Notes under the pieces: model-generated
Database searches by the model: none
What the model saw: only the letters and a program-made list of their open reading frames with translations
What the model was told of the DNA's origin: nothing
NCBI GenBank assembly: GCA_029194465.1
Contig: JARFXS010000001.1
Location: 62,001-126,000 of the forward strand
Source: Candidatus Nitrosocosmicus sp.
GTDB lineage: Archaea > Thermoproteota > Nitrososphaeria > Nitrososphaerales > Nitrososphaeraceae
Reading direction: 5' to 3'
Length of the DNA: 64,000 nucleotides
Made by a program: the position numbers and the translations under genes
Shown here: piece by piece, positions 1 through 64,000 of the stretch
How the letters are laid out: each line of letters opens with the position of its first letter
How positions within the stretch are numbered: position 1 is the stretch's first letter

Positions 1-740
1 AGGATACCAATTCTGCTATTAAATCTCCTGCATTTTCAAGATAATTAGCAGCTATTCTATAGTCGAGCATATCGATATTGCTTAAATTCAGGTTGCTCGC
101 AAGTTTCTTGTTCATAATAGCTGTTCTTATGACTCTGACGAGGAGGAAATATTGCCTGTCTATTTCATCGTCTCGACTGTCAATTTTTTTCTGTAGATCT
201 GTTCCAAAGCCTTCACTAAGGGAACGAATCGTTTCCTTGAACATACCTGTTATGATTGAGTTCATCATACTCAATATTTTTTCAATGTTTAAGGTTTTAG
301 CATCAATTAAAAATTGAAGATGTATGTTATAGCTATTCTCATCAACAATTTCTAATCCAATCAATTTTCTGGTGGCCTTCTTTATTGTTTCACTGTCTTC
401 AAATGATATCTGATTCTTCGAATGAATGTTTATCCTATTATAACCCAGTAGGTAGGCGCCAAAAATTTTATTTAAAAGTATTTTAGTTACCTTATCTTTG
501 AATTCTACTTGCTCAACTATGTCATTTTGTGATTGTTGATTACTATCCTCCTGCCCATACTCAAATTCTATTTTTATTTCTTCTTCTTGGTAATTATTAT
601 AAATTGAAACGGTGTTGTCAATATTAGTTTCTATAGTTAGGCTGTTTCCCTTGCTTAGGAATTCTTCTTATCCAGTCATTCGGAAGGGATATAAGAATAC
701 TACTTCCAATTTGCTGTAATATTCGAGTATATATTGTCAT
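1..740 (-). CDS. PhoU/AbrB-type phosphate uptake regulator (partial, one frameshift)
   Basis: The ATG is at 740 and the gene runs off the left edge, so the C-terminus is missing. The first residues (MTIYTRILQQIGSSILISLP) look like the swapped-hairpin AbrB DNA-binding segment that starts archaeal PhoU-like regulators. Further on, a helical region resembles PhoU. The reading frame breaks near 668-669: one extra T on the plus strand moves the frame from NDWI into a short false tail. Removing it gives NDWIEEFLSKGNSLTIET, the expected continuation of the hairpin. The family is associated with control of phosphate transport; that role here is inferred. It is divergent from the pantoate kinase gene, with about 70 AT-rich bases between them. 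Confidence 0.6.
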
Positions 741-810
741 AATTTATATATATGAATATAAATAAATTATACTATATTTTTATATTTACTTTTGATGTTT
801 ATGGAGTGTA

Positions 811-1764
811 GTGGTTTTAGTTACTCAAGTGCCTGTGGCAGTGGCAAAGGCGTATAGTCCTGGTCACATTACTGGCTTCTTTTCCACACCGGACCCGCAA
901 ATTTCTACAACAGATCCAAAATTTCTTGGATCTATGGGTGCTGGTTTTAGTATTGATAAAGGAATTACATCTACTGTTAAAGTATTTTCTTCGAATGAAA
1001 AGAACTACGAAATAAGACTAAACGGCATCCCTAATTTTGAGCTAAAGGTATCAAATTTTGTCATGGCCTCTTACATGCAATTAATCCAGGAGCCTGTTTA
1101 TCTTTCGATTGAGCATGAATCTGAATTACCTATCGGGTATGGGTTGGGGTCTAGTGGGTCAGCCGCGTTGAGTCTTTCTTATGCCCTTAATGAGGCGTTA
1201 AAGACTAACTTAACCAAAGTCCAAGCAGCACAAATAGCACACAGCGCTGATATAGCTTGCAGGACTGGGCTGGGAACAGTCATATCGGAATTTACTGGTG
1301 GTTTTGAGCTGAGATTGAAGGTTGGCGGGCCTGGCATTGGCCAAGTTATTAAATCTGAATTGTCAACAGACTGGTGCGTTATCGTTTTGTGTCTTGAACC
1401 CATTAAAACAGAACTATGGCTTGATAAGTCCGTTACGAATGAGAATAAACATTCAATGAATCTTTTGGGTGGAAAAATGGTGAATGATTTGCATCGAAAT
1501 CAAAATGTAGAATCATTTCTCGAGATGTCTTATCAATTTGCTCGTGAATATCGTTTGGATAAGGGCAAATGTCAAAACCCACTAAACCTTTTGCAGGCGG
1601 AGGGTATTAAGGCTAGTGTGGCACTCTTTGGACATACTTTGTTTACCTTAACTGGACGAGACAAGGTACGTAAAATTGTGAAGTTGTTAGAACAATTTAA
1701 GGGACAATTACTTGTCTGTGGCGTCGATAATTTGGGCGCCAGACTGATTAGAAGAAATGACTAA
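811..1764 (+). CDS. pok: Pantoate kinase (archaeal CoA biosynthesis, GHMP kinase)
   Basis: This 317-residue GHMP-superfamily kinase phosphorylates pantoate to 4-phosphopantoate, the archaeal route to coenzyme A that replaces pantothenate synthetase and pantothenate kinase. The ATP-binding loop PIGYGLGSSGSAAL lies at about residues 107-120 and the N-terminus (AKAYSPGHITGFF) matches the substrate-binding start of the family. The start is GTG at 811 with a purine-rich GGAG a few bases upstream; the ATG at 801 is out of frame. The gene is followed after two bases by phosphopantothenate synthetase, its partner in the pathway, so the two are almost certainly co-transcribed. TATA-like AT-rich DNA precedes it. 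Confidence 0.92.
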   Translation: MVLVTQVPVAVAKAYSPGHITGFFSTPDPQISTTDPKFLGSMGAGFSIDKGITSTVKVFSSNEKNYEIRLNGIPNFELKVSNFVMASYMQLIQEPVYLSIEHESELPIGYGLGSSGSAALSLSYALNEALKTNLTKVQAAQIAHSADIACRTGLGTVISEFTGGFELRLKVGGPGIGQVIKSELSTDWCVIVLCLEPIKTELWLDKSVTNENKHSMNLLGGKMVNDLHRNQNVESFLEMSYQFAREYRLDKGKCQNPLNLLQAEGIKASVALFGHTLFTLTGRDKVRKIVKLLEQFKGQLLVCGVDNLGARLIRRND

Positions 1765-1766
1765 GC

Positions 1767-2537
1767 ATGGAGAGAAAAATAGAATTACATGAGAGTCATC
1801 CAAGATATTTATCGTTGTTAGCCAGAGAAAAACTGGTAACAGGTTTCAAACGAGGTTTAGTGGCATCAGAGGGTCTAATCGCACATGGAAGAGGGGAATG
1901 CTTTGACTATTTAATTGGCGAATGTACAATCGAATCCGCAAAAGCTGCTATAAATGCTGCTTCCGCCACATTATTACTTGCCAGATATCCGGTAATATCT
2001 ATAAATGGTAACGTAACGGCTTTATGCGTAGACCAGATATGCCAGTTAAATCGATCACTAGAAAATTCGGCTGTTGAAATAAATCTTTTTTACTATACAA
2101 AAGAGAGGGAAAGGTTGATATCAGAAGAATTCAAAAAATATGGATTACTAAAAATATTTGTGATTGACCCAATAAATCTTGTAAGCATCCCGGAACTAGA
2201 GAGCAATAGAAGATTTGTCGACAGGAATGGAATTTCTAAAGCAGACGTTGTGTTTGTACCTTTAGAGGATGGTGATAGAACCATAGCCTTAAAACGAATG
2301 AATAAGAAAGTTATCACAGTAGATCTGAACCCACTTTCAAGAACGGCATTGTCATCGGACATAACAATTGTCGATAATATTGTTAGGGTAATGCCACAAC
2401 TTATCGAATGCGTCAAATATCATAATAAACATTCTAGTGAAAATGACCTCAAGGGGCTTATAGAGGCTTTTAATATTTTGGATGGTCTAAAAAAGGCCCT
2501 TGAAGTAATGAAATCTAAACAGGTTCCAATTCAATAA
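1767..2537 (+). CDS. 4-phosphopantoate--beta-alanine ligase (phosphopantothenate synthetase)
   Basis: This 256-residue protein belongs to the archaeal phosphopantothenate synthetase family (formerly DUF137). It joins 4-phosphopantoate to beta-alanine using ATP. Family features are the N-terminal HPRYLSLLAREKLV segment, the AHGRGECFDYLIGE stretch near residues 40-53 and the conserved AAINAASATLLLARYPVISI region. Length is typical. The ATG sits two bases after the pantoate kinase stop. Pantoate kinase and this enzyme form the archaeal two-step replacement for the bacterial PanC and CoaA steps. Confidence 0.92.
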   Translation: MERKIELHESHPRYLSLLAREKLVTGFKRGLVASEGLIAHGRGECFDYLIGECTIESAKAAINAASATLLLARYPVISINGNVTALCVDQICQLNRSLENSAVEINLFYYTKERERLISEEFKKYGLLKIFVIDPINLVSIPELESNRRFVDRNGISKADVVFVPLEDGDRTIALKRMNKKVITVDLNPLSRTALSSDITIVDNIVRVMPQLIECVKYHNKHSSENDLKGLIEAFNILDGLKKALEVMKSKQVPIQ

Positions 2538-2591
2538 AAATGAACCCAGTATCAATTTTACAGGGTTTTTCAGACTTTTACATTGGGAGTT

Positions 2592-3472
2592 ATGACTTTT
2601 TCTGATTCCAAACATTAGCGATTTACAACAAAAAAAGAAAAAATGTGAAAAAATTACCGTAGTAACTGCATATGATTACACAACTTCAAAAATATGTGAT
2701 GAATCCGGAGTTGATATATTGCTTGTTGGTGACAGTGCTGGTATGGTTATGCTGGGCTACCCAAGTACAATTTCTGTTACTATGGAAGAAATGATGGTCT
2801 ATTGCAGAAGTGTTATTAATGGATCAAAGAACGCTTTAATCATTGCCGATATGCCATTTGGGTCCTACCAGTTTGATCAGTCATTGGCTTGTCTAAATGC
2901 TACAAAATTTATTAAACTAGGTTGTCATGCTGTAAAACTTGAAGGTGGTATTGAAGTTGTTCCTCTTATAAAGAAACTTACAGAATACGGAATCCCAGTT
3001 ATGGGACATATTGGATTAAAGCCTCAGACCTCATTACTATGGGAGGGATACAGGGTGCAAGGGAGAACTACCGATTCCGCAATCTCGTTACACCATCAAG
3101 CAAAAGAATTAGAGAAGGCCGGAGCTTTTAGTTTAGTAATAGAACTAGTAACCAGTCAAGTAAGCTGAACAAATCTCAAAATCTCTCACTATTCCGACGA
3201 TTGGGATAGGTTCAGGTAGTGGATGTGATGGTCAAGTTTTGGTATTTCATGATCTTATTGGATCCTTTAATAACTTTAAACCAAAATTTGTAAAGCGATA
3301 TTTGGAATCTTTTCCTCTAATATTGGGTGCGATGAAAAATTATGTTTCAGATGTAAAAAATGGTAAATTTCCAGATGAAGATCATTCATTTTTTATTACA
3401 GAAGAAGAATTATTGAGATTCAATAAATATCTTAATACAAAAGCGAATATTCGCAAGTTGAATCCAGAATAA
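2592..3472 (+). CDS. panB: 3-methyl-2-oxobutanoate hydroxymethyltransferase PanB (two frameshifts)
   Basis: PanB makes ketopantoate from 2-oxoisovalerate and methylene-tetrahydrofolate or tetrahydromethanopterin. Motifs ITVVTAYDYTTSKICDESG, LLVGDSAGMVMLGY and MPFGSYQ mark the N-terminal half; IPTIGIGSGSGCDGQVLVFHD marks the metal and substrate site near the end. The likely ATG at 2592 follows GGGAG. The frame breaks near 2611-2618, after MTFSDSK, and again at 3162-3163, where one extra A turns QVAEQISKSLTIPTIG into a stop. Both are single-base changes in an otherwise well-conserved protein, so I treat it as functional with sequence errors. It follows the two archaeal CoA genes and precedes coaBC. 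Confidence 0.87.
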
Positions 3473-3488
3473 ATTGGATCGATTTAAG

Positions 3489-4934
3489 ATGGTAGAAGAT
3501 AAATCACCCAGTAGAAAATCCGTTGATAGTAACGACGATGATAAATATAGTTTACATCCATCAAAGGATATCAAATGCACTCTGGGAAATGAATTGTTTG
3601 GAAAACGAGTTGTAATTTGTGTCACCGCTAGTGTAGCTTGTTACAAGACGATTGACCTGATCAGATTAATGATGAGGCATGGTGCTGAAGTATTTGTGGT
3701 AATCTCAAAAGCGGTTGAAAAATTCATGAATAAAGAATATTTTTTGTGGGCCAGTGGGAATTCTGTTATATCAGAACTTTCTGGAAAATTAGAACATGTA
3801 AGAATAGCTAATTTCAAAACATCTGATCTGATAGTAGTATATCCGTGTACAGCTAATACAATAGGCAAATTTGCAAATGGGATTGATGATACATCAGTAA
3901 CTTCAGTGCTATCGATAGCACTTGGAGCTCGGATTCCCATAATAATCGCCCCTGCAATGCATGATGCTATGTACCAAAACATAATCATTAAACAAAATAT
4001 ACAATGCTTAGAAAAAGTTGGGATAGTGTTTGTAAATCCGATCCTTGAAGAGGATAAAGCCAAAGTAGCAACCGTCGAATCCGTTTATTTGCAAAGTGTT
4101 GATCTGGTCAGGAATCAAATTTCAAATATTCCAAAGAGTGATGTTATGTCAGACGATCATTTAGATTGGTTTTTCTGTAAAAGTTCGATTAAAAATTCGA
4201 TACCATTAGGTAAAGAACAGATGCGATCATTTATGAAAAATAGAAAGATTTTGATTTCTACGGGCAGTACCGTTGAATACATAGATCCGATTCGTGTCAT
4301 TTCTAATACTAGTTCCGGTAAAATGGGTTATTTTCTGTTAAAGAAGGCTATCGACTTGGGATTAGATGTTACTCTTGTTAAGGGATCAACAATGATAGAT
4401 TTAGAATACACTAAATTGAAGGACCAGTTTGATTTTAAGATGATCAATGTTAGAACAAGTCAACAAATGCTGGATAGTGTAATGGGGGAGTTAACTTCAA
4501 AACCTTATGACATAACCATGCTTGCTGCAGCAGTTTCCGATTTCAAACCAGAATTTTCTTCGACTAACAAAATCACTACCGACTGCAATTCTTTTATACT
4601 TAAACTTGTGCCAACCAGCAAAATCGTTAATCAAGTCAAACACATCCAAAGTAAAACATTCTTGGTTGGATTTAAGGCTGAATACCACGTTTCAGATCGA
4701 ATTCTATTGGAAAGATCATATCGGAAACTTCTAGATTCTGATGCCGATATGGTTGTTGCCAATGACGTGGGCACTGAAGGTGCATTTATTGGCTCAGATT
4801 CCAACAAGATCGTAATTGTGGATAAATACAAGAATTATTACGATTTTCCCATTCAAAATAAAGAATCTGTTGCAGAAAACATTCTAAAATTAATATACGT
4901 ATATTTACATAAACAAAGAAATGATGAATCCTAG
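3489..4934 (+). CDS. coaBC: Bifunctional phosphopantothenoylcysteine decarboxylase/phosphopantothenate--cysteine ligase CoaBC
   Basis: CoaBC adds cysteine to 4-phosphopantothenate (CoaB half) and decarboxylates the product to 4-phosphopantetheine (CoaC half). The flavin-binding CoaC domain fills about residues 35-210, with VVICVTASVACYKTIDLIR and the active-site stretch PAMHDAMYQN. The CoaB domain starts with ISTGSTVEYIDPIRVISN followed by TSSGKMGYFL, and later has MLAAAVSDF and LVGFKAE. The ATG at 3489 is preferred; an upstream in-frame TTG at 3474 would add five residues. The gene directly follows panB, completing a block that covers most steps from ketopantoate formation to phosphopantetheine; a ketopantoate reductase is not seen here. 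Confidence 0.92.
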   Translation: MVEDKSPSRKSVDSNDDDKYSLHPSKDIKCTLGNELFGKRVVICVTASVACYKTIDLIRLMMRHGAEVFVVISKAVEKFMNKEYFLWASGNSVISELSGKLEHVRIANFKTSDLIVVYPCTANTIGKFANGIDDTSVTSVLSIALGARIPIIIAPAMHDAMYQNIIIKQNIQCLEKVGIVFVNPILEEDKAKVATVESVYLQSVDLVRNQISNIPKSDVMSDDHLDWFFCKSSIKNSIPLGKEQMRSFMKNRKILISTGSTVEYIDPIRVISNTSSGKMGYFLLKKAIDLGLDVTLVKGSTMIDLEYTKLKDQFDFKMINVRTSQQMLDSVMGELTSKPYDITMLAAAVSDFKPEFSSTNKITTDCNSFILKLVPTSKIVNQVKHIQSKTFLVGFKAEYHVSDRILLERSYRKLLDSDADMVVANDVGTEGAFIGSDSNKIVIVDKYKNYYDFPIQNKESVAENILKLIYVYLHKQRNDES

Positions 4935-5012
4935 ATTAGAGTCATACCAAATATGCACGGTCTAATAATATCTGTACATTTGATGTTAATCGTTCTGTTT
5001 CATACAAATAAA

Positions 5013-5020
5013 ATTATATA
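5013..5020 (+). promoter_or_regulatory. Putative TATA box for the lyase gene
   Basis: The stretch ATTATATA lies 26-33 bases before the TTG start at 5046. That spacing matches an archaeal TATA box driving a leaderless or nearly leaderless transcript. No Shine-Dalgarno sequence is evident before the start. Confidence 0.4.
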
Positions 5021-5045
5021 AAGAGGTCAAAAGTAACACAATCAT

Positions 5046-5900
5046 TTGTCATTAAGTAAGTTATTGAGTCGTCAGAATGATATTTTAGTTATGCCAGGTG
5101 TATACGATGCTTTGACTGCCAAGATTGCTGAGCAAGTAGGTTTTGAGGCCATTTTTCAAACAGGATACGGAACATCGGCATCGTTGTTAGCGTTGCCCGA
5201 TTTCGGATTCTTAAGCATCACCGAAACTGTTGAAAATGCACGAAGGATAACTAGAGCAGTTGACATACCATTAATTGTAGATGTAGATACTGGATACGGT
5301 AACCCTTTGACCGTATCTAAATTAGTAAATGATTTGCAACGAATAGGGGCTTCGGGGATCTTTCTTGAAGATCAAGTTTGGCCAAAAAGGTGTGGCCATA
5401 TGATGGGTAAGGAAGTTATCGATTCTCAGGATTACATTCAAAAACTAAAGTCTGCTATTGACGCTAAGAAACAAGACTCGGATTTCATAATAGTAGCCAG
5501 AACTGATGCTATGGCTCCATTGGGCATTGAAGAGGCTATAAAAAGGGGAAAATTATATAGAGAAATAGGTGCTGACATCGTTTTTGTGGAGGCTCCACGC
5601 TCTATCGAAGATATGAAAAAAATTGCAGATCAAATTGATGCCCCATTAGTAGCCAACATGATAGAGGAAGGCATAACACCCAATTTGACCTCAACTGAAC
5701 TTTTAGAATTGGGCTACAAAATTGCTCTGTTTCCCCTTTCTGGATTATATTCCTCCGCTTTTGCGATATTTGAAACGTTTAAGACTTTGAAAGAGACTGG
5801 TACAACAAAGACGCTGAAAGATAAAATGATGAAGTTTAAGGAATTTAATAAACTAGTTAGCTTAGATAAATACATGACCATGGAAAACAAATATGTTTGA
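5046..5900 (+). CDS. Isocitrate lyase/PEP mutase-family carbon-carbon lyase
   Basis: This 284-residue TIM-barrel enzyme has the signatures of the PEP mutase/isocitrate lyase superfamily: MPGVYDALTAKIAE near the start, DVDTGYGN (about 79-86) for Mg2+ binding, and EDQVWPKRCGHMMG with the KRCGH catalytic loop (114-118). The loop cysteine is typical of lyases such as 2-methylisocitrate lyase and of related 2,3-dimethylmalate lyases, not of phosphonomutases. The exact substrate cannot be read from sequence. The start is TTG at 5046. The gene follows coaBC after 111 bases and appears to have its own promoter. Confidence 0.8.
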   Translation: MSLSKLLSRQNDILVMPGVYDALTAKIAEQVGFEAIFQTGYGTSASLLALPDFGFLSITETVENARRITRAVDIPLIVDVDTGYGNPLTVSKLVNDLQRIGASGIFLEDQVWPKRCGHMMGKEVIDSQDYIQKLKSAIDAKKQDSDFIIVARTDAMAPLGIEEAIKRGKLYREIGADIVFVEAPRSIEDMKKIADQIDAPLVANMIEEGITPNLTSTELLELGYKIALFPLSGLYSSAFAIFETFKTLKETGTTKTLKDKMMKFKEFNKLVSLDKYMTMENKYV

Positions 5901-5928
5901 TCTTAGTTCAATAGCCTAAACTTGACTA

Positions 5929-7488
5929 TTGTTGAATTCATTTCTTGTTTTTGCTATTCTAATACTTTTTGGCATCGGTTGTTTAATTGGGATCATTCCA
6001 ATAATCCAAAACTTTCCATTTCCTGTAGGCTACGATTCTATAAATTATTACTTACCTGCCCTATATGATCTAGATTCTAATCCAGTAATCGGGGGAACAT
6101 TATTTCCAGTTTATGTATTTTTAGTATATTCCTTTCATTTGGTCTCTTTCTCCGATCTATATCTTGCCTTTAACGTTGTAAACATCATATTGTATGGATC
6201 TCTTAGCGTTACTACGTTCCTTTTGTTTACTGGTGTACTTAGACTATCAGTTAATAAAAGTATGTTGTTTACCCTTTTTGTTTTATTACAGCTAAGTTCA
6301 CTGAGAATGGCATGGGATCTACATAGAGATATTTTAGCACTTGTTTGTCTCAACCTTAGTTTAGTTACCATGAATCATTTCAGGTCAAATCATTTCAACA
6401 AATCCGTACTCCTACAATACGTTACTGTTAGCGTTCTATATCTGGCTACACTATTTTCTGATAGAATGATGGGAGTTTTACTAATCATATCATCAATCTT
6501 CTTCTCGATTAGATACAAACTCCTTCTTCTAATTACTATTAATTTATTATTACTGACATTGTTTCTAACCTATTTCTTTTTGCTAGATGATATTACTTTT
6601 GTTTCTGTTGGGTTGAATCCAGTAGATACATTAGTGAATCCTGTATTCAACAAAAATAGTCTTTCTCCTTACGATTTACTTGTATTGCAACTTTCACTAT
6701 ATGGAATCCTCATTCCATTTTTCATTGTAGGTTTTCTTAAAAAGTCAAATTCGTTAATCCTCACGATTCCCACTCTTGTGACAATTTTTCTATCATTTAG
6801 TTGGCTCCTCGTCCCTAATCATAGTTATTTGGTACCCGAGCGTTGGATTATTCTTTCAGGATTTTTTGTTTCCATCTTCGGAATATATGGGTTCTTCCTT
6901 ATCGCTGATAGATTAGTAAATTCAAAACTTAGAAACTTGGTTTCGGTCTTATTTGTTTCATCTTTTATGGTTTATGGCATTTTGTTTATAGTTCTTCCAT
7001 ATGGAATTGCCTTTACCATACCTTCTATATTTCAAACCCAAACTGGATTAACAATTCCGCTTTCCATGTCTTTTAATTCACTAGAGATATCCAAGAATCA
7101 AGACTTGGTGAATTCTATAGATTGGATTAATACCCATACTAGGAATAATGCAGAAATTATTGGAACCCTGCATTGGCGAGGTTGGTTTCATTTGTTCTTA
7201 GAAAAACCCCGTCAGTATATTTTTTCTGAGACTGTATCGTTACCGGGTAATTATTTCAAAGTTGAGAAAAATGGTACTTCCTTGGAAGATAACCTTAAAA
7301 CCAAAATAGATCTTAAGTGTGGCAAAGCAGGGACGTACACAAACACTAGCTCCATTCCTGGAAATGGAAGAAATTTTTACTTGATTGATTCTAAATCGGG
7401 CGACTATAATAATTATTCATCTTACGCGGTAGTGTATGATTCAAAATATATTCATATTTATGAAATTCCTGATTTAATTTGTGGGTGA
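5929..7488 (+). CDS. Polytopic membrane protein with C-terminal extracytoplasmic domain (possible GT-C fold)
   Basis: Unrecognised 519-residue integral membrane protein. About 10-11 hydrophobic segments fill residues 1-370; the last 150 residues are soluble and contain NSIDWINTHTRNNAEIIGT. The first large loop after the first membrane helix has FPVGYDSINYYLPALYDL, where the acidic residue after the first helix is reminiscent of lipid-dependent GT-C glycosyltransferases. No confident catalytic signature is visible, so that assignment is tentative. The start is TTG at 5929. It opens the glycosyltransferase island and its 3' end overlaps the convergent glycosyltransferase gene by 15 bases. Confidence 0.6.
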   Translation: MLNSFLVFAILILFGIGCLIGIIPIIQNFPFPVGYDSINYYLPALYDLDSNPVIGGTLFPVYVFLVYSFHLVSFSDLYLAFNVVNIILYGSLSVTTFLLFTGVLRLSVNKSMLFTLFVLLQLSSLRMAWDLHRDILALVCLNLSLVTMNHFRSNHFNKSVLLQYVTVSVLYLATLFSDRMMGVLLIISSIFFSIRYKLLLLITINLLLLTLFLTYFFLLDDITFVSVGLNPVDTLVNPVFNKNSLSPYDLLVLQLSLYGILIPFFIVGFLKKSNSLILTIPTLVTIFLSFSWLLVPNHSYLVPERWIILSGFFVSIFGIYGFFLIADRLVNSKLRNLVSVLFVSSFMVYGILFIVLPYGIAFTIPSIFQTQTGLTIPLSMSFNSLEISKNQDLVNSIDWINTHTRNNAEIIGTLHWRGWFHLFLEKPRQYIFSETVSLPGNYFKVEKNGTSLEDNLKTKIDLKCGKAGTYTNTSSIPGNGRNFYLIDSKSGDYNNYSSYAVVYDSKYIHIYEIPDLICG

Positions 7489-8361
7489 TCTTTGTTTAAT
7501 TAATGATTTGATTTTATCTACCTGGATCTTCCTGGTAAATTTTCTTATATCATCAGGGTACATACTGTCATACCCTTCAAGCTTCGGTTTATAAGATATG
7601 TAATGATACAACATATACAAGGCTCCCGCCCTTCCTATGGGTTTACTGGTACCAAAATATAGGAAAAATCTCCCAAATGCGAATAATGGATGATAACCGA
7701 GGGTTCTCATGCTAGCACCAAATTCATAGAAATGATGATTCTGCCCAAGGGGTCGAGTGTGCTCAAATTTTGCTTCTTTTAGGATAGTCTCTTTATAACC
7801 ATTTTTTCTTGAAGCGATCAAAACAGCAGATTCGTATCCCATTTTTTCCGGGTATTGAGCATATTCTTCATAAAAAAAGGAGTTCCTGACAAATCTACCT
7901 GCTCCACGAGGAGTTTTATAACTATCGTCATCAAGATTACCAGATACGATAGCATAATCTGTGTTATTATCCATAAATTCAATTATTTTTTCAGCGTAAT
8001 CGGCGTCATAGATTGTATCATCTGTGCCAATCATATGGTAATCTGTTTCCTCCAACTTATTTTCAGCTTTTAGAGCCAAAGCTTTGTTCCAATTCTTAAC
8101 CACTCTAGAAATATCATAACCCAAATCAGGATTAGATATGATATACAAATTTTCGACTTTATTAGACAACTCTTTTAAGATTTTTCCAGTATTATCTTTA
8201 GAACCGTCATCTATTACAATTATATAAGATGGTTGAATTGTTTGGTTAGATAGTGACATTATGGCCTTCTCGATATCGTTTTCGGAATTTCTACATGTTA
8301 CAATTGTAAAATAAGTTCCCATAGCTACTGTTGTCTGAATATCATATAGACTCTTATACAT
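7474..8361 (-). CDS. Family 2 glycosyltransferase (GT-A)
   Basis: This 295-residue protein has a GT2 catalytic domain. It starts with FTIVTCRNSENDIEKAIMSL, followed by IIVIDDGSKDNTGKIL (nucleotide-binding, about 48-62) and IGTDDTIYDADY (about 111-122), the metal-binding acidic motif. It should transfer a sugar from a nucleotide donor to a glycan or lipid acceptor at the cytoplasmic face; donor and acceptor are unknown. The ATG at 8361 gives a short leader before the fold; MGTYFTIV at residue 14 is an alternative start. No membrane helix is evident. It lies in the surface-glycan island, tail to tail with the polytopic membrane protein. Confidence 0.85.
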   Translation of the reverse strand: MYKSLYDIQTTVAMGTYFTIVTCRNSENDIEKAIMSLSNQTIQPSYIIVIDDGSKDNTGKILKELSNKVENLYIISNPDLGYDISRVVKNWNKALALKAENKLEETDYHMIGTDDTIYDADYAEKIIEFMDNNTDYAIVSGNLDDDSYKTPRGAGRFVRNSFFYEEYAQYPEKMGYESAVLIASRKNGYKETILKEAKFEHTRPLGQNHHFYEFGASMRTLGYHPLFAFGRFFLYFGTSKPIGRAGALYMLYHYISYKPKLEGYDSMYPDDIRKFTRKIQVDKIKSLIKQRSPTN

Positions 8362-8712
8362 ATATAATTTTCAGATTTTGCGGCCAAACAAGATTCACAA
8401 TGACTTTTCTCGAAGGTTCGCGATGTAAGAATGCTTAAACAACCTTGGTACATTTGATACCAGAATTCCGATTTAGGCTATTTGATTAAGTATTATTGTT
8501 CTAGAATAATATTCGGTGCTATCACTTAGATATCAAATATTTCAAAAAAATCAAAAAAATACTATGGATCGATGACAATACAAGAGGTTTATTAAAAATA
8601 TATACTTTGATTCTATCCTTGTTAAGTTAATTTTAGAAAATTATTGTTTTAAGACCTAGCGAAGGCAGATAACTCTATTTTTAATCCTTATGAAATATCA
8701 ATTAACAAATGG
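8362..8712. other. AT-rich intergenic region, no gene seen
   Basis: This spacer separates two divergent glycosyltransferase genes. I see no RNA gene, no convincing small open frame and no strong repeat. It presumably holds two promoters. Confidence 0.5.
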
Positions 8713-8720
8713 TTTATAAT
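8713..8720 (+). promoter_or_regulatory. Putative TATA box for the glycosyltransferase gene at 8749
   Basis: TTTATAAT lies 29-36 bases upstream of the ATG, the position expected for an archaeal TATA box of a leaderless or very short-leader transcript. Confidence 0.35.
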
Positions 8721-8748
8721 TTCATGCGTTTATCTTATTCTTATTAGA

Positions 8749-9693
8749 ATGCGTATTCTCCACATAGAAGATGCTGCCGCTGTGGCCTGTATTCTGGCTA
8801 AATATCAAAATCTAACACTGGGGTGTGAATCTAAGGTTGTTAAGCACGACAAATATGATAAATTTGGATTTTACAAGTTTTACAAAGACTACGTAATTGT
8901 CACTACTTCGGAAGAACTATTTTTCAATGCCATTCTTGAAGAAGCAAAAAAGGCTGATATTATTCATATACATAGCAAAGTAGAATTGGTTCCCTATCTT
9001 CGTAGAAAATATGGAAAAACAAAAAAAATAGTTTTGCATTACCATGGGACTGATATTAGGGGGTTAAAAAAACAAAAACTCCCACATCGGTCAAGAATCT
9101 CTGATAATGCGATCCGGTTGATTTATCTATATAGACGCATAAGAGATACTATTTTACTAAAAAAAAGAATACATTCAAAGGTCCAGTCTTTGTCAGATTT
9201 GATAGTCGTCTCTACTCCGGATCTGCTTCAGTACGTTTCATCAAAACCAGGAATAAAAAAAATATATCTTCCGAATCCCGTAGATACTGATCTTTTTAAT
9301 CCGGATATCATTCCCTCTATTAATTCTAGGGACAGTGTACACTCAGAAGCCGTTACAATGGATACAGAAGTGACTAACATGTCTTGGGTTCATAATTATT
9401 TGAAAAGAAATAATATTAATTTTGACATTCATGTGTATGATAGAATAAAACATCCTTTGATGTACTCTGAGTTACCTAGATTTTTGAAGAATTATCAGAT
9501 ATATGTGGATATCAGGTATGTAGATGGAAAAATCTTGCGTAATTTAAGTAAAACTGGGTTAGAGGCATTGGCTTGTGGCCTAGATGTATTAGATTTTGAT
9601 CTTAGATTTAGACACGATCTACCAATCGAACATTGTCCATTAACCGCTGTCTCTAAACTTTCTGAAGAATATGCTCAACTTTGGAAGAATTAA
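8749..9693 (+). CDS. GT-B glycosyltransferase (family 4-like)
   Basis: This 314-residue protein is a GT-B glycosyltransferase. The N-terminal domain begins MRILHIEDAAAVACILAKYQ and carries IHIHSK and HYHGTDIRGLKK. The domain junction has STPDLLQYV and YLPNPVDTDLFNP, and the C-terminal half ends with GLEALACGLDVLDFD in place of the usual acidic E-x7-E donor site. It is shorter than most family members (about 350-400). The HYHG-x-DIRG motif is shared with the glycosyltransferase at 11777-12685, so the two look like paralogues. Function is probably addition of a sugar to a surface glycan; substrates are unknown. Confidence 0.78.
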   Translation: MRILHIEDAAAVACILAKYQNLTLGCESKVVKHDKYDKFGFYKFYKDYVIVTTSEELFFNAILEEAKKADIIHIHSKVELVPYLRRKYGKTKKIVLHYHGTDIRGLKKQKLPHRSRISDNAIRLIYLYRRIRDTILLKKRIHSKVQSLSDLIVVSTPDLLQYVSSKPGIKKIYLPNPVDTDLFNPDIIPSINSRDSVHSEAVTMDTEVTNMSWVHNYLKRNNINFDIHVYDRIKHPLMYSELPRFLKNYQIYVDIRYVDGKILRNLSKTGLEALACGLDVLDFDLRFRHDLPIEHCPLTAVSKLSEEYAQLWKN

Positions 9694-9823
9694 TATTACT
9701 GCCTGCAACAATTTCATAAATTTGATAAATTGTCAAACAACTTAATTTCTATGAGTTTATTACCATTGATGATTTGCATTTTCCATAATATGGGATATTT
9801 CTGATGTACAAGAATATTTATTT

Positions 9824-11002
9824 ATGCTATCCTATCCACAATATTTCGAGTTGAAGATCTTGCATTTATCTACTGAGGGGCTCCCAGACTGGAGAATCGA
9901 AAAATCAGCGATTACCGCAAAAAGTCAGGGACATGATGTATTATTTGCAGGGTCTAAAAGTCCATTTAAGTACGATAGGAAGACATTTTCTAAAGTTTAT
10001 GAAATCACATGGTCAGCAAAAGCTAGATATGGCTTGCCGTACTATTGGAGTTTGGTTCAAAAGCAGCTATCTGAGATTATTAAAGATGCACGTCCCGAAA
10101 TAGTCCATGCTCATAATATATTTTCTGCTAAGATGATGCTTGAATTTGATTTACCGTTTGTTTACGACGATCATGAGTATTGGTCTAAACATTCTCGGTT
10201 ACTCTTAGAAATGGAAAAATTAAATGAGGATAAATCTGAAAACGCAAACGTAACTAAAATAATAAGGAAAATGCCAAAAAAAGTAAAAAGAGTTCTCATA
10301 AATAAGCATGTAAATCATCTGTGGACCAAATGGGAGGAGGAATTAGTTTCATCTATTCCTACAATCACTGTATCAAATGAGATTGCGGATGATTTAAGGT
10401 TGATTGGTAATAGTGACAAAATATTTGTTGTACCTAATTTCCCAATGAAATTTGAAACTGAGGGATTTCAAAGACCACAACCCCATAAGAAATTGTCCAG
10501 TGTGTATGCGGGATCAGATGGACACAATAAAAAAAAATATCCTAGCCGAAATATAGATGGTTTATTGGATATATTTGCTAGTCGGGATATTGGTGAGCTA
10601 ACAATCATAGGATGGAGCGGGGATTCAACTAAGAATGTAAGGTTTACTGGGTTCCTGGACAGAGTCGACATGTACAATGAGATGGCAAACCACTCCATAG
10701 GCTTGGTACCCTTTAAGAAACATTGGTCACATGGTTATATTAATCCTAATAAAGCGTATGAATATGCTCATGCAGGGCTGTTTGTAATGTTTACAAATTC
10801 ATTCAAGCCCTTAAGAGATATTTTGAAAGAACATTGCGTGACTTTTGAAGATTATGATGATATGGTTTCAAAGTTATCCTATTTTAGGTACAACCTGGAT
10901 GAGCTATATGAAAAAAGACTAAAATTATTCGATTTTGCTCGTAATAATCTAAATTGGGAACAAAATGCAGGAAAAATATTTGATGCATATCGAGCATGTT
11001 AA
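9824..11002 (+). CDS. GT-B glycosyltransferase (group 1)
   Basis: This 392-residue protein has a Rossmann-like N-domain with LKILHLSTEGLPDWRIEKSA, VHAHNIFSAKMML and YDDHEYWSKHSR, and a C-domain with LTIIGWSG, VRFTGFLDR and NPNKAYEYAHAGLFVMF, the donor-nucleotide region. The length is typical for the group. The ATG at 9824 is used; the fold itself begins about ten residues later. It lies 130 bases downstream of another glycosyltransferase on the same strand and just before a methyltransferase, so a shared role in assembling a decorated glycan is likely. The exact sugar is not predictable. Confidence 0.82.
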   Translation: MLSYPQYFELKILHLSTEGLPDWRIEKSAITAKSQGHDVLFAGSKSPFKYDRKTFSKVYEITWSAKARYGLPYYWSLVQKQLSEIIKDARPEIVHAHNIFSAKMMLEFDLPFVYDDHEYWSKHSRLLLEMEKLNEDKSENANVTKIIRKMPKKVKRVLINKHVNHLWTKWEEELVSSIPTITVSNEIADDLRLIGNSDKIFVVPNFPMKFETEGFQRPQPHKKLSSVYAGSDGHNKKKYPSRNIDGLLDIFASRDIGELTIIGWSGDSTKNVRFTGFLDRVDMYNEMANHSIGLVPFKKHWSHGYINPNKAYEYAHAGLFVMFTNSFKPLRDILKEHCVTFEDYDDMVSKLSYFRYNLDELYEKRLKLFDFARNNLNWEQNAGKIFDAYRAC

Positions 11003-11066
11003 TTAGCATCTTAAACATTTCTTCTAAAATAAAAATAATTATATCTTGGAGTTGAAGTAGGAAGAC

Positions 11067-11690
11067 ATGTCGTACATCCCTGGAGAGTACTGGGCAGAAA
11101 GAGGAAAGGAATATAAAAAGAATTTCAAATATTCTGACAAATTTGAATTACAGGAGCAGATGTTGATTGAATATCTAAAACAGTATTCATTTTCTAGTAT
11201 TTTAGAAGTTGGATGTGGTTTCGGAAGAATAACAAAAATATTACTGTCTAATTTTCCTGAAATCACAGACTATTATGCATTTGATCTATCACCACATCAA
11301 ATCGAAAATGCCAAAACTAATATAAAAGATGCGCCTAAAAGTGAATCCGTTCAGTTTGCTGTATCGGATATCCAGTCATTTCAGTCACTTAAGAAGTATG
11401 ACCTTGTCATCGCATCAGAAGTATTACTTCATATCTTACCTTCAGAGATTGAGCAAGTAATTGGAAAGTTAGTGAATTTATCGAATAAATATATGTGTAA
11501 TATTGATTGGTATGAAGAGAAAACCCCAAGGAATGCCGCACCACACAACTTTATTCATCAATATGAAAAAATTTACAAGAGTCTCCCTTCCATAGAATCT
11601 GTGCATCGAATCCCTCTAGTTAAGAAAAAAGGATTTTTTTCCAAGATAGATACAAAGCAGTCTATTTTCTTCTCTATTTTAAGAGCTTGA
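11067..11690 (+). CDS. Class I SAM-dependent methyltransferase
   Basis: This 207-residue enzyme has the SAM-binding motif I ILEVGCGFGRITK (about 45-57), an acidic motif II region (YYAFDLSPHQIENAK) and a motif IV-like KYDLVIASEVLLHI. The compact one-domain form resembles small-molecule or sugar methyltransferases. It follows the group 1 glycosyltransferase on the same strand with 64 bases between, and may methylate a glycan made by this island; that is inference from context. The ATG at 11067 follows GGAAGA. Confidence 0.8.
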   Translation: MSYIPGEYWAERGKEYKKNFKYSDKFELQEQMLIEYLKQYSFSSILEVGCGFGRITKILLSNFPEITDYYAFDLSPHQIENAKTNIKDAPKSESVQFAVSDIQSFQSLKKYDLVIASEVLLHILPSEIEQVIGKLVNLSNKYMCNIDWYEEKTPRNAAPHNFIHQYEKIYKSLPSIESVHRIPLVKKKGFFSKIDTKQSIFFSILRA

Positions 11691-11776
11691 CAGGATATCG
11701 CAGATAAATATTATATAGCGAGACCAATCTGCAGAGACAGGAATTTATTAACATTATGTCTAAATAAATATATAGT

Positions 11777-12685
11777 TTAGAAAGCATAACACTCTTTTAC
11801 CATTCTAAAAATATTCTCTATCGAATGATTTTTTCTGACATAATCATATCCAGCCTTAGCTAATCTAATGCTCTCCTCTTCATTTTCAATTAGACTTATC
11901 AGATCTTTTTTGAATGTATTCTTGCTAGTTCTATAAATTGGTGGCTTATATTTCTCATATAAGTAATCAGATACATAAGCAATAACCGGTTTGCTCAATG
12001 CCATACCTTCAAGTTCAAATTTTCCATACCAACCCACTTCAGGCATTATCTTTCCGATAACAATATCTGCAGAGGAAATCATTTGCAACGTTTGAGAGTG
12101 AGAAATATTCAAAATTTCTATTATTTCACATTTGTTTTCTCTTTTTAATTCGTTTAAAACCTGAGAATAATAGTCACTGGGTGAAGTTGAATAATTCTTA
12201 TAATAAGGATAATGCGCTATCCGTTTTATTTTCTTATTTTTTGTTACTCCAATTTGGAGGTTATTCTTGATAGAGATGTTATTCTCAATTTCATTGTAAT
12301 CAATGGGACTTGGTAACCATTTCCCGTTTGGCGCATACTCTAAAAGGTCAGGCGTAGAAACTATACAAAAATCATTGTCATGCTTTCCTCTGATGTCGTT
12401 CCCATGATAATGCTTTAGATAAATCTTATCTTGGTTTCTTTTCTCTAAGCTTCTCTTTAACGAACCGTATGGATAATGATAATGCCAAACGTCGTATTCT
12501 TTCTTTAGTTTACGAAGTAATCTCCATCTAGATATAGGGGATAGATAGTTAACCAGAGTACCACCAAATTGGCTATAAATTTTTTTATTGAAAACATACA
12601 CATCCACTTCATAGCCTTGCTTCCTTTGATAATCTGCAATTACGGAGGCTATTCCTGATATATTGTTAATATGTGCTATTTTCAT
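11777..12685 (-). CDS. GT-B glycosyltransferase (family 4-like)
   Basis: This 302-residue glycosyltransferase begins MKIAHINNISGIASVIADYQ and contains WHYHYPYGSLKRS, HYHGNDIRGKHD, VSTPDLLEYAP and LPSPIDYNEIE. The C-domain has ADIVIGKIMPEVGWYGKFE and then EGMALSKPVIAYV, the donor site. Its HYHG-x-DIRG motif and overall layout match the protein at 8749-9693, so the two are probably paralogues that act on related acceptors. It is convergent with the methyltransferase gene and is preceded by a long AT-rich spacer. Confidence 0.78.
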   Translation of the reverse strand: MKIAHINNISGIASVIADYQRKQGYEVDVYVFNKKIYSQFGGTLVNYLSPISRWRLLRKLKKEYDVWHYHYPYGSLKRSLEKRNQDKIYLKHYHGNDIRGKHDNDFCIVSTPDLLEYAPNGKWLPSPIDYNEIENNISIKNNLQIGVTKNKKIKRIAHYPYYKNYSTSPSDYYSQVLNELKRENKCEIIEILNISHSQTLQMISSADIVIGKIMPEVGWYGKFELEGMALSKPVIAYVSDYLYEKYKPPIYRTSKNTFKKDLISLIENEEESIRLAKAGYDYVRKNHSIENIFRMVKECYAF

Positions 12686-13168
12686 TGTAGAAAATATATT
12701 TAGTTCTTATGAATACATATTAGTTTTGTCATTAGTAGTCAAACTGATTGTAGTCAGAATATACATCGTACTTTGATTCTCAATATGAAATAAATTTGTG
12801 AATCTTTTAGATATTTCTACCGTATGATACGCCCGATGGGAAAAGATATGCTTATTCAATTTATGATGGACATTTTTAAGATTAAACTCGAAAATAGATG
12901 ACCAATGATGCTATAGCCATTGTTAATCATGTATTCTTAGGATCATCTTTTCTATTCATAGGTTATATCTTCAAAGCAAAATCACTCACATTATCCTGCC
13001 TACGTCTAATAGGCACTTGGAAATGGCCCGACCAATAAATCAAGGAGGTAGCAATTATTTTTATCTCTGCGTCCTGTTTTGAATATTCTTTTGTACTATT
13101 ACTTTAAGACAATATAAGGACCAGATTCATTAAATTTATTAAATTAAACCGATTTATAGAATTAATAT
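12686..13168. other. AT-rich intergenic region, no gene seen
   Basis: About 480 bases between divergent genes. A short open stretch near 12825-12877 could encode DTPDGKRYAYSIYDGHF but has no start codon and no neighbours in frame. I find no tRNA-like fold or repeat. Confidence 0.4.
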
Positions 13169-14386
13169 ATGACTCAATTTTTAAATAATGATAATATTGC
13201 AAATTTTTTAACCTTAAGGTATGATCCTACCCTAAATAATTTATTTCATCCATTAAAAAAGGAAAATTTTGCGGAAAATATCTTCGAAAATATTGATGGG
13301 AAGATATCTGATATAGTTAAGCAGGATTTGGAACTAAAATTATCGGATAAAAACATTTCAAGGATCTCCCTTGCTTTATCTGGGGGCATAGATTCAGGAT
13401 TTACACTTGTAATGATAAGGAAATTATTTCCGGACTTGCAGATCGATTCCTTATGTGTTGGGTTTGGGGATGATGATGATGAAATTACTCGAGCAAAGGC
13501 TATTGCCGAAACATATGATTGCAATTTTCACGAATTAATTGTGAATAATGTATTAGAGGATCTTCCAAAGCTTATTTCTATAGCAGGGGAACCTAGATGG
13601 AATCTATATCAATACTACGTATTGGAGGATTCTAAAAAATATTCAAACATTTTTTTTTCAGGAGATGGGGGGGATGAAACTTTTGCAGGATATATATTTC
13701 GTTATAAGAAATTTTTACAGAATATAGGAAATATTACCAACCAAACATGGCTAGAAAAATCAAAAATATATCTATCGTGTCATGAACGTGATTGGGTACC
13801 TAATCAAGATCAATTGTTTAATAAAAAATTAGAATTTTCATGGGAAAAAATATACAAAAATTTCAAACCTTATTTTGATAACGATCTCCATCCCATAAAT
13901 CAGCTTAATTTTAGCTGACTTTAATGGGAAATTATTGCACGACTGATACCGTCTAATGATAAATTCGGTAAATATTTAGATATAGATATAAACTCTTTAT
14001 TCTTTAAATCCTGAATTAATAGCCCTATCAACAAACATACCCTGGAATTTGAAGTATGACTATAAAAGAGATATTGGCAAACTTCCGCTATTATCTATCT
14101 TAAACAAATATTCGCTTCAATAAATTCGAAGGTAATAAGAAGTTGGATTTTCGTTAAATTTGTTAAATATGTGGAAAAATTATGGCCGCGAAATAATCCT
14201 GACTTATCTTAATAAGGACTCAGATTCAGTGAAGGAAAATATCATCAACCTTACTCTGGTTAGAGGTTTCCATAAAATTAATTGATGATGAAATCAATAA
14301 AGATATAAGAATTGATATATCAGCAAATTATTTCTCGGTCTTATCTTTCGAAGTATAGGGATTGGATTTTCGTAACTGCATGTTAA
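13169..14386 (+). pseudogene. Asparagine synthetase C-domain protein without glutaminase domain (multiple frameshifts)
   Basis: The open part (13169-13918, 249 residues) carries the PP-loop LALSGGIDSGFTL, SGDGGDETFAGY and EPRWNLYQYYVLE of the asparagine synthetase amidotransferase C-domain. It starts directly at this domain, so the N-terminal glutaminase domain with its catalytic cysteine is absent. Beyond the stop the protein continues in other frames: ADFNGKLLHD, (W)IPSNDKFGKYLDIDI, NPELIALSTNIPWNLKYDYK, RDIGKLPLLSILNKYSL, GFSLNLLNMWKNYGREI, ending in FEVWDWIFVTAC near 14386. At least six indels are needed to join these, for example in AAA at 14006-14008 and a lost G at 13944. It may be a decayed gene or a badly sequenced one. 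It sits in the glycan island. Confidence 0.7.
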
Positions 14387-14628
14387 ATGCAAATACAAAA
14401 TTGTAACTTGTTCAAAATTTTTGTAAATCTACATAAATAAACCACCTCTTCCTACCTATTGCGATTGGTCTTGTTTCAATTTGTATGAAATACTTATCCA
14501 ATTAATCAATAATATATAATTTGCAAAATTGGTGGAATCATAGATTAAGGTAAGTTTCTAAATGAAAAAATTGTTATATAATAATTCTAAGAGTAAGACT
14601 AAATTAGATAACTTTTTTTATATACTAC

Positions 14629-15099
14629 ATGAGGCCGAAAATTTCAAGGGGATTCATAAGACGTCGATGGTTGGATTTTAGGAATGGACATAGTATCTAT
14701 CTTGCATTTCTATTGACGTTTATTAATTTCATATTGATATCCTATAATTTCTTGATTAAGCAATTGCCATTTGGAATTGGTGATTCTATGACTCTTCCGT
14801 CATTTATTCTATTATTCGTTCTTATCTACATACCAACCGCAATTACTTTAGGGGTCTGGCATCGAAAACATCAATATTCTGTTGAAAATGAGGCACTGCT
14901 TAGGCAGAACTGGATGTGGGCTTGGATAAGTCAATATCAGATAAGGTTGATTAAAGGTAAGACCAATCCAAAGGAAGACGAATATATTATTAATTATTTG
15001 AATGATATACTGATTCGGACAAATAAAAGCGAATTATTGGGAGATGACAATAATCCTAGTCCATTACCTAAAGAGGAAAAACTTGATGATAATAAATGA
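14629..15099 (+). CDS. Small membrane protein, function unknown
   Basis: Unrecognised 156-residue protein. A basic N-terminus (RPKISRGFIRRR) is followed by two hydrophobic segments, about residues 24-43 and 57-77, and then a charged cytoplasmic tail with LLRQNWMWAWISQYQIRLI. No catalytic motif is visible. The positive-inside rule suggests both ends are cytoplasmic. It stands alone between the broken synthetase and a methyltransferase on the opposite strand. About 240 AT-rich bases precede it. Confidence 0.6.
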   Translation: MRPKISRGFIRRRWLDFRNGHSIYLAFLLTFINFILISYNFLIKQLPFGIGDSMTLPSFILLFVLIYIPTAITLGVWHRKHQYSVENEALLRQNWMWAWISQYQIRLIKGKTNPKEDEYIINYLNDILIRTNKSELLGDDNNPSPLPKEEKLDDNK

Positions 15100-15218
15100 T
15101 GTTTATATGATTGCTGAAAAGATATTTTTCATTAATCCAGTTTTTTTGTCAAGATTCTAAAAGACAAGAATGACTAGACTATACTGATTTATTATTTATT
15201 TGAACTTCCAAATACAGG

Positions 15219-15899
15219 CTAGCCTTCCCTTGATATGACGCCATAATATGCCTTCCGTACCCCTGGTATCTTTATTAAAATCTTTTTTAGTGCAATCGCC
15301 GATGGGTTTTTGCTATGTTTTCTCAATATCATTAGGTTCTTTTTAAATTCGCTGATAAGTTGTGCCTCTGATGAAATTATACATATCAAGGAAATGTCGT
15401 CTTTGATAAAAAATGCAATTCCTAATTCCATTAATTCATCTTTTGACCAAACTGATCTATGAGTTTCATAGATGTTACCAAATGCATCTTCTTGAAGACT
15501 AGGTTTTTTTGGGGTACTGATAATAATCCCACCGTTTTTTTTAATCAAGGTTTTTACCAAATCTTTACCTTGATCTTTTTCAAAGTGTTCGAGTACATCA
15601 ATTAGTAAAACTAAGTCGTAGCGAATATTCAATTCTTGTACAATGTCCAATATGTTCTCATTGAAGATATTGTCATAGACATACCTGTGTAAAGGTGAAA
15701 TATACTGTTGAAACACTTCTACGCCGTCAATCCTTCTATTGAATTCATACTTCTGTCTTCCATCCCATAATTCTAGATACTCTCTACATAATACTCCAAA
15801 TTTTCCGAATCCGCTTCCTATATCAAGAACTGATTTAGGATTTAATGATATTATCATTTCCATAATTTTGGAAATATGATAATACTGGCTTGATGGCAT
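15219..15899 (-). CDS. Class I SAM-dependent methyltransferase
   Basis: This 226-residue methyltransferase has motif I SVLDIGSGFGKFGVLCREYL (about 18-37), then IDGVEVFQQY (motif II) and YDLVLLIDVLEHFEKDQG (motif IV, about 90-107) and GGIIISTPKKP (motif V/VI). The pattern matches small methyltransferases often found in polysaccharide loci. The ATG at 15899 gives MPSSQYYHISKIMEM before the fold. The substrate is unknown; the neighbouring glycosyltransferases suggest a sugar or lipid-linked glycan. Confidence 0.78.
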   Translation of the reverse strand: MPSSQYYHISKIMEMIISLNPKSVLDIGSGFGKFGVLCREYLELWDGRQKYEFNRRIDGVEVFQQYISPLHRYVYDNIFNENILDIVQELNIRYDLVLLIDVLEHFEKDQGKDLVKTLIKKNGGIIISTPKKPSLQEDAFGNIYETHRSVWSKDELMELGIAFFIKDDISLICIISSEAQLISEFKKNLMILRKHSKNPSAIALKKILIKIPGVRKAYYGVISREG

Positions 15900-16395
15900 A
15901 GTAATCTATCTTAAGTAGTTATCCTTAAAAGTTTCCCGCCAATTCGATTTTAACAAATTTCCAATTTCCAATTTCCAAGGGTATTTAATTAAAAATATTG
16001 AATGATTCTAGTAAAAGTATTATGTTAATTGTTGACTATGATTTCTACAACCCCTCTGTACAGCTAACAGTTACATACATGTGTGTTTAATAAAGTATTG
16101 TCATAATTAGTTCATATTTCGTTAACATGATCTTATCATTTCAGATTCCTACTATTGGGTTGATGGAGTAGACATAATTCTTATGTCTTTATGGATGACC
16201 AATTCATTGACAGTACCAAATCTGGATTTGAATGGCTATTTATCCATAAAAACTGATAGGGATGAAAAATTGTAAATCCATACCTAACTATTTGACGTAA
16301 GTATAGATAATGATCGTAAATTGAATCACCTAGATGAGCGAAATACTTTTCAACAACAAAATCAGAAAAATTTAATGAGCTGATCTAATTCCTTA
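15900..16395. other. AT-rich intergenic region, no gene seen
   Basis: About 500 bases. A 30-codon open frame at 16183-16275 (MSLWMTNSLTVPNLDLNGYL at its start) has no supporting context and I do not call it. No RNA fold or repeat stands out. Confidence 0.4.
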
Positions 16396-17436
16396 CTACA
16401 ATGCATTTACCAATCTCCTCATTTTTTCAAAGTCGATTTCAAACCCAAACCTCTTTTCATCCTTCTTCATGTTCTTGTACATGCTCAATAGCAAATTAAA
16501 GTGCTTAACGGTGCTTAATTTCCCGTCCATCTTGAGTCTTACAATTCGGTAAACATCATAGTAATAGTTGAACTTCTTTAGAATTTTATCTCTGTATCGT
16601 TTATGGTCAAACTTCACCTTATTGTTTTTGTTGTCCTCCAAAACCTGCAAAAATATATCACAACTTAACAATGATGGGATAATGCCTTCGCCCAGCATCG
16701 GGAAGACCGTGCCTATAGATTCTCCTACCCCTATAATCTTCCCGTCGTAAAAAGGTTCCATCAGTTTAGGCGGTGAAAGTCGTATGGGTCTGCCAATTTT
16801 TTTGATGATACGCGCATCCGGGTGAGTTTCTAAGAATTCTTTTACCCCGTGATATTTCCTGTCAATATCACCTGCCCCCATAAAACCGGAGCCCTTATTT
16901 AAGGGAAAGTACCAAAAGTACCCCCTCGCACCCTTATATCCTATAACTTGGAATTCATCGACGTCTTGAATATTCTCAACCAGATACTCATACGCGGGAA
17001 TCACAAAATCTTCTTGAGGTCTAGGTAGAAATTTCCTATGAAAACCTGTACAATCTAAAATATAATCATATTTATCACTTGGAAACGTCTTTTTATCACA
17101 ATTAACTCCATATTCTACTGTGATACCCGCGAGCAAATCGCTCTCCCATTGTTTCTTATTGTAAGTAACCAAGCCATCTAATTCAAGAAACTCCTCCTTT
17201 TGATTGGGTAATCCCATTCTTAGTCTTTTCCCTACATGAAAAACATAATTATCAAAATCCAGTCCTGCTTTGTTAGAAAAGTACTCTAACATATGTCTTG
17301 ACGCTCCCCATGCACATACCGGCCAGTGCATTTCTTTCTTATTTGATTCAAAGATAGTTATTTCGTGGCCAATTTTATGTAACATTCCACCAAGATAACT
17401 TCCGGCTACGCCGGCTCCAATCACAGCTATCTTCAA
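16396..17436 (-). CDS. FAD-dependent geranylgeranyl-reductase-like oxidoreductase
   Basis: This 346-residue flavoprotein starts with the dinucleotide-binding fold MKIAVIGAGVAGSYLGGML (GxGxxG at about 7-12) ending in the acidic IFES. It has the DYILDCTGFHR motif of flavin monooxygenase and geranylgeranyl reductase families, a PLNKGSGFMGAGD substrate-side segment, and IIGVGESIGTVFPMLGEG, the second FAD-contact motif. Members reduce double bonds of isoprenoid chains, such as archaeal lipids, but the group is broad and other redox roles are possible. It is a single-gene unit, divergent from the secreted beta-helix gene. Confidence 0.72.
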   Translation of the reverse strand: MKIAVIGAGVAGSYLGGMLHKIGHEITIFESNKKEMHWPVCAWGASRHMLEYFSNKAGLDFDNYVFHVGKRLRMGLPNQKEEFLELDGLVTYNKKQWESDLLAGITVEYGVNCDKKTFPSDKYDYILDCTGFHRKFLPRPQEDFVIPAYEYLVENIQDVDEFQVIGYKGARGYFWYFPLNKGSGFMGAGDIDRKYHGVKEFLETHPDARIIKKIGRPIRLSPPKLMEPFYDGKIIGVGESIGTVFPMLGEGIIPSLLSCDIFLQVLEDNKNNKVKFDHKRYRDKILKKFNYYYDVYRIVRLKMDGKLSTVKHFNLLLSMYKNMKKDEKRFGFEIDFEKMRRLVNAL

Positions 17437-17613
17437 TTGATATGGTTAGGTTCGTAACAATATTAATATTTGTATACTTTTAGATGAAGTATGTACTCGG
17501 GTGATTGATTATATATAACGATTTATTACAAAAAAAGTTCTTAATAATCTGATTATTAATTATTTATATCTGATAGAAAGTAATCTTGAGTTACGTAAAA
17601 ACAACAGTTTCCC

Positions 17614-17625
17614 ATATATATTATA
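17614..17625 (+). promoter_or_regulatory. Putative TATA box for the secreted beta-helix gene
   Basis: ATATATATTATA lies 20-31 bases before the ATG at 17645. The spacing fits a leaderless archaeal transcript. Confidence 0.4.
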
Positions 17626-17644
17626 CAATTGATTGTTTGTTTGA

Positions 17645-18526
17645 ATGAATAACAAAATATATCTCATGGCGGCATTAATTGCATTTGCATCTGTTGGTGC
17701 TTTGTTAATACAACCAACTGTAGCATCAGCACAAAGCAGCATGATAGACAATATTTTGAACAGTGCTCTCCCCTCCTCTAATACTAATGATAATAATCAA
17801 CCATCACAAGCAAGTGACAGCAGCAGCAGCAGCAGCAGCAGCGCAGTCCCATTAAGCACCAGCTTATCTTGTGGTCAAGTTATTAAACAAAGTGTAAAAC
17901 TGACAGCCAACCTTGATTGCAAGACCGATGGCATTATTGTAGGAGCTGATGGCATTACAATCGATTTGAATGGATTTACATTAAGTGGTCCAGGAGAAAA
18001 GAGTTCTAAGGTTGGAATCATGTTTGCAGACAACGATGGTGTAACTGTTCAAGGTCCAGGAACAATTAAGAGCTTCCAAGCAGGCGCATTGTTCTCCGGT
18101 GGAGAAGACAACAAAATTTCAAGAGTCACATTCACAGAAAATGAAATCGCAGTATTTGAAACAGGATCAAAGAACGTAGCAATTGAAGACAATCTAATGT
18201 TTGGAAACAGCATTGGTGTAGCAGCTCATTCCTCATCAGGCTCAAAGTTGACCACAAACCTATTCAAATCAAATGACTTGGCAGGTGTAACATTGGTTAA
18301 CTCTGCAAACAATGAGCTATCAATGAATACAATCCAAGGGTCTGTTAATGGTATCTTCCTAGATGGTCAAAGCACAAAGAACAACGTAAATTCAAATAAC
18401 GTATTGCAGAACCGTGGTGTAGATTTGAATAACGGTAACGGTCTACCAACAAACATTAATGACAATGTGTTCGGTGACAATAACTGTAATACATCTGTCC
18501 CAGACGGTCTATGTTTGGGTAGATAA
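17645..18526 (+). CDS. Secreted right-handed beta-helix protein (NosD-like)
   Basis: This 293-residue protein has a signal peptide of about 29 residues (hydrophobic LMAALIAFASVGALLI, then ASAQSS). A low-complexity linker rich in S, N and D follows, including eight serines at about 59-66. The rest is a parallel beta-helix: SCGQVIKQSVKLTANLDC, then GIIVGADGITIDLNGFTLSG and repeated strands with N-x-N ladders such as NVAIEDNLMFGNSIGV. It ends with paired cysteines (NNCNTSVPDGLCLG). Such proteins bind or process surface polysaccharide, or are structural; no catalytic residues can be assigned. GC content looks higher than that of the surrounding spacers, as expected for an expressed gene. Confidence 0.78.
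   Translation: MNNKIYLMAALIAFASVGALLIQPTVASAQSSMIDNILNSALPSSNTNDNNQPSQASDSSSSSSSSAVPLSTSLSCGQVIKQSVKLTANLDCKTDGIIVGADGITIDLNGFTLSGPGEKSSKVGIMFADNDGVTVQGPGTIKSFQAGALFSGGEDNKISRVTFTENEIAVFETGSKNVAIEDNLMFGNSIGVAAHSSSGSKLTTNLFKSNDLAGVTLVNSANNELSMNTIQGSVNGIFLDGQSTKNNVNSNNVLQNRGVDLNNGNGLPTNINDNVFGDNNCNTSVPDGLCLGR
17819..17842 (+). repeat. (AGC)8 trinucleotide repeat coding for serine
   Basis: Eight identical AGC codons in a row encode the serine tract of the beta-helix protein linker. A pure microsatellite of this kind can change length by slippage without breaking the frame. Confidence 0.9.
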
Positions 18527-18643
18527 CCCTCCCCTTTTTCTTTTGAATAGCACAATACCTAAATCTTCATTTTAATTTTCCATTTAAAATTAAATCAAAC
18601 TTTTAGCAATATATTTATTTTATCGCAGATTAACAGACTTGTT

Positions 18644-19360
18644 ATGAATATTAACACTCCCCTTGACAGACTGACCCTTGTTTCCATATCTCTTATGATC
18701 ATCCCAATCTTTATTCTGGCATATTCGAGTCCCCCATGGATTACAGAAATTTACATATATGGCCAAGAGACTAATTCTTCTAATACAGATGAATTTTTAT
18801 TAAATATCAATCAAACTTATTTGTCTTTAATTCCTCTAATGATCGAGGAAGTTCAAAACACCAATGCTAGTGATATCCCGATCAAGCAAATAATGGAGGC
18901 AACTCCTTCCAATGCAACAGCCCTCCAAGATATTGTCAAAAATAATTCTAATAAAGCAGCTCAAAACAAAGACCGTGCTACTTTAAACAATGCTACTGTC
19001 AACAACAGCAATACCTCTAGACCTCAGGATCTCATTCCAGTCGTTGTTAATATGACTCAAAACACCAATGCTAGTGATATCCCGATCAAAAATATAATTA
19101 ATACTGTTCCTTCCAATGCAACAGCCCTCCAAGATATTGTCAAAAATAATTCTAATAAAGCAGCTCAAAACAAAGACCGTGCTACTTTAAACAATGCTAC
19201 TGTCAACAACAGCAATACCTCTAGACCTCAGGATCTCATTCCAGTCGTTGTTAATATGACTCAAAACACCAATGCTAGCGACTTGGGATTCATGCGAATT
19301 ATTAATGCATTACCAGGATACGATAACTCTGAATCCAATAGTAAGAATTTCCTAAAATAA
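18644..19360 (+). CDS. Secreted tandem-repeat protein rich in N-glycosylation sequons
   Basis: Unrecognised 238-residue protein. The N-terminus has a hydrophobic segment (LVSISLMIIPIFILAYSS, about 11-28) acting as signal peptide or anchor. The rest is polar and consists of two 68-residue repeats plus the start of a third. Each repeat has NASDIPIK, SNATALQDIVKNNSNKA, LNNATVNNSNTSRPQD and VVNMTQ, giving about seven N-x-S/T sequons per unit. No cysteine is present in the repeats and no domain is known to me. It follows the beta-helix gene on the same strand. A role as a heavily glycosylated surface protein is inferred from composition only. Confidence 0.7.
   Translation: MNINTPLDRLTLVSISLMIIPIFILAYSSPPWITEIYIYGQETNSSNTDEFLLNINQTYLSLIPLMIEEVQNTNASDIPIKQIMEATPSNATALQDIVKNNSNKAAQNKDRATLNNATVNNSNTSRPQDLIPVVVNMTQNTNASDIPIKNIINTVPSNATALQDIVKNNSNKAAQNKDRATLNNATVNNSNTSRPQDLIPVVVNMTQNTNASDLGFMRIINALPGYDNSESNSKNFLK
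18853..19282 (+). repeat. 204-bp tandem repeat, two full copies and a partial third
   Basis: Copies begin at 18853, 19057 and 19261, each with TCAAAACACCAATGCTAG. The long block from CCTTCCAATGCAACAGCCC through GTTGTTAATATGACTC recurs almost base for base in copies one and two; differences cluster around the ATCAAGCAAATAATGGAGGC segment. Period 204 keeps the frame (68 codons). The near-identity suggests a recent duplication or ongoing homogenisation. Confidence 0.88.
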
Positions 19361-19411
19361 TCTTACTTACGTATGAGGATTTGAGATAATGACATCATGA
19401 TATTCTTGTAT

Positions 19412-19585
19412 TCATCCTTTTTCCGAATTGTCTACGTACGCATCCATAATCCGATACCTTATATATTTATCATCAAGGGAAAATTTTGGCGGGTGTGGGT
19501 CATTGGTTTCAGCCTTGCAAATAGGACATTTATCCCTCAACGTATATTGCTTGCATAATCTACAAATTCTAATCCGGTGCTTCAT
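19412..19585 (-). CDS. nop10: H/ACA ribonucleoprotein subunit Nop10
   Basis: This 57-residue protein is too short for many gene callers. It begins MKHRIRICRLCKQYTLRDKC and continues with PICKAETNDPHPPKFSLDDK, then YIRYRIMDAYV. The two CxxC pairs (C8/C11 and C20/C23) form the zinc ribbon, and the PHPPKFS-DKY stretch is the conserved Cbf5-binding linker. Nop10 is the small core protein of the H/ACA pseudouridylation complex. It lies 14 bases downstream of the aIF2-alpha gene on the same strand, a linkage that recurs in archaea. Confidence 0.93.
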   Translation of the reverse strand: MKHRIRICRLCKQYTLRDKCPICKAETNDPHPPKFSLDDKYIRYRIMDAYVDNSEKG

Positions 19586-19599
19586 TGCTATTCAAGAAG

Positions 19600-20409
19600 T
19601 TAAATATTTGTATGAGTTTTCTTTGATTCTTCCCTAGTAAATTTAAAAGTTCCGGCATTTTTTTCTATATTGGTCTTTATTTTTTCTATAGCATGATTCA
19701 ATGCTTTCTCAGCAATTTTGAAATTTTCCGCTGTGACTGTGATTCTGTATTTTGGGGCACCTATGTAGGTAATGTCTATTTTAGAATTATTTTTGGACCC
19801 GTCTACAGATCCTAAAATATTCTTTATTGTGTCGATCCCATCTCCCTTCCTTACAGTAATATCCAGGACTGCCCTAACTTCAATATGAGGAATCTGAATC
19901 TTCTTACTCTCTAGTTCTATTGCTCCAATCACTTCTGGTTTTAGATCAAGTGTAGATAATACTTCAGGTCCCTTGATGGCTACAGCTTCAAAAGCATCAT
20001 AGATAAAATCATATTTCTGACTTATTTTTTCTTCAATCTCTTTAATACTACTTTGATCATAGCCAAGATTAGTCTTTATAACATCCATAAAATTTGCACC
20101 CTTTTCGTCCTTTTTTACCTCCATGACTTTCGCTTTCTTTTCTTCGCCGGTAACCTGCTTTAGTGAAAGATCTACTTCTGACCTTGTTGGGTTAACTCTG
20201 ATTACCTTGAGGACTGTTTTCTGCTTAGCCTTTACATACCGCTCTATGTTTCTGATCCAGCCAGTAGCAATTTCTGAAATATGTAAAAACGCAGTAAGAT
20301 TGTCATACTCGTCAAGGGTTACATAAGCTCCATGACCCGTAACTTCTTTGACTGTAACTATAACTATTTCTCCCAAATCGGGGAGTTTTTTGGTTTCTGA
20401 AATACTCAC
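19600..20409 (-). CDS. Translation initiation factor aIF2 subunit alpha
   Basis: This 269-residue protein is the alpha subunit of the heterotrimeric factor that brings initiator tRNA to the small ribosomal subunit. The N-terminal S1/OB domain reads GEIVIVTVKEVTGHGAYVTL, then LHISEIATGWIRNIERYVK and VLKVIRVNPTRSEVDLSLKQV. A helical middle domain (about 95-170) and the alpha-beta C-domain with ITYIGAPKYRITV follow. The ATG at 20409 begins MSISETKKLPDLGE. It is co-directional with Nop10 downstream and the corrinoid adenosyltransferase upstream, which ends about 50 bases before. Confidence 0.95.
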   Translation of the reverse strand: MSISETKKLPDLGEIVIVTVKEVTGHGAYVTLDEYDNLTAFLHISEIATGWIRNIERYVKAKQKTVLKVIRVNPTRSEVDLSLKQVTGEEKKAKVMEVKKDEKGANFMDVIKTNLGYDQSSIKEIEEKISQKYDFIYDAFEAVAIKGPEVLSTLDLKPEVIGAIELESKKIQIPHIEVRAVLDITVRKGDGIDTIKNILGSVDGSKNNSKIDITYIGAPKYRITVTAENFKIAEKALNHAIEKIKTNIEKNAGTFKFTREESKKTHTNI

Positions 20410-20458
20410 TATGTTTAAACCAATTTGTTAGATTAATTAATTTTGCTTTTATGAGCCT

Positions 20459-20995
20459 CTAATAATCTATACCTTTTTTTGCCTTTACACCTTTTTTAAA
20501 TGGATGTTTGATTTCCCTCATTTCAGTAACCAGATCAGCAATCTGAAATATTTTGTCCGTCAAGAGGTTCCCAGTCAATATTACGGTTACCTCAGGCGGT
20601 TTTGAGGCTAAGAGTGAAATAATTTCTCCTTCTTCAATTAGTCCAAGCTTCAAAGCATAATTAATTTCGTCCAGTATAACGATGCTGTATTTTCCAGAGC
20701 CTATTTTCTCCTTAGCAATTGCCATAGCATTTTTTGATGACTCTACATGCTCTATGAAATCATGATCATCATCTATTATACCTACAAATCCTTTTCCTGT
20801 TATTACTAATTCAAAATATGGTTTTAGTCTATTTGAACTATATATTTCTCCGTAATTCCACTCTCCCTTTATGAACTGAATCATACAGACATTAAATTCG
20901 TATCCAATTGCTCTTAAAGCAACACCTAAAGCTGCGGTGGTTTTACCTTTTCCATTGCCATAATACACAATAATTAATCCTTTGTCCACTGTCAT
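20459..20995 (-). CDS. Cob(I)yrinic acid a,c-diamide adenosyltransferase (CobA/CobO/BtuR family)
   Basis: This 178-residue P-loop enzyme adds the adenosyl group to reduced corrinoids in B12 synthesis and salvage. It starts with GLIIVYYGNGKGKTTAALGV, whose GNGKGKTT is the inverted-binding P-loop of the CobA/BtuR family. FNVCMIQFIKGEWNYGE and IVILDEINYALKLGLI (Walker B) and LTGN are also typical. The ATG at 20995 is used; the preceding spacer is about 250 bases and divergent from the FMN-binding protein gene. It complements the cobalamin genes at 25.6-31.1 kb. Confidence 0.9.
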   Translation of the reverse strand: MTVDKGLIIVYYGNGKGKTTAALGVALRAIGYEFNVCMIQFIKGEWNYGEIYSSNRLKPYFELVITGKGFVGIIDDDHDFIEHVESSKNAMAIAKEKIGSGKYSIVILDEINYALKLGLIEEGEIISLLASKPPEVTVILTGNLLTDKIFQIADLVTEMREIKHPFKKGVKAKKGIDY

Positions 20996-21253
20996 CTCCT
21001 ATATTACAGATTCAATTTTACTAGATCTCTCTATTTATTATGTTCATTGAATGGAAATAACAGCCAATAGGTCCCCGTTTGGCTAGGGTGTTCTATGTGT
21101 TTCACCATACTAATAATTAAGCTATTTTCTATTATGTTATCTCGTTTTATGCACGGGATAGTTATAGGCATGAAGAATCAAATTCAAAAAGATTGACCGG
21201 GCGCAATTACTTTAAATTAACTCGACAGCTTTTAGTTCATATAACTATAGCCT

Positions 21254-21652
21254 ATGTTCGAGTTAAGCCCAAATGAGATTAAATTCATAATAGAAAATGA
21301 GGTTTGTAGGTTAGCAACTTCTTTTAAAGATAAACCTCACGTAGTGCCAGTTTCATACATCTACAAGGACAATTTTTTTTATATTTCAACTGATTACAAT
21401 ACAAAAAAATTATTAAACATTGAGAAAAATCCTAATGTCAGCTTGACTGTAGATATTTACAAACCAAGTTTTAATAAGGGGATCACTGTAAACGGTATAG
21501 TCAGAATAATTGAAAATGGTCGATTATACGACAGAATTTACCTGCTTTATTATGACAAATTTGAGTGGGTTAGAAGTGATCCATGGAAAGAGGGGGAAGC
21601 TCCTTTTTTAGAAATAAAACCATATACTAAGGCTAGTTGGGGAATCAACTAA
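21254..21652 (+). CDS. Pyridoxamine 5'-phosphate oxidase-family FMN-binding protein
   Basis: This 132-residue split-barrel protein starts MFELSPNEIKFIIENEVCRL and continues ATSFKDKPHVVPVSYIYKD, then FFYISTDYNTKKLLNIEKNP and VSLTVDIY, the core of the PNPOx-like family. It should form a dimer binding FMN or a related deazaflavin (F420) cofactor. Such short proteins often reduce small molecules; the substrate is unknown. It ends one base before the MtrA-like gene, so the two are probably one transcript. Confidence 0.82.
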   Translation: MFELSPNEIKFIIENEVCRLATSFKDKPHVVPVSYIYKDNFFYISTDYNTKKLLNIEKNPNVSLTVDIYKPSFNKGITVNGIVRIIENGRLYDRIYLLYYDKFEWVRSDPWKEGEAPFLEIKPYTKASWGIN

Positions 21653-21653
21653 T

Positions 21654-22139
21654 TTGAACATCAAATTTCAATTGGAACAAGCAGCCGGAGTAGTCTGTAA
21701 AGTTATGTATCCTATCCCTACTACTTCGTTTAGTGGGAAAGGTACAGAGATTGCGGTTTGTACGCTTTCGAGTGTGGCCCTTTTGAAGAAGATTTCTAAC
21801 AATGATATTATGGACAAGCTATTAATTGTAGGTCGTTTATTTTCTGAAAACAAAGGAATCGATCAGCTAATTCGTTTTTGTACAACATCCCACACTATGA
21901 AATTTTTGATTTTATGCGGAAAGGATACTAACGGTCATTACCCAGGGGATGCGTTGATGAATTTAATGCAATTTGGATTGGATGACCGTCACAAAATAAT
22001 AGGAACCAAGGCCCCCTATCCATTCATAAGATGTCATCCAAACTTAGTAAACAAATTTAGGCAGCAAATAAAACTAGTAGACATACGCGATTGTCATGAT
22101 TTAAATAAAATAATTGAGACTGTTAATAGCCTTACTTAA
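21654..22139 (+). CDS. Soluble MtrA-like (tetrahydromethanopterin S-methyltransferase subunit A) corrinoid domain
   Basis: This 161-residue protein matches the cytoplasmic domain of methanogen MtrA. Shared features are LLIVGRLFSENKGIDQLIRF, KFLILCGKDTNGHYPGDAL (histidine 95 in the position that ligates cobalt in MtrA), IIGTKAPYPFI and a final LVDIRDC segment. The membrane helix of true MtrA is absent, and no other Mtr subunit gene lies in the window. The start is TTG at 21654. A corrinoid-binding role is inferred from the family and from the nearby adenosyltransferase gene; methyl transfer is not shown. Confidence 0.75.
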   Translation: MNIKFQLEQAAGVVCKVMYPIPTTSFSGKGTEIAVCTLSSVALLKKISNNDIMDKLLIVGRLFSENKGIDQLIRFCTTSHTMKFLILCGKDTNGHYPGDALMNLMQFGLDDRHKIIGTKAPYPFIRCHPNLVNKFRQQIKLVDIRDCHDLNKIIETVNSLT

Positions 22140-23270
22140 TTTTCTTACTATAAAGCAGTTGGTTCGGTTCTACCTCTTGTGTTTTTTTGTCTTTAGTAAT
22201 TGCTAAAGAGCCCATACTCCCTTTTTTCTCTCTACTTTGGATATATTCTCTATAGTCCTCATCAATCTCCATGGCTGCTTGAAGTATCTTGCTTCTTATT
22301 GTGTTAGATGAATTGATAAACATCCTTGTATCTTTGGGAAGACAGTGACCTCCTATTCCATCTCTTGGTTCTAAAGTATTACTTCATTCCATTTTGTATT
22401 GAGTGATTCACGTAATTCTGAAAAACTAATACTGTTAGACTTACAATAAAGATAAGTTTCTTCTGCAAATGCTATTTGAAGATATCTATGAGCGTTTTCT
22501 ACTATTTTTGTTAGTTCTGCTACTTCAACTGATGATACTGGGTGCATTGGAATTGATAGTGTTTGTATCCCTGCGGTTCTTGCCTTTGATGTTGCTGTTG
22601 AGGAATGGTTACACGACCATGACTTGTCGATTGTTGTTGTTGAGAATTTACATGGATATCTAAATTGGTGGGAGAGTTTATTGTTGTTGGTTATTAGAGA
22701 TGTTTCTGATAATTTATCGTTTGCTGTTTCTGTTGTTTGAGGCACTACCTCACGTCCATCATAAAGTTAAGACCGTGTTGCAAACAGCAATTGCTTACAC
22801 CACCTACAATACGTAATTGATTAACACCGTGTTCTTCTTCTTCTAATGCATACCATCTATGTGGTGCATGAACAACATGTAGTCTATGATCACTTTTTCA
22901 AATACTTTTTTTTGATACCCTTTGCATATACTTCAATTGATATTAGTGCACCTGCCTTAGCTTCTCTAGATATCTTTTCAACAACAGACATCAAACCATC
23001 TACTTGTGGTGTAAACATATCATCTGGTCTATGTAGATACGCAGATAATTAATGTCAAAATCACCAAAAGTTGGTTGCTTGCTTTATTCCATAATTGGTT
23101 TCAGCTGACTGCATGGTTTTTTGATTTATATCATATCCAAAAGTATCAAAACCATGTTCTTTAACATATTTTGCAACTGGAAGACCAAGCTGGCCAAGTC
23201 CTATAATAACTACTTTGTTGTAGTTGTTTTTATAATTATAATTATACATTGTTTTGGTTTCTTCTTTCAA
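22132..23270 (-). pseudogene. UDP-glucose/GDP-mannose dehydrogenase family protein (several frameshifts)
   Basis: Pieces of a nucleotide-sugar dehydrogenase follow one another in different frames. The N-terminal Rossmann part has KVVIIGLGQLGLPVAKYV. Then come HRPDDMFTPQVDGLMSVVEK with ISREAKAGALIS, HAPHRWYALEEEEHGVNQLR, PMHPVSSVEVAELTKIVENA with LQIAFAEETYLYC, and finally GIGGHCLPKDTRMF with the catalytic cysteine. At least four indels separate them, for example near 22374 (a missing base before EPRDGIGGHC) and near 23066. The enzyme would oxidise a UDP-sugar to its uronic acid for surface glycans. Because it carries more breaks than most genes here, it may be a true pseudogene. Its stop overlaps the MtrA-like gene by eight bases, tail to tail. 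Confidence 0.72.
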
Positions 23271-23372
23271 CTACTGTAAAAGAATACATAATGATTTCTT
23301 ATGATTCTATCATTCTTTAAATCTATTACTTTTTACTATAATAATTTCCACTATGTTTTAAATCAAATAGCG

Positions 23373-23987
23373 TTAAGGTGTGTTTAAGTTAATTATTAGT
23401 CTTGAATCGATTAATGGTTTTGGATGAATAAATTCACATTCTATCGTATTTTGGTTTCTTTTTTTGATCATCGCTTTGATATGAACATACCTGATGACAT
23501 CGTGATAAAAAAGTTCATAGTTTAAACTTTCAAAACTCTTTTCCTCAAATTTCTCAATTAAGGTACTTGTAAAAACTATGGTAATATTTTTGACAATTGC
23601 AACCATAGCCATTTCTCTAATAAATCTTCTTACCTCTTGTCTAATGTCTTTATTCTGATTGTAAAGAAACAGGGGCATCATATCATCAAAAATTACGCAA
23701 TCTATATCCAATACCTTGATTTTCTTCAGAAGGAGGACTAGTTTATCTGCTTCATAGATTCTTTGGTATGTTATCTTCTTCAAATATCTTTTTAGTTCAT
23801 CATCGTCAGCCTTTGCTATCTTTAGAAGATATTCTTTAATTAATTCGGGTCGAAAATTTCCCGAGCCATCTAGATATAATGTCTTCTTATTTCTTATGCT
23901 ATTTAATGAGCATATCAAGTAAACCAAGTGAGTTCTTCCGGCACCTTTCTTGCCAACCAACTCGATCAAAGTGCCTTTTTGGGTCAA
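23373..23987 (-). CDS. RecA-superfamily (RadB-like) ATPase with altered Walker A
   Basis: This protein of at least 204 residues has a RecA-type core: LIELVGKKGAGRTHLVYLIC (Walker A), TLYLDGSGNFRPELI, then VLDIDCVIFDDMMPLF (Walker B) and NITIVFTSTLIEKF. In the P-loop the usual lysine of GKT is arginine (GAGRTH). The TTG at 23987 is the only conventional start, but the frame stays open upstream to about 24060 and reads EVIKLDGLLLSL, the usual opening of RadB-like proteins. The true start is therefore probably further upstream with a rare codon, or hidden by an indel. RadB-type proteins regulate recombination; that role is inferred. Confidence 0.6.
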   Translation of the reverse strand: MTQKGTLIELVGKKGAGRTHLVYLICSLNSIRNKKTLYLDGSGNFRPELIKEYLLKIAKADDDELKRYLKKITYQRIYEADKLVLLLKKIKVLDIDCVIFDDMMPLFLYNQNKDIRQEVRRFIREMAMVAIVKNITIVFTSTLIEKFEEKSFESLNYELFYHDVIRYVHIKAMIKKRNQNTIECEFIHPKPLIDSRLIINLNTP

Positions 23988-24135
23988 ACTGAGCAGGAGA
24001 CCATCTAATTTTATTACTTCTGAATCTATGAGGTTAGATATTCTTTCATGGATAAAAATATTGATTTGTTAGGCACCATATCGTAGAGGAAGCTTTTTAT
24101 TGTAGCCTAGGGTCTTTTCACAATTGAATAACAAT

Positions 24136-24391
24136 ATGGCAGCATCACCTTCACAACAACCTACTAAGAGACCATTAAATGTTTTTACAGCGTTCTTTGA
24201 ACAGAAAAGTTGCTGTAAGGTTAAAAAGCGAAATCGAATATAGAGGCAAAATGTCGAATGTAGATTCTTATATGAATCTGATTCTAGTTGATGCAGAAGA
24301 ATTTGATGGGTCTGATCTGTTAGCAAATTATGGTAAAGTCGTTATAAGAGGTAATAACGTGCTTTTCATTAAATTAGAGAAAGAATTCTAA
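24136..24391 (+). CDS. Lsm/Sm-like RNA-binding protein (one frameshift)
   Basis: The ATG at 24136 gives MAASPSQQPTKRPLNV. An extra T in the T5 run at 24182-24186 then shifts the frame, after which LQRSLNRKVAVRLKSEIEYR and GKMSNVDSYMNLILVDAEE form Sm motif 1, and KVVIRGNNVLFIKL forms Sm motif 2. The whole is about 84 residues, normal for an archaeal Lsm. These proteins form heptameric rings that bind U-rich RNA ends. The gene is divergent from the RecA-like ATPase and stands 30 bases before metK. Confidence 0.88.
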
Positions 24392-24421
24392 TCATTAGTA
24401 CAATTTCCGAATTCTTGATTA

Positions 24422-25595
24422 ATGATAATAATGCAACCACGAAAATATATATTTACATCTGAAAGTGTAACAGAAGGACATCCTGATAAGATATGCGATA
24501 GAATTTCTGATTCCATTCTTGATTCATTTCTGAGCAATGATCCTGATGCTAGGGTAGCAGTAGAAACCATGACTACTACAGGAGTCGTCATAGTAGCAGG
24601 TGAAGTAACTTCTACACATAGGATGGATGTCCAGGATATTGTGAGAAATGAAATAAACGATATTGGTTATGATAAACCTGAATTTGGATTTGATGGAAAT
24701 ACTTGTTCGGTCTTAGTTTCACTTCATGAACAAAGCCCAGATATTTCTCTTGGAGTTACATCAAATGAATTAAGAGAGCAGGGAGCAGGTGACCAAGGGC
24801 TCATGTTTGGGTTTGCGATAAACGAAACTCCGGAGTTTATGCCTTTGCCAATTATGCTTGCTCATAATTTATCATTGCGCTTGTCCGAAGTAAGGAAGAA
24901 AAAAGAATTGGATTGGGTTAGACCGGACGGAAAATCACAAGTTTCAATTTTGTATGAGGATAACAAACCAAAGTCGATTGATACTATTGTGTTGTCAACC
25001 CAGCATTCTCCTGAAATCTCTCAAGAACAAATTAATGAGGAAATCGCTAAATTTGTAATAAGTCCCGTTTGCTCAGATTGGATTACTTCCGAAACGAAAG
25101 TATTTGTCAATCCTACAGGTAGATTTGTAATTGGGGGACCTCCTGGCGATACGGGATTGACAGGAAGAAAAATCATAGCTGATACATATGGAGGGATGGG
25201 AAGGCACGGGGGAGGAGCTTTCTCAGGTAAAGACCCAACCAAAGTTGATAGATCTGCATGCTATATGGCCCGATACATATCTAAAAAAATATTGTGCAGC
25301 AGAACTGGCTACTAAATGTGAAGTTCAAATTGCTTATGCAATAGGTGTAGCAAAACCCGTGTCAATTATGGTTGATACGTTTAAAACATCAAAGGTAGAC
25401 GAAGAAAAATAGAGGCCAAGGTTAAAGAATTATTTGATACTAGCCCGTTTTTTTGGGATCATTAGAACCCTTGATCTGAAAAGACCAATTTATAAAAAAA
25501 CATCTGCATATGGACATTTTGGACGAAGAGATGTTGACTTTAGTTTGGAAAAAACAGACAAAGCAGAGGCTTTGAAAAACCTTCGTGTCAATTAA
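24422..25595 (+). CDS. metK: S-adenosylmethionine synthetase MetK, bacterial/eukaryal type (three frameshifts)
   Basis: MetK makes S-adenosylmethionine from methionine and ATP. Motifs of the bacterial/eukaryal type are all present: [49 protein letters not shown] and [20 protein letters not shown]. The archaeal-type enzyme has different motifs. The frame breaks at A7 (25283-25289), at A5 (25405-25409) and at T7 (25448-25454); each needs one base. Corrected, the C-terminus reads [39 protein letters not shown] and ends LRVN. The start is ATG 24422 or 24431. The gene is expected to be essential, so these are most likely sequence errors. Confidence 0.92.
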
Positions 25596-25646
25596 ATAAT
25601 CATTAGGTTTTTTTTGGTATGTTTGCATGGTAATTATGATCGATGA

Positions 25647-26834
25647 ATGGTTTTGAGCGAGTCAGATGAGAAAATTTCTAATGATTTGTATATCGCGGAA
25701 AGTGAACAGGATCTTCCTTCAGAGGTTAGAGAGAAAAAACTAAGTGGCCAACTTAGAACTGGTTATACGACCGGAACCTCGGCTGCTGCTGCTTCCAAAT
25801 CCGCACTTATTACATTTCTAACTGGAAGGAGTGTTGAAGAAGTACAAGTTACACTCCCAAAGGGTAAGGTGGTCCAACTCAAAGTTGCATGGACACGAAT
25901 AAATGAAAAGTCGATTACCTCTGCAGTGATTAAGGATGCTGGAGATGATCCTGATGTAACTCATGGTGCTGAAATCTGCTCTACCGTTGAATCTACGAGC
26001 AATAAGGGTGAAGTGAAAATAATTGGAGGAGCTGGGGTAGGTAAGGTCACCAAACCAGGCCTTGGATTGTTATTAGGAGATGCTGCAATAAATCCAATAC
26101 CAATGAAAATGATAACCGACGCTATACAAGAAGTACTGAGTCTTTACCCAAAGGTAATCAAAAAACAAGGCTTGAGAGTAGTAATATCTGTTCCTGGGGG
26201 GGAAGAAATAGCCAAAAAAACTGACAACCCTAGACTAGGTATACTTGGCGGGATTTCAATTCTGGGGACTACTGGCATAGTACTCCCATATTCAACGGCT
26301 TCCTTTGCTGCCGCAATAAGGCAGAGTTTGGATGTCGGAATAGCACTAAAAGCAGACACCTTTATTCTTACGACTGGAGGCAGAAGTGAAGATTTTTGTA
26401 AGAGCCTGTTCGGAGATACATACGTTGATCATTGTTATGTTCAGATGGGCGACTTTGCAGGTTACAGTGTAAAGCAATGCCATGACAAGAGGGTCAAAAA
26501 AGTGTTTATCGCTGGATTCATCGGTAAATTAACAAAAATAGCAATGGGTGTCAAACAAACACATGTAAGAGGATCTCATGTTAATATGGAATTTATGGCA
26601 AAATTAGCAGAAACAGTCGGTGCTTCTGAAGATGTTCTGAAACTAATCCTAGACGCCAATACTGCACGGCATGTTTCGGAAATCATTGACTCTCACGATA
26701 TTAAGGGGTTTTATGATCTTATATGCAGCAATGCTGCTAGCCAGCTAAGCACCTATTCAAAAAACGAGTTATCCATAGAAGTCATTATGTTTGACTTTAA
26801 AGGATACGTCATTGGTAGATTCCCAAAGAATTGA
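25647..26834 (+). CDS. cbiD: Cobalt-precorrin-5B (C1)-methyltransferase CbiD
   Basis: This 395-residue enzyme methylates C1 of the corrin ring in the anaerobic (early cobalt) B12 pathway. It has the family start LRTGYTTGTSAAAASKSAL, the middle IKDAGDDPDVTHGAEI, GLGLLLGDAAINPIPMKMI and GTTGIVLPYSTASFAAAI, and late FIGKLTKIAMGVKQTHVRG. Length is normal. The 40-residue N-terminal extension before LRTGYTTG is acidic and may be trimmed if translation starts later. It begins a cluster of same-strand corrin genes. Confidence 0.93.
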   Translation: MVLSESDEKISNDLYIAESEQDLPSEVREKKLSGQLRTGYTTGTSAAAASKSALITFLTGRSVEEVQVTLPKGKVVQLKVAWTRINEKSITSAVIKDAGDDPDVTHGAEICSTVESTSNKGEVKIIGGAGVGKVTKPGLGLLLGDAAINPIPMKMITDAIQEVLSLYPKVIKKQGLRVVISVPGGEEIAKKTDNPRLGILGGISILGTTGIVLPYSTASFAAAIRQSLDVGIALKADTFILTTGGRSEDFCKSLFGDTYVDHCYVQMGDFAGYSVKQCHDKRVKKVFIAGFIGKLTKIAMGVKQTHVRGSHVNMEFMAKLAETVGASEDVLKLILDANTARHVSEIIDSHDIKGFYDLICSNAASQLSTYSKNELSIEVIMFDFKGYVIGRFPKN

Positions 26835-27050
26835 AAACACTAGTTTTCTGAAATAATATATTTTAGAATGATATTCAAAGTATTCAGGAACAAAGTGGTG
26901 AAAAACTGTTGATTCATCACATTTCATATTTTCCCAAAGGCTACTTCTCTATCATAAGTCTAGGGATGCTTTTTGTTCCAATGGAGGTTAAATACCTATA
27001 ATATTAAATCCTAAGACGCAAACCTATAATAAAATAGTTAGTATAATAAA

Positions 27051-28165
27051 GTGGTAAAGTATAGGAGATTTATTTTAAGAGAATTGAATGAGAATATAAA
27101 CAAAAAGAATATCGCTATCGTTGCTATAACTAAAAAGGCATCGAAATCGCCAAGCGAATTCGAAATGTATTGAGCGAATCGGAAATCCAGTACCAGAAAA
27201 AATTTAGGGACTCGGATCCATCGATAATCTACTTCTCAGAGTCCGTAACAAACCGGATAGCGCCTCTCTTTTATAAATACAATTCGTTAATTTGTATATT
27301 TTCATTAGGAGCAGTCATCAGGCTAATCTCTCCTCATTTAAAAGACAAAAAACATGATCCGGCCGTAATTGTAATAGATGATACCGCAAAATTTGTGATA
27401 AGCACACTGTCTGGGCACTTAGGTGGTGCCAACGAGTTAACACTCAAAGTATCTGAGATCCTAGATTCAATTCCAGTGATTACTACCGCAGCTGATGTGA
27501 ACAAGACCATTGCTATCGATTTATTGGGAAAAAAATTCGGTTGGGTTATAGATGATTTTGAAAATGTGACAAAGGTCAGTGCCATGATGGTTAATGAAGA
27601 AAAAATTGGAGTGTATCAAGATACTGGAGAAAAGAATTGGTGGAACATGGATCAACTACCCAAGAATGTCGAACTGGTCCCAATCATTACAGACCTGTTA
27701 TCTGAAGAGTATAAGGGCTCCATAATTATTACGGATAAGATGGTTTCAAACAGATCATTGACTGCTAAATCAGTAGTATATAGACCAAAATCACTTCATG
27801 TAGGTATCGGATTGCATTGGAATACCTCCAAGCAAACAATTCAACAGGGTATAATGAGAGTTTTTGAAGAAAATGGGTTGAGTGCAAAAAGTATAAAAGC
27901 GATCACATCCTTGGATAAAGGCAGACACGTAGTTGGATTAGATGAATATTGCACTGAAAATAATTTTCCTTTGCTCCTCTTTTCAAAAACTGACTTAAAT
28001 AAGGTAGTAGTTCCAAACCCATCTGATTTGGTTGGAAAATATGAAGGAACCTCAAGCGTTTCCGAGGCCGCCTCGTTGGCATCTTCGAAGGGTATTTTAA
28101 TAGTCCCTAAGCAAAAATTTCCACCAGATTTGACTGTCGCAATAAGCAGGGAGAATTTTCAATGA
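27051..28165 (+). CDS. cbiG: Cobalt-precorrin 5A hydrolase CbiG (one frameshift)
   Basis: CbiG opens the delta-lactone ring of cobalt-precorrin 5A. The N-terminal part (INKKNIAIVAITKKG) starts from GTG 27051 or TTG 27084; one G or A is missing at 27132-27138, after which IEIAKRIRNVLSE continues in the downstream frame. Core motifs are LICIFSLGAVIRLISPHLKD, VISTLSGHLGGANELT and the C-terminal LHVGIGLHWNTSK and SLDKGRHVVGLDEY. About 216 bases separate it from cbiD. It overlaps cbiX by four bases, so the two are translationally coupled. Confidence 0.9.
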
Positions 28166-28923
28166 AAAAAGCATTGTTAATTATAGATCGAGGAAGCAAA
28201 ATGAAGGAAGTTCAGGAGGAATTGCGTGATACTTGTGACTTGATTAAAAATAAAACCGACTATTCTTACGTTGACTATTGCTTTCTTGAAGTTATTCCAC
28301 CTTACATTGATGAAGGAATTAGAAAATGTATTGAGCTAGGCGTCGATTCTATAACTATTGTTCCCTACTTCTTATACCCTGGAATGAAGCTTAAAGATGC
28401 GGTTACCAAAACTGCCAATATTATACATCAAGAAAATAAGAAAATGGTGATAACAAAACCATTGTCATATCAACCTGTAATATCTGAAATAGTACTAAAA
28501 CGAGTAAACTCACTTATTAACGAAAAGGGAATTGATAGAGAAAAAGTGGACTTGTGTTTATTATTAATTGGCCATGGCAGTAGCGATAAACGTGCTCGAG
28601 AAGCTTTTCTATATACCGTTAGAAGCTTGAAAAAAATATTTAAGGATGTCAAATTTTGTTTCCTCGAATTAGAACCACCAAATATTGAAGAGGGTATAAG
28701 GGAATGTTTAACTTCTAAACCCAATACAATAGTGGTTGTTCCATACTTTTTACATAAGGGGATCCACATACAAAAGGACATTTTGGTTGATTTAGCTAAA
28801 GCACAAGAAAAATATAGTTTTAAAAGTGTGTTTATATCTGGGCATATTGGAGTAGACCCTTCAGTAATAGATCTGGTAATCACATTAGCTAAGGAGGCTG
28901 AAGTTAAGAGTGGAGTTTTCTGA
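28162..28923 (+). CDS. cbiX: Sirohydrochlorin cobaltochelatase CbiX, tandem two-domain form
   Basis: This 253-residue protein contains two CbiX domains in tandem. It inserts cobalt into sirohydrochlorin at the start of the anaerobic corrin branch. Domain 1 (about 1-125) has LLIIDRGSKMKEVQEEL and ITIVPYFLYPGMKLKDAV. Domain 2 (about 130-253) has LLLIGHGSSDKRAREAF and VVVPYFLHKGIHIQKDI. The catalytic histidine of the GHGS motif is present only in domain 2; domain 1 has arginine there and also lacks the later histidines. Domain 2 is thus probably the active half. The ATG overlaps the cbiG stop and the 3' end overlaps cbiC. Confidence 0.9.
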   Translation: MKKALLIIDRGSKMKEVQEELRDTCDLIKNKTDYSYVDYCFLEVIPPYIDEGIRKCIELGVDSITIVPYFLYPGMKLKDAVTKTANIIHQENKKMVITKPLSYQPVISEIVLKRVNSLINEKGIDREKVDLCLLLIGHGSSDKRAREAFLYTVRSLKKIFKDVKFCFLELEPPNIEEGIRECLTSKPNTIVVVPYFLHKGIHIQKDILVDLAKAQEKYSFKSVFISGHIGVDPSVIDLVITLAKEAEVKSGVF

Positions 28924-29623
28924 CGCTAAAACTGGCGATTACAGTATAGGTAATCCTCAATCTCGAGACATGTCAACTAGGGCTTTTGGAATTGAGAAAC
29001 AGAGCTTTGACATAATCGAATCCGAGATTGGTAACCATGGTTATGTTGACAATGAATGGGCGGTGGTAAGACGAGTTATCCATGCAACAGCTGACTTTGA
29101 TTTTGCAAAGAAAGACAGAATTATTTTCCATAAAAAAGCAATAGAATCTGCTTTCTTAGCTTTTTCAAAGAAATCTTTTGTCGTAACCGACGTTGAGATG
29201 GTATTGCATGGAATAAATAAGAAATCATTGCTGGACCTAAATTTGACTGGCATTTGTCTTATAAATGATCCACAACTAAAAGAGATATCAAAGAAATCCA
29301 ACAAAACCAGATCTGAGCTCGCAATGCAGAAGGCTGCCGACAGGATAAACGGCGGCGTTGTCGTCATCGGGAACGCGCCACCAGCGCTTTATGAATTAAT
29401 TTCAATGATAGAGGAAAAAAAAACTTTACCATTACTCGTGATTGGAATTCCAGTTGGATTCGTTTCAGCTGTTGAATCCAAAATTGATTTGTCAAAAATG
29501 GATGTTCCTTATATTACGAATATAGGAAGAAAGGGTGGTAGTTCCGCAGCCTCATCCATTATTAATTCGCTGATGCTGTTATATTCAACTAAAAGATCAA
29601 GAGCCCAGACTAAGACATATTGA
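28910..29623 (+). CDS. cbiC: Cobalt-precorrin-8 methylmutase CbiC
   Basis: This 237-residue enzyme moves the C11 methyl group to C12, producing cobyrinic acid. It has WAVVRRVIHATADFDFAKK, VVTDVEMVLHGI, then GGVVVIGNAPPALYELI and PLLVIGIPVGFVSAVESK and the final YITNIGRKGGSSAAS. The histidine in VIHATADF is the family catalytic residue. The GTG at 28910 overlaps cbiX by 14 bases. An ATG at 28970 would remove 20 residues but keep the fold. Confidence 0.93.
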   Translation: MEFSDAKTGDYSIGNPQSRDMSTRAFGIEKQSFDIIESEIGNHGYVDNEWAVVRRVIHATADFDFAKKDRIIFHKKAIESAFLAFSKKSFVVTDVEMVLHGINKKSLLDLNLTGICLINDPQLKEISKKSNKTRSELAMQKAADRINGGVVVIGNAPPALYELISMIEEKKTLPLLVIGIPVGFVSAVESKIDLSKMDVPYITNIGRKGGSSAASSIINSLMLLYSTKRSRAQTKTY

Positions 29624-29699
29624 TTATGTCAATTTTAGTTTATGCCCTTGAACCCTTAAATCGAAATTTGTTAACTTGATATTATAAAGTCTATTTGTA

Positions 29700-31124
29700 T
29701 TATTTTCTTGAATACCAAACACAGCGTTCTACAAACCTATCAGAGAAAGTTGAATTCATAAAATGTGTATGCATATAAGATGCTATACAGTCATGAGCAT
29801 AGAAACCGTCTCTCCCATCCATTATGCCCTTCCCCTTTTTCAAATCATAAATCAAATCTAGATCGGTGTTATTAATAATTACATTTGAATAATGAAATTC
29901 ATGACCTCTCACCTTTCGTATCCTTCCAAGATAAGTTTGCTCATTATTTAACAAAGCTTCTGTATATCCTAGGGTAACTTTACCTGTCATCACTGTATCT
30001 GCATCAAATAATCCCACCATTTTGTACTTTTTTTTATTGTTCTTATAGCCTGAAATTGTCTTTGTTAAGTACATTAATCCTCCGCATTCGGCATAAATTG
30101 GTAGGTTCTTCTGTGCCAAATCCAAGATTGACCTCCGCATGCTAGAATTGTTTTGGAGTTTATCTGCAATGACTTCTGGAAATCCGCCACCTAATATTAT
30201 ACCTGTCGTATCTTCTGAGATACCAGGATCATCTAGAGGACTGAAAAACTCTATTTTAGCCCTCTTGTGCAAGATGTCCAGGTTATCTTGGTAGTAAAAA
30301 TTAAAAGACTTATCTAATGCAACTAATATCTTTACTTTAGAATTATGTAAATTTTTAGATTCTTGATGACTGGATTTTCTTTTTACCGAATCCATTGAAA
30401 ACTTTTCAAATTTTGTCTTATCAAGATAATTTATTTTCTTAGCTATCTGTATAATCTTTTCAAAATCCAGATGTTCAGAAACAATCTTGGAATTGTCTAC
30501 GATGCTGTTCTGTAATGTAAAACTTAGTTCCATGCGTGGTATCAAGCCTAAATGTCTTTCATGATAAATTAGGTTCTTGTCATTAAATATTTTTCCTACA
30601 ATAGGTATCCTAATTTTTGATTCAAATGCCTCAACAATATATCTCAAATGTCTTTCACTTGCGATGTTATTTAGGATCACTCCTGAAATCCTTATCCTGC
30701 GTTCAAATTTGATAAACCCAAGGGTGATTGCAGCTAATGATCGGGCTGCTTTTTTTGCATCCACAATTAAAAGTATCGGAAGGTCTAGGATTCTTGATAC
30801 ATGTGCAGTGCTTGCAAAATTGTTCTTCCCCGACATACCGTCATATAACCCCATTACTCCTTCCAAAACCGTAAAATCAGAATCTATAGAATTTTTCAAA
30901 TATGATTCCTTTAATCCGTTTATTCCCATTAGCCATACATCAAGATTTCTTGATCGCCGTTTCGAGATCATGTTATGATAAGATGGATCAATATAATCAG
31001 GTCCAATCTTAAAAGGTTGAACCTTATATCCCCTCTTCAAAAGCCCTTGTATTATAGCTGTTGATATTGTAGTTTTTCCAACCCCGCTACTAATTCCTGC
31101 TATAACAATTCCAGGGGTTTTCAT
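29700..31124 (-). CDS. cobB: Cobyrinic acid a,c-diamide synthase CbiA/CobB
   Basis: This 474-residue glutamine-dependent enzyme amidates the a and c side chains of cobyrinic acid. The N-terminal P-loop domain has IVIAGISSGVGKTTISTAII and IGPDYIDPSYHNMIS; the middle has VLEGVMGLYDG. The C-terminal glutaminase has IILGGGFPEV, PIYAECGGLMYL with the nucleophile cysteine and a late YMHTHF. A homologue in methanogens acts on nickel-sirohydrochlorin, but the surrounding cbi genes favour cobyrinate. It is convergent with cbiC and downstream of the uvr genes, which read in the same direction. Confidence 0.9.
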   Translation of the reverse strand: MKTPGIVIAGISSGVGKTTISTAIIQGLLKRGYKVQPFKIGPDYIDPSYHNMISKRRSRNLDVWLMGINGLKESYLKNSIDSDFTVLEGVMGLYDGMSGKNNFASTAHVSRILDLPILLIVDAKKAARSLAAITLGFIKFERRIRISGVILNNIASERHLRYIVEAFESKIRIPIVGKIFNDKNLIYHERHLGLIPRMELSFTLQNSIVDNSKIVSEHLDFEKIIQIAKKINYLDKTKFEKFSMDSVKRKSSHQESKNLHNSKVKILVALDKSFNFYYQDNLDILHKRAKIEFFSPLDDPGISEDTTGIILGGGFPEVIADKLQNNSSMRRSILDLAQKNLPIYAECGGLMYLTKTISGYKNNKKKYKMVGLFDADTVMTGKVTLGYTEALLNNEQTYLGRIRKVRGHEFHYSNVIINNTDLDLIYDLKKGKGIMDGRDGFYAHDCIASYMHTHFMNSTFSDRFVERCVWYSRK

Positions 31125-31263
31125 AATAGGACGTTGTCATTAACTACTTAAATATATTATTTCAACCAAGTTTTTTCGGTATTATAACTTATATTAATAA
31201 TATTCTTCTAATAGATGATGAGTACCTTTACATGATTATTTAGTCTAGCTAAAACCATGTTAC

Positions 31264-32967
31264 TTACGGGTTAAACATTTTTTTTCTTAAATATCTGTTA
31301 TATGTTAAACCAAATCTATGTGATTCGTCTCTTATGTGTTGCAAAATCTTTAAGGATTTCTTGTTTCTTGGAATTAGGATAGGCATGGAAGACGACGGGG
31401 TGTGGACTTCTTCGTTCTCTTTTGCTAGGGAAATGCAGTCGATTTCTCCTATACCTAACTTCTTCAATGTTGCAATTGCCGTGTTTAAGTGGCCCTTCCC
31501 ACCATCAATTACGATCAAATCGGGAAATCTATCCGTTCGTTTGTCCTCTGGAACAAACTCACTTAAATTTATCAGGCGAATATCTTCTCCTTATAATCTC
31601 TTCCATCATTAAAAAGTCATTTTGGTATGGCACCTTTTTTATCTTGAATTTTCTATAACCTTGCTTTTCTGGGATGCCATTCATGAATCGGGTACAAGCT
31701 CCAACAGCAAAATCATTCCCGAAGTTTGAAATATCAAAACAATCTATAATGTATGGCAATCTTTTCAATCCTAGTAATTTCTGCAGATCATCAAGTGCAG
31801 GTTCATGATTCTTTTCAATATATGTTTTTAGATTGTTTAGTATCAGTTGCATGATACTAAACTTGTTTATATCATTGGATTTATATTGATGTTCCTCTAA
31901 TAAGTAATTGGGATCCATAGGATTTATTTTAACATCCGCCCCAGTCATCTTGTACAAGACTCTTTGTAGATTTATTTCTTCTCCGATACTTTTACTAAGG
32001 TAAATGACGTTTGGTACTTTCGCACTTGAATGATAGTATTGGCAAATGAAATTTTCTATCGAGTTATCACCTAACATATCAAACTGGTATTTTTTCATAT
32101 CATTGATGACCCCATTCTTGCTCATTAGTGTCATTACATGCATATTATTTTGGTTTTCATCTTCTAAGAATCCAATATATTCCTCAGATTTGTAACCTTC
32201 AATAGAATTATCTTCCATTTTTTGATGTTGTAACAAATTTTGCAGTCTGGTAAGAGTATCTCTGATAAAAATAGCTCTTTCATAATCTCGGTTATCAGAA
32301 GCAATCTTCATTTCTGTCTCAAGTTTTTTGTTAAAATTCCCTAGTGCTTCATTGTCATCTAATATTTTTTTTAAGGATACTATATTTTCCTTATATTGCT
32401 CCTCGTTAATTTTATTAATACATGGTGCATCACAGTTTCCAATATGATACTCTAAACATTCTTTTTTAGGTAGTTTTGTAGATTCTGATCTTAAACATTT
32501 TCCTCAGTAAACCGACAGACAGGTGTCTCGAACTGCCTTTTACAAATGGACCTATTATCTCTCCTTTTGTACCTGTAAAATGGCCGTTTCGGTTTCTCCT
32601 TGTTACTAGTAACCTTGGAAATGTTTCATCTGTAATTTTTAGATATGTGTATCTCTGTTGATCTTTGAGTTCAATATTAAAAAATTGGTCTATGTTTTTT
32701 GATCAAATTTGATTCCAATAGGTATGCTTCAATTTCGCTATCTGTGATGATGTAATCTATGCTTTTGATTTTAGTTACAAGCACTCTGGTTTTCCAATTA
32801 CTATCCTGCAAATTCTGAATGTTTTTGGAAAAATAACTTTTGATTCTTCTATCGAGATCTTTTGCTTTGCCAATATAAATAATGTTTCCATTTTCATCCT
32901 TCATTATGTATACACCGGGATTATGCGGGTAAGGATATTTGATATAGTTGATCTCTTTTGATTTCAA
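31264..32967 (-). CDS. uvrC: Excinuclease ABC subunit C (three frameshifts, short C-terminus)
   Basis: UvrC makes both incisions in nucleotide excision repair. The GIY-YIG domain reads NPGVYIMKDENGNIIYIGKA, then DLDRRIKSYFS. A cysteine-containing segment near CLEYHIGNCDAPCI and a UVR helix pair (NRDYERAIFIRDTL) follow, then the RNase H-like 3' domain with DCFDISNFGNDFAVG and LIVIDGGKGHLNTAIATLKK. Frames break at the A6 run 32679-32684, near 32480 and near 31564. The final part ends IRDESHRFGLTYNRYLRKKM and stops, so the tandem helix-hairpin-helix domain of standard UvrC is missing. It is the third gene of a uvrB-uvrA-uvrC unit. Confidence 0.9.
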
Positions 32968-33025
32968 TTTAGTTCTTTGAATCTATGAAAAAGAACAATC
33001 CGTTTTTCGGAAACCATATGTCCAT

Positions 33026-35917
33026 TCACCTGTTTTTCTTTACGATCAATTCTTTCTCTCTTAATGTTCTCATCTTTTCCTTTAGATACTGTCCGGTGTA
33101 ACTCGAGCTATTCTCTAAAATCTCTTCAGGAGTGCCAGTTGCTATGATTTGTCCTCCTTTATTTCCGCCCTCAGGACCCAAATCGATAATCCAATCAGCG
33201 GAGGCGATGATATCAAGGTTATGTTCAATTACAATGATCGTATTTCCAAGTTCTCTTAACCTAAACAGTATTTTTAATAATTTCTTTACATCAGCAAAAT
33301 GTAATCCTGTGGTAGGTTCATCCAAAATATACATCGTGTTACCTGAATCCCTTTTTGATAGTTCAGTTGCTAATTTTATCCTTTGTGCTTCCCCTCCCGA
33401 CAGTGTAGTAGCAGCTTGACCTAGATGTAAATAACCCAAACCTACTTCATCCAACAGCTTTAATTTGTTTCGTATAGGAGGATTGTTTTTAAAGAACTCT
33501 AGCGCTTCTTCCACAGTCATATTTAGAACATCTGATATGCTTTTTCCTTTATATTTGACTGCCAAAGTTTCACTATTATATCGGGATCCTTTACATTGAT
33601 CACACGTAATATATACATCGGGCAAGAATTGCATTTCTATTTTTCTAACCCCAGCTCCATCGCACATATCACATCTGCCTCCAGGCACATTGAATGAAAA
33701 TCTACCCATCTTATACCCTCGTTCTTTTGATAATTGTGTTCTTGAAAACAAATCTCTTATGAAGGTAAAAGCATTTACATATGTAATAGCATTAGACCGT
33801 GGTGTTCTACCAATTGGAGATTGATCTATCCCTATAACTTTGTCAATATGTTCTATCCCCACAATACTAAGATGTTTTCCGATTCTTGATTTTGATTTAT
33901 AAAAATGATTGGCTAAATAGTTAAATAATATATCATTAACGAGTGTAGATTTCCCAGATCCAGAAACACCTGTGACTACTGTAATTACACCTAATGGAAA
34001 AATGGGATTAATATCTTTAAGATTGTTCTCATTTGCACCAAAAACTTTGATAAATCGGTCTCCGATATTTTTGCGTTGAAGAGTTTCATTTACTACCGTT
34101 CTTCCAATTAAATAATCTGCGGTAAGAGAATCCTTACTTCTTAATATATCGTGAAGTTCTCCTTGCGCAACGACCTGTCCCCCGTGTATTCCTGCCCTTG
34201 GGCCAATATCAACGATCCAGTCAGCACTTTTAATGACTTCCTCATCATGCTCTACAACAATAACAGTATTTCCAATTTCTCTCAATTTGAAGAGGGTATT
34301 TATCAATAGTTTATTATCTCTTTGATGTAGTCCAATAGTTGGTTCGTCTAATACATATAGTACACCAGTCAAATTAGTTCCGATCTGGGTGGCTAATCTG
34401 ATTCTTTGTGATTCGCCTCCTGAGAGTGTACCTGCATTCCTATTCAGGTTCAAATAATTCAAACCAACATTTGATAGAAACTTTAACCTGCTATTTATCT
34501 CTTTTAATATTTGTTTTGAAATTATTAAATCATTATTATCGAGAGTAATGTTACTAAAGAATTCAATAGTTTTTTCTACAGGAAGGTTACAAATGTCCAT
34601 AATCGATTTTCCACCTATCCTAACAGAGAGTACTTCTTTTTTCAACCTTTGACCACTGCATAGTTCACAGGGTTTTTCAATCATAAATTTTCTAATTTCT
34701 TCGCGTTTTGATTCAGAATCAGTTTCATTGAATATTCTTTGTAGATTGGAAATTACGCCTTCAAACTTACCCGAATACTCCCATGAACTATCACTCGACC
34801 TTGATGTATAATTATACTTTATCTTTGAATCTGTTCCATTTAGGATAACATTAATTTGTTCTTTGGTCATTCTGTCAATTGGAGTATTTAGATTAAAACC
34901 GAACCTTTTACCCACGTCCTTTAGCATTGAGGTCCTAAAACTTGCAAAATGGCCCGCTGACCATGGTTTAATTGCCCCATCTAGAATCGTTTTGGTCTTG
35001 TCGGGTATGATCAAGTCTACATCAAACTCTGTTTCAACTCCCAATCCATGGCAACTTGGGCAAGCTCCAAATGGCGAATTGAAAGAAAAAAATCTAGGCT
35101 CCATTTCTCCAATACTTATATTACAGAGAGGACATGAATTTCTTTGAGAAAATAAATATTCCTTCCCGTTGATCAAAGCCATGACGATACCACCACCTTT
35201 TTCAATTGCGTTTTGTACTGCTTCAAAAACTCTATCTTTTTCTTCCAATGTTTTGTTATTCGATATTCTGTCGATAACAATCTCAATTGAATGCCTTAAA
35301 TGTTTCTCCTTTGCCGAAATGATATTTAATCGCTTACTATTCGCAATATCTATTATTTCCTTATCTACTCTGATCCGAGAATAGCCTTGTTCCTTTAGAG
35401 CTTCCATGGTCTTTTCGTATGTCCCTTTTTTTTCTCTAACAATAGGAGCCAAAATTAATAACATTCCATCAGGGATGTTACTATTAGTAAGATCAAGTAT
35501 TGACGTAACTATCGACTCTACGGACTGGTAGGATATTTCTGTTCCGCATTTGGGACAATAAGGGATCCCAATTTTTGAAAACAACAATCTAAGGTAGTCA
35601 TAAATCTCGGTAATTGTTCCAACGGTCGAGCGTGGATTTTTGTTGGTTGTTTTCTGTTGGATTGCTATTGCTGGCGACAGCCCATCGATCACATCTACAT
35701 CAGGTTTGTCCATGATTTGCAAGAACTGTCTTGCATATGCCGATAGAGATTCTACGTATCTCCTCTGTCCCTCAGCGAAAATGGTATCAAATGCTAAGGT
35801 AGATTTCCCAGAACCGGACAAACCTGTAATAACTACTAATTTATTCTTTGGAATTTCTAAGTTAAGATTTTTTAGATTGTGTTCCTTTGCTCCTTTAATT
35901 ACTATTTTATTTTCCAT
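33026..35917 (-). CDS. uvrA: Excinuclease ABC subunit A
   Basis: This 963-residue protein is the damage sensor of nucleotide excision repair and loads UvrB. It has two ABC ATPase units: Walker A VVITGLSGSGKSTLAFD and signature LSGGESQRIRLATQIG in the first, VVTGVSGSGKSTLVNDIL and LSGGEAQRIKLATELS in the second. Zinc-binding CxxC pairs appear at CPKC, at CPLC with CPSC and at CDMC with CDQC. The C-terminal GTPEEILENSSSYTGQYL is standard. Length is normal and the frame is intact. It starts seven bases after uvrB. Confidence 0.96.
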   Translation of the reverse strand: MENKIVIKGAKEHNLKNLNLEIPKNKLVVITGLSGSGKSTLAFDTIFAEGQRRYVESLSAYARQFLQIMDKPDVDVIDGLSPAIAIQQKTTNKNPRSTVGTITEIYDYLRLLFSKIGIPYCPKCGTEISYQSVESIVTSILDLTNSNIPDGMLLILAPIVREKKGTYEKTMEALKEQGYSRIRVDKEIIDIANSKRLNIISAKEKHLRHSIEIVIDRISNNKTLEEKDRVFEAVQNAIEKGGGIVMALINGKEYLFSQRNSCPLCNISIGEMEPRFFSFNSPFGACPSCHGLGVETEFDVDLIIPDKTKTILDGAIKPWSAGHFASFRTSMLKDVGKRFGFNLNTPIDRMTKEQINVILNGTDSKIKYNYTSRSSDSSWEYSGKFEGVISNLQRIFNETDSESKREEIRKFMIEKPCELCSGQRLKKEVLSVRIGGKSIMDICNLPVEKTIEFFSNITLDNNDLIISKQILKEINSRLKFLSNVGLNYLNLNRNAGTLSGGESQRIRLATQIGTNLTGVLYVLDEPTIGLHQRDNKLLINTLFKLREIGNTVIVVEHDEEVIKSADWIVDIGPRAGIHGGQVVAQGELHDILRSKDSLTADYLIGRTVVNETLQRKNIGDRFIKVFGANENNLKDINPIFPLGVITVVTGVSGSGKSTLVNDILFNYLANHFYKSKSRIGKHLSIVGIEHIDKVIGIDQSPIGRTPRSNAITYVNAFTFIRDLFSRTQLSKERGYKMGRFSFNVPGGRCDMCDGAGVRKIEMQFLPDVYITCDQCKGSRYNSETLAVKYKGKSISDVLNMTVEEALEFFKNNPPIRNKLKLLDEVGLGYLHLGQAATTLSGGEAQRIKLATELSKRDSGNTMYILDEPTTGLHFADVKKLLKILFRLRELGNTIIVIEHNLDIIASADWIIDLGPEGGNKGGQIIATGTPEEILENSSSYTGQYLKEKMRTLREKELIVKKNR

Positions 35918-35923
35918 TTTGGC

Positions 35924-37882
35924 TTAACTAGATTTCAGTTTTAACAAAATTTCATTTACCTTTTTGAGATGTTGTCTGTGCTCAATTGCTTTTTCAAACT
36001 CCAATTCCTCTGCAAATTTGTTCATCTGAGTCTCTATTTTGGTCGATAACTCTATTAAATCATTTCTAGTCATTGTTTTCAAATTAACCTCCAAGTTTGA
36101 GATATTTGAATTCTTTTGAGGGATCGGTTTTGTGATACTTTTAGGCTCAATTTTGTTTTCTAGATTAAATTCGATCTGTTTTTTGCGCCTTCTATTAGTT
36201 TCTATTACTGCTTCCTTTATGGATTTGGTCACCGAATTTGAATACATGATTACCTTCCCATCAATGTTCCTAGCGGCCCTCCCAAAGGTTTGAATAAGAC
36301 TAGTATAATTTCTTAAGAAGCCTTCTTTGTCAGCATCCAAAATAGCCACAAGAGAAACTTCAGGCAAGTCTAATCCTTCTCTTAACAGATTTATGCCAAC
36401 TAACACATCAAACTCTCCTATCCTAAGCTGTCTAAGTAATTCAGTCCGTTCCAGACCACTAATTTCCGAATGAATATACCTTACCTTAATCCCGTTTCTA
36501 GAGAGGTAGTCTGCCATATCTTCGGCCATCTTCTTAGTCAATGTCGTCACTAATGTTCTCTGCTTCTTTGAGACCCTTTCTTGAATCTGATAGATTAGAT
36601 CTGAAATCTGACCTTGAGTTTTTTTTATTTCTATTTGAGGATCGACTAATCCTGTAGGCCTAACTAGTTGCTCAACAAGATTATCATGGTTATTTATCTC
36701 ATATTTTCCGGGCGTTGCGGATACATATATTACATGATTAAGATATTTTTCAAACTCCTCAAACTTGAGAGGTCGGTTATCAAATGCACTTGGTAATCGG
36801 AACCCATAATCTATCAATGTTTTTTTCCTTGAATAATCTCCTTTGTACATTCCCATAATCTGAGGTAAAGTTACATGAGATTCATCTATGACTAGCAGGA
36901 AATCTTTATCAAAAAAATCTAATAGACAATAAGCCGGTTGACCCCTCTTTCTGCCATCAAAGTGCCTTGAATAATTCTCTATTCCGCTGCAATATCCTAA
37001 TTCCGATAGCATTTCGAGATCATAATTTGTCCTAGATAGTAATCTTTGCCTTTCAAGTTCGGAGGGCAATTTGGGGTACCATTCTTCCAATTCTTTCTTT
37101 ATTGATACGAGTGCCATTTTCTGACTATCTTCATCTACAATATAGTGTTTGGCAGGAAAAATGATTATCGAATCTAATTGTTTTTTTATATCTTTAGTCA
37201 GTTTATCGATCATTGTAATTTTTTCTACTTGTTGTCCGAAAAGACTAATCCTTATTATATCATCAGAATATCCTGGAATAATATCTATTATGTCTCCTTT
37301 GGTACTAAAAGATCCGCTTGTCAAATTCATATCATTTCTTTCATATCTTATTTTTATTAAATTCCTGATAATACTTCTTCTATCTATCTCCATCTCCTTC
37401 TTAAGTGTAAGAGATTGCTCTCTCCATTCATGGGGTGAACCCAATGAATAAATACATGAAACAGTGGCGATGATAATTGTCGGTTCCCCTGACAATAACA
37501 TTGATGTTGATTCGAGACGCATTTGTTCGATTTTTTCATTTATTTCAGTATCCTTTTCTATATAGGTATCAGTTTGAGGCAAATAACTTTCTGGTTGGTA
37601 ATAATCATAGAAGCTCACAAAATACCCTACATTGTTATTTGGGAAAAATTCCTTAAACTCAGTATATAGTTGAGCGGACAAAGTTTTGTTGTGTGATATT
37701 ACCAAAGTATTTTTCTTGTATTTGGCTATTACATTGGCAACTGTATACGTTTTACCACTGCCAGTAACTCCTAGGAGTATCTGTCTTTTTTTCTTTTTTT
37801 CTAATCCATCTATCAATCCTTTAATTGCATTTGGCTGATCTCCACTGGGAACTAGATCGTTTGATAATTGAAAATTGCCCAA
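35924..37882 (-). CDS. uvrB: Excinuclease ABC subunit B
   Basis: This 652-residue helicase-like subunit verifies damage and recruits UvrC. Motifs are QILLGVTGSGKTYTVANV (Walker A), the beta-hairpin NVGYFVSFYDYYQPESYLP, VIDESHVTLPQI (motif II), then VLVGINLLREGLDLPEVSL and FGRAARNIDGKVIMYS (motifs V and VI). The C-terminal UVR domain ends with FAEELEFEKAIEHRQHL. The length matches the family. It leads the uvr unit and has a roughly 120-base upstream spacer. Confidence 0.96.
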   Translation of the reverse strand: MGNFQLSNDLVPSGDQPNAIKGLIDGLEKKKKRQILLGVTGSGKTYTVANVIAKYKKNTLVISHNKTLSAQLYTEFKEFFPNNNVGYFVSFYDYYQPESYLPQTDTYIEKDTEINEKIEQMRLESTSMLLSGEPTIIIATVSCIYSLGSPHEWREQSLTLKKEMEIDRRSIIRNLIKIRYERNDMNLTSGSFSTKGDIIDIIPGYSDDIIRISLFGQQVEKITMIDKLTKDIKKQLDSIIIFPAKHYIVDEDSQKMALVSIKKELEEWYPKLPSELERQRLLSRTNYDLEMLSELGYCSGIENYSRHFDGRKRGQPAYCLLDFFDKDFLLVIDESHVTLPQIMGMYKGDYSRKKTLIDYGFRLPSAFDNRPLKFEEFEKYLNHVIYVSATPGKYEINNHDNLVEQLVRPTGLVDPQIEIKKTQGQISDLIYQIQERVSKKQRTLVTTLTKKMAEDMADYLSRNGIKVRYIHSEISGLERTELLRQLRIGEFDVLVGINLLREGLDLPEVSLVAILDADKEGFLRNYTSLIQTFGRAARNIDGKVIMYSNSVTKSIKEAVIETNRRRKKQIEFNLENKIEPKSITKPIPQKNSNISNLEVNLKTMTRNDLIELSTKIETQMNKFAEELEFEKAIEHRQHLKKVNEILLKLKSS

Positions 37883-38000
37883 GACTTACTACCTCATATA
37901 TAACTCATAAACCATGTCACTTACCAATAAGAGTCTGTTAAACAAGTTTATCTAAATCTATATATTCTAGCGGTTAGATAATATTTTGCATTCTCATAAC

Positions 38001-39329
38001 TTAGGAAAATTTTGACAAGGCATGAACTGGAGAAATCTTGGAACCTTTGTAAGCCGGATACAGTCCAGAAAAAATACTCAAAACTATAACGGTTATACCA
38101 ATTTTTGATATTTCTATGATATTAAAAACTGGATAAATATCTAGGGGTAGATTGAGAAAGTAAAGAAAGCCACTAAGAAGAATGTGTGAACCTAAAAACC
38201 CAAATATAATTCCTACTATTGCTCCAATTATCCCCAGAAATACAGATTCCGTTAAGAACATTCCAAGTATAACACGATTTGTTCCACCTAATGCCTTAAT
38301 TATCCCGATTTCCCTGGTTCTTTCGACTACTGAGGTGTAAATGGTGATGATTATCCCAATGGAGCCTACTATCAGAGAAAATATAGCAATACTTGAAATA
38401 AATGTGCTAATTCCAATGATGAATTTAGTCAGACTTTTGATAATTTCAAGTGAATTAAGAATGGTTACCTGATTATTAAAGTACTTTTGAACATCTTTTA
38501 CAATGTTGTCTACTTTGTCAATATTGTCATAGGTTAAAAATAACAGATCATAATCATCTGATTTTTCCAGAATTTCTTTTCCTTTTTGAACATCAATGAA
38601 GATGGAGTTGTCTATGAGAGGATTTCCTGTGGAATTTATTATTCCTAAGACTGCAAAAGTGCTATTATTAGATAAGTCTGATTTGCCGCTAGTAAGCTCT
38701 TTTAAATTACTTAATGTTACCTCATTATTATTATCTATGAATTGGTTCCTTTCTTGGTTTTCTGCAGCGTTGTTGATTATTTGATCAGAAGTATTCATGA
38801 ATATTTTCTCACTTATTTTCTGAGGGATTACGACATAATTTTGAGATGCTAAATCTAGACCATCAAGTCCTGTGTTTAAATCAGGGATTATGTTAGTCAA
38901 GTTATTAAAGTCTACGGCCAAAACATTAGTTACTTGTGAATGATTTTGATAATTTAACATTACTACACCCTGAAAAGCCGGATTTATCATTTGAACGCCG
39001 GGAATCTCCTTCAAGTATTGCATGGCTTTATCATCAAAAGGGATATTTTTTCCAACCAAGGTCATGTTTTGGTCGAAAAGCACTTGCAGTTTATTTCGTA
39101 TGCCATCTATACTTGACCCTTGTATTTTATCTGTATTTGATATAACTATCTGATTAGGAAGAATTTTCTTAAAATTTTGTTCTACAAAGTATATTAGACC
39201 TTGAGATAGGCTATTAAGAGAAACTAATAATCCGCAACCCATTATGATCATAAGGATAGTAAGAGCATTCCTTGTTTTTCTCTCCTTAATGGAGCTGTAT
39301 GTTAGGAATAGAATCTCTTTAAAATCCAT
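38001..39329 (-). CDS. ABC transporter permease, MacB/FtsX type
   Basis: This 442-residue membrane protein has the FtsX/MacB layout: one N-terminal helix (ALTILMIIMGCGLLVSL, about 22-38), a large extracytoplasmic domain to about residue 300 and three C-terminal helices. Between the helices is REIGIIKALGGTNRVILGMF, the conserved cytoplasmic loop that contacts the ATPase. The substrate is unknown; relatives export lipoproteins or peptides, or signal mechanically to hydrolases. No ATPase gene is adjacent, which is unusual since the pair normally sits together. The start ATG is at 39329. Confidence 0.83.
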   Translation of the reverse strand: MDFKEILFLTYSSIKERKTRNALTILMIIMGCGLLVSLNSLSQGLIYFVEQNFKKILPNQIVISNTDKIQGSSIDGIRNKLQVLFDQNMTLVGKNIPFDDKAMQYLKEIPGVQMINPAFQGVVMLNYQNHSQVTNVLAVDFNNLTNIIPDLNTGLDGLDLASQNYVVIPQKISEKIFMNTSDQIINNAAENQERNQFIDNNNEVTLSNLKELTSGKSDLSNNSTFAVLGIINSTGNPLIDNSIFIDVQKGKEILEKSDDYDLLFLTYDNIDKVDNIVKDVQKYFNNQVTILNSLEIIKSLTKFIIGISTFISSIAIFSLIVGSIGIIITIYTSVVERTREIGIIKALGGTNRVILGMFLTESVFLGIIGAIVGIIFGFLGSHILLSGFLYFLNLPLDIYPVFNIIEISKIGITVIVLSIFSGLYPAYKGSKISPVHALSKFS

Positions 39330-39401
39330 GTCGTCTAGTCATGAGGAGTTGGACTCAGTTATATAATGTTTTTAAATATGAATTGAACACCATCTGTTAA
39401 T

Positions 39402-40100
39402 TTGGGTCACACTAACCAAATTCTTTGCATAAAGAATATTTCCATCGAGACTTTGGGCAACATGAAAAGTTATTTTTTATCAGACGGATTCAAGGTCAAA
39501 GAAATCCTTGCCACCACAAAGGCAATAAGATCTCAAAACTTACCAGAATACGATGCGGTTTTTATTCTTGGTGGACCAATGTCCGTTAATGATAACCTTG
39601 ATTATCTCCTAGAAGAAAAAAATTTAATCCATTCTTCTTTCGATCTGGGGATCCCGATTTTTGGAATTTGCCTTGGTTCACAACTAATCGCTTCTAGCTG
39701 TGGAGGAAAAGTATACCCAGGACCAAAAAAAGAGATCGGGTGGGGCGAAGTACGAATAACGAGTAAAGGCCAATCGAGTATATTTGATAGTATACGAGGG
39801 AATGAAATCCGGGTGTTCCATTGGCATGGTGATACGTTTACCTTGCCCCGCGAAGCCGAAATTTTGTCTGAATCGGACTTGTATATCCAAGCTTTTAGAT
39901 TCAAAAATGCCATTGGGATTCAGTTTCATTTGGAGGTAACAAAAAATATGATTCAAAATTGGATTCGCAAGTATCATAAAGAGTTGAAAAATGAAAATCT
40001 AAGTAGCGATGGACTTGTTAACGATATCGATAGAAACGTATCGGAGGTACAAAGGTTATCAAAGATAGTATATACTAATTTTAAGTCTATGATTGAATAG
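39402..40100 (+). CDS. Class I glutamine amidotransferase (GMP synthase-like)
   Basis: This 232-residue protein is a stand-alone GATase1 domain. The nucleophile elbow is FGICLGSQLIASSCGG (about 88-103) and the catalytic His-Glu pair is in AIGIQFHLEVT. GGPMSVND and EIGWGEV are typical of the GuaA-like GATase group. No synthetase partner is next to it, so it may work on a free amide or gamma-glutamyl compound. The start is TTG at 39402, about 35 bases after a TATA-like ATATAATG; there is no RBS. Confidence 0.8.
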   Translation: MGHTNQILCIKNISIETLGNMKSYFLSDGFKVKEILATTKAIRSQNLPEYDAVFILGGPMSVNDNLDYLLEEKNLIHSSFDLGIPIFGICLGSQLIASSCGGKVYPGPKKEIGWGEVRITSKGQSSIFDSIRGNEIRVFHWHGDTFTLPREAEILSESDLYIQAFRFKNAIGIQFHLEVTKNMIQNWIRKYHKELKNENLSSDGLVNDIDRNVSEVQRLSKIVYTNFKSMIE

Positions 40101-40268
40101 TTACACTTTAGTTGTCTTGTCAGCCCAGCAGGGGTCACCCGACAATTGTGCAGATACGACGCTGCTTAGATTTTTCCCACCAATTCGACAATCTTTTTCT
40201 AATAGGATATACTCACTATTGAATCTAAACCCGTATTGAATCAAACTAGATATGGGTTGATTCCATAT

Positions 40269-41345
40269 CTATTTGGCTTCATAGATAATATTAAACGGCG
40301 TTTGAGTAGCCCGTCTGAATTTTGTAAACCCTGCCTCGAGAGCCAAATTCCTAACCATATTTTCACCTGCCTGTGCACCAAGGGCAATTCCTTTATCTGC
40401 AAGGGAATTGGGGACACAAATTATGGAAGAGGCTGCGTAGTATATCCTTCCTACCATGTTCAGGTTATCTTCTATTTTATCATTGGCCATAGGTTCTACT
40501 ATCATACACGATCCATCGGGCTTTAGGGACTCTTTAGCAAATTTCAATGCTCCTAGGGGGTCTCCCATGTCATGAAGACAATCAAAAAAAGTCACCAAGT
40601 CGTAGTCGTTACCAATGGATTCAGTGGCAGAAACTTGCGAAAATCTTACGTTTTTGTCTAGATTTTCATTTTTGGCATTAGTAGTTGCAGCCTCAATAGA
40701 AGGTAGGTGGTTATCAAATCCAAAGAATTGAGAATTTGGATAATTTTGTGCCATTATGGTTGTTGATATACCGTACCCACAACCTATGTCTGCAACTTTC
40801 CCCCCTTTTCTCAGTATTTGTTCGATTCCCTCAAGAGCGGGGATCCAGAATTGAACTAGGTTACTCATATAATTAGGCCTAAAAAATTTTGCAGTCCCTT
40901 CATAAAGATCGTGATGATGATCACCCCATCTCAGTCCCTCCCCAGTTTGAAAAATTTTTACAAACTTATCTTCATCTTTAAATATGGATCTTAAAACTTG
41001 GTAACCGCCAAGGAGATATGCTGGACTATTTTCATCTGCCAAGACCATCGCATTCTCTGCTGACAAAGTGAATTTCTTATTTCCGGGATCATAAGTTAGA
41101 TATCCTGCTGCTGCCTGACTTGCGAGCCATTCTCTGATATAACGCTCAGCTGTGTTCGTATTATGTGCTAACTCCTCTGACGTCATGGGTCCAAATCGAC
41201 TTAGGGCCTTATAAAGACCAAGTCTGTCACCTAGAATAATCATCATGGATCCTAAACTGCTGCCTAGATCGCCGATTGCCTGAGTTACAAATTCTTCTAG
41301 TTTTTTGCTATCAAAAGCATTTGAACTGTTTGAATTCATATCCAT
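40269..41345 (-). CDS. SAM-dependent methyltransferase with N-terminal winged helix
   Basis: This 358-residue protein has a winged-helix dimerisation region (residues about 20-100, with RLGLYKALSRFGPMTSEELA and ERYIREWLASQAAAGYL) and a C-terminal methyltransferase domain with motif I GGKVADIGCGYGISTTIMAQ, FFGFDNHLPSIE and LVTFFDCLHDMGDP. The arrangement resembles O-methyltransferase-like enzymes seen in actinobacteria and archaea that act on quinones or small metabolites. The substrate is unknown. The ATG at 41345 gives MDMNSNSSNAFDSKKLEEF. Convergent with the amidotransferase gene. Confidence 0.78.
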   Translation of the reverse strand: MDMNSNSSNAFDSKKLEEFVTQAIGDLGSSLGSMMIILGDRLGLYKALSRFGPMTSEELAHNTNTAERYIREWLASQAAAGYLTYDPGNKKFTLSAENAMVLADENSPAYLLGGYQVLRSIFKDEDKFVKIFQTGEGLRWGDHHHDLYEGTAKFFRPNYMSNLVQFWIPALEGIEQILRKGGKVADIGCGYGISTTIMAQNYPNSQFFGFDNHLPSIEAATTNAKNENLDKNVRFSQVSATESIGNDYDLVTFFDCLHDMGDPLGALKFAKESLKPDGSCMIVEPMANDKIEDNLNMVGRIYYAASSIICVPNSLADKGIALGAQAGENMVRNLALEAGFTKFRRATQTPFNIIYEAK

Positions 41346-42332
41346 ATTATATGACTTTAAGATATTAATTTTTCAGGAAAATAATAATAAATTCTCTATT
41401 CCGAAATAACCTTGTTAATTAAGTCCTGTTGCAGGTCCTAACATAGACTTTGCGTTATGTTCTTTTGACCACACATCATATTGATTGGGGAAAAATTGTG
41501 TTGTAGATTTCACCAGTATTATTTCTTAACTACATGAAAAACTATTTTCGAATTGTTTCTTATCAACATTTGCTCATTCATCAGCTCGATCTTAATGTGT
41601 AGATTATGTTGTTCATTCGACAGTTTTTCACTTCTGGTGGTATATTAAACCTAACATTCAGTGAAAAAAACTGCAATTTCAACATAAATTCAACTAAGCC
41701 TTTTTTTTGTTTCAATCAAACCTTATATTCTAGTATTTGATATCACGGAATAGCTATATTGATTTATTTTGACCTTTTAAATCATCATTAATTCATCAAA
41801 CAACTAGTTGACATGAAAAAATGAAATTCGTAAGCAATCGTCACATGATTCCGACAAGACAACCATGCTCGATTTTAATTATTCTATGAATTCTTATAGA
41901 TAATTATACTGCTATCCAAACTATACAGTGCTGGGTTGAGTAAAAATAATAATAGATTAAATAACTCCGCAGTCGCCGATCCCGAGTTCGCGAAAGCGAA
42001 TTCCATATTGAAAGAGAAAATGGACTTAGCACTTCGGGTATTCAGACAGCATATACCAAGAAAAATTGCTAGTGGAGGTTTTTTTTGATTAGTAGTGTAA
42101 AGATCAGGGTACTAAACAAAATTAATAGAAACATATTTTTAGGAATTTTGGAAACTAAAGTCGATTTAACTATTTCAAACTATTATGGAGTTCTACGATA
42201 AATAAACATGGATATTGCGACGGGAAACCGATTATGACATAGATCTAGTTCTTATTTTGTAGTGATCTGTCAATGGAAATGTCATCTGTGAATTTAATAT
42301 TTTTATGTCAAAATTTGTTAATACACCTGAGG
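41346..42332. other. Long AT-rich intergenic region
   Basis: Nearly 1 kb between the methyltransferase and tRNA-His. Apart from a possible small gene at 41936-42088 it shows only AT-rich runs and homopolymers. I see no clear RNA fold, direct repeat or remnant of a known gene. Confidence 0.5.
41936..42088 (+). CDS. Possible small protein, 50 residues
   Basis: From TTG at 41936 the frame reads MSKNNNRLNNSAVADPEFAK, then ANSILKEKMDLALRVFRQH, ending IPRKIASGGFF at 42088. The middle is a predicted amphipathic helix and the local GC content (CGCAGTCGCCGATCCCGAG) is clearly above the surrounding spacer, as in coding DNA. The stop follows a T-run, so the true end could differ. I recognise no family. 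Confidence 0.4.
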   Translation: MSKNNNRLNNSAVADPEFAKANSILKEKMDLALRVFRQHIPRKIASGGFF

Positions 42333-42437
42333 GGCCTTCGGAGGGATTTGAACCCTCCTCAAGCGGTTTCCGTATTCTTTAAGAAACTAAGTGAAATCCA
42401 CAGCCGCCTATACTAACCAGGCTATACTACGAAGGCC
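42333..42437 (-). tRNA. tRNA-His (GTG) with 30-base intron
   Basis: The acceptor stem GCCTTCG pairs with CGAAGGC, with an extra G at position -1 (42437) facing discriminator C73 (42333), the identity pair of tRNA-His. D-stem GTAT/GTAT, anticodon stem GGCGG/CCGCT and T-stem GAGGG/CCCTC all pair. The anticodon is GTG at 42401-42399. The intron 42368-42397 interrupts the loop between positions 37 and 38, the canonical archaeal site cut by the splicing endonuclease. No CCA is encoded. It is transcribed leftwards. Confidence 0.93.
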
Positions 42438-42450
42438 ACTAATTGAATCA

Positions 42451-42465
42451 AAATTTTATATAGAT
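42451..42465 (-). promoter_or_regulatory. TATA-like promoter of tRNA-His
   Basis: On the minus strand this reads TATCTATATAAAATTT, starting about 28 bases before the tRNA 5' end. The spacing fits an archaeal TATA box directing transcription from the first tRNA base. Confidence 0.45.
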
Positions 42466-42567
42466 AATTAATATATAATTGTTTTAACTTTACATACATA
42501 GCAAAAATTTGTTATAAACTTCCGCTACTGTATAAAACTTATATTTCTATATTCATCCACTTAAGGG

Positions 42568-43599
42568 ATGAGCTGTTCTGGTGAAATATATTCTCACAGC
42601 AATACTGATGCTGACCTTATCCAAATTACACCTGCTGTTAAACAAAAATTAAGAAAAGCCAAATATGGAGTATTTAATCATTCAGCCGTAGAATTATGTC
42701 ATTGGACAAAAAAATCTTTTTCTGATGGTGGGTCATGCTATAAGCACAAATTTTATGGAATATCCACTCATAGATGCATGGAAATGACTCCCACAGCTCT
42801 AAATTGTGAGAATCGTTGCATTTATTGTTGGAGGCCAACCGAATTTTACGACACAATGGAAATGCCCGCCCATTTGGTTGATGATCCAGAAGTAATTGTT
42901 GAAAACCTTTTAGAAGAACGACGAAAATTGGTCGTTGGATATTATGGGAAGACAGGAGTTAACTTCTCGAAATTGGATGAATCTCTTTTCCCAGAACATT
43001 ACGCAGTTTCTCTTTCAGGGGAACCGACTATGTATCCTAAATTGCCTGAGCTGATAAAATACTTGTCCAGACTGAAGGCCACAAAGTCAATATTTTTGGT
43101 AACTAACGGACAAGAACCTGAAATGTTGTATAGACTAGCCAATGAAAATGCTCTACCCACTCAGATCTACTTGTCCACCAACGCATCAAACAAGAATTTG
43201 TTTTATAAAATAAATGGACCAAGGCATAGAAATGCATGGGAGAGATGGCTTCAGAGTCTTGATTTTATTTCCAAAGTTAATACACGCACAGTCTTACGTT
43301 TTACTTTAATTCGAAATTTCAACGATAACCCTTCATTTCTTAAGGATTTTGCTAAGTTAGTTGAAATAGGAAATCCACATTTTATTGAATTGAAATCATA
43401 CATGCATATTGGAATGTCTACAAATAGACTGGAAGAATCAAATATGTTAGAGATGGATGAAGTGAGGGCATTTTCCAGTGGATTAAAAACCCATTTGGAT
43501 GACTACTCTATAATGGACGAAAGTATAGTATCTAGAATTGTTGTTTTGCAAAACAAAGCTCGATTTGTTTCAAGATGGATAGATTCTTATCCGCAATAA
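42568..43599 (+). CDS. taw1: tRNA 4-demethylwyosine synthase Taw1 (TYW1)
   Basis: This 343-residue radical SAM enzyme builds the tricyclic ring of wyosine at G37 of tRNA-Phe from N1-methylguanosine and pyruvate. It has the CENRCIYCWRPTEFYD cluster (CxxxCxxC), an upstream FNHSAVELCHWTKKSF and CYKHKFYGISTHRCMEMTP with cysteines for the second cluster, and SLSGEPTMYPKLPELI. TNRLEESNM is also typical. The ATG at 42568 begins MSCSGEIYSH. The length agrees with archaeal Taw1, which lacks the flavodoxin domain of the eukaryal protein. Confidence 0.92.
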   Translation: MSCSGEIYSHSNTDADLIQITPAVKQKLRKAKYGVFNHSAVELCHWTKKSFSDGGSCYKHKFYGISTHRCMEMTPTALNCENRCIYCWRPTEFYDTMEMPAHLVDDPEVIVENLLEERRKLVVGYYGKTGVNFSKLDESLFPEHYAVSLSGEPTMYPKLPELIKYLSRLKATKSIFLVTNGQEPEMLYRLANENALPTQIYLSTNASNKNLFYKINGPRHRNAWERWLQSLDFISKVNTRTVLRFTLIRNFNDNPSFLKDFAKLVEIGNPHFIELKSYMHIGMSTNRLEESNMLEMDEVRAFSSGLKTHLDDYSIMDESIVSRIVVLQNKARFVSRWIDSYPQ

Positions 43600-43615
43600 A
43601 GGACTTGTGCTCATT

Positions 43616-44166
43616 TTAGCCTTGGGATTGATACCATTTTAGAAATCTATCTATTGCAATTTTTCTATGCGATATTTGATTCTTTGTTTCCAAATCCATT
43701 TGACCGAATGTCAAGTCGGAATTTCCAGGTACGAAAATCGGATCAAAACCCCAACCTCCGGTTGTAAGTTCAAATGCTATTTTGCCTTTTATTTCACCAG
43801 TAAATAATTCGATTTTATTACCATCATGAAATGCAATTATCGACTTAAAACTCGCATTTCTATTTACCTTATTACCTAGCAAGTCTAGAATACCTGTGTT
43901 TCCAATTGTTTTATTTACGTATGAAGAATAAACACCCGGAAAATCTTTTAGGGCTTCTATGAAAAGACCGTCATCTTCGACAAATATTTCTTTTTATTAA
44001 TCCTAAATGCTTGCAGGACTTTATTTTCTGCTACCTTCAACAAACTATCGGATTGAATTTCTTTCAATTCCATCTTTCTAAAGGTGACCTCAAATGAATT
44101 CTTTCTGGCCGAAATTATGTGGTTTATTTCATTGTATTTATTAATATTGCTGCTAGCAAAATCCAT
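43616..44166 (-). CDS. XTP/dITP diphosphatase RdgB/HAM1 (one frameshift)
   Basis: This roughly 183-residue enzyme removes deaminated purine nucleoside triphosphates. The N-terminus reads FASSNINKYNEINHII and LKEIQSDSLLKVAENKVLQA. One base is missing in the T5 run at 43991-43995; corrected, the chain continues EIFVEDDGLFIEALKDFPGV and YSSYVNKTIG, the substrate and metal site. The end has TTGGWGFDPIFVPGNSDLTF, QMDLETKNQISHRKIA and RFLKWY. The ATG at 44166 is divergent from the antiporter gene. Confidence 0.9.
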
Positions 44167-44285
44167 ATCGTTCTTTAATGCACTGTTTAATTTGATTTTA
44201 CTGGGCTCTTTGTTCTTTCAATTATCAATTAATTTAAGGCAAAATATTAAATTTATATGCTGTTTTGAGATAAATTTAACTGTTT

Positions 44286-45329
44286 TTGAATATTGAGAAT
44301 TTTCTACTAATGTTGGCTTGGCTGGGAGGGCTCATCTTTGCAAGCTGGGTTTTATCATACGGTGCAGAACATCTGTCTGCTAGATTTGGAGCCAAATTTG
44401 TAGGTAGAACCTTGTTAAGTGTTGCAACAACGCTTCCAGAAATAGCAATTGTCATTTATGCGGCATCAGTGGGCCTTTATGAAGTTGCAATAGGTGCAGG
44501 GCTTGGAAGTAATATTTTGATGATGACCCTCGGTCTAGCATTAATGTTAATAATTGCAACTACGAGGTTATCAAAAGCGCCGATTAAAAGAATTGATGTG
44601 AGTACATTCAAAATTGATAAAGTGTTCCTATTGGTTTCTGCTCTAATAAGTGCGATTCTCTTGCTTGACGGATATAATTTCATAGATGGATTCATTTTTG
44701 TTGGGATGTTCGTAGCCTATGTAATAATAGCATATGTAGAGATGAAGAGAGAGCAAAAGATCAGTGAACCAGCCGTTGTTAATACCATAGAAGGTACATC
44801 AGTTACTACTCCAGTTCACATTTCAACAAACAAGAATGATATGACAAAAGCTATTTTGGCCTTCGTAGCAGGTACCATTGGTATTTTGGTAGCTGCTGGT
44901 CCATTTATTGATTCTCTTCAGACCTTTTCTGAAGATATTGGCGTATCCACAATTGTTTTAGCAGTCATAATCAGTCCTATTGCAGGAGAAATGCCCGAAA
45001 AAATTTCTATGATGATATTAGCTAGGAAGGGGGCTGCAGGGACTGCAATCGCTATAGCAAATGTCCTCGGGTCCAAAATACTAAATAATTCCCTTCTATT
45101 GGGTGTAGCGATCATAGCTGCCATGTATCATGGTGGGTTCTTTACTACCATTCCTAATAGCGAGCTATTGTGGTTTCAGATGATGCTAGCTACATCAATT
45201 ACTATAGTAGCATTGATTCCGTTGTTTAAAAAATACATCGGCATCCGCGTTGGGGTATTTCTGGTGGGGCTTTATATACTTAGCATTGTGATCCAATTTT
45301 TTGCTCCTGTAGAGATCAAACCACACTAA
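44286..45329 (+). CDS. Cation/calcium antiporter (CaCA family)
   Basis: This 347-residue membrane protein has about ten helices in two inverted halves. The alpha repeats read ATTLPEIAIVIYAASVGLYE with GAGLGSNILMM, and IISPIAGEMPEKISMMILA with ANVLGSKILNNSLLLG. These carry the cation-binding acidic residues, though the second has a variant PEK. It should exchange Ca2+ or another cation for H+ or Na+ across the membrane. A polar loop at about 155-185 joins the halves. The start is TTG at 44286; no RBS is obvious. Confidence 0.85.
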   Translation: MNIENFLLMLAWLGGLIFASWVLSYGAEHLSARFGAKFVGRTLLSVATTLPEIAIVIYAASVGLYEVAIGAGLGSNILMMTLGLALMLIIATTRLSKAPIKRIDVSTFKIDKVFLLVSALISAILLLDGYNFIDGFIFVGMFVAYVIIAYVEMKREQKISEPAVVNTIEGTSVTTPVHISTNKNDMTKAILAFVAGTIGILVAAGPFIDSLQTFSEDIGVSTIVLAVIISPIAGEMPEKISMMILARKGAAGTAIAIANVLGSKILNNSLLLGVAIIAAMYHGGFFTTIPNSELLWFQMMLATSITIVALIPLFKKYIGIRVGVFLVGLYILSIVIQFFAPVEIKPH

Positions 45330-45498
45330 CTTTTTTTCAAAAATAATTTATCTACGTATTATTTTCAATAATCTCAAGTTAATATCAAAAATATAGTAAA
45401 AAATTCGATATGTTTGAGATATAATATATAAATTGTTAATTTTTCTATAAAAATATTATATGTAAATTTTAAAAACAACCCCATACTAATACTTTCTA

Positions 45499-45954
45499 AT
45501 GAATTTTATTAAATATGCAGTAGGGATGTTCGTTTTTGCAGGAATTATCTCTTTAATAGCCGGTAGTGGTGGAAATTATTTCACCCAATCAGTAAATGCT
45601 CAATCTTTAGGTGAACAAGTTGGCAATAGTATAGGAGGAGCATTGGATCAAGCTGGTGAGGCAGCTGGTAATGTAACAGAGACCTTAAGTAGTGCAGCAA
45701 ACGACACCGCAAGTGAAGTTGGTCAAGCAGCAGACAATGCAACAGAAGGCGCAAGCCAAGCAGCAAACGACACCGCAAGTGAAGTTGGTCAAGCAGCAGA
45801 CAATGCAACAGAAGGCGCAAGCCAAGCAGCAAACGACACCGCAAGTGAAGTTGGTCAAGCAGCAGACAATGCAACAAGCGGAAACAGTACAAATGCAACA
45901 GAATCCAAGAATCCATTGGAAATGTTAATGAATTTGTTCAAGGGAAATAAGTAG
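45499..45954 (+). CDS. Secreted alanine-rich 11-residue-repeat protein
   Basis: Unrecognised 151-residue protein with a signal peptide (MNFIKYAVGMFVFAGIISLI, cleavage likely after VNAQ near 35). The mature chain is built of 11-residue units alternating AANDTASEVGQ and AADNATEGASQ, repeated to about residue 127. This 11-mer periodicity with A/D/T/E/Q recalls late-embryogenesis-abundant proteins. Nearly every unit contains an N-x-T sequon (NDT or NAT). A short C-terminal tail reads NPLEMLMNLFKGNK. It is flanked by AT-rich spacers and appears single-gene. A role in stress protection or as glycosylated surface filler is inference. Confidence 0.72.
   Translation: MNFIKYAVGMFVFAGIISLIAGSGGNYFTQSVNAQSLGEQVGNSIGGALDQAGEAAGNVTETLSSAANDTASEVGQAADNATEGASQAANDTASEVGQAADNATEGASQAANDTASEVGQAADNATSGNSTNATESKNPLEMLMNLFKGNK
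45694..45876 (+). repeat. 66-bp tandem repeat, two full copies and 51 bases of a third
   Basis: Copies start at 45694, 45760 and 45826 with GCAGCAAACGACACCGCAAG. The first two are identical by eye over 66 bases; the third matches for 51 bases and then diverges. Each copy codes for 22 residues (two 11-mers). Confidence 0.92.
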
Positions 45955-46275
45955 AAATCCATCCTTAACTTCTTTTTTATATTTTCTTTTTGATTTTGTA
46001 AAATATTTTGTAAATTAAAGTAAATGGTATCTCAATAACATGAGTGAGTATTCATTATTAATTAAAGAATAAATTGGTTAATTCCGTTATGATACAGATC
46101 AAGCCTAGGACTCGGTATTAAGGGGCCCTTTTCAAATAAATGCTATAGATTTTAGATCATTTTATGCTCTTTGTAGGCAGGGTCTGAGAGATCTGCTTAC
46201 TACTAAACAAGTAAAAAATTGGTCTAAAAATTTGATCGAACAAGTTATTTATTGTGGTTATTCCCATTTTACCTA
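45955..46275. other. AT-rich intergenic region, no gene seen
   Basis: Just over 300 bases after the secreted protein gene. It begins with T-rich runs (ACTTCTTTTTTATATTTTC) that could end transcription. I see no other feature. Confidence 0.45.
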
Positions 46276-47157
46276 ATGGAACTAGTCTATGATTATCCTT
46301 TATATCGTCCACCATCTGAATCACAATCTTTGATTTTTCAAGTCACGCTAGGATGTTCATTCAACAAATGCTCTTTTTGTAATATGTATAGAACAAAGGA
46401 GTATTCCGAACGATCAATTGACGAAATCGATAAAGAAATTGATTTGATGGCTAGTTATTTTCCAGATACCACACGGATCTTTCTGGCAGACGGTGACGCG
46501 CTAAATTTGGAAACAACTAAACTGATTCATATCCTCTCAAAAATACGAAAAGAATTCAATAACTTAGAGAGGATATCTAGCTACTCAATGCCTAAGAATT
46601 TACTGGAAAAATCATATGATGAATTAGAATCCTTAAAAAAAGCAGGGTTGGATATGGTTTATCTAGGCATAGAAAGCGGCAATAATACGGTACTTAAAAA
46701 GGTAACAAAAGGAGCAACATCTAAGATGATAGTAGACAGTTGTAAGAAAGCAAAGGACACTGGATTCACCCTATCATGTATGATAATACTGGGCTTAGGT
46801 GGCAAGAATTATTCAAAGGTACATGCAGAAGATACATCCAAAGTAATAAACGAGATAGAACCAGATTACATAGGAGCATTAACTCTTTATATGGAACCTA
46901 ATATCGAGCAAGAGTTTTATACAAAATTCAAAGAACCATTCATTCCCCTTGACGATATAGGCGTATTGGATGAATTGAACACTTTGATTAACGGGATAAG
47001 TGTTACTGGTAACGTTATTTTTAGAGCAAATCATGCGTCAAATGTGTACTCCATAGGCGGCACTCTCCCTAAAAACAAACCAGATATTTTGCAAAAAATT
47101 GGATACTTAAAAGAGCATCCAGAATTGCTGAAACCAAAGATGCTGAGAAGATTTTAA
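46276..47157 (+). CDS. Radical SAM protein (Elp3/HemN-like), substrate unknown
   Basis: This 293-residue protein has the iron-sulfur motif CSFNKCSFCNMYR (CxxxCxxC, about 24-30), preceded by FQVTLG. It then has FLADGDALNLETTKLI and the SAM-side GLDMVYLGIESGNNTVLKKV, TGFTLSCMIILGLGG, as in B12-independent radical SAM enzymes of the Elp3/HemN superfamily. A C-terminal helical extension (to LRRF) has no additional cysteine cluster. The ATG at 46276 (MELVYDYPLY) is preferred to TTG 46252. No context reveals the substrate; it stands alone between two AT-rich spacers. Confidence 0.8.
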   Translation: MELVYDYPLYRPPSESQSLIFQVTLGCSFNKCSFCNMYRTKEYSERSIDEIDKEIDLMASYFPDTTRIFLADGDALNLETTKLIHILSKIRKEFNNLERISSYSMPKNLLEKSYDELESLKKAGLDMVYLGIESGNNTVLKKVTKGATSKMIVDSCKKAKDTGFTLSCMIILGLGGKNYSKVHAEDTSKVINEIEPDYIGALTLYMEPNIEQEFYTKFKEPFIPLDDIGVLDELNTLINGISVTGNVIFRANHASNVYSIGGTLPKNKPDILQKIGYLKEHPELLKPKMLRRF

Positions 47158-47659
47158 ATAAAAGAGTGACTCTGAGAGACTCATGTTGTGATATTTCTTG
47201 ACTTTATCCGCTGTTTCCGAAGCAAAAAATCCGAGTATTCGATTTTTGTGAGAACCATTGTAATTTTCCCTTCATGGACTTTGAATAGCAAAATAGGGAG
47301 TTAAATCTATCGCATCTACGTTGATGACAAGGCCAGTTAAATCCTATTTTCGAATATGATATGGTGGAAATTTAGATCCCAATGATTGTCTCAAGATGTT
47401 GTTTTCATTTGCTAGATTAGAGTCGATAATAATAATATTAAGAAAGTTCTTGGCCATTTTAGATCGGTTTATTATATTAAGGCGTTTGATGATGAACCTT
47501 TGTATTTGCTTTTATTTAGATCGATTGGGTCAGTTCGTCGCAGGGTCATCATTGTAATACTCAGACTGGAGCAGCTAATTACTTCATCCCCAAATACATC
47601 TCTTTTTTGTTGGTATTTAGACATCTTTATTCGTTTATATTACTTTCCAGAAAAGCAAT
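47158..47659. other. Intergenic region of about 500 bases, no gene seen
   Basis: The spacer lies between convergent genes. I found no tRNA-like fold, no repeat and no credible open frame; the short frame overlapping its right edge is antisense to the peptidase gene. Confidence 0.45.
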
Positions 47660-48814
47660 TCATAGAATAATCAACTCTTTGTCAAAGGAATTAAGATTAA
47701 GCGAATCAAAATGTTGTCCAATTTGTCCTTTCTCCTTTTTAATTATGCATAAACTATCTTCAATTCTTACGCCGAATTTATTTTCCAAGTATATGCCAGG
47801 TTCTATGGTTATGGTCATATTTTCTTGGATCTGACTAGTTATTTTGGGTCTTATCCAAGGGGATTCATGTACCTCTAATCCAATGCCGTGACCAGTCGAG
47901 TGAATAAAATATTCTCCATAGCCTTCCTTCTGAATTGTATCTCTGCAGCCTGCATCAACCAATGCAAAATTATCAGTTTCTGATAATCGTCTGATTCCGT
48001 TTTCCTGGGCAGCTTTTACAATTTCATAGACATTTTTCATTTTATTTGATATCTTTCCTATTCCAATGGTTCTTGTCGCATCTGAAACATAATGATCATA
48101 ACTTAAAGTAATGTCTAAAACAATAAATTCATCTTTTCTAATCATCTTTGTGGATGTCTCAGCATGTGGAAATGACGATTTGGGTCCACTTGCAATTATT
48201 AATGGGTTAGAGGTAAATTGATAAAAAGGAAATTTGGCACCCATCTTCATGGCTTCATATACAAGTATGGCCTGAATTTCCTCCTCGGTCCTATTTACTC
48301 TAATTTCATTGGTAGCAACTTCAAAAAGCTTATCAATTATTTTAGATGCTTTCCTTATCTTGTCAATTTCTTGTGCATCTTTTATCTCCCTTAGTTTTTC
48401 TACTGGGTTATAATCAACTACAAGATCCTTTTTTCCTATTTTCTTGCCAAGTTCTCTGACAATATGATAATTACTATTACTATAGAAGACTTTAGAATTT
48501 TCATTTAATTGATTAATTAAAGAGTCAGTTAAGGATTTGCCTCTTTCTGATGAAACCACATCACAATCCTTGGACATTCTTAAAGCGCGCGAATACTCTA
48601 GTTTTGGGACTATTAATTTTGAAAAAATTTCTGATATGACTAAAATACCTTCCCCCCAAAAACCAGTAAGATAGAATATGTCTTCGGGCTTATCAAGAAC
48701 CGTAGCCACCTTAGTAGTATTCTTTTGGTTTTCTCTCTTAACATCCATGAGATTGAATAATTTCTGTCGTCTATGCTGAAACTGATTCAAATGCCTCTCC
48801 TCATATAAGACCAA
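47660..48814 (-). CDS. M24 family metallopeptidase (Xaa-Pro dipeptidase/aminopeptidase)
   Basis: This peptidase cleaves X-Pro bonds from peptides. The pita-bread domain has the metal-binding residues: VLDITLSYDHYVSDATRTIG (two aspartates), HSTGHGIGLEVHESPWI (histidine), and TIEPGIYLENKFGVRIEDSL (two glutamates). The N-terminal creatinase-like half begins KVATVLDKPEDIFYLTGFWG. Three upstream starts are possible; I choose TTG 48814 because the longer form would run into the divergent aminotransferase gene. The ATG before DVKRENQKN (48748) is another option. Confidence 0.85.
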   Translation of the reverse strand: MVLYEERHLNQFQHRRQKLFNLMDVKRENQKNTTKVATVLDKPEDIFYLTGFWGEGILVISEIFSKLIVPKLEYSRALRMSKDCDVVSSERGKSLTDSLINQLNENSKVFYSNSNYHIVRELGKKIGKKDLVVDYNPVEKLREIKDAQEIDKIRKASKIIDKLFEVATNEIRVNRTEEEIQAILVYEAMKMGAKFPFYQFTSNPLIIASGPKSSFPHAETSTKMIRKDEFIVLDITLSYDHYVSDATRTIGIGKISNKMKNVYEIVKAAQENGIRRLSETDNFALVDAGCRDTIQKEGYGEYFIHSTGHGIGLEVHESPWIRPKITSQIQENMTITIEPGIYLENKFGVRIEDSLCIIKKEKGQIGQHFDSLNLNSFDKELIIL

Positions 48815-48870
48815 AACAAATGAATTACTTATAAATAACGGGTAGGCTTCCTGTATTTTTGAAAGTTGCC

Positions 48871-50004
48871 ATGGAATATCTAGTAATGTTGCCAGGACCG
48901 ACAAATGTTCCCAACAGAGTAATGAATGCTATGTTAGCTCCCATAATTAATCATAGAAGTGAAGATTTTAGAATATTGTATAGATCGATCATAGAAAAAA
49001 CCCAAAAACTATTTCAGACACAAGGTGACATTGTATTATTATCTTCCTCTGGTACAGGTGCAGTTGAAGCCTCAGTAGTAAACCTAATAAAAAAAGGTGA
49101 TAAGGTGGTAATACCAGTAAATGGTGAATTTAGTACAAGATTAGCAGATTTGATAGATAGCTGGGGAGGGCAATCTATAAGGATCGAATCGCAGTTTGGT
49201 GAGAACCCCCCATTCGAAAAATTCGAAGAAGTTTTTGACAAACACAAGGATATCAAAGCGTTGTATGCAGTTTACAATGAAACTTCAACAGGAACGACAA
49301 TTAGGTATATGGACAAGTTAGGGGACTTGTGCTCTAGAAATGATTGTTTCTTTATCGCAGATTCAGTATCTATATTAGGTGGTGATGAATTGCCAGTAGA
49401 TAAATGGAATATCGATTTATGTCTCACAGCATCTCAAAAGGCTATAGCTGCTCCTCCCGGAGTTTCGCCAATTTCTATAAGTTCAAAGGCTAAGACGTAT
49501 ATTCAAGAGAATTCTGCACCGATTCTCTATTTTAATCTCAAGAGATATTTTAAATATTATCAGGAACATTATGAAACACCCTTTACTCCTGCACTACCTT
49601 TGTGTTATGCTTATGATGAAGCCCTTAATCTAATATTTGAGGAGGGATTAGCAAATAGAATTGAACGACACAGAAAGTGTGCTGATGCCTTCTATGAAGG
49701 TCTGGGAGCAATGGGATTGACTCCTTACGCTAAACCCGATGCACGCAGTAACGTCGTGATCGCTGTTAATTATTTGCCTGGAATAGACGACAAGAAATTT
49801 AGGGATCTCTTATCTAATGAATTTAAGATCCTAATCGCAGGAGGGTTTGGGAACCTTAAAGGTAAAGTTTTCAGAATCGGATCAATGGGGGAAGTTAACA
49901 AATATCATGTAGTCAGGACATTGTCTGCCATAGAGTCTGCGTTGAGAATGATGAACATCGATGTACCATCCGGGGCCATCAACAAAGCTATTGCAAAATT
50001 ATAA
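48871..50004 (+). CDS. Class V aminotransferase (alanine-glyoxylate/serine-pyruvate type)
   Basis: This roughly 377-residue PLP enzyme begins YLVMLPGPTNVPNRVMNAML, with INHRSEDFRILY, SSSGTGAVEASVVNL (cofactor phosphate), ADSVSILGGDELPVDKW and the Schiff-base lysine in LTASQKAIAAPPGVSPIS. The C-terminal LPGIDDKKFRDLL, GGFGNLKGKVFRIGSMG is standard. Family members convert glyoxylate or pyruvate to glycine, alanine or serine. The ATG at 48871 is preferred; TTG 48859 would add four residues. It is divergent from the M24 peptidase. Confidence 0.9.
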   Translation: MEYLVMLPGPTNVPNRVMNAMLAPIINHRSEDFRILYRSIIEKTQKLFQTQGDIVLLSSSGTGAVEASVVNLIKKGDKVVIPVNGEFSTRLADLIDSWGGQSIRIESQFGENPPFEKFEEVFDKHKDIKALYAVYNETSTGTTIRYMDKLGDLCSRNDCFFIADSVSILGGDELPVDKWNIDLCLTASQKAIAAPPGVSPISISSKAKTYIQENSAPILYFNLKRYFKYYQEHYETPFTPALPLCYAYDEALNLIFEEGLANRIERHRKCADAFYEGLGAMGLTPYAKPDARSNVVIAVNYLPGIDDKKFRDLLSNEFKILIAGGFGNLKGKVFRIGSMGEVNKYHVVRTLSAIESALRMMNIDVPSGAINKAIAKL

Positions 50005-50062
50005 AACAATCCTTTTTGTTTTATTGTCAAACTTAATATAGGGAAAATTAATAGCGAATTTT

Positions 50063-50902
50063 ATGACATTGGAAAAAGGTTCTCTTATTCTACTTGATTA
50101 TACTGCTAAGATTAAAGATACTAATGAGATTTTTGAGACAACTAGAGAGGATGATGTTAAAAATAACCCCGACTATGATCCAAATAAAAAATATGAACCG
50201 CGTTTATTGGGTGTAGGAGAAGGCTGGGTATTAAAAGGCTTGGACGAAGCCTTACTAGAGTCAAGTATCGATACCCCGTTAAATATTGAAATTCCTCCTG
50301 CAAAGGCATTTGGGGAACGAGATCCATCTAAAGTCCGCATGATCCCGTTACGCAAACTCGGTGAAAAAGCAAATGAAGTAAGTATCGGAGATGTAATAGA
50401 ATTAGATGATAGAATCGGAATCATCCGTTTTATTGGATCTGGACGGGTTCAAGTTGATTTTAACCACAAGTATGCAGGAAGGACTCTTGTATATTCTGCA
50501 AATATTGTAAAAAAACTGGAAGATGACAATGAAAAAATTTCGAACCTGCTTAGGCGACGGTTGCCAATAGACTTGACAGAGGTTAAATATGAAAATAAAG
50601 ATTCTGAACTAGAAATATCTCTCCCTGAAAATACATTCTTAATAGAGGGTATTCAAATTATTAAAAGAGGAATATCCACCGATATTTTCAAATTTATACC
50701 CTCCTTAAAATCCATAGTATTTTTGGAGAAATACACTAATTCCGTTTCAACCGTTGAGGAACCCTCGGGAACTGAAAATATTGATGCTACTCTTGACAAC
50801 GATACTAGTAAGGATAAGGACGATAAGGACATAAAAGAAAATACAGAGATCGACGACAAATCCACAGAGGTCAGTACTAAATCTAAAAAGGAAAAATCTT
50901 AA
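50063..50902 (+). CDS. FKBP-type peptidyl-prolyl isomerase with acidic C-terminal tail
   Basis: This 279-residue protein has an N-terminal SlyD-like FKBP domain: GSLILLDYTAKIKDTNEIFE, then PRLLGVGEGWVLKGLDEALL, IEIPPAKAFGERDPSKVRMI and an inserted IF domain ending in VDFNHKYAGRTLVYSANIVK. It speeds proline cis-trans isomerisation and can act as a chaperone. The remaining 130 residues contain a second, less familiar alpha-beta segment and a highly charged D/E/K tail from about 230. The spacing to the aminotransferase is 58 bases, so co-transcription is possible. Confidence 0.88.
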   Translation: MTLEKGSLILLDYTAKIKDTNEIFETTREDDVKNNPDYDPNKKYEPRLLGVGEGWVLKGLDEALLESSIDTPLNIEIPPAKAFGERDPSKVRMIPLRKLGEKANEVSIGDVIELDDRIGIIRFIGSGRVQVDFNHKYAGRTLVYSANIVKKLEDDNEKISNLLRRRLPIDLTEVKYENKDSELEISLPENTFLIEGIQIIKRGISTDIFKFIPSLKSIVFLEKYTNSVSTVEEPSGTENIDATLDNDTSKDKDDKDIKENTEIDDKSTEVSTKSKKEKS

Positions 50903-50940
50903 CTTTATTATTGTCATTTATCCAAAGTTTAGATTGTTTT

Positions 50941-52002
50941 TCAATCTAAAATCCCTAATTCATCTAGAATGTCTTGATATTTTGACGAACTAATATCAAG
51001 CCTATTCAAGATTGTGTACCTTTCAGGTCGGATTTTCTTTGCAAGCAATAAAGCTTCTACTAGTTGATCTTTGTCTACATTTATTCCCTTAGAAGTTGTG
51101 GGAGCACCAATTCTTTTCAGAGCGTCTTTAATCTCCAACCAATCTAGATTATGAAATCTGGCCATAATAATAGTTCCAATTCCTACCCTTTCACCATGCA
51201 ATCCACATTTGTTTTCAGTTATGTATTCTAGTGCATGGCTAAAAAGATGCTCTGACCCTGAACATGGCCTACTGCTTCCAGCTATACCGGCGGCTACTCC
51301 CGAACTTATTAACCCTTCAACTATTGTCCTTGTTAATTGAGCAGTAATTTCATTTTTAGTAATTTTCTTAGAAATATCTATAACCATTCTAGATCCTAAT
51401 TGGGCCAACTTTGCTGCATATTCACCATAGTACTCGTTATTATGATCTCTCGCTAGTTCCCAGTCCTTTATGGCGGTTGTTTTTGCAATTAAATCTCCGC
51501 ACCCACTGGCAATTAGTCTATAGGGGGCGTTTGAAATAACATCTAAATCTCCTATTATCTCAATAGGCGTATCTGCCTTAATAGAATAAGGTCTATCATT
51601 TCCCTTAAGCGAAACAAAAGGACTAGATATTCCATCATGTGAGGCCGACGTGGGAATACTTACAAATGAGACTCTCAACCTTGTGGCTATCATTTTTCCT
51701 AGGTCTATGCATCTGCCTCCTCCCAAACCTACAATGAGGGAGATGTTTCGATCATTTAGTAGATTCGTAAGTGAGTCGACTTGTTGGAATGATGCCTCTT
51801 TTGCAATTACCCATTCAAATTGGAGATTACTTTCAGATAAGCTCTCTTCTATAATCCCTGCTATCTTATTTTTGACATTTTTACCGGTTATGATTGCAAT
51901 TTTATTAATACTCTGGTCACTGTTTTTGATGAACTCTCCTGAATTCTTTAAAATACTGTTCCCTATTATTACCTTCCTGGGTAACTGCATTACATGAGTC
52001 AA
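50941..52002 (-). CDS. egsA: Glycerol-1-phosphate dehydrogenase
   Basis: This 353-residue NAD(P)H enzyme makes sn-glycerol-1-phosphate, the backbone of archaeal membrane lipids. The nucleotide site is LIVGLGGGRCIDLGKMIA. Zinc ligands are in SIPTSASHDGISSP (aspartate), SEHLFSHALEYI and GLHGERVGIG (histidines). IASGCGDLIAKTTAIKDWEL is a further family signature. The length is normal. It is convergent with the FKBP gene, and the GTG or ATG start at 52002 gives MTHVMQLPRKVIIGNSIL. Confidence 0.95.
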   Translation of the reverse strand: MTHVMQLPRKVIIGNSILKNSGEFIKNSDQSINKIAIITGKNVKNKIAGIIEESLSESNLQFEWVIAKEASFQQVDSLTNLLNDRNISLIVGLGGGRCIDLGKMIATRLRVSFVSIPTSASHDGISSPFVSLKGNDRPYSIKADTPIEIIGDLDVISNAPYRLIASGCGDLIAKTTAIKDWELARDHNNEYYGEYAAKLAQLGSRMVIDISKKITKNEITAQLTRTIVEGLISSGVAAGIAGSSRPCSGSEHLFSHALEYITENKCGLHGERVGIGTIIMARFHNLDWLEIKDALKRIGAPTTSKGINVDKDQLVEALLLAKKIRPERYTILNRLDISSSKYQDILDELGILD

Positions 52003-52069
52003 GCGCTAACTCATTTATTCATAAATAATTGAGAAAATTTGTGAAAAAAACTAGAAAAGTTTTTTAAGG

Positions 52070-52417
52070 TTATTCTTCAGGTTTAGCTTCTACCAAATCT
52101 GCTGTAGCATAACCTCTTCCTACTCGAGTAATCTTAACTTTGACTTTGTCTCCTACTTTCGTATTCGGAACGAAAATTACTAATCCTTGAATCCTTCCTA
52201 CACCTGCATCCCCTCTTTTACTCATTGATTCTATATCTATCTCGTGTTCTTCTCCTGCATTTACTGGGGATGGCTTAAAAAATCTGTTGTAGCTACCGCC
52301 TCCATTGCCATTGCTGCCTCCATTGCCATTGCTTCTATTATTGGGGTATCTTCTTTGACTATTGTCACCTTGTGAAATTTGTTCTATTCCTGATGGTTGT
52401 GATTCACTGTTTTCCAA
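52070..52417 (-). CDS. TRAM-domain RNA-binding protein with G/N-rich N-terminus
   Basis: This 115-residue protein has a low-complexity N-terminus (NNRSNGNGGSNGNGGGSYNR, about 25-44) and a C-terminal TRAM domain: GEEHEIDIESMSKRGDAGVG, then RIQGLVIFVPNTKVGDKVKV and KITRVGRGYATADLVE. TRAM proteins in archaea bind RNA and act as cold-shock-like chaperones. The G/N-rich extension could mediate condensation or RNA contacts, but that is speculation. It is co-directional with the G1P dehydrogenase, about 70 bases upstream of it. Confidence 0.88.
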   Translation of the reverse strand: MENSESQPSGIEQISQGDNSQRRYPNNRSNGNGGSNGNGGGSYNRFFKPSPVNAGEEHEIDIESMSKRGDAGVGRIQGLVIFVPNTKVGDKVKVKITRVGRGYATADLVEAKPEE

Positions 52418-52528
52418 ACTATATCAGTACACTACTATAATATTATTGGATATTTCAACTTTGATATTATGAGATCACAGAAATAGGTAAATTATGTTAA
52501 AATACTTTTTTATTTATTAAAATATGAT

Positions 52529-53871
52529 ATGCAAACCTCATTGCAAATTGAAGGGTTGATCAAAGAGTTCATGGATGTGAGAAATACGACCTTGGAATTA
52601 TTTTCTCCTCTGGATATTGAGGATGCAGTGATCCAGTCAAGCGATTTTGGAAGCCCACCTAATTGGCACATTGCGCACGTAACTTGGTTTTTTCATAAGA
52701 TTTTAGAGAAATACTCTAAAAGCTATAACAATTATGATGACGATTTTAACCTCTCCTATTTGAATTCCTATTATCAGAAATATGGTTCAATTCTCAAGAA
52801 AAGTGACAGAGGGAGATATCCTAGACCCACTGTTATGCAAACTATCAAGTATAGAAAGGAGATAGAGAAACTATTTGTAGACTTCATAAAATTGAGGACC
52901 AAAGATCCAAAAGACTATTCAGATGAGTTAATCTTGGATATCTATACCGCAATTAATCACGAAAGACAACATCAGGAGCTGATGATTTATGATTTTCAGT
53001 ACTACTACAATCGATTTCTTGACGATTCTGATAACTATGTGCCGAGAAAGGCTAATGTCCCTCTTGTCGTGGAACAAGTTCCAAAGGAAATGATACATAT
53101 TGACAGCGGCATATTCTTACTGGGCTACAACGGTAAAGAATTTTGTTATGATAATGAGTTACCAGAAAACAAAGTATATTTGAATAAATATAAAATTGAT
53201 ACAAATTAGTTACAAACGGGGAATTCGTAGAATTTGTTGAAGCAGGAGGATATCAAAATTACCGACATTGGTTGGCAGATGGCTGGGAGATGGTATTGTC
53301 CGAAAATTGGGAATCGCCGCTTTATTGGGTATTTGACAAAGACGATAACAAATGGAAAAAAAAAGATTTTCGAGGTAGTCAGGAAATTAGAATGAATGAA
53401 CCAATCGTAAATTTGAGCTATTATGAAGCTGACGCTTTTTGTAAATGGGCTAAAAAGAGGTTGCCATCTGAAGCCGAATGGGAAAAAGCTGCTTCATGGG
53501 ATAGCAATTCTAGTTCCAAAACAATTTATCCTTGGGGTAATACTCCTATGACAAATGAGCACGCCAATCTGCTAGATTCTTACATATGGCATCCGGCTGA
53601 AGCAGGTTGTTACCCAAAGGGTAAGAGTCACTACGGGTGTTATCAGATGCTCGGGGATGTTTGGGAATGGACTTCGTCTGAATATGTGTTATATCCCGGC
53701 TTTCAATCCAGATTTGAGGAGTATACAGACAAATGGGCAATTAATCAAAAGGTACTTCGCGGAGGGAGCTTTGCTACTCCAAAAGAGCAAATACGAAGTA
53801 GCTACAGAAACTATTTCAAGCCTTATGAGCGAATACTTTTTTCAGGTTTTAGATGTGCAGCTGACGCATAA
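52529..53871 (+). CDS. egtB: EgtB-type sulfoxide synthase of ergothioneine biosynthesis (one frameshift)
   Basis: The N-terminal DinB-like domain has SPPNWHIAHVTWFFHKIL and INHERQHQELMIYD, whose histidines form the iron site (HxxxHxE in HERQHQE plus H in NWHIAH). After a missing T at 53206-53207 the C-terminal formylglycine-enzyme-like domain continues: LVTNGEFVEFVEAGGYQNYR, RLPSEAEWEKAA, YPWGN, QMLGDVWEWTSS and VLRGGSFATPKEQIRSSYRN. The product oxidatively couples cysteine or gamma-glutamylcysteine to trimethylhistidine. EgtD is not in the window. Relatives make ovothiol (OvoA), so the exact thiol is not certain. Confidence 0.87.
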
Positions 53872-53901
53872 ATTCTCAATTGAGAAAATTGGGGTATGTT
53901 G

Positions 53902-55642
53902 TCAATCTGAGATATTTAATTTTACTTTCTTTAGAATAGAAAAATCTTGGCCTTCTAAACCTACCATCAAAGAATAATTTCCTGGGGGTACCTGTTGCGT
54001 CCCACCTAGGGTGACATTCACCCTCCCCAGATATGTTGTTTCGTTTTCTATTAAATCCTGAGATTTAATTTCTAAAATTTCAGGATAAAAAGAAACACGC
54101 ATACCCATTAGGTCTCCATTAGGCACAAATGTTCCTGCGATTATTGGCTTAAAGAAGATTGTGGCGTTGTTGGAGAATGCTGGTATCTGTTTTTGAAAAT
54201 CTAAACTTGGGTCACTTTTGTTTACTGTTATTTCAATATTTTCGATACTATTGTTACTGTTGCGCAGGCTTATTACTTTAGGGTTAACGGACAGGGATAT
54301 GGGGATAACTTTATCTAAATCAATAAAACCTATCTTATTTTCTGATTGTTCTGTAAACCAGATACGTGGTCCAATGTCCGCCGAAGTATTGGAGGACTCT
54401 GCTGATACGTCAAATTGCAATACGTTGGAATAGCCACATTGCTTGCTACTATTGACAGGATCACATACGGAATAATGTATATTTTGTGTTGGTATCCAGT
54501 ATTCTATCAAGGTATCATTGTTTGGGACAAATCTTGCAATTTTGTTTCCGACATGCTCATTAGTCCAAATCGAATCATCATTGGTGGTCTTTATCCAATA
54601 GGGTAAAGTATTTTTGAATAAATTTACAGATTTGTTTGAAATGTCATGATAATCAATTCCAATGATTCTTGATGAAAGTGGTGATGTTACAACATGTTCT
54701 ATATTTGTACTTGTTAAGTTTCTTGAGTTCTCTGGTGGAGATATTTCATAAAAGGAGCTGGTAGCGTGGTCTGTTATCCAGACTTTACCGTGGGAATCCA
54801 CTGCTATGCCAGTTGGAGATTTAATGCTGGTAGGTAATTCAAAGATATCAAATTTATTATCCGTTATGTTGTACCTGATTAAGACTCCTTTTTTTTCAAA
54901 CGCCAGAGCTGTAATCCAAATTATTTTGTTTTCCTTGTCAATTGCCAACGATCCCAACCCTACTTCGTAGTTTGGAATAGATTGAAATACATTCTTAAGC
55001 GGAATTGGTATTTCTTCCAGTCCTTGTGAGGTTCCATTTGTCATCTTATCAATTTGACCATGCCACAAAGAGAGGGATCTTATTCCTACAAAATACATAC
55101 TATTATCATTTTCAAATCCCAATGATATTGGATAAGAGGTAGAAAAAAACTCTGATCTGAAGGGGATGGGGTAATTATAGAATTTCTTTTCTATTTTGTC
55201 AAATTTCCATAATGAATTTAATTTTTCATCCGTGAACCAAAGACTATTCAACGTATTATCTAGTTTTATGTCCCAACTCCAAGAATTGCCCGCAGGAAGG
55301 TCTCTTGAATACCAGAAAGGTATTCTGTAGGATTCAAATGTCTTTTTAGTCGGATCAAATCCAAATAGAGTTCCATTCCTAGTGGAAATAAACCATACCT
55401 TATTCTCTGCATTATCATATGTAATGGCTATGGGGATACTACATGTCTCTGGCACCTTAAATTCTGTTACGAAATAATTGGAATTTGGTGTACTTTCCAT
55501 TCCACAATTCCACTTCTCATATTCCAAAATTTTATTGGTCATTTGTGGGTCCATAGTAGACGCTAATGCGTTAGAATAAGCAATAATCATTGAAAAACCA
55601 AAAATTGAACAGTAGGATAATTGAAAGGATTACAACAATCAT
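53902..55642 (-). CDS. Secreted Vgb/streptogramin-lyase-like beta-propeller
   Basis: The confident part (55590 leftwards, 562 residues) has several propeller blades: AENKVWFISTRNGTLFGFDP, NSLWFTDEKLNSLWKFDK, GIAVDSHGKVWITDHATSSF and DIGPRIWFTEQSENKIGFID. These resemble Vgb lyase-like repeats, but no lyase catalytic histidine pattern is evident. The C-terminal 100 residues form an Ig-like beta domain. The ATG at 55590 leaves too short a signal, whereas an ATG at 55642 in another frame reads MIVVILSIILLFNFWFF directly before SMIIAYSNALAS. One indel in the T-run near 55593 would join them into a good signal peptide. Confidence 0.72.
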
Positions 55643-55937
55643 CTTTTTAATCCTAGTATCGTACCCTATACTTGGGATCTGAGACATGAAATTTCTTCAT
55701 TTATATTTTCTATAATGTTTATTAATTTGTTTGTGAAGTCGGGCAATTTCTCAATTCGTAATTTTTCACAGCTGCAAGACTTTCAGGTAATCAAGGAATA
55801 ATTTTTGTTAGATGAATGGAGATTGGAAAGCGATGCTTGAGTTTTAATTAAACGAAAAAGGCGCTAAAGTGAATCTTATATCAGTCCAAAATATGAGTTA
55901 GTATAACTTATATTTTGGATTCAAGGATTGCCTGCAT

Positions 55938-56723
55938 ATGGCAAAAGGTTCCAGACGAGGGGGCAGGGTACGTGATAAATGGAGAGATAAACAATGGATT
56001 ATAGTAAATGCTCCGCCCGCATTTGACAGAGTCCCTCTAAATTATATCCCAATTTCCGATGTTAGCAATGCAAAAGGAAGGGTAATTGAAAATACATTGT
56101 ATGATGTGCTAAAACAAGATCCAACCCAACATCAAACTAAGATTTTTGTTCAGATTGATAAGATTAATTCTGGAATGGCTTCAACAATATTTAAAGGACA
56201 TGAATATGCTAAAGAGTTTCTACGAAGTCTCATCCGACGAGGAAGTTCTATGATAAATTATGTTGATGAATACACTACGTCAGATGGTTATGTTTTTAGG
56301 GTATCTGCCACAGCTTTTAGTCAACGAAGAATAAATTCAGCAAAAAAACATGAAATCCGGCTGTCTATGGCCAATTTACTTGCTGAAAAAATTCCTGTAC
56401 TCTCTCTTGATGAATTTGTGAAAGAGGTGACTATGGGAAAAATGAGTTCTGAAATGATGGATGTTGCAAAGAAAATAGCCATTATCCGTCATGTGGGTGT
56501 AAAGAAAACTAAGCTTCTGTCCTCTCCACTACCTGGTAATGAGGATAAAGCCAATTCTGAAGTTTCTACAGAAGCCAATTCTGAAGTTTCTACAGAAGCC
56601 AATTCTGAAGTTTCTACAGAAGCCAATTCTGAAGTTTCTACAGAAGCCAATTCTGAAGTTTCTACAGAAGAGGATGTTGTAACTTCATCCAAAGAAGAAT
56701 TAGGCAAAGAAGCAGTCGCTTAG
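55938..56723 (+). CDS. Small ribosomal subunit protein eS1 (S3Ae) with repeated acidic tail
   Basis: The first 205 residues are a normal eS1: KWRDKQWIIVNAPPAFDRVP, GRVIENTLYDVLKQDP, KIFVQIDKINSGMASTIFKG, FLRSLIRRGSSMINYVDEYT and SAKKHEIRLSMANLLAEKI. The next part is unusual: five repeats of ANSEVSTE followed by EDVVTSSKEELGKEAVA, making the protein acidic at its C-terminus. Homologues have short tails. The ATG at 55938 follows an AT-rich spacer of about 295 bases. It leads a block of RNA-processing genes. Confidence 0.94.
   Translation: MAKGSRRGGRVRDKWRDKQWIIVNAPPAFDRVPLNYIPISDVSNAKGRVIENTLYDVLKQDPTQHQTKIFVQIDKINSGMASTIFKGHEYAKEFLRSLIRRGSSMINYVDEYTTSDGYVFRVSATAFSQRRINSAKKHEIRLSMANLLAEKIPVLSLDEFVKEVTMGKMSSEMMDVAKKIAIIRHVGVKKTKLLSSPLPGNEDKANSEVSTEANSEVSTEANSEVSTEANSEVSTEANSEVSTEEDVVTSSKEELGKEAVA
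56551..56670 (+). repeat. 24-bp tandem repeat, five copies
   Basis: GCCAATTCTGAAGTTTCTAC plus AGAA repeats five times without change, coding for ANSEVSTE each time. The identical copies indicate recent expansion; the unit of eight codons keeps the frame. Confidence 0.95.
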
Positions 56724-56741
56724 CATACCTTCATTTTTGAA

Positions 56742-57131
56742 TTGTTTTCATCCTTAGATATCTCTATTTTAATTCATGCAACGGAGGATGAAAACAAGAT
56801 ATTAAATCATATTTTGGAAAATTTTAGACTCTCTACCAATGTAGTGACAATTGATTGTGTAAAAACTGAGGGGCATTGGAAGAATCCAATAATGCGGTTA
56901 ATTATATCAACATCATCCGATATCGAACGGCTATATACAGACCTTTGTAATCAGTTAAGAATTAACTATGGATCTGAGGACCTTGACAAATATTTGAAAA
57001 ACAACCTTGATGAAAGAGGCTCTGTATATATTCGTCTAGATAAACAAAAACTCTGTGCAAGGACTCTCTTACTTTCTGATATAGATGCTGTTAGAATGAT
57101 TTTCAAAAAGAAAGGAAAATTTGAAAAATAG
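56742..57131 (+). CDS. RNA-binding protein (archaeal exosome/ribosome-linked family, PF01877-type)
   Basis: This 129-residue protein resembles the small archaeal RNA-binding family often encoded beside RNase P and exosome genes. It has ISILIHATEDENKILNHILE, CVKTEGHWKNPIMRLI and a final RLDKQKLCARTLLLSDIDA. The start is TTG at 56742. No catalytic function is known. It lies 18 bases after eS1 and 11 bases before the RNase P p30 gene, so all are likely one operon. Confidence 0.75.
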   Translation: MFSSLDISILIHATEDENKILNHILENFRLSTNVVTIDCVKTEGHWKNPIMRLIISTSSDIERLYTDLCNQLRINYGSEDLDKYLKNNLDERGSVYIRLDKQKLCARTLLLSDIDAVRMIFKKKGKFEK

Positions 57132-57142
57132 ACTGATTACTG

Positions 57143-57739
57143 TTGGCCAAAAATAGAAATATTATAGACCTCTCAATTGGTTTTTCTTTTGCCCAAGAAA
57201 CACTATCGTTCATCAAAAAATTTTTTTCCATAGATGTAATGGGAATCTACTACAGTAGTGCGCTGGGAACAGACAAGGATTCTATAGTGTTGAGGATAGA
57301 AAATACCAAACAAGATATCACTACCATCAAACAGAACTATTTTTACCTATATTATCAAGATTTCAAAGAAAATCTCGATAATACATATAGCAATACAGAT
57401 ATCTTTACAATAAATGATTTTTTTAATCCAAAGAATCTTTTGAGGAAATTAACAGGCAAGAATGTTGGATTTGAATTTATGATCTCAAAATTAAGATACT
57501 TATCTACATCGCAAGTAGGTAGATGGTTTTCATATATGAAATATTTTTATGGTCTCTGTAAAAGATATGGACATCAATTAATACTATCCAGTGGCGCAAA
57601 AAATATCTTTGAACTCATTTCTTCACGAGTGATTAATTCTATCCTTGATAGATTGGAAGTTTCTTCCACCGAATATTGGGCAGATCTAAACCAATGGTTA
57701 TCGCGTAAAAAAAGAGGTATGATTTATGACTCTCTCTAA
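57143..57739 (+). CDS. rnp3: RNase P protein component 3 (Rpp30/Rnp3)
   Basis: This 198-residue TIM-barrel-like protein belongs to the archaeal RNase P enzyme, which matures tRNA 5' ends. Recognisable segments are IIDLSIGFSFAQETLSFIKK, GVGFEFMISKLRYL-type (here VGFEFMISKLRYL), RWFSYMKYFYGLCKRYGH and LILSSGAKNIFELISSR. The start is TTG at 57143. It overlaps Rnp2 by 14 bases, so the two are coupled; together with RNase P RNA and the other subunits they form the holoenzyme. Confidence 0.88.
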   Translation: MAKNRNIIDLSIGFSFAQETLSFIKKFFSIDVMGIYYSSALGTDKDSIVLRIENTKQDITTIKQNYFYLYYQDFKENLDNTYSNTDIFTINDFFNPKNLLRKLTGKNVGFEFMISKLRYLSTSQVGRWFSYMKYFYGLCKRYGHQLILSSGAKNIFELISSRVINSILDRLEVSSTEYWADLNQWLSRKKRGMIYDSL

Positions 57740-58091
57740 AAAAAAATATCGTTATGTTGGTATTTATCTATCTGATCGCTTATCTTTAAATAAATCTACG
57801 GTTATAGATGAAATTTCTGGAAGATACTTGGGATTATTTGGATCAATTGATTATAATAAAGCCCACATCCGAATTATTAAGATCAATGATATTCCTAATA
57901 CAATTGTCATATTAAAATGCCGATTGGAGTCTTTGACTAATACCTTGATATCTCTGAGCCTTATTAATTTGGAATTGATGGTTGTCTCTATATCAGGTAC
58001 GCTAAAGCAACTCAAGGAAAAAATATTGATATTCTTGAATTATGTTTCTGAGAATCAAGAGGGTCTGACGCCTAACTTCAGAGACAGCTAA
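57726..58091 (+). CDS. rnp2: RNase P protein component 2 (Pop5/Rnp2)
   Basis: This 121-residue protein is the Pop5 partner of Rpp30. It begins KKKYRYVGIYLSDRL and has GRYLGLFGSIDYNKAHIRII, IVILKCRLESLTNTLISL and VVSISGTLKQLKEKI, which match the ferredoxin-like RNA-binding fold of Rnp2. The ATG lies within the 3' end of rnp3. The arrangement of eS1, RNA-binding protein, Rnp3 and Rnp2 is a translation and RNA-processing block. Confidence 0.87.
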   Translation: MTLSKKKYRYVGIYLSDRLSLNKSTVIDEISGRYLGLFGSIDYNKAHIRIIKINDIPNTIVILKCRLESLTNTLISLSLINLELMVVSISGTLKQLKEKILIFLNYVSENQEGLTPNFRDS

Positions 58092-58134
58092 GTATAAAGA
58101 TGTCAGTAAGCAACCATATACAATTCGAAAAATA

Positions 58135-59244
58135 ATGTCCAAAGTAACTTCAATGAAATCAACATCGGAAGAAAAAAAAGAACTGCTCGACCATGATGCA
58201 AAGGATGCGAGTGATAAGGTAAAAACTAAGGCAGTAGCGTTATTATCGGGAGGGCTAGACAGCCACTTGGCAGTTAGGATGATGAAGGAACAAGGTATTG
58301 AGGTGGAGGCAGTTGCAATTAAGACGCCTTTCTGCGATTTTGATTGTGGGAAGGGGTGTGGACACAAGGTTCTAGAAGTTGCCTCTGAACTTGATATAAA
58401 GTTAAAAACAGTTTACTTAGGTAAGGAATATCTCACCATGTTAAAGAATCCTAAACATGGATATGGTTCTGGGATGAATCCTTGCATAGACTGTAGGATG
58501 ATGATGTATGATGAAGCTAAAAAACATATGGACGAGATTGGAGCCGATTTTATCATTACGGGCGAAGTCTTACATCAGAGACCAATGAGTCAAAATTCAA
58601 ACGCTTTGTCTATCATTGAAAAAGGCACTGAAACAGAAGGGAAGGTACTTAGACCTTTATCCGCACGGTTGTTGCCATTAACCAATCCGGAAAATAATGG
58701 ATTGATAAATCGTTCAATGCTTGGAGCTATACGAGGACGTTCCAGAAAAGGCCAACTAGATTTAGCCGATAAATATGGAATCGCAGATCCACCCAATTCT
58801 GCCGGAGGATGTCTCTTAACGGATCCTCAATTTTCAAAAAGAGTTAGAGATTTATTCAAATTTTCAGTTCTGGAGCCAAGTATCAATGATGTAGAACTCT
58901 TGAAAATAGGCAGGCATTTTAGACTGAATTCCTTCTCAAAACTAATTGTAGGGCGCAACCATGCGGAGAATGAGATGATTAAATCCTTGTGCAATGATAC
59001 TGATTATATAGTACAGCCTGTGAAAATCCCGGGTCCAACTTCTATATTGAGACTAAATGTTCGTCCAGATCTACGAAAGCATAAGAGCCTATTGCAATTA
59101 TCTATACAAATTACGTTGCGTTATTCTGACACTGAGACGGAATCTGAATACGAAGTTTCAGTCATTAATAAGAGACAAAAATTAGTTAGGACCGTTTCAT
59201 CTATGCCCTGTACAAGAAATATAGTAGAAGATTACAGAATTTGA
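58135..59244 (+). CDS. PP-loop ATPase, tRNA thiolation-like
   Basis: This 369-residue protein has the PP-loop AVALLSGGLDSHLAVRMM (about 31-48) of adenylating ATPases, a cysteine cluster in CDFDCGKGCGH and a second pair in NPCIDCRMMMYDEAKK. GEVLHQRPMSQN and RPLSARLLPLTNPE are family marks of ThiI/MnmA-like proteins that thiolate tRNA. A C-terminal beta-rich part (from about 290) ends with KRQKLVRTVSSMPCTRN. The target nucleoside cannot be assigned. It follows rnp2 after about 43 bases on the same strand, suggesting a link with tRNA maturation. Confidence 0.8.
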   Translation: MSKVTSMKSTSEEKKELLDHDAKDASDKVKTKAVALLSGGLDSHLAVRMMKEQGIEVEAVAIKTPFCDFDCGKGCGHKVLEVASELDIKLKTVYLGKEYLTMLKNPKHGYGSGMNPCIDCRMMMYDEAKKHMDEIGADFIITGEVLHQRPMSQNSNALSIIEKGTETEGKVLRPLSARLLPLTNPENNGLINRSMLGAIRGRSRKGQLDLADKYGIADPPNSAGGCLLTDPQFSKRVRDLFKFSVLEPSINDVELLKIGRHFRLNSFSKLIVGRNHAENEMIKSLCNDTDYIVQPVKIPGPTSILRLNVRPDLRKHKSLLQLSIQITLRYSDTETESEYEVSVINKRQKLVRTVSSMPCTRNIVEDYRI

Positions 59245-59327
59245 ATGAGCTGTTACATATTGCCTTTGGAATCTTTCAATCTTCTTATTAATCCAGTAAG
59301 TATTTCACTAATTATATAACTGATAAT

Positions 59328-59684
59328 ATGCAAACAAAGAAAAATTGGGGAAAAACCCATTTATTTAAAGACTTTACGCTTCGTAATCCGAAGGATATTA
59401 TTGAAATTAAAAGAGATATTGAAAAAAATATGATAATTATTATCAGAATAACACCATTGGCACAGAGAGATGTTGAAGAGCTGAAGATGGTCGTAGAAGA
59501 TCTGTATAAATCCGTTACAATCTTTGGGGGAGACATTGCAAGGCTGGGTGAAGAACGTATTATAATCACACCTCCCGGTAAAAATATGGCAGAGCAATCA
59601 AGATGCATCATAATACCACAGTCTAAGAAATATGCTACATTACAAGAATTTTATGGCCTCTTGATTTTGTGTATGCTGTGTTGA
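59328..59684 (+). CDS. sepF: SepF-type cell division protein
   Basis: This 118-residue protein has the SepF core: FTLRNPKDIIEIKRDIEKNM, then IIIIRITPLAQRDVEELKMV, VEDLYKSVTIFGGDIARLGE and ERIIITPPGK. SepF anchors FtsZ filaments at the membrane and polymerises. The short N-terminus (MQTKKNWGKTHLFKD) is basic but not clearly an amphipathic anchor helix. The C-terminal tail after MAEQS is unusual and its last 45 bases overlap the end of the convergent aCPSF1 gene, so the tail may be altered by an indel. Confidence 0.83.
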   Translation: MQTKKNWGKTHLFKDFTLRNPKDIIEIKRDIEKNMIIIIRITPLAQRDVEELKMVVEDLYKSVTIFGGDIARLGEERIIITPPGKNMAEQSRCIIIPQSKKYATLQEFYGLLILCMLC

Positions 59685-61540
59685 AATGTTATGAACTTTA
59701 CTAGAATAACCAGAAAAGTTTTGGACTTTGGACTTCTCGCCGTGATTTACCAGTATTTTTCTGAGTTTCGGCCTAAGTCTAGAAATATATGCATTTAGTT
59801 GATTAAAATCGGAATGTGAATTAAATGTACATTGTTTCAACAGCGCATTTTATCTCAAAGGCCTCGTCGTTTAAAGAAAATTTTCTTTCCCCATCTACAA
59901 TCTCTTTCCTAAATTCACACCAGTTGGTTTAGTTGTAAAAATTATTAGATTGCCTGGATCAGCGGATATTTTTTTTAAGTAATCATTGGAGTAGATGCAA
60001 CTAAACATTGAAGAAGGATAAATGATGATCCCAGGTCCAATTCTTGTGTACTTATATCCGAAATTGATGTAATATTTCTTGACCGGAAGGGATTATAATC
60101 ATTTGAGATAATGGATTGTTGTAACTCTCGATTTAAGAATTCCAAGTTGAATTCGTGTATAGAATTAATTTCAGTTACCAACTTATCAATATATAGTTTG
60201 CATTTCTTTATTTTTTTTTGTTTTATAAGCATATCCAACGTAATTAGTAATTCTTGAGATGTTCCAATCAACTGAGAGGGCATCAAAACCAATTTTTGAT
60301 TTCCGATTACTTTATTGATTTCTTCTATTAATCTTTCTTGAGCATCTTCTCGAGACAAATATGAGTCTTCTCTTCCACCGTTTGTTCCTTCAATTAGTAG
60401 TGTTTCTACTCTGGGATAGTTCCATACTGCATTTTCCAGATATGAACTTTTTCCAAATTTTATATCACCAGTATACACAAAATTGTGGTCCCCATTTCCC
60501 AAATGGAGATGAAACGACGTAGAACCAAGAACATGTCCAGCGTTGTAAAATGTGACCTTGATATCGGGAGCAACATCGGTAACGATATTATAATTAAGAT
60601 GAATTAGGTGTGAAAAAATCTTTTCAAATTCCTTGTCTGTATAATGTGCGTCTGATCCATAACGTTTGATATATTCTCTGTACAGAACATAAATTAAGTA
60701 TGAAGTGGGCTCTGTACAATAAACAGGACCATCGTAACCGTACTTGAATAACATAGGCAAAAATCCAGTATGGTCAAAATGGGCATGTGTTAATAAAACA
60801 GCGTCAATTTCAGAGAGCTTGATTCCGGTAGAATCAAATCGTGGGAACCTAGACAAAGGATCTTTCGTGTATAAGTTCATACCACAGTCCAACAAAACGT
60901 TACTTTCATTGGTGCTTAATATCATAGAGGATCTACCAATTTCTGCAAATCCTCCCAGGGAGCTTAAATTGGCTTCAATATTTGGATCTAGCTTTTCCCG
61001 AAATATTTTTTCACCTATTCTTTTGTAAAACTGAATGCGATAATCTGAAGCATTCCGTATAATCTTGTTAATATTCTTTATTGCGACCATGCTTTTTGGG
61101 GTCTTTTTAAAAGATATTTTCCAACCAGATTCCAGTATAATGTTGTTTGTGATCTTTTCATCCTTTATTATTTCAGATATTTTTCTTACAAATATGGTGG
61201 CTTCTCCCAACGCAGGATCAAACAATATGTCGGTTATCCCTGATTCCTGAGGAACATGTTTTTCAGCTACCTTTTGAACTTCTCTCTCGTCAATTCTGAT
61301 GGATTCGTCTATCCTTAATACTATTCGTTTTTTTATTTGGCCAACAATGTTAGACAGGATTTTGTTATTCTCGAGCAAAAACTGAGGTTTGTTAGTGTGG
61401 AGTGCGATTCTAGGCCCTTCATATTCAATTTTCGTCAGAGAACATTCTTTAGGAAGATTCTGCAAAATTGTTGCCATTACCGATTGACTATCTTGAAAGT
61501 TCTGGCTCGATTCAAAGGACCTCGAGTACATTTGAATCAC
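59640..61540 (-). CDS. aCPSF1/FttA RNase, KH and metallo-beta-lactamase/beta-CASP protein (three frameshifts)
   Basis: This roughly 633-residue nuclease cleaves RNA to terminate transcription in archaea. Two N-terminal KH domains (about 20-190) are followed by the metallo-beta-lactamase core with VLLTHAHFDHTGFLPMLF and later DIKVTFYNAGHVLGSTSFHL. The beta-CASP region has YTGDIKFGKSSYLENAV, LLIEGTNGGREDSYLSR, LMPSQLIGTSQELLITLDML and ends RLRPKLRKILVNHGEKSKV. The frame breaks near 60015, near 59906 and near 59834; the pieces joined give NPFRSRNITSISDISTQELD and DGERKFSLNDEAFEIKCAVE. The gene is expected to be essential, so the breaks are most likely errors. Confidence 0.92.
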
Positions 61541-61670
61541 AGTTTTTGATTAAAACCAAATAGTAAAACAATTAACAAGGAACTTTTGAATATAAAAACC
61601 TATTTCTTTATTTTTCTACTGATGTTGAACGTATTTATAAGATGATTACCAATATCTAATAGTTCAAACT

Positions 61671-61850
61671 ATGGCAGATTCTTTTGACAATTTGGTTTTC
61701 TCATCATCAATCATTATATTTGTTGTCGCTTTGATTTGCATATTTGCTTATGAGTTTATCTTTAGGAGTCAAGGCAATATTGTAGAAAAAATAAATAAAA
61801 AGGGTTCTAAACTTAAGCAAAACCAACAGCCTGATAGAGTTGAAAAGTAG
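61671..61850 (+). CDS. Small single-pass membrane protein
   Basis: This 59-residue protein, MADSFDNLVFSSSIIIFVVA at its start, has one hydrophobic helix (about 11-32) and a basic cytoplasmic tail (KINKKGSKLKQNQQ). No family is recognised. The ATG at 61671 follows a TATA-like AT-rich leader. The TTG start of the helicase gene at 61840 lies inside its last codons (11-base overlap), so the two are coupled. Confidence 0.6.
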   Translation: MADSFDNLVFSSSIIIFVVALICIFAYEFIFRSQGNIVEKINKKGSKLKQNQQPDRVEK

Positions 61851-64000
61851 TTACGTTCAGTTAGAACAACATATATTAAATAAATTTTCAAAAGAATCAT
61901 TTGCAAAATTAACTTCCATCCAAGACCAGTCGTATAGAGTCTTGGCACGAAGGCGGGATTCTCTATTGGTAGCTCCTACAGGTTCGGGAAAAACTGAATC
62001 TGCGATAATTCCCGTAATTACTATGTTGGCTGATGACAAAATTGGGGAATCAGCGGATGGGGACGGTATAAGGTGCTTGTATGTTACACCACAACGCTCA
62101 CTCAATAACGATGTTTTTAGAAGAATTATAAAGTATGCTACCTCCGAAAATCTAAAAGTCGAAATAAGACACGGTGACACTTCATATACCAAGCGTAAAA
62201 AAATCTATCAAAATCCGCCTGACATATTGATTACAACTCCAGAATCCTTGTCAATTATTTTAGTTAATGAAAAGATGGGTCATTTGTTGAAAACTGTAAG
62301 ATGGGTTATCATCGATGAAATTCACGAGATAATATCATCCAAACGAGGATCATACCTATCATTATGCCTGGAACGCCTAACTTTTTTTTCTACTTGTTTT
62401 TGTAGAATTGGTATTTCAGCTACTGTTGGAAATCATTCTGAAGCAGCTCGTTTTTTGGTAGGTAAAAATAAAAAATGTGCAATATTAGTAGACAAGACAC
62501 TTAGAAAATATGATATTGAACTTAAGCATATAGATGGTTCAATTAAAGAAGTATCTACATATATTTTAGACCACGTGTCTAAAACCCATTCAGACTCTTC
62601 TGTTTTGTTATTTACCAATACTCGGGATGAATCTGAATTTATGGGTACTGTGTTGAAAAATCATTGTAGTCTACAAGTTCAAGTACACCATGGTTCGTTA
62701 TCAAGAGACGCTCGAGAAGAAACTGAAAAATTTTTGAGGACTGGCACCCCTGGAATTGTCGTATGTACATCTTCCCTTGAATTAGGTCTGGATATCGGAT
62801 CGATTGATCTTGTAATACATTATGGATCTCCAAGACAAGTTTCAAAATTAATACAAAGGATTGGACGTAGTAGGCATACTCGGAGATCATCAGCTAAGGG
62901 GTTGATAATTACAAATGACTATGATGATTTTTTAGAATCATTGAGCATAATCCAAAGAGTTAGAAAAGGATCCATTGAAGATCAATTTCCGCATGATTGC
63001 CCACTTGATGTGTTGGCACATAATATTGTCGGAATGACATTGCAAACTAGAGAAAAGTTGAATTTGGAAAAATTATATAGGATATTTTCCTCTGCTCACT
63101 TGTTCAGATCTTTATCCTATTTTGATTTCATGGATTGCATAAATATACTTCTAAATAGCTTTCTTATCCGACTAGACATGGAAAAAAAACATATTACGAG
63201 AACTGGAAAGTCTTATAGATACTATTATGAAAATGTTTCCACAATACCACACATTGTAAAGTTCGATGTAATTGATTCGATATCAAAAAAAAGAATTGGC
63301 ACATTGGATCAACAATTTGTGGGAGATTACGGTGAAAAAGGTAATGTCTTTGTATTAAAAGGCTCACAGTGGAGAATATTAGTAATAGATGAGGGAAAAT
63401 TTCAAGTTCACGTTGAACCGCTAAGCGGTGCTCCAATCAATGTCCCATATTGGGTAGGGGAGATGATACCGGTTGATTATGAAACTGCCATGATTGTAGG
63501 CAAATTAAGAAAAAAAATTAGGTCAGGGATTTCTAAAAAAATTGATATTAGCTTCTGTAATACGGATCCAAAAATAATAACCAATATGTCTAGAAATATG
63601 AAATCGATGGATGTAATTCCGGATTCATCTAATCTAGTCTTTGAGACAATACCTACCGAGAGTATTGTCGTAATTCACAGTACCCTTGGCTCAAAAATCA
63701 ATAACACCTTAGGTTCATTATTATCTACATTTCTTTCATCAAAGACTGGTTACATAGTTGAAACCCGATCGGATCCATATAGAATATTGCTAAGTTCTGC
63801 AAGTATTAGATTGAGACAGAATCATGTTTTCTCATTGTTTGATGATGAATTTGATGTGGAATCGGTGCTAATAGCTTCTTTTAGTGGTACGTATAACATC
63901 AATTGGAAAGTGTGGGGTGTAGCAAAGCGATTTGGAATCATAAGAAAAGAGTCCATTTACGATAAGAGGATGGCACGCATGCTTTACGATCGATATTATA
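61840..64000 (+). CDS. Lhr-type superfamily 2 helicase (runs off the right edge)
   Basis: From TTG at 61840 an open frame of 720 residues continues past the end of the window. Helicase motifs are LLVAPTGSGKTESAI (I), PDILITTPESLSIIL (Ib), WVIIDEIHEIISSKRGSYL (II), GISATVGNHSEAA (III), LLFTNTRDESEFM (IV), SSLELGLDIGSIDLVIHYGS (V) and QRIGRSRHTRRSSA (VI), whose RIGRS-x-H form is typical of Lhr helicases. After the core come the winged-helix and Lhr-specific domains; FLESLSIIQRVRKG and IGTLDQQFVG fit. Lhr helicases unwind DNA:RNA and DNA during repair. The C-terminus lies outside the window. Confidence 0.87.
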   Translation, partial: MKSSYVQLEQHILNKFSKESFAKLTSIQDQSYRVLARRRDSLLVAPTGSGKTESAIIPVITMLADDKIGESADGDGIRCLYVTPQRSLNNDVFRRIIKYATSENLKVEIRHGDTSYTKRKKIYQNPPDILITTPESLSIILVNEKMGHLLKTVRWVIIDEIHEIISSKRGSYLSLCLERLTFFSTCFCRIGISATVGNHSEAARFLVGKNKKCAILVDKTLRKYDIELKHIDGSIKEVSTYILDHVSKTHSDSSVLLFTNTRDESEFMGTVLKNHCSLQVQVHHGSLSRDAREETEKFLRTGTPGIVVCTSSLELGLDIGSIDLVIHYGSPRQVSKLIQRIGRSRHTRRSSAKGLIITNDYDDFLESLSIIQRVRKGSIEDQFPHDCPLDVLAHNIVGMTLQTREKLNLEKLYRIFSSAHLFRSLSYFDFMDCINILLNSFLIRLDMEKKHITRTGKSYRYYYENVSTIPHIVKFDVIDSISKKRIGTLDQQFVGDYGEKGNVFVLKGSQWRILVIDEGKFQVHVEPLSGAPINVPYWVGEMIPVDYETAMIVGKLRKKIRSGISKKIDISFCNTDPKIITNMSRNMKSMDVIPDSSNLVFETIPTESIVVIHSTLGSKINNTLGSLLSTFLSSKTGYIVETRSDPYRILLSSASIRLRQNHVFSLFDDEFDVESVLIASFSGTYNINWKVWGVAKRFGIIRKESIYDKRMARMLYDRYY

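Follow-up and report, generated by a model that had tools for sequence, protein, structure and literature searches.

A 151-residue repeat protein encoded in the window, the whole 64,000-nt stretch of Candidatus Nitrosocosmicus DNA analysed here, may be a small exported N-glycan carrier for the outer coat of this genus of ammonia oxidisers from soil, a reading from sequence to which we give a probability of about 0.5. The density of N-X-S/T sequons was the feature constant across all 14 orthologues of the gene, amounting to 8.4 ± 0.7 per 100 residues in 14/14 compared with about 3 in shuffles, which corresponds to a spacing of roughly one sequon per 12 residues. The draft genome that contains the window is 84% complete. 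The gene and its parts are as follows.

45499..45954, + strand: predicted exported, sequon-rich repeat protein of 151 aa (ATG open reading frame; syntenic orthologues in 14/15 Nitrosocosmicus genomes)
45459..45480, + strand: promoter-like conserved 22-nt element TATGTAAATTTTAAAAACAACC, with the ATG 19-40 nt downstream (upstream alignment of 14 orthologues)
45499..45600, + strand: signal-peptide-like N-terminus, residues 1-34, MNFIKYAVGMFVFAGIISL...VNA/Q (sequence; conserved in 14 orthologues)
45601..45693, + strand: mature N-terminal segment QSLGEQVGNSIGGALDQAGEAAGN... (alignments; conserved throughout the 11-genome clade, lacking in the 3-genome clade)
45694..45876, + strand: 2.8 identical 66-bp units, AANDTASEVGQ-AADNATEGASQ, with two sequons each (Tandem Repeats Finder)
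45877..45912, + strand: short linker before the C-terminal motif, with two further sequons, NST and NAT (sequence)
45913..45942, + strand: C-terminal motif PLEMLMNLFK (family PLDxxMNLFK), a short predicted amphipathic helix and proposed tether (conserved in 14/14 orthologues)

The protein began its mature part with QSLGEQVGNSIGGALDQAGEAAGN and ended with PLEMLMNLFKGNK, and the peptide of the proposed C-terminal tether was PLDMLMNLFKGNK. Its hydrophobic N-terminus ended in VNA/QS. Hydrophobic N-termini with a signal-peptidase-like A/Q or A/QS site, assigned by eye from the sequence, were found in 14/14 orthologues; this signal-peptide-like segment may be a cleaved export signal or, alternatively, an uncleaved signal anchor. 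The 22-nt element TATGTAAATTTTAAAAACAACC was nearly invariant upstream of the ATG in 14/14 orthologues. Four genomes were scanned for further copies. At 0-1 mismatch the element occurred only at the repeat-protein gene, and sites with three mismatches were no more frequent than with a reversed-pattern control. A promoter shared by a regulon was thereby ruled out in these four genomes, where the repeat-protein gene was the sole carrier.

The first-pass annotation was right on the open reading frame, the sequons and the identical 66-bp copies. At 45694-45876, 2.8 copies of the 66-bp unit stood in tandem with 100% identity, and each half-unit of the array carried one NDT or NAT, in agreement with the sequon described for nearly every unit. 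The "exact 11-residue period" was not confirmed. The true period was 22, with a residue identity of 0.72 at lag 22 versus 0.23 at lag 11, and the two 11-mer halves were identical at 3/11 positions in the register originally set and at 4/11 in the best rotation (p=0.61). The half-unit DNATEGASQAA resembles DNLTSSASQGT, an 11-mer that occurs in tandem in a distant orthologue (6/11 matches, p=0.003), so the ancestral form may have been an 11-residue sequon cassette. In the closest relative, G013, the protein was 97% identical and had one exact unit fewer, with an 18-mer in that place. Every unit in the window contained NDT and every 22-mer unit of G013 contained NNT; the copies have therefore been homogenised within each genome. 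This homogenisation, seen on comparing copy number between relatives, supported the recent expansion that had been suggested from the identical copies.

A profile search of 70 genomes of the family detected the gene in 14/15 Nitrosocosmicus genomes. No orthologue was found among the 55 other family genomes, with two weak matches outside the genus. Five of the six named relatives of the gene were held in Candidatus Nitrosocosmicus records and the sixth in a MAG labelled Nitrosopumilus. No literature was found on the repeat protein, nor on LEA proteins in Nitrosocosmicus. The orthologous proteins had lengths of 103-194 aa and occupied one slot in 14/15 genus genomes, downstream of a Na/Ca exchanger gene and adjoining a radical-SAM gene. 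The radical-SAM gene adjoined the orthologue in ten relatives (G002, G003, G005, G006, G007, G009, G010, G012, G013 and G014), and the exchanger lay beside it in the same ten, save G006, where the contig ends. The orthologues of G001, G008 and G011 were missed by the first protein search and were then found 157-160 bp downstream of the exchanger, as reading frames with the same start, the same end (SGPLD.IMN.FK) and a very different middle. In the exchanger tree, these three genomes branched together as sister to the ten others sampled. In G004, which is 95% complete, both the gene and the exchanger were missing. The radical-SAM neighbour (L064, L066 and others) shared the strand of the gene in the window and its close relatives and was inverted in G002, G003, G005, G007, G008, G009 and G011. 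Four further loci of similar architecture, L013, L014, L016 and L027, were rejected as orthologues, with 0/10 tested flanking genes on those stretches, and were treated as analogues or distant paralogues.

The C-terminal PLDxxMNLFK motif was under strong purifying selection. Among the 11 helical-clade orthologues, pN/pS was 0.03 for the ten C-terminal codons (55 pairs) and about 0.3-0.4 for codons 1-60. The motif was also the part best predicted by AlphaFold, the hydrophobic N-terminus aside. The middle of the protein ranged from 62 to 149 residues over the 14 orthologues and varied in copy number and composition. It was Ala-rich and helix-periodic in 11 genomes, with a main repeat unit of 18, 21, 22 or 25 residues, and Ser/Thr-rich in three (G001, G008 and G011). 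A true 11-mer tandem was present in one orthologue, the Ser/Thr-rich chain of G011. AlphaFold models, which had a mean pLDDT of 46 and 49 and were used solely for where helix was drawn, drew the middle as helix in one clade and as coil in G011, with two terminal helices common to both at low confidence. The PDB fold search with the model of pLDDT 46, too uncertain for this purpose, gave no match. The profile search of PDB sequences returned chance-level matches only, and NCBIfam gave weak compositional matches, for example to Ag473 lipoprotein, far under the cut-off.

Sequons were enriched beyond composition. The mature chain of the window protein held nine, where composition-matched shuffles gave 2.4 (p about 1e-4). 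Counts above shuffles were obtained for 13/14 orthologues (p<=0.024), including 11/11 of the helical orthologues at p about 0.001 or less. The exception was G008, with five sequons versus 3.0 expected from composition (p=0.14) and one sequon lost (NLP). In the three Ser/Thr-rich orthologues, the X of the sequon varied and N and T/S stayed (NFT/NMT/NLT, NTT/NTS, NGT/NGS). The sequon count followed the length of the middle over 62-149 aa with r=0.95 (n=14), a correlation that is inflated because the orthologues are related and not independent samples. These data bear on unselected drift of the repeats, in which the ends would be functional, for example as a small exported peptide acting via PLDxxMNLFK, the middle would be filler and the sequons would result from an N/S/T-rich composition and unit copying. 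Such drift would fit the C-terminus as the most constrained part, the copies homogenised within each genome and the G008 count inside the range expected from composition. However, the sequon excess in all helical orthologues, a near-constant sequon density over two unlike backbones and a helical phase kept while the unit length changed argue against it, and we consider it rather unlikely.

An AglB-family STT3 gene was present in 15/15 genomes of the genus, and the four loci that were read all contained WWDYG. In the window's draft genome, the AglB-like gene (L099, G000:C4:24500-30500) showed a frame change near codon 482, at which the identity of its protein to that of G013 dropped from 99% to 54%, reflecting either an assembly chimera or a real change.

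A role as glycan carrier is supported by the syntenic gene in 13 relatives together with a sequon count that tracks length, and by the Ser/Thr-rich orthologues, which keep both ends and the sequons. It is further supported by the AlphaFold models, in which the two clades share only the terminal helices (low confidence), and by the combination of AglB-family STT3 throughout the genus with purifying selection on the C-terminus. Counting against it are the non-significant sequon excess of G008, the lack of the gene in G004 and the use of NDT, which in eukaryotes makes a weaker sequon than NAT. The biology of the genus adds further support. At the level of the genus, the literature reports no recognisable S-layer genes for Nitrosocosmicus, and cryo-tomography of two strains showed no S-layer lattice and hair-like structures of about 30 nm, which may represent a glycocalyx of glycoprotein or glycolipid (PMC11559005). 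No component of this outer layer has been conclusively determined (PMC11559005). N-X-S/T sites have been demonstrated to carry N-glycans in the related Nitrososphaera viennensis (PMC12153357).

In the proposed mechanism, the chain would be exported through the general secretory pathway and AglB would put glycan on many of its sequons. The C-terminal PLDxxMNLFK helix, a tether proposed from its conservation, or an uncleaved N-terminal helix would fix the chain to the membrane or keep it within the matrix, and the glycan-clad middle would project as one element of a hair-like glycocalyx on the S-layer-free cells. The backbone would then be an interchangeable spacer and the number of sequons the selected property. 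Across the orthologues, length and composition of the low-complexity chain drift freely by expansion and loss of units, with the sequon density staying. The gene is a specific, nearly genus-wide candidate for a coat component, and its syntenic copies can be checked in existing proteomes. Orthologues that swap the backbone and keep the ends and the density of potential N-glycan sites also offer an unusually clean case for separating glycan-site selection from structural selection.

The helical periodicity of the middle was considered separately. In 11/14 orthologues, the hydrophobic moment at 98-102 degrees was coherent along the whole middle and exceeded both plain shuffles and unit permutations (unit-permutation p=0.0002-0.0018). 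No helical moment was found in G001 and G008 (p 0.89 and 0.81). Most sequon Asn lay on the polar side in the helical clade, a result that the hydrophobicity scale makes partly automatic. The amphipathic phase is real in the 11 orthologues, and a helix may form there under some conditions. An amphipathic-helix surfactant or lipid-surface protein in the style of apolipoprotein, perilipin or phasin, coating membranes, vesicles or hydrophobic substrates, would match unit lengths of 18, 21, 22 and 25 residues, all of which close on nearly whole helical turns, and the weak Pfam matches to Apolipoprotein, Senescence and phasin models. These matches scored far under the curated cut-offs (18.0 bits vs 90 for Apolipoprotein, 17.5 vs 24.6 for Senescence) and were read as a generic amphipathic-helix signal, so that identity with any of the three families was rejected. 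The hydrophobic face was almost purely alanine, the same chain held nine sequons, G001 and G008 lacked a helical moment and no helix was modelled in G011. A surfactant function is unlikely on these grounds.

The first-pass annotation had also interpreted the protein as an extracellular, LEA-like glycoprotein. Its export, probable N-glycosylation and recent repeat expansion stood as inferred properties; the likeness to LEA proteins did not. The 11-mers of group 3 LEA proteins have acidic and basic residues alternating on the polar face. No Lys or Arg was found inside the repeats of any orthologue, the unit length was not kept and the helix was absent in the sister clade. The loss of the 11-residue period in homologues, named at the outset as grounds for rejection, was largely what was found: most orthologues had units of 18, 21 or 25 residues, and in G001 and G008 the period was missing together with helical periodicity. 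G011 kept an 11-residue unit, but without a modelled helix. The LEA_4 profile (PF02987) matched 0/11 members at E<=1, and a LEA_4 search of the 15 genus genomes gave no match, with controls equally silent. This profile is a weak test, because six idealised TAQAAKEKAGE copies also reached only 15.3 bits vs a cut-off of 51.1. The rejection of group 3 LEA membership therefore rests on the missing basic residues, the unit length and the loss of the helix in orthologues. Hydrophilins are defined by Gly above 6% and a hydrophilicity index above 1; the protein passed the first limit with 11.2% Gly and failed the second with 0.56 (GRAVY -0.56).

Comparison with group 3 LEA proteins (PF02987, LEA_4) showed Ala-rich repeats, 11-residue half-units and predicted disorder with helical potential as shared traits. 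In contrast to them, the window protein is predicted to be exported, is rich in sequons, lacks basic residues in its repeats and has a period of 22, with 18, 21 or 25 in relatives and no helix seen in three orthologues. A broader form of the proposal is an LEA-like protectant outside the cell, whose disordered chain would form amphipathic helices on drying and shield the cell surface. The Ala-rich repeats with a helical moment above the unit-permuted null in 11 orthologues and the single long helix of the AlphaFold model, at the very low confidence expected for a disordered chain, are consistent with it. Members of the genus are soil-dwelling (PMC12448741), and short LEA 11-mers suffice to raise the drying survival of E. 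coli (PMC8670023). Set against this are the repeats without Lys/Arg, a hydrophilicity below the hydrophilin limit, the lack of an LEA_4 match, although the idealised consensus also stayed under the cut-off, the changing unit length and the missing helical moment in G001 and G008, and we regard such a protectant as quite improbable. L017, from another genus of the family (G029), was cytoplasmic-looking, with Lys/Glu-rich tandem HEAKEAASDVG 11-mers, no sequons and no signal, and was much nearer to classic group 3 LEA proteins than the window protein. A type I antifreeze-like ice-binding protein, an Ala-rich 11-residue helix with regular Thr, was rejected on composition and period as very improbable, since the likeness of Ala, Thr and Asn in 11-residue half-units was superficial, Ala made up 22% of the mature chain, Thr were spaced 10 and 12 residues apart and the period was lost in orthologues.

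For an N-glycan carrier, the nearest known counterparts are mucin-like or sequon-rich coat proteins, such as trypanosome mucins or procyclins and CD52. The window protein resembles them in its short, putatively exported chain, low-complexity repeats, potential glycan sites as the conserved feature and a free number of repeats. The window protein differs from the mucin-like proteins in being archaeal, in its predicted N-linked sites, where theirs are mainly O-linked, and in having no recognised lipid anchor or transmembrane end. The S-layer and multicopper oxidase glycoproteins of N. viennensis (PMC12153357) are exported proteins of Nitrososphaerota with N-X-S/T sites and the AglB route, traits predicted for the window protein as well. 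They are large and folded, whereas the members of the repeat family are low-complexity chains of 103-194 aa from a genus that has no S-layer. A second Nitrosocosmicus family (L002, L021, L023-L026, L028-L030) comprised small exported-type proteins, MNNNILFTII...FAQNVT...NETGEAAGNATEGL..., that were widespread in the genus. Its 18-residue unit with two sequons (NETGEAAGNATEGLG...) occurred in varying number and was very similar to the unit of the G010 and G012 orthologues, and its start was also signal-peptide-like. The start itself, the C-terminus (IQDVVNGSS) and the genomic place were different. Tentatively, the gene and its sequon-rich siblings could be glycocalyx backbones that replace the lost S-layer, archaeal N-linked 'mucins' with an exchangeable backbone and a glycan density held by selection; this wider proposal is possible but doubtful. 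Similar sequon-rich exported proteins exist beyond the S-layer-free genus (L016 and L018, from other genera), a wider occurrence of the kind that counts against the carrier reading.

Two further repeat-containing reading frames were observed in the window. Of 94 ORFs, the one at 18644-19360 (+ strand, 238 aa) had the densest sequons, 7.1 per 100 aa. It contained a tandem repeat of 204 bp (2.1 copies, 95%), began with a hydrophobic N-terminus and matched no Pfam family above the cut-off. At 56548-56670, a 24-bp unit was repeated 5.1 times at 100% identity, encoding repeats of ANSEVSTE close to the C-terminal end of a + strand ORF.
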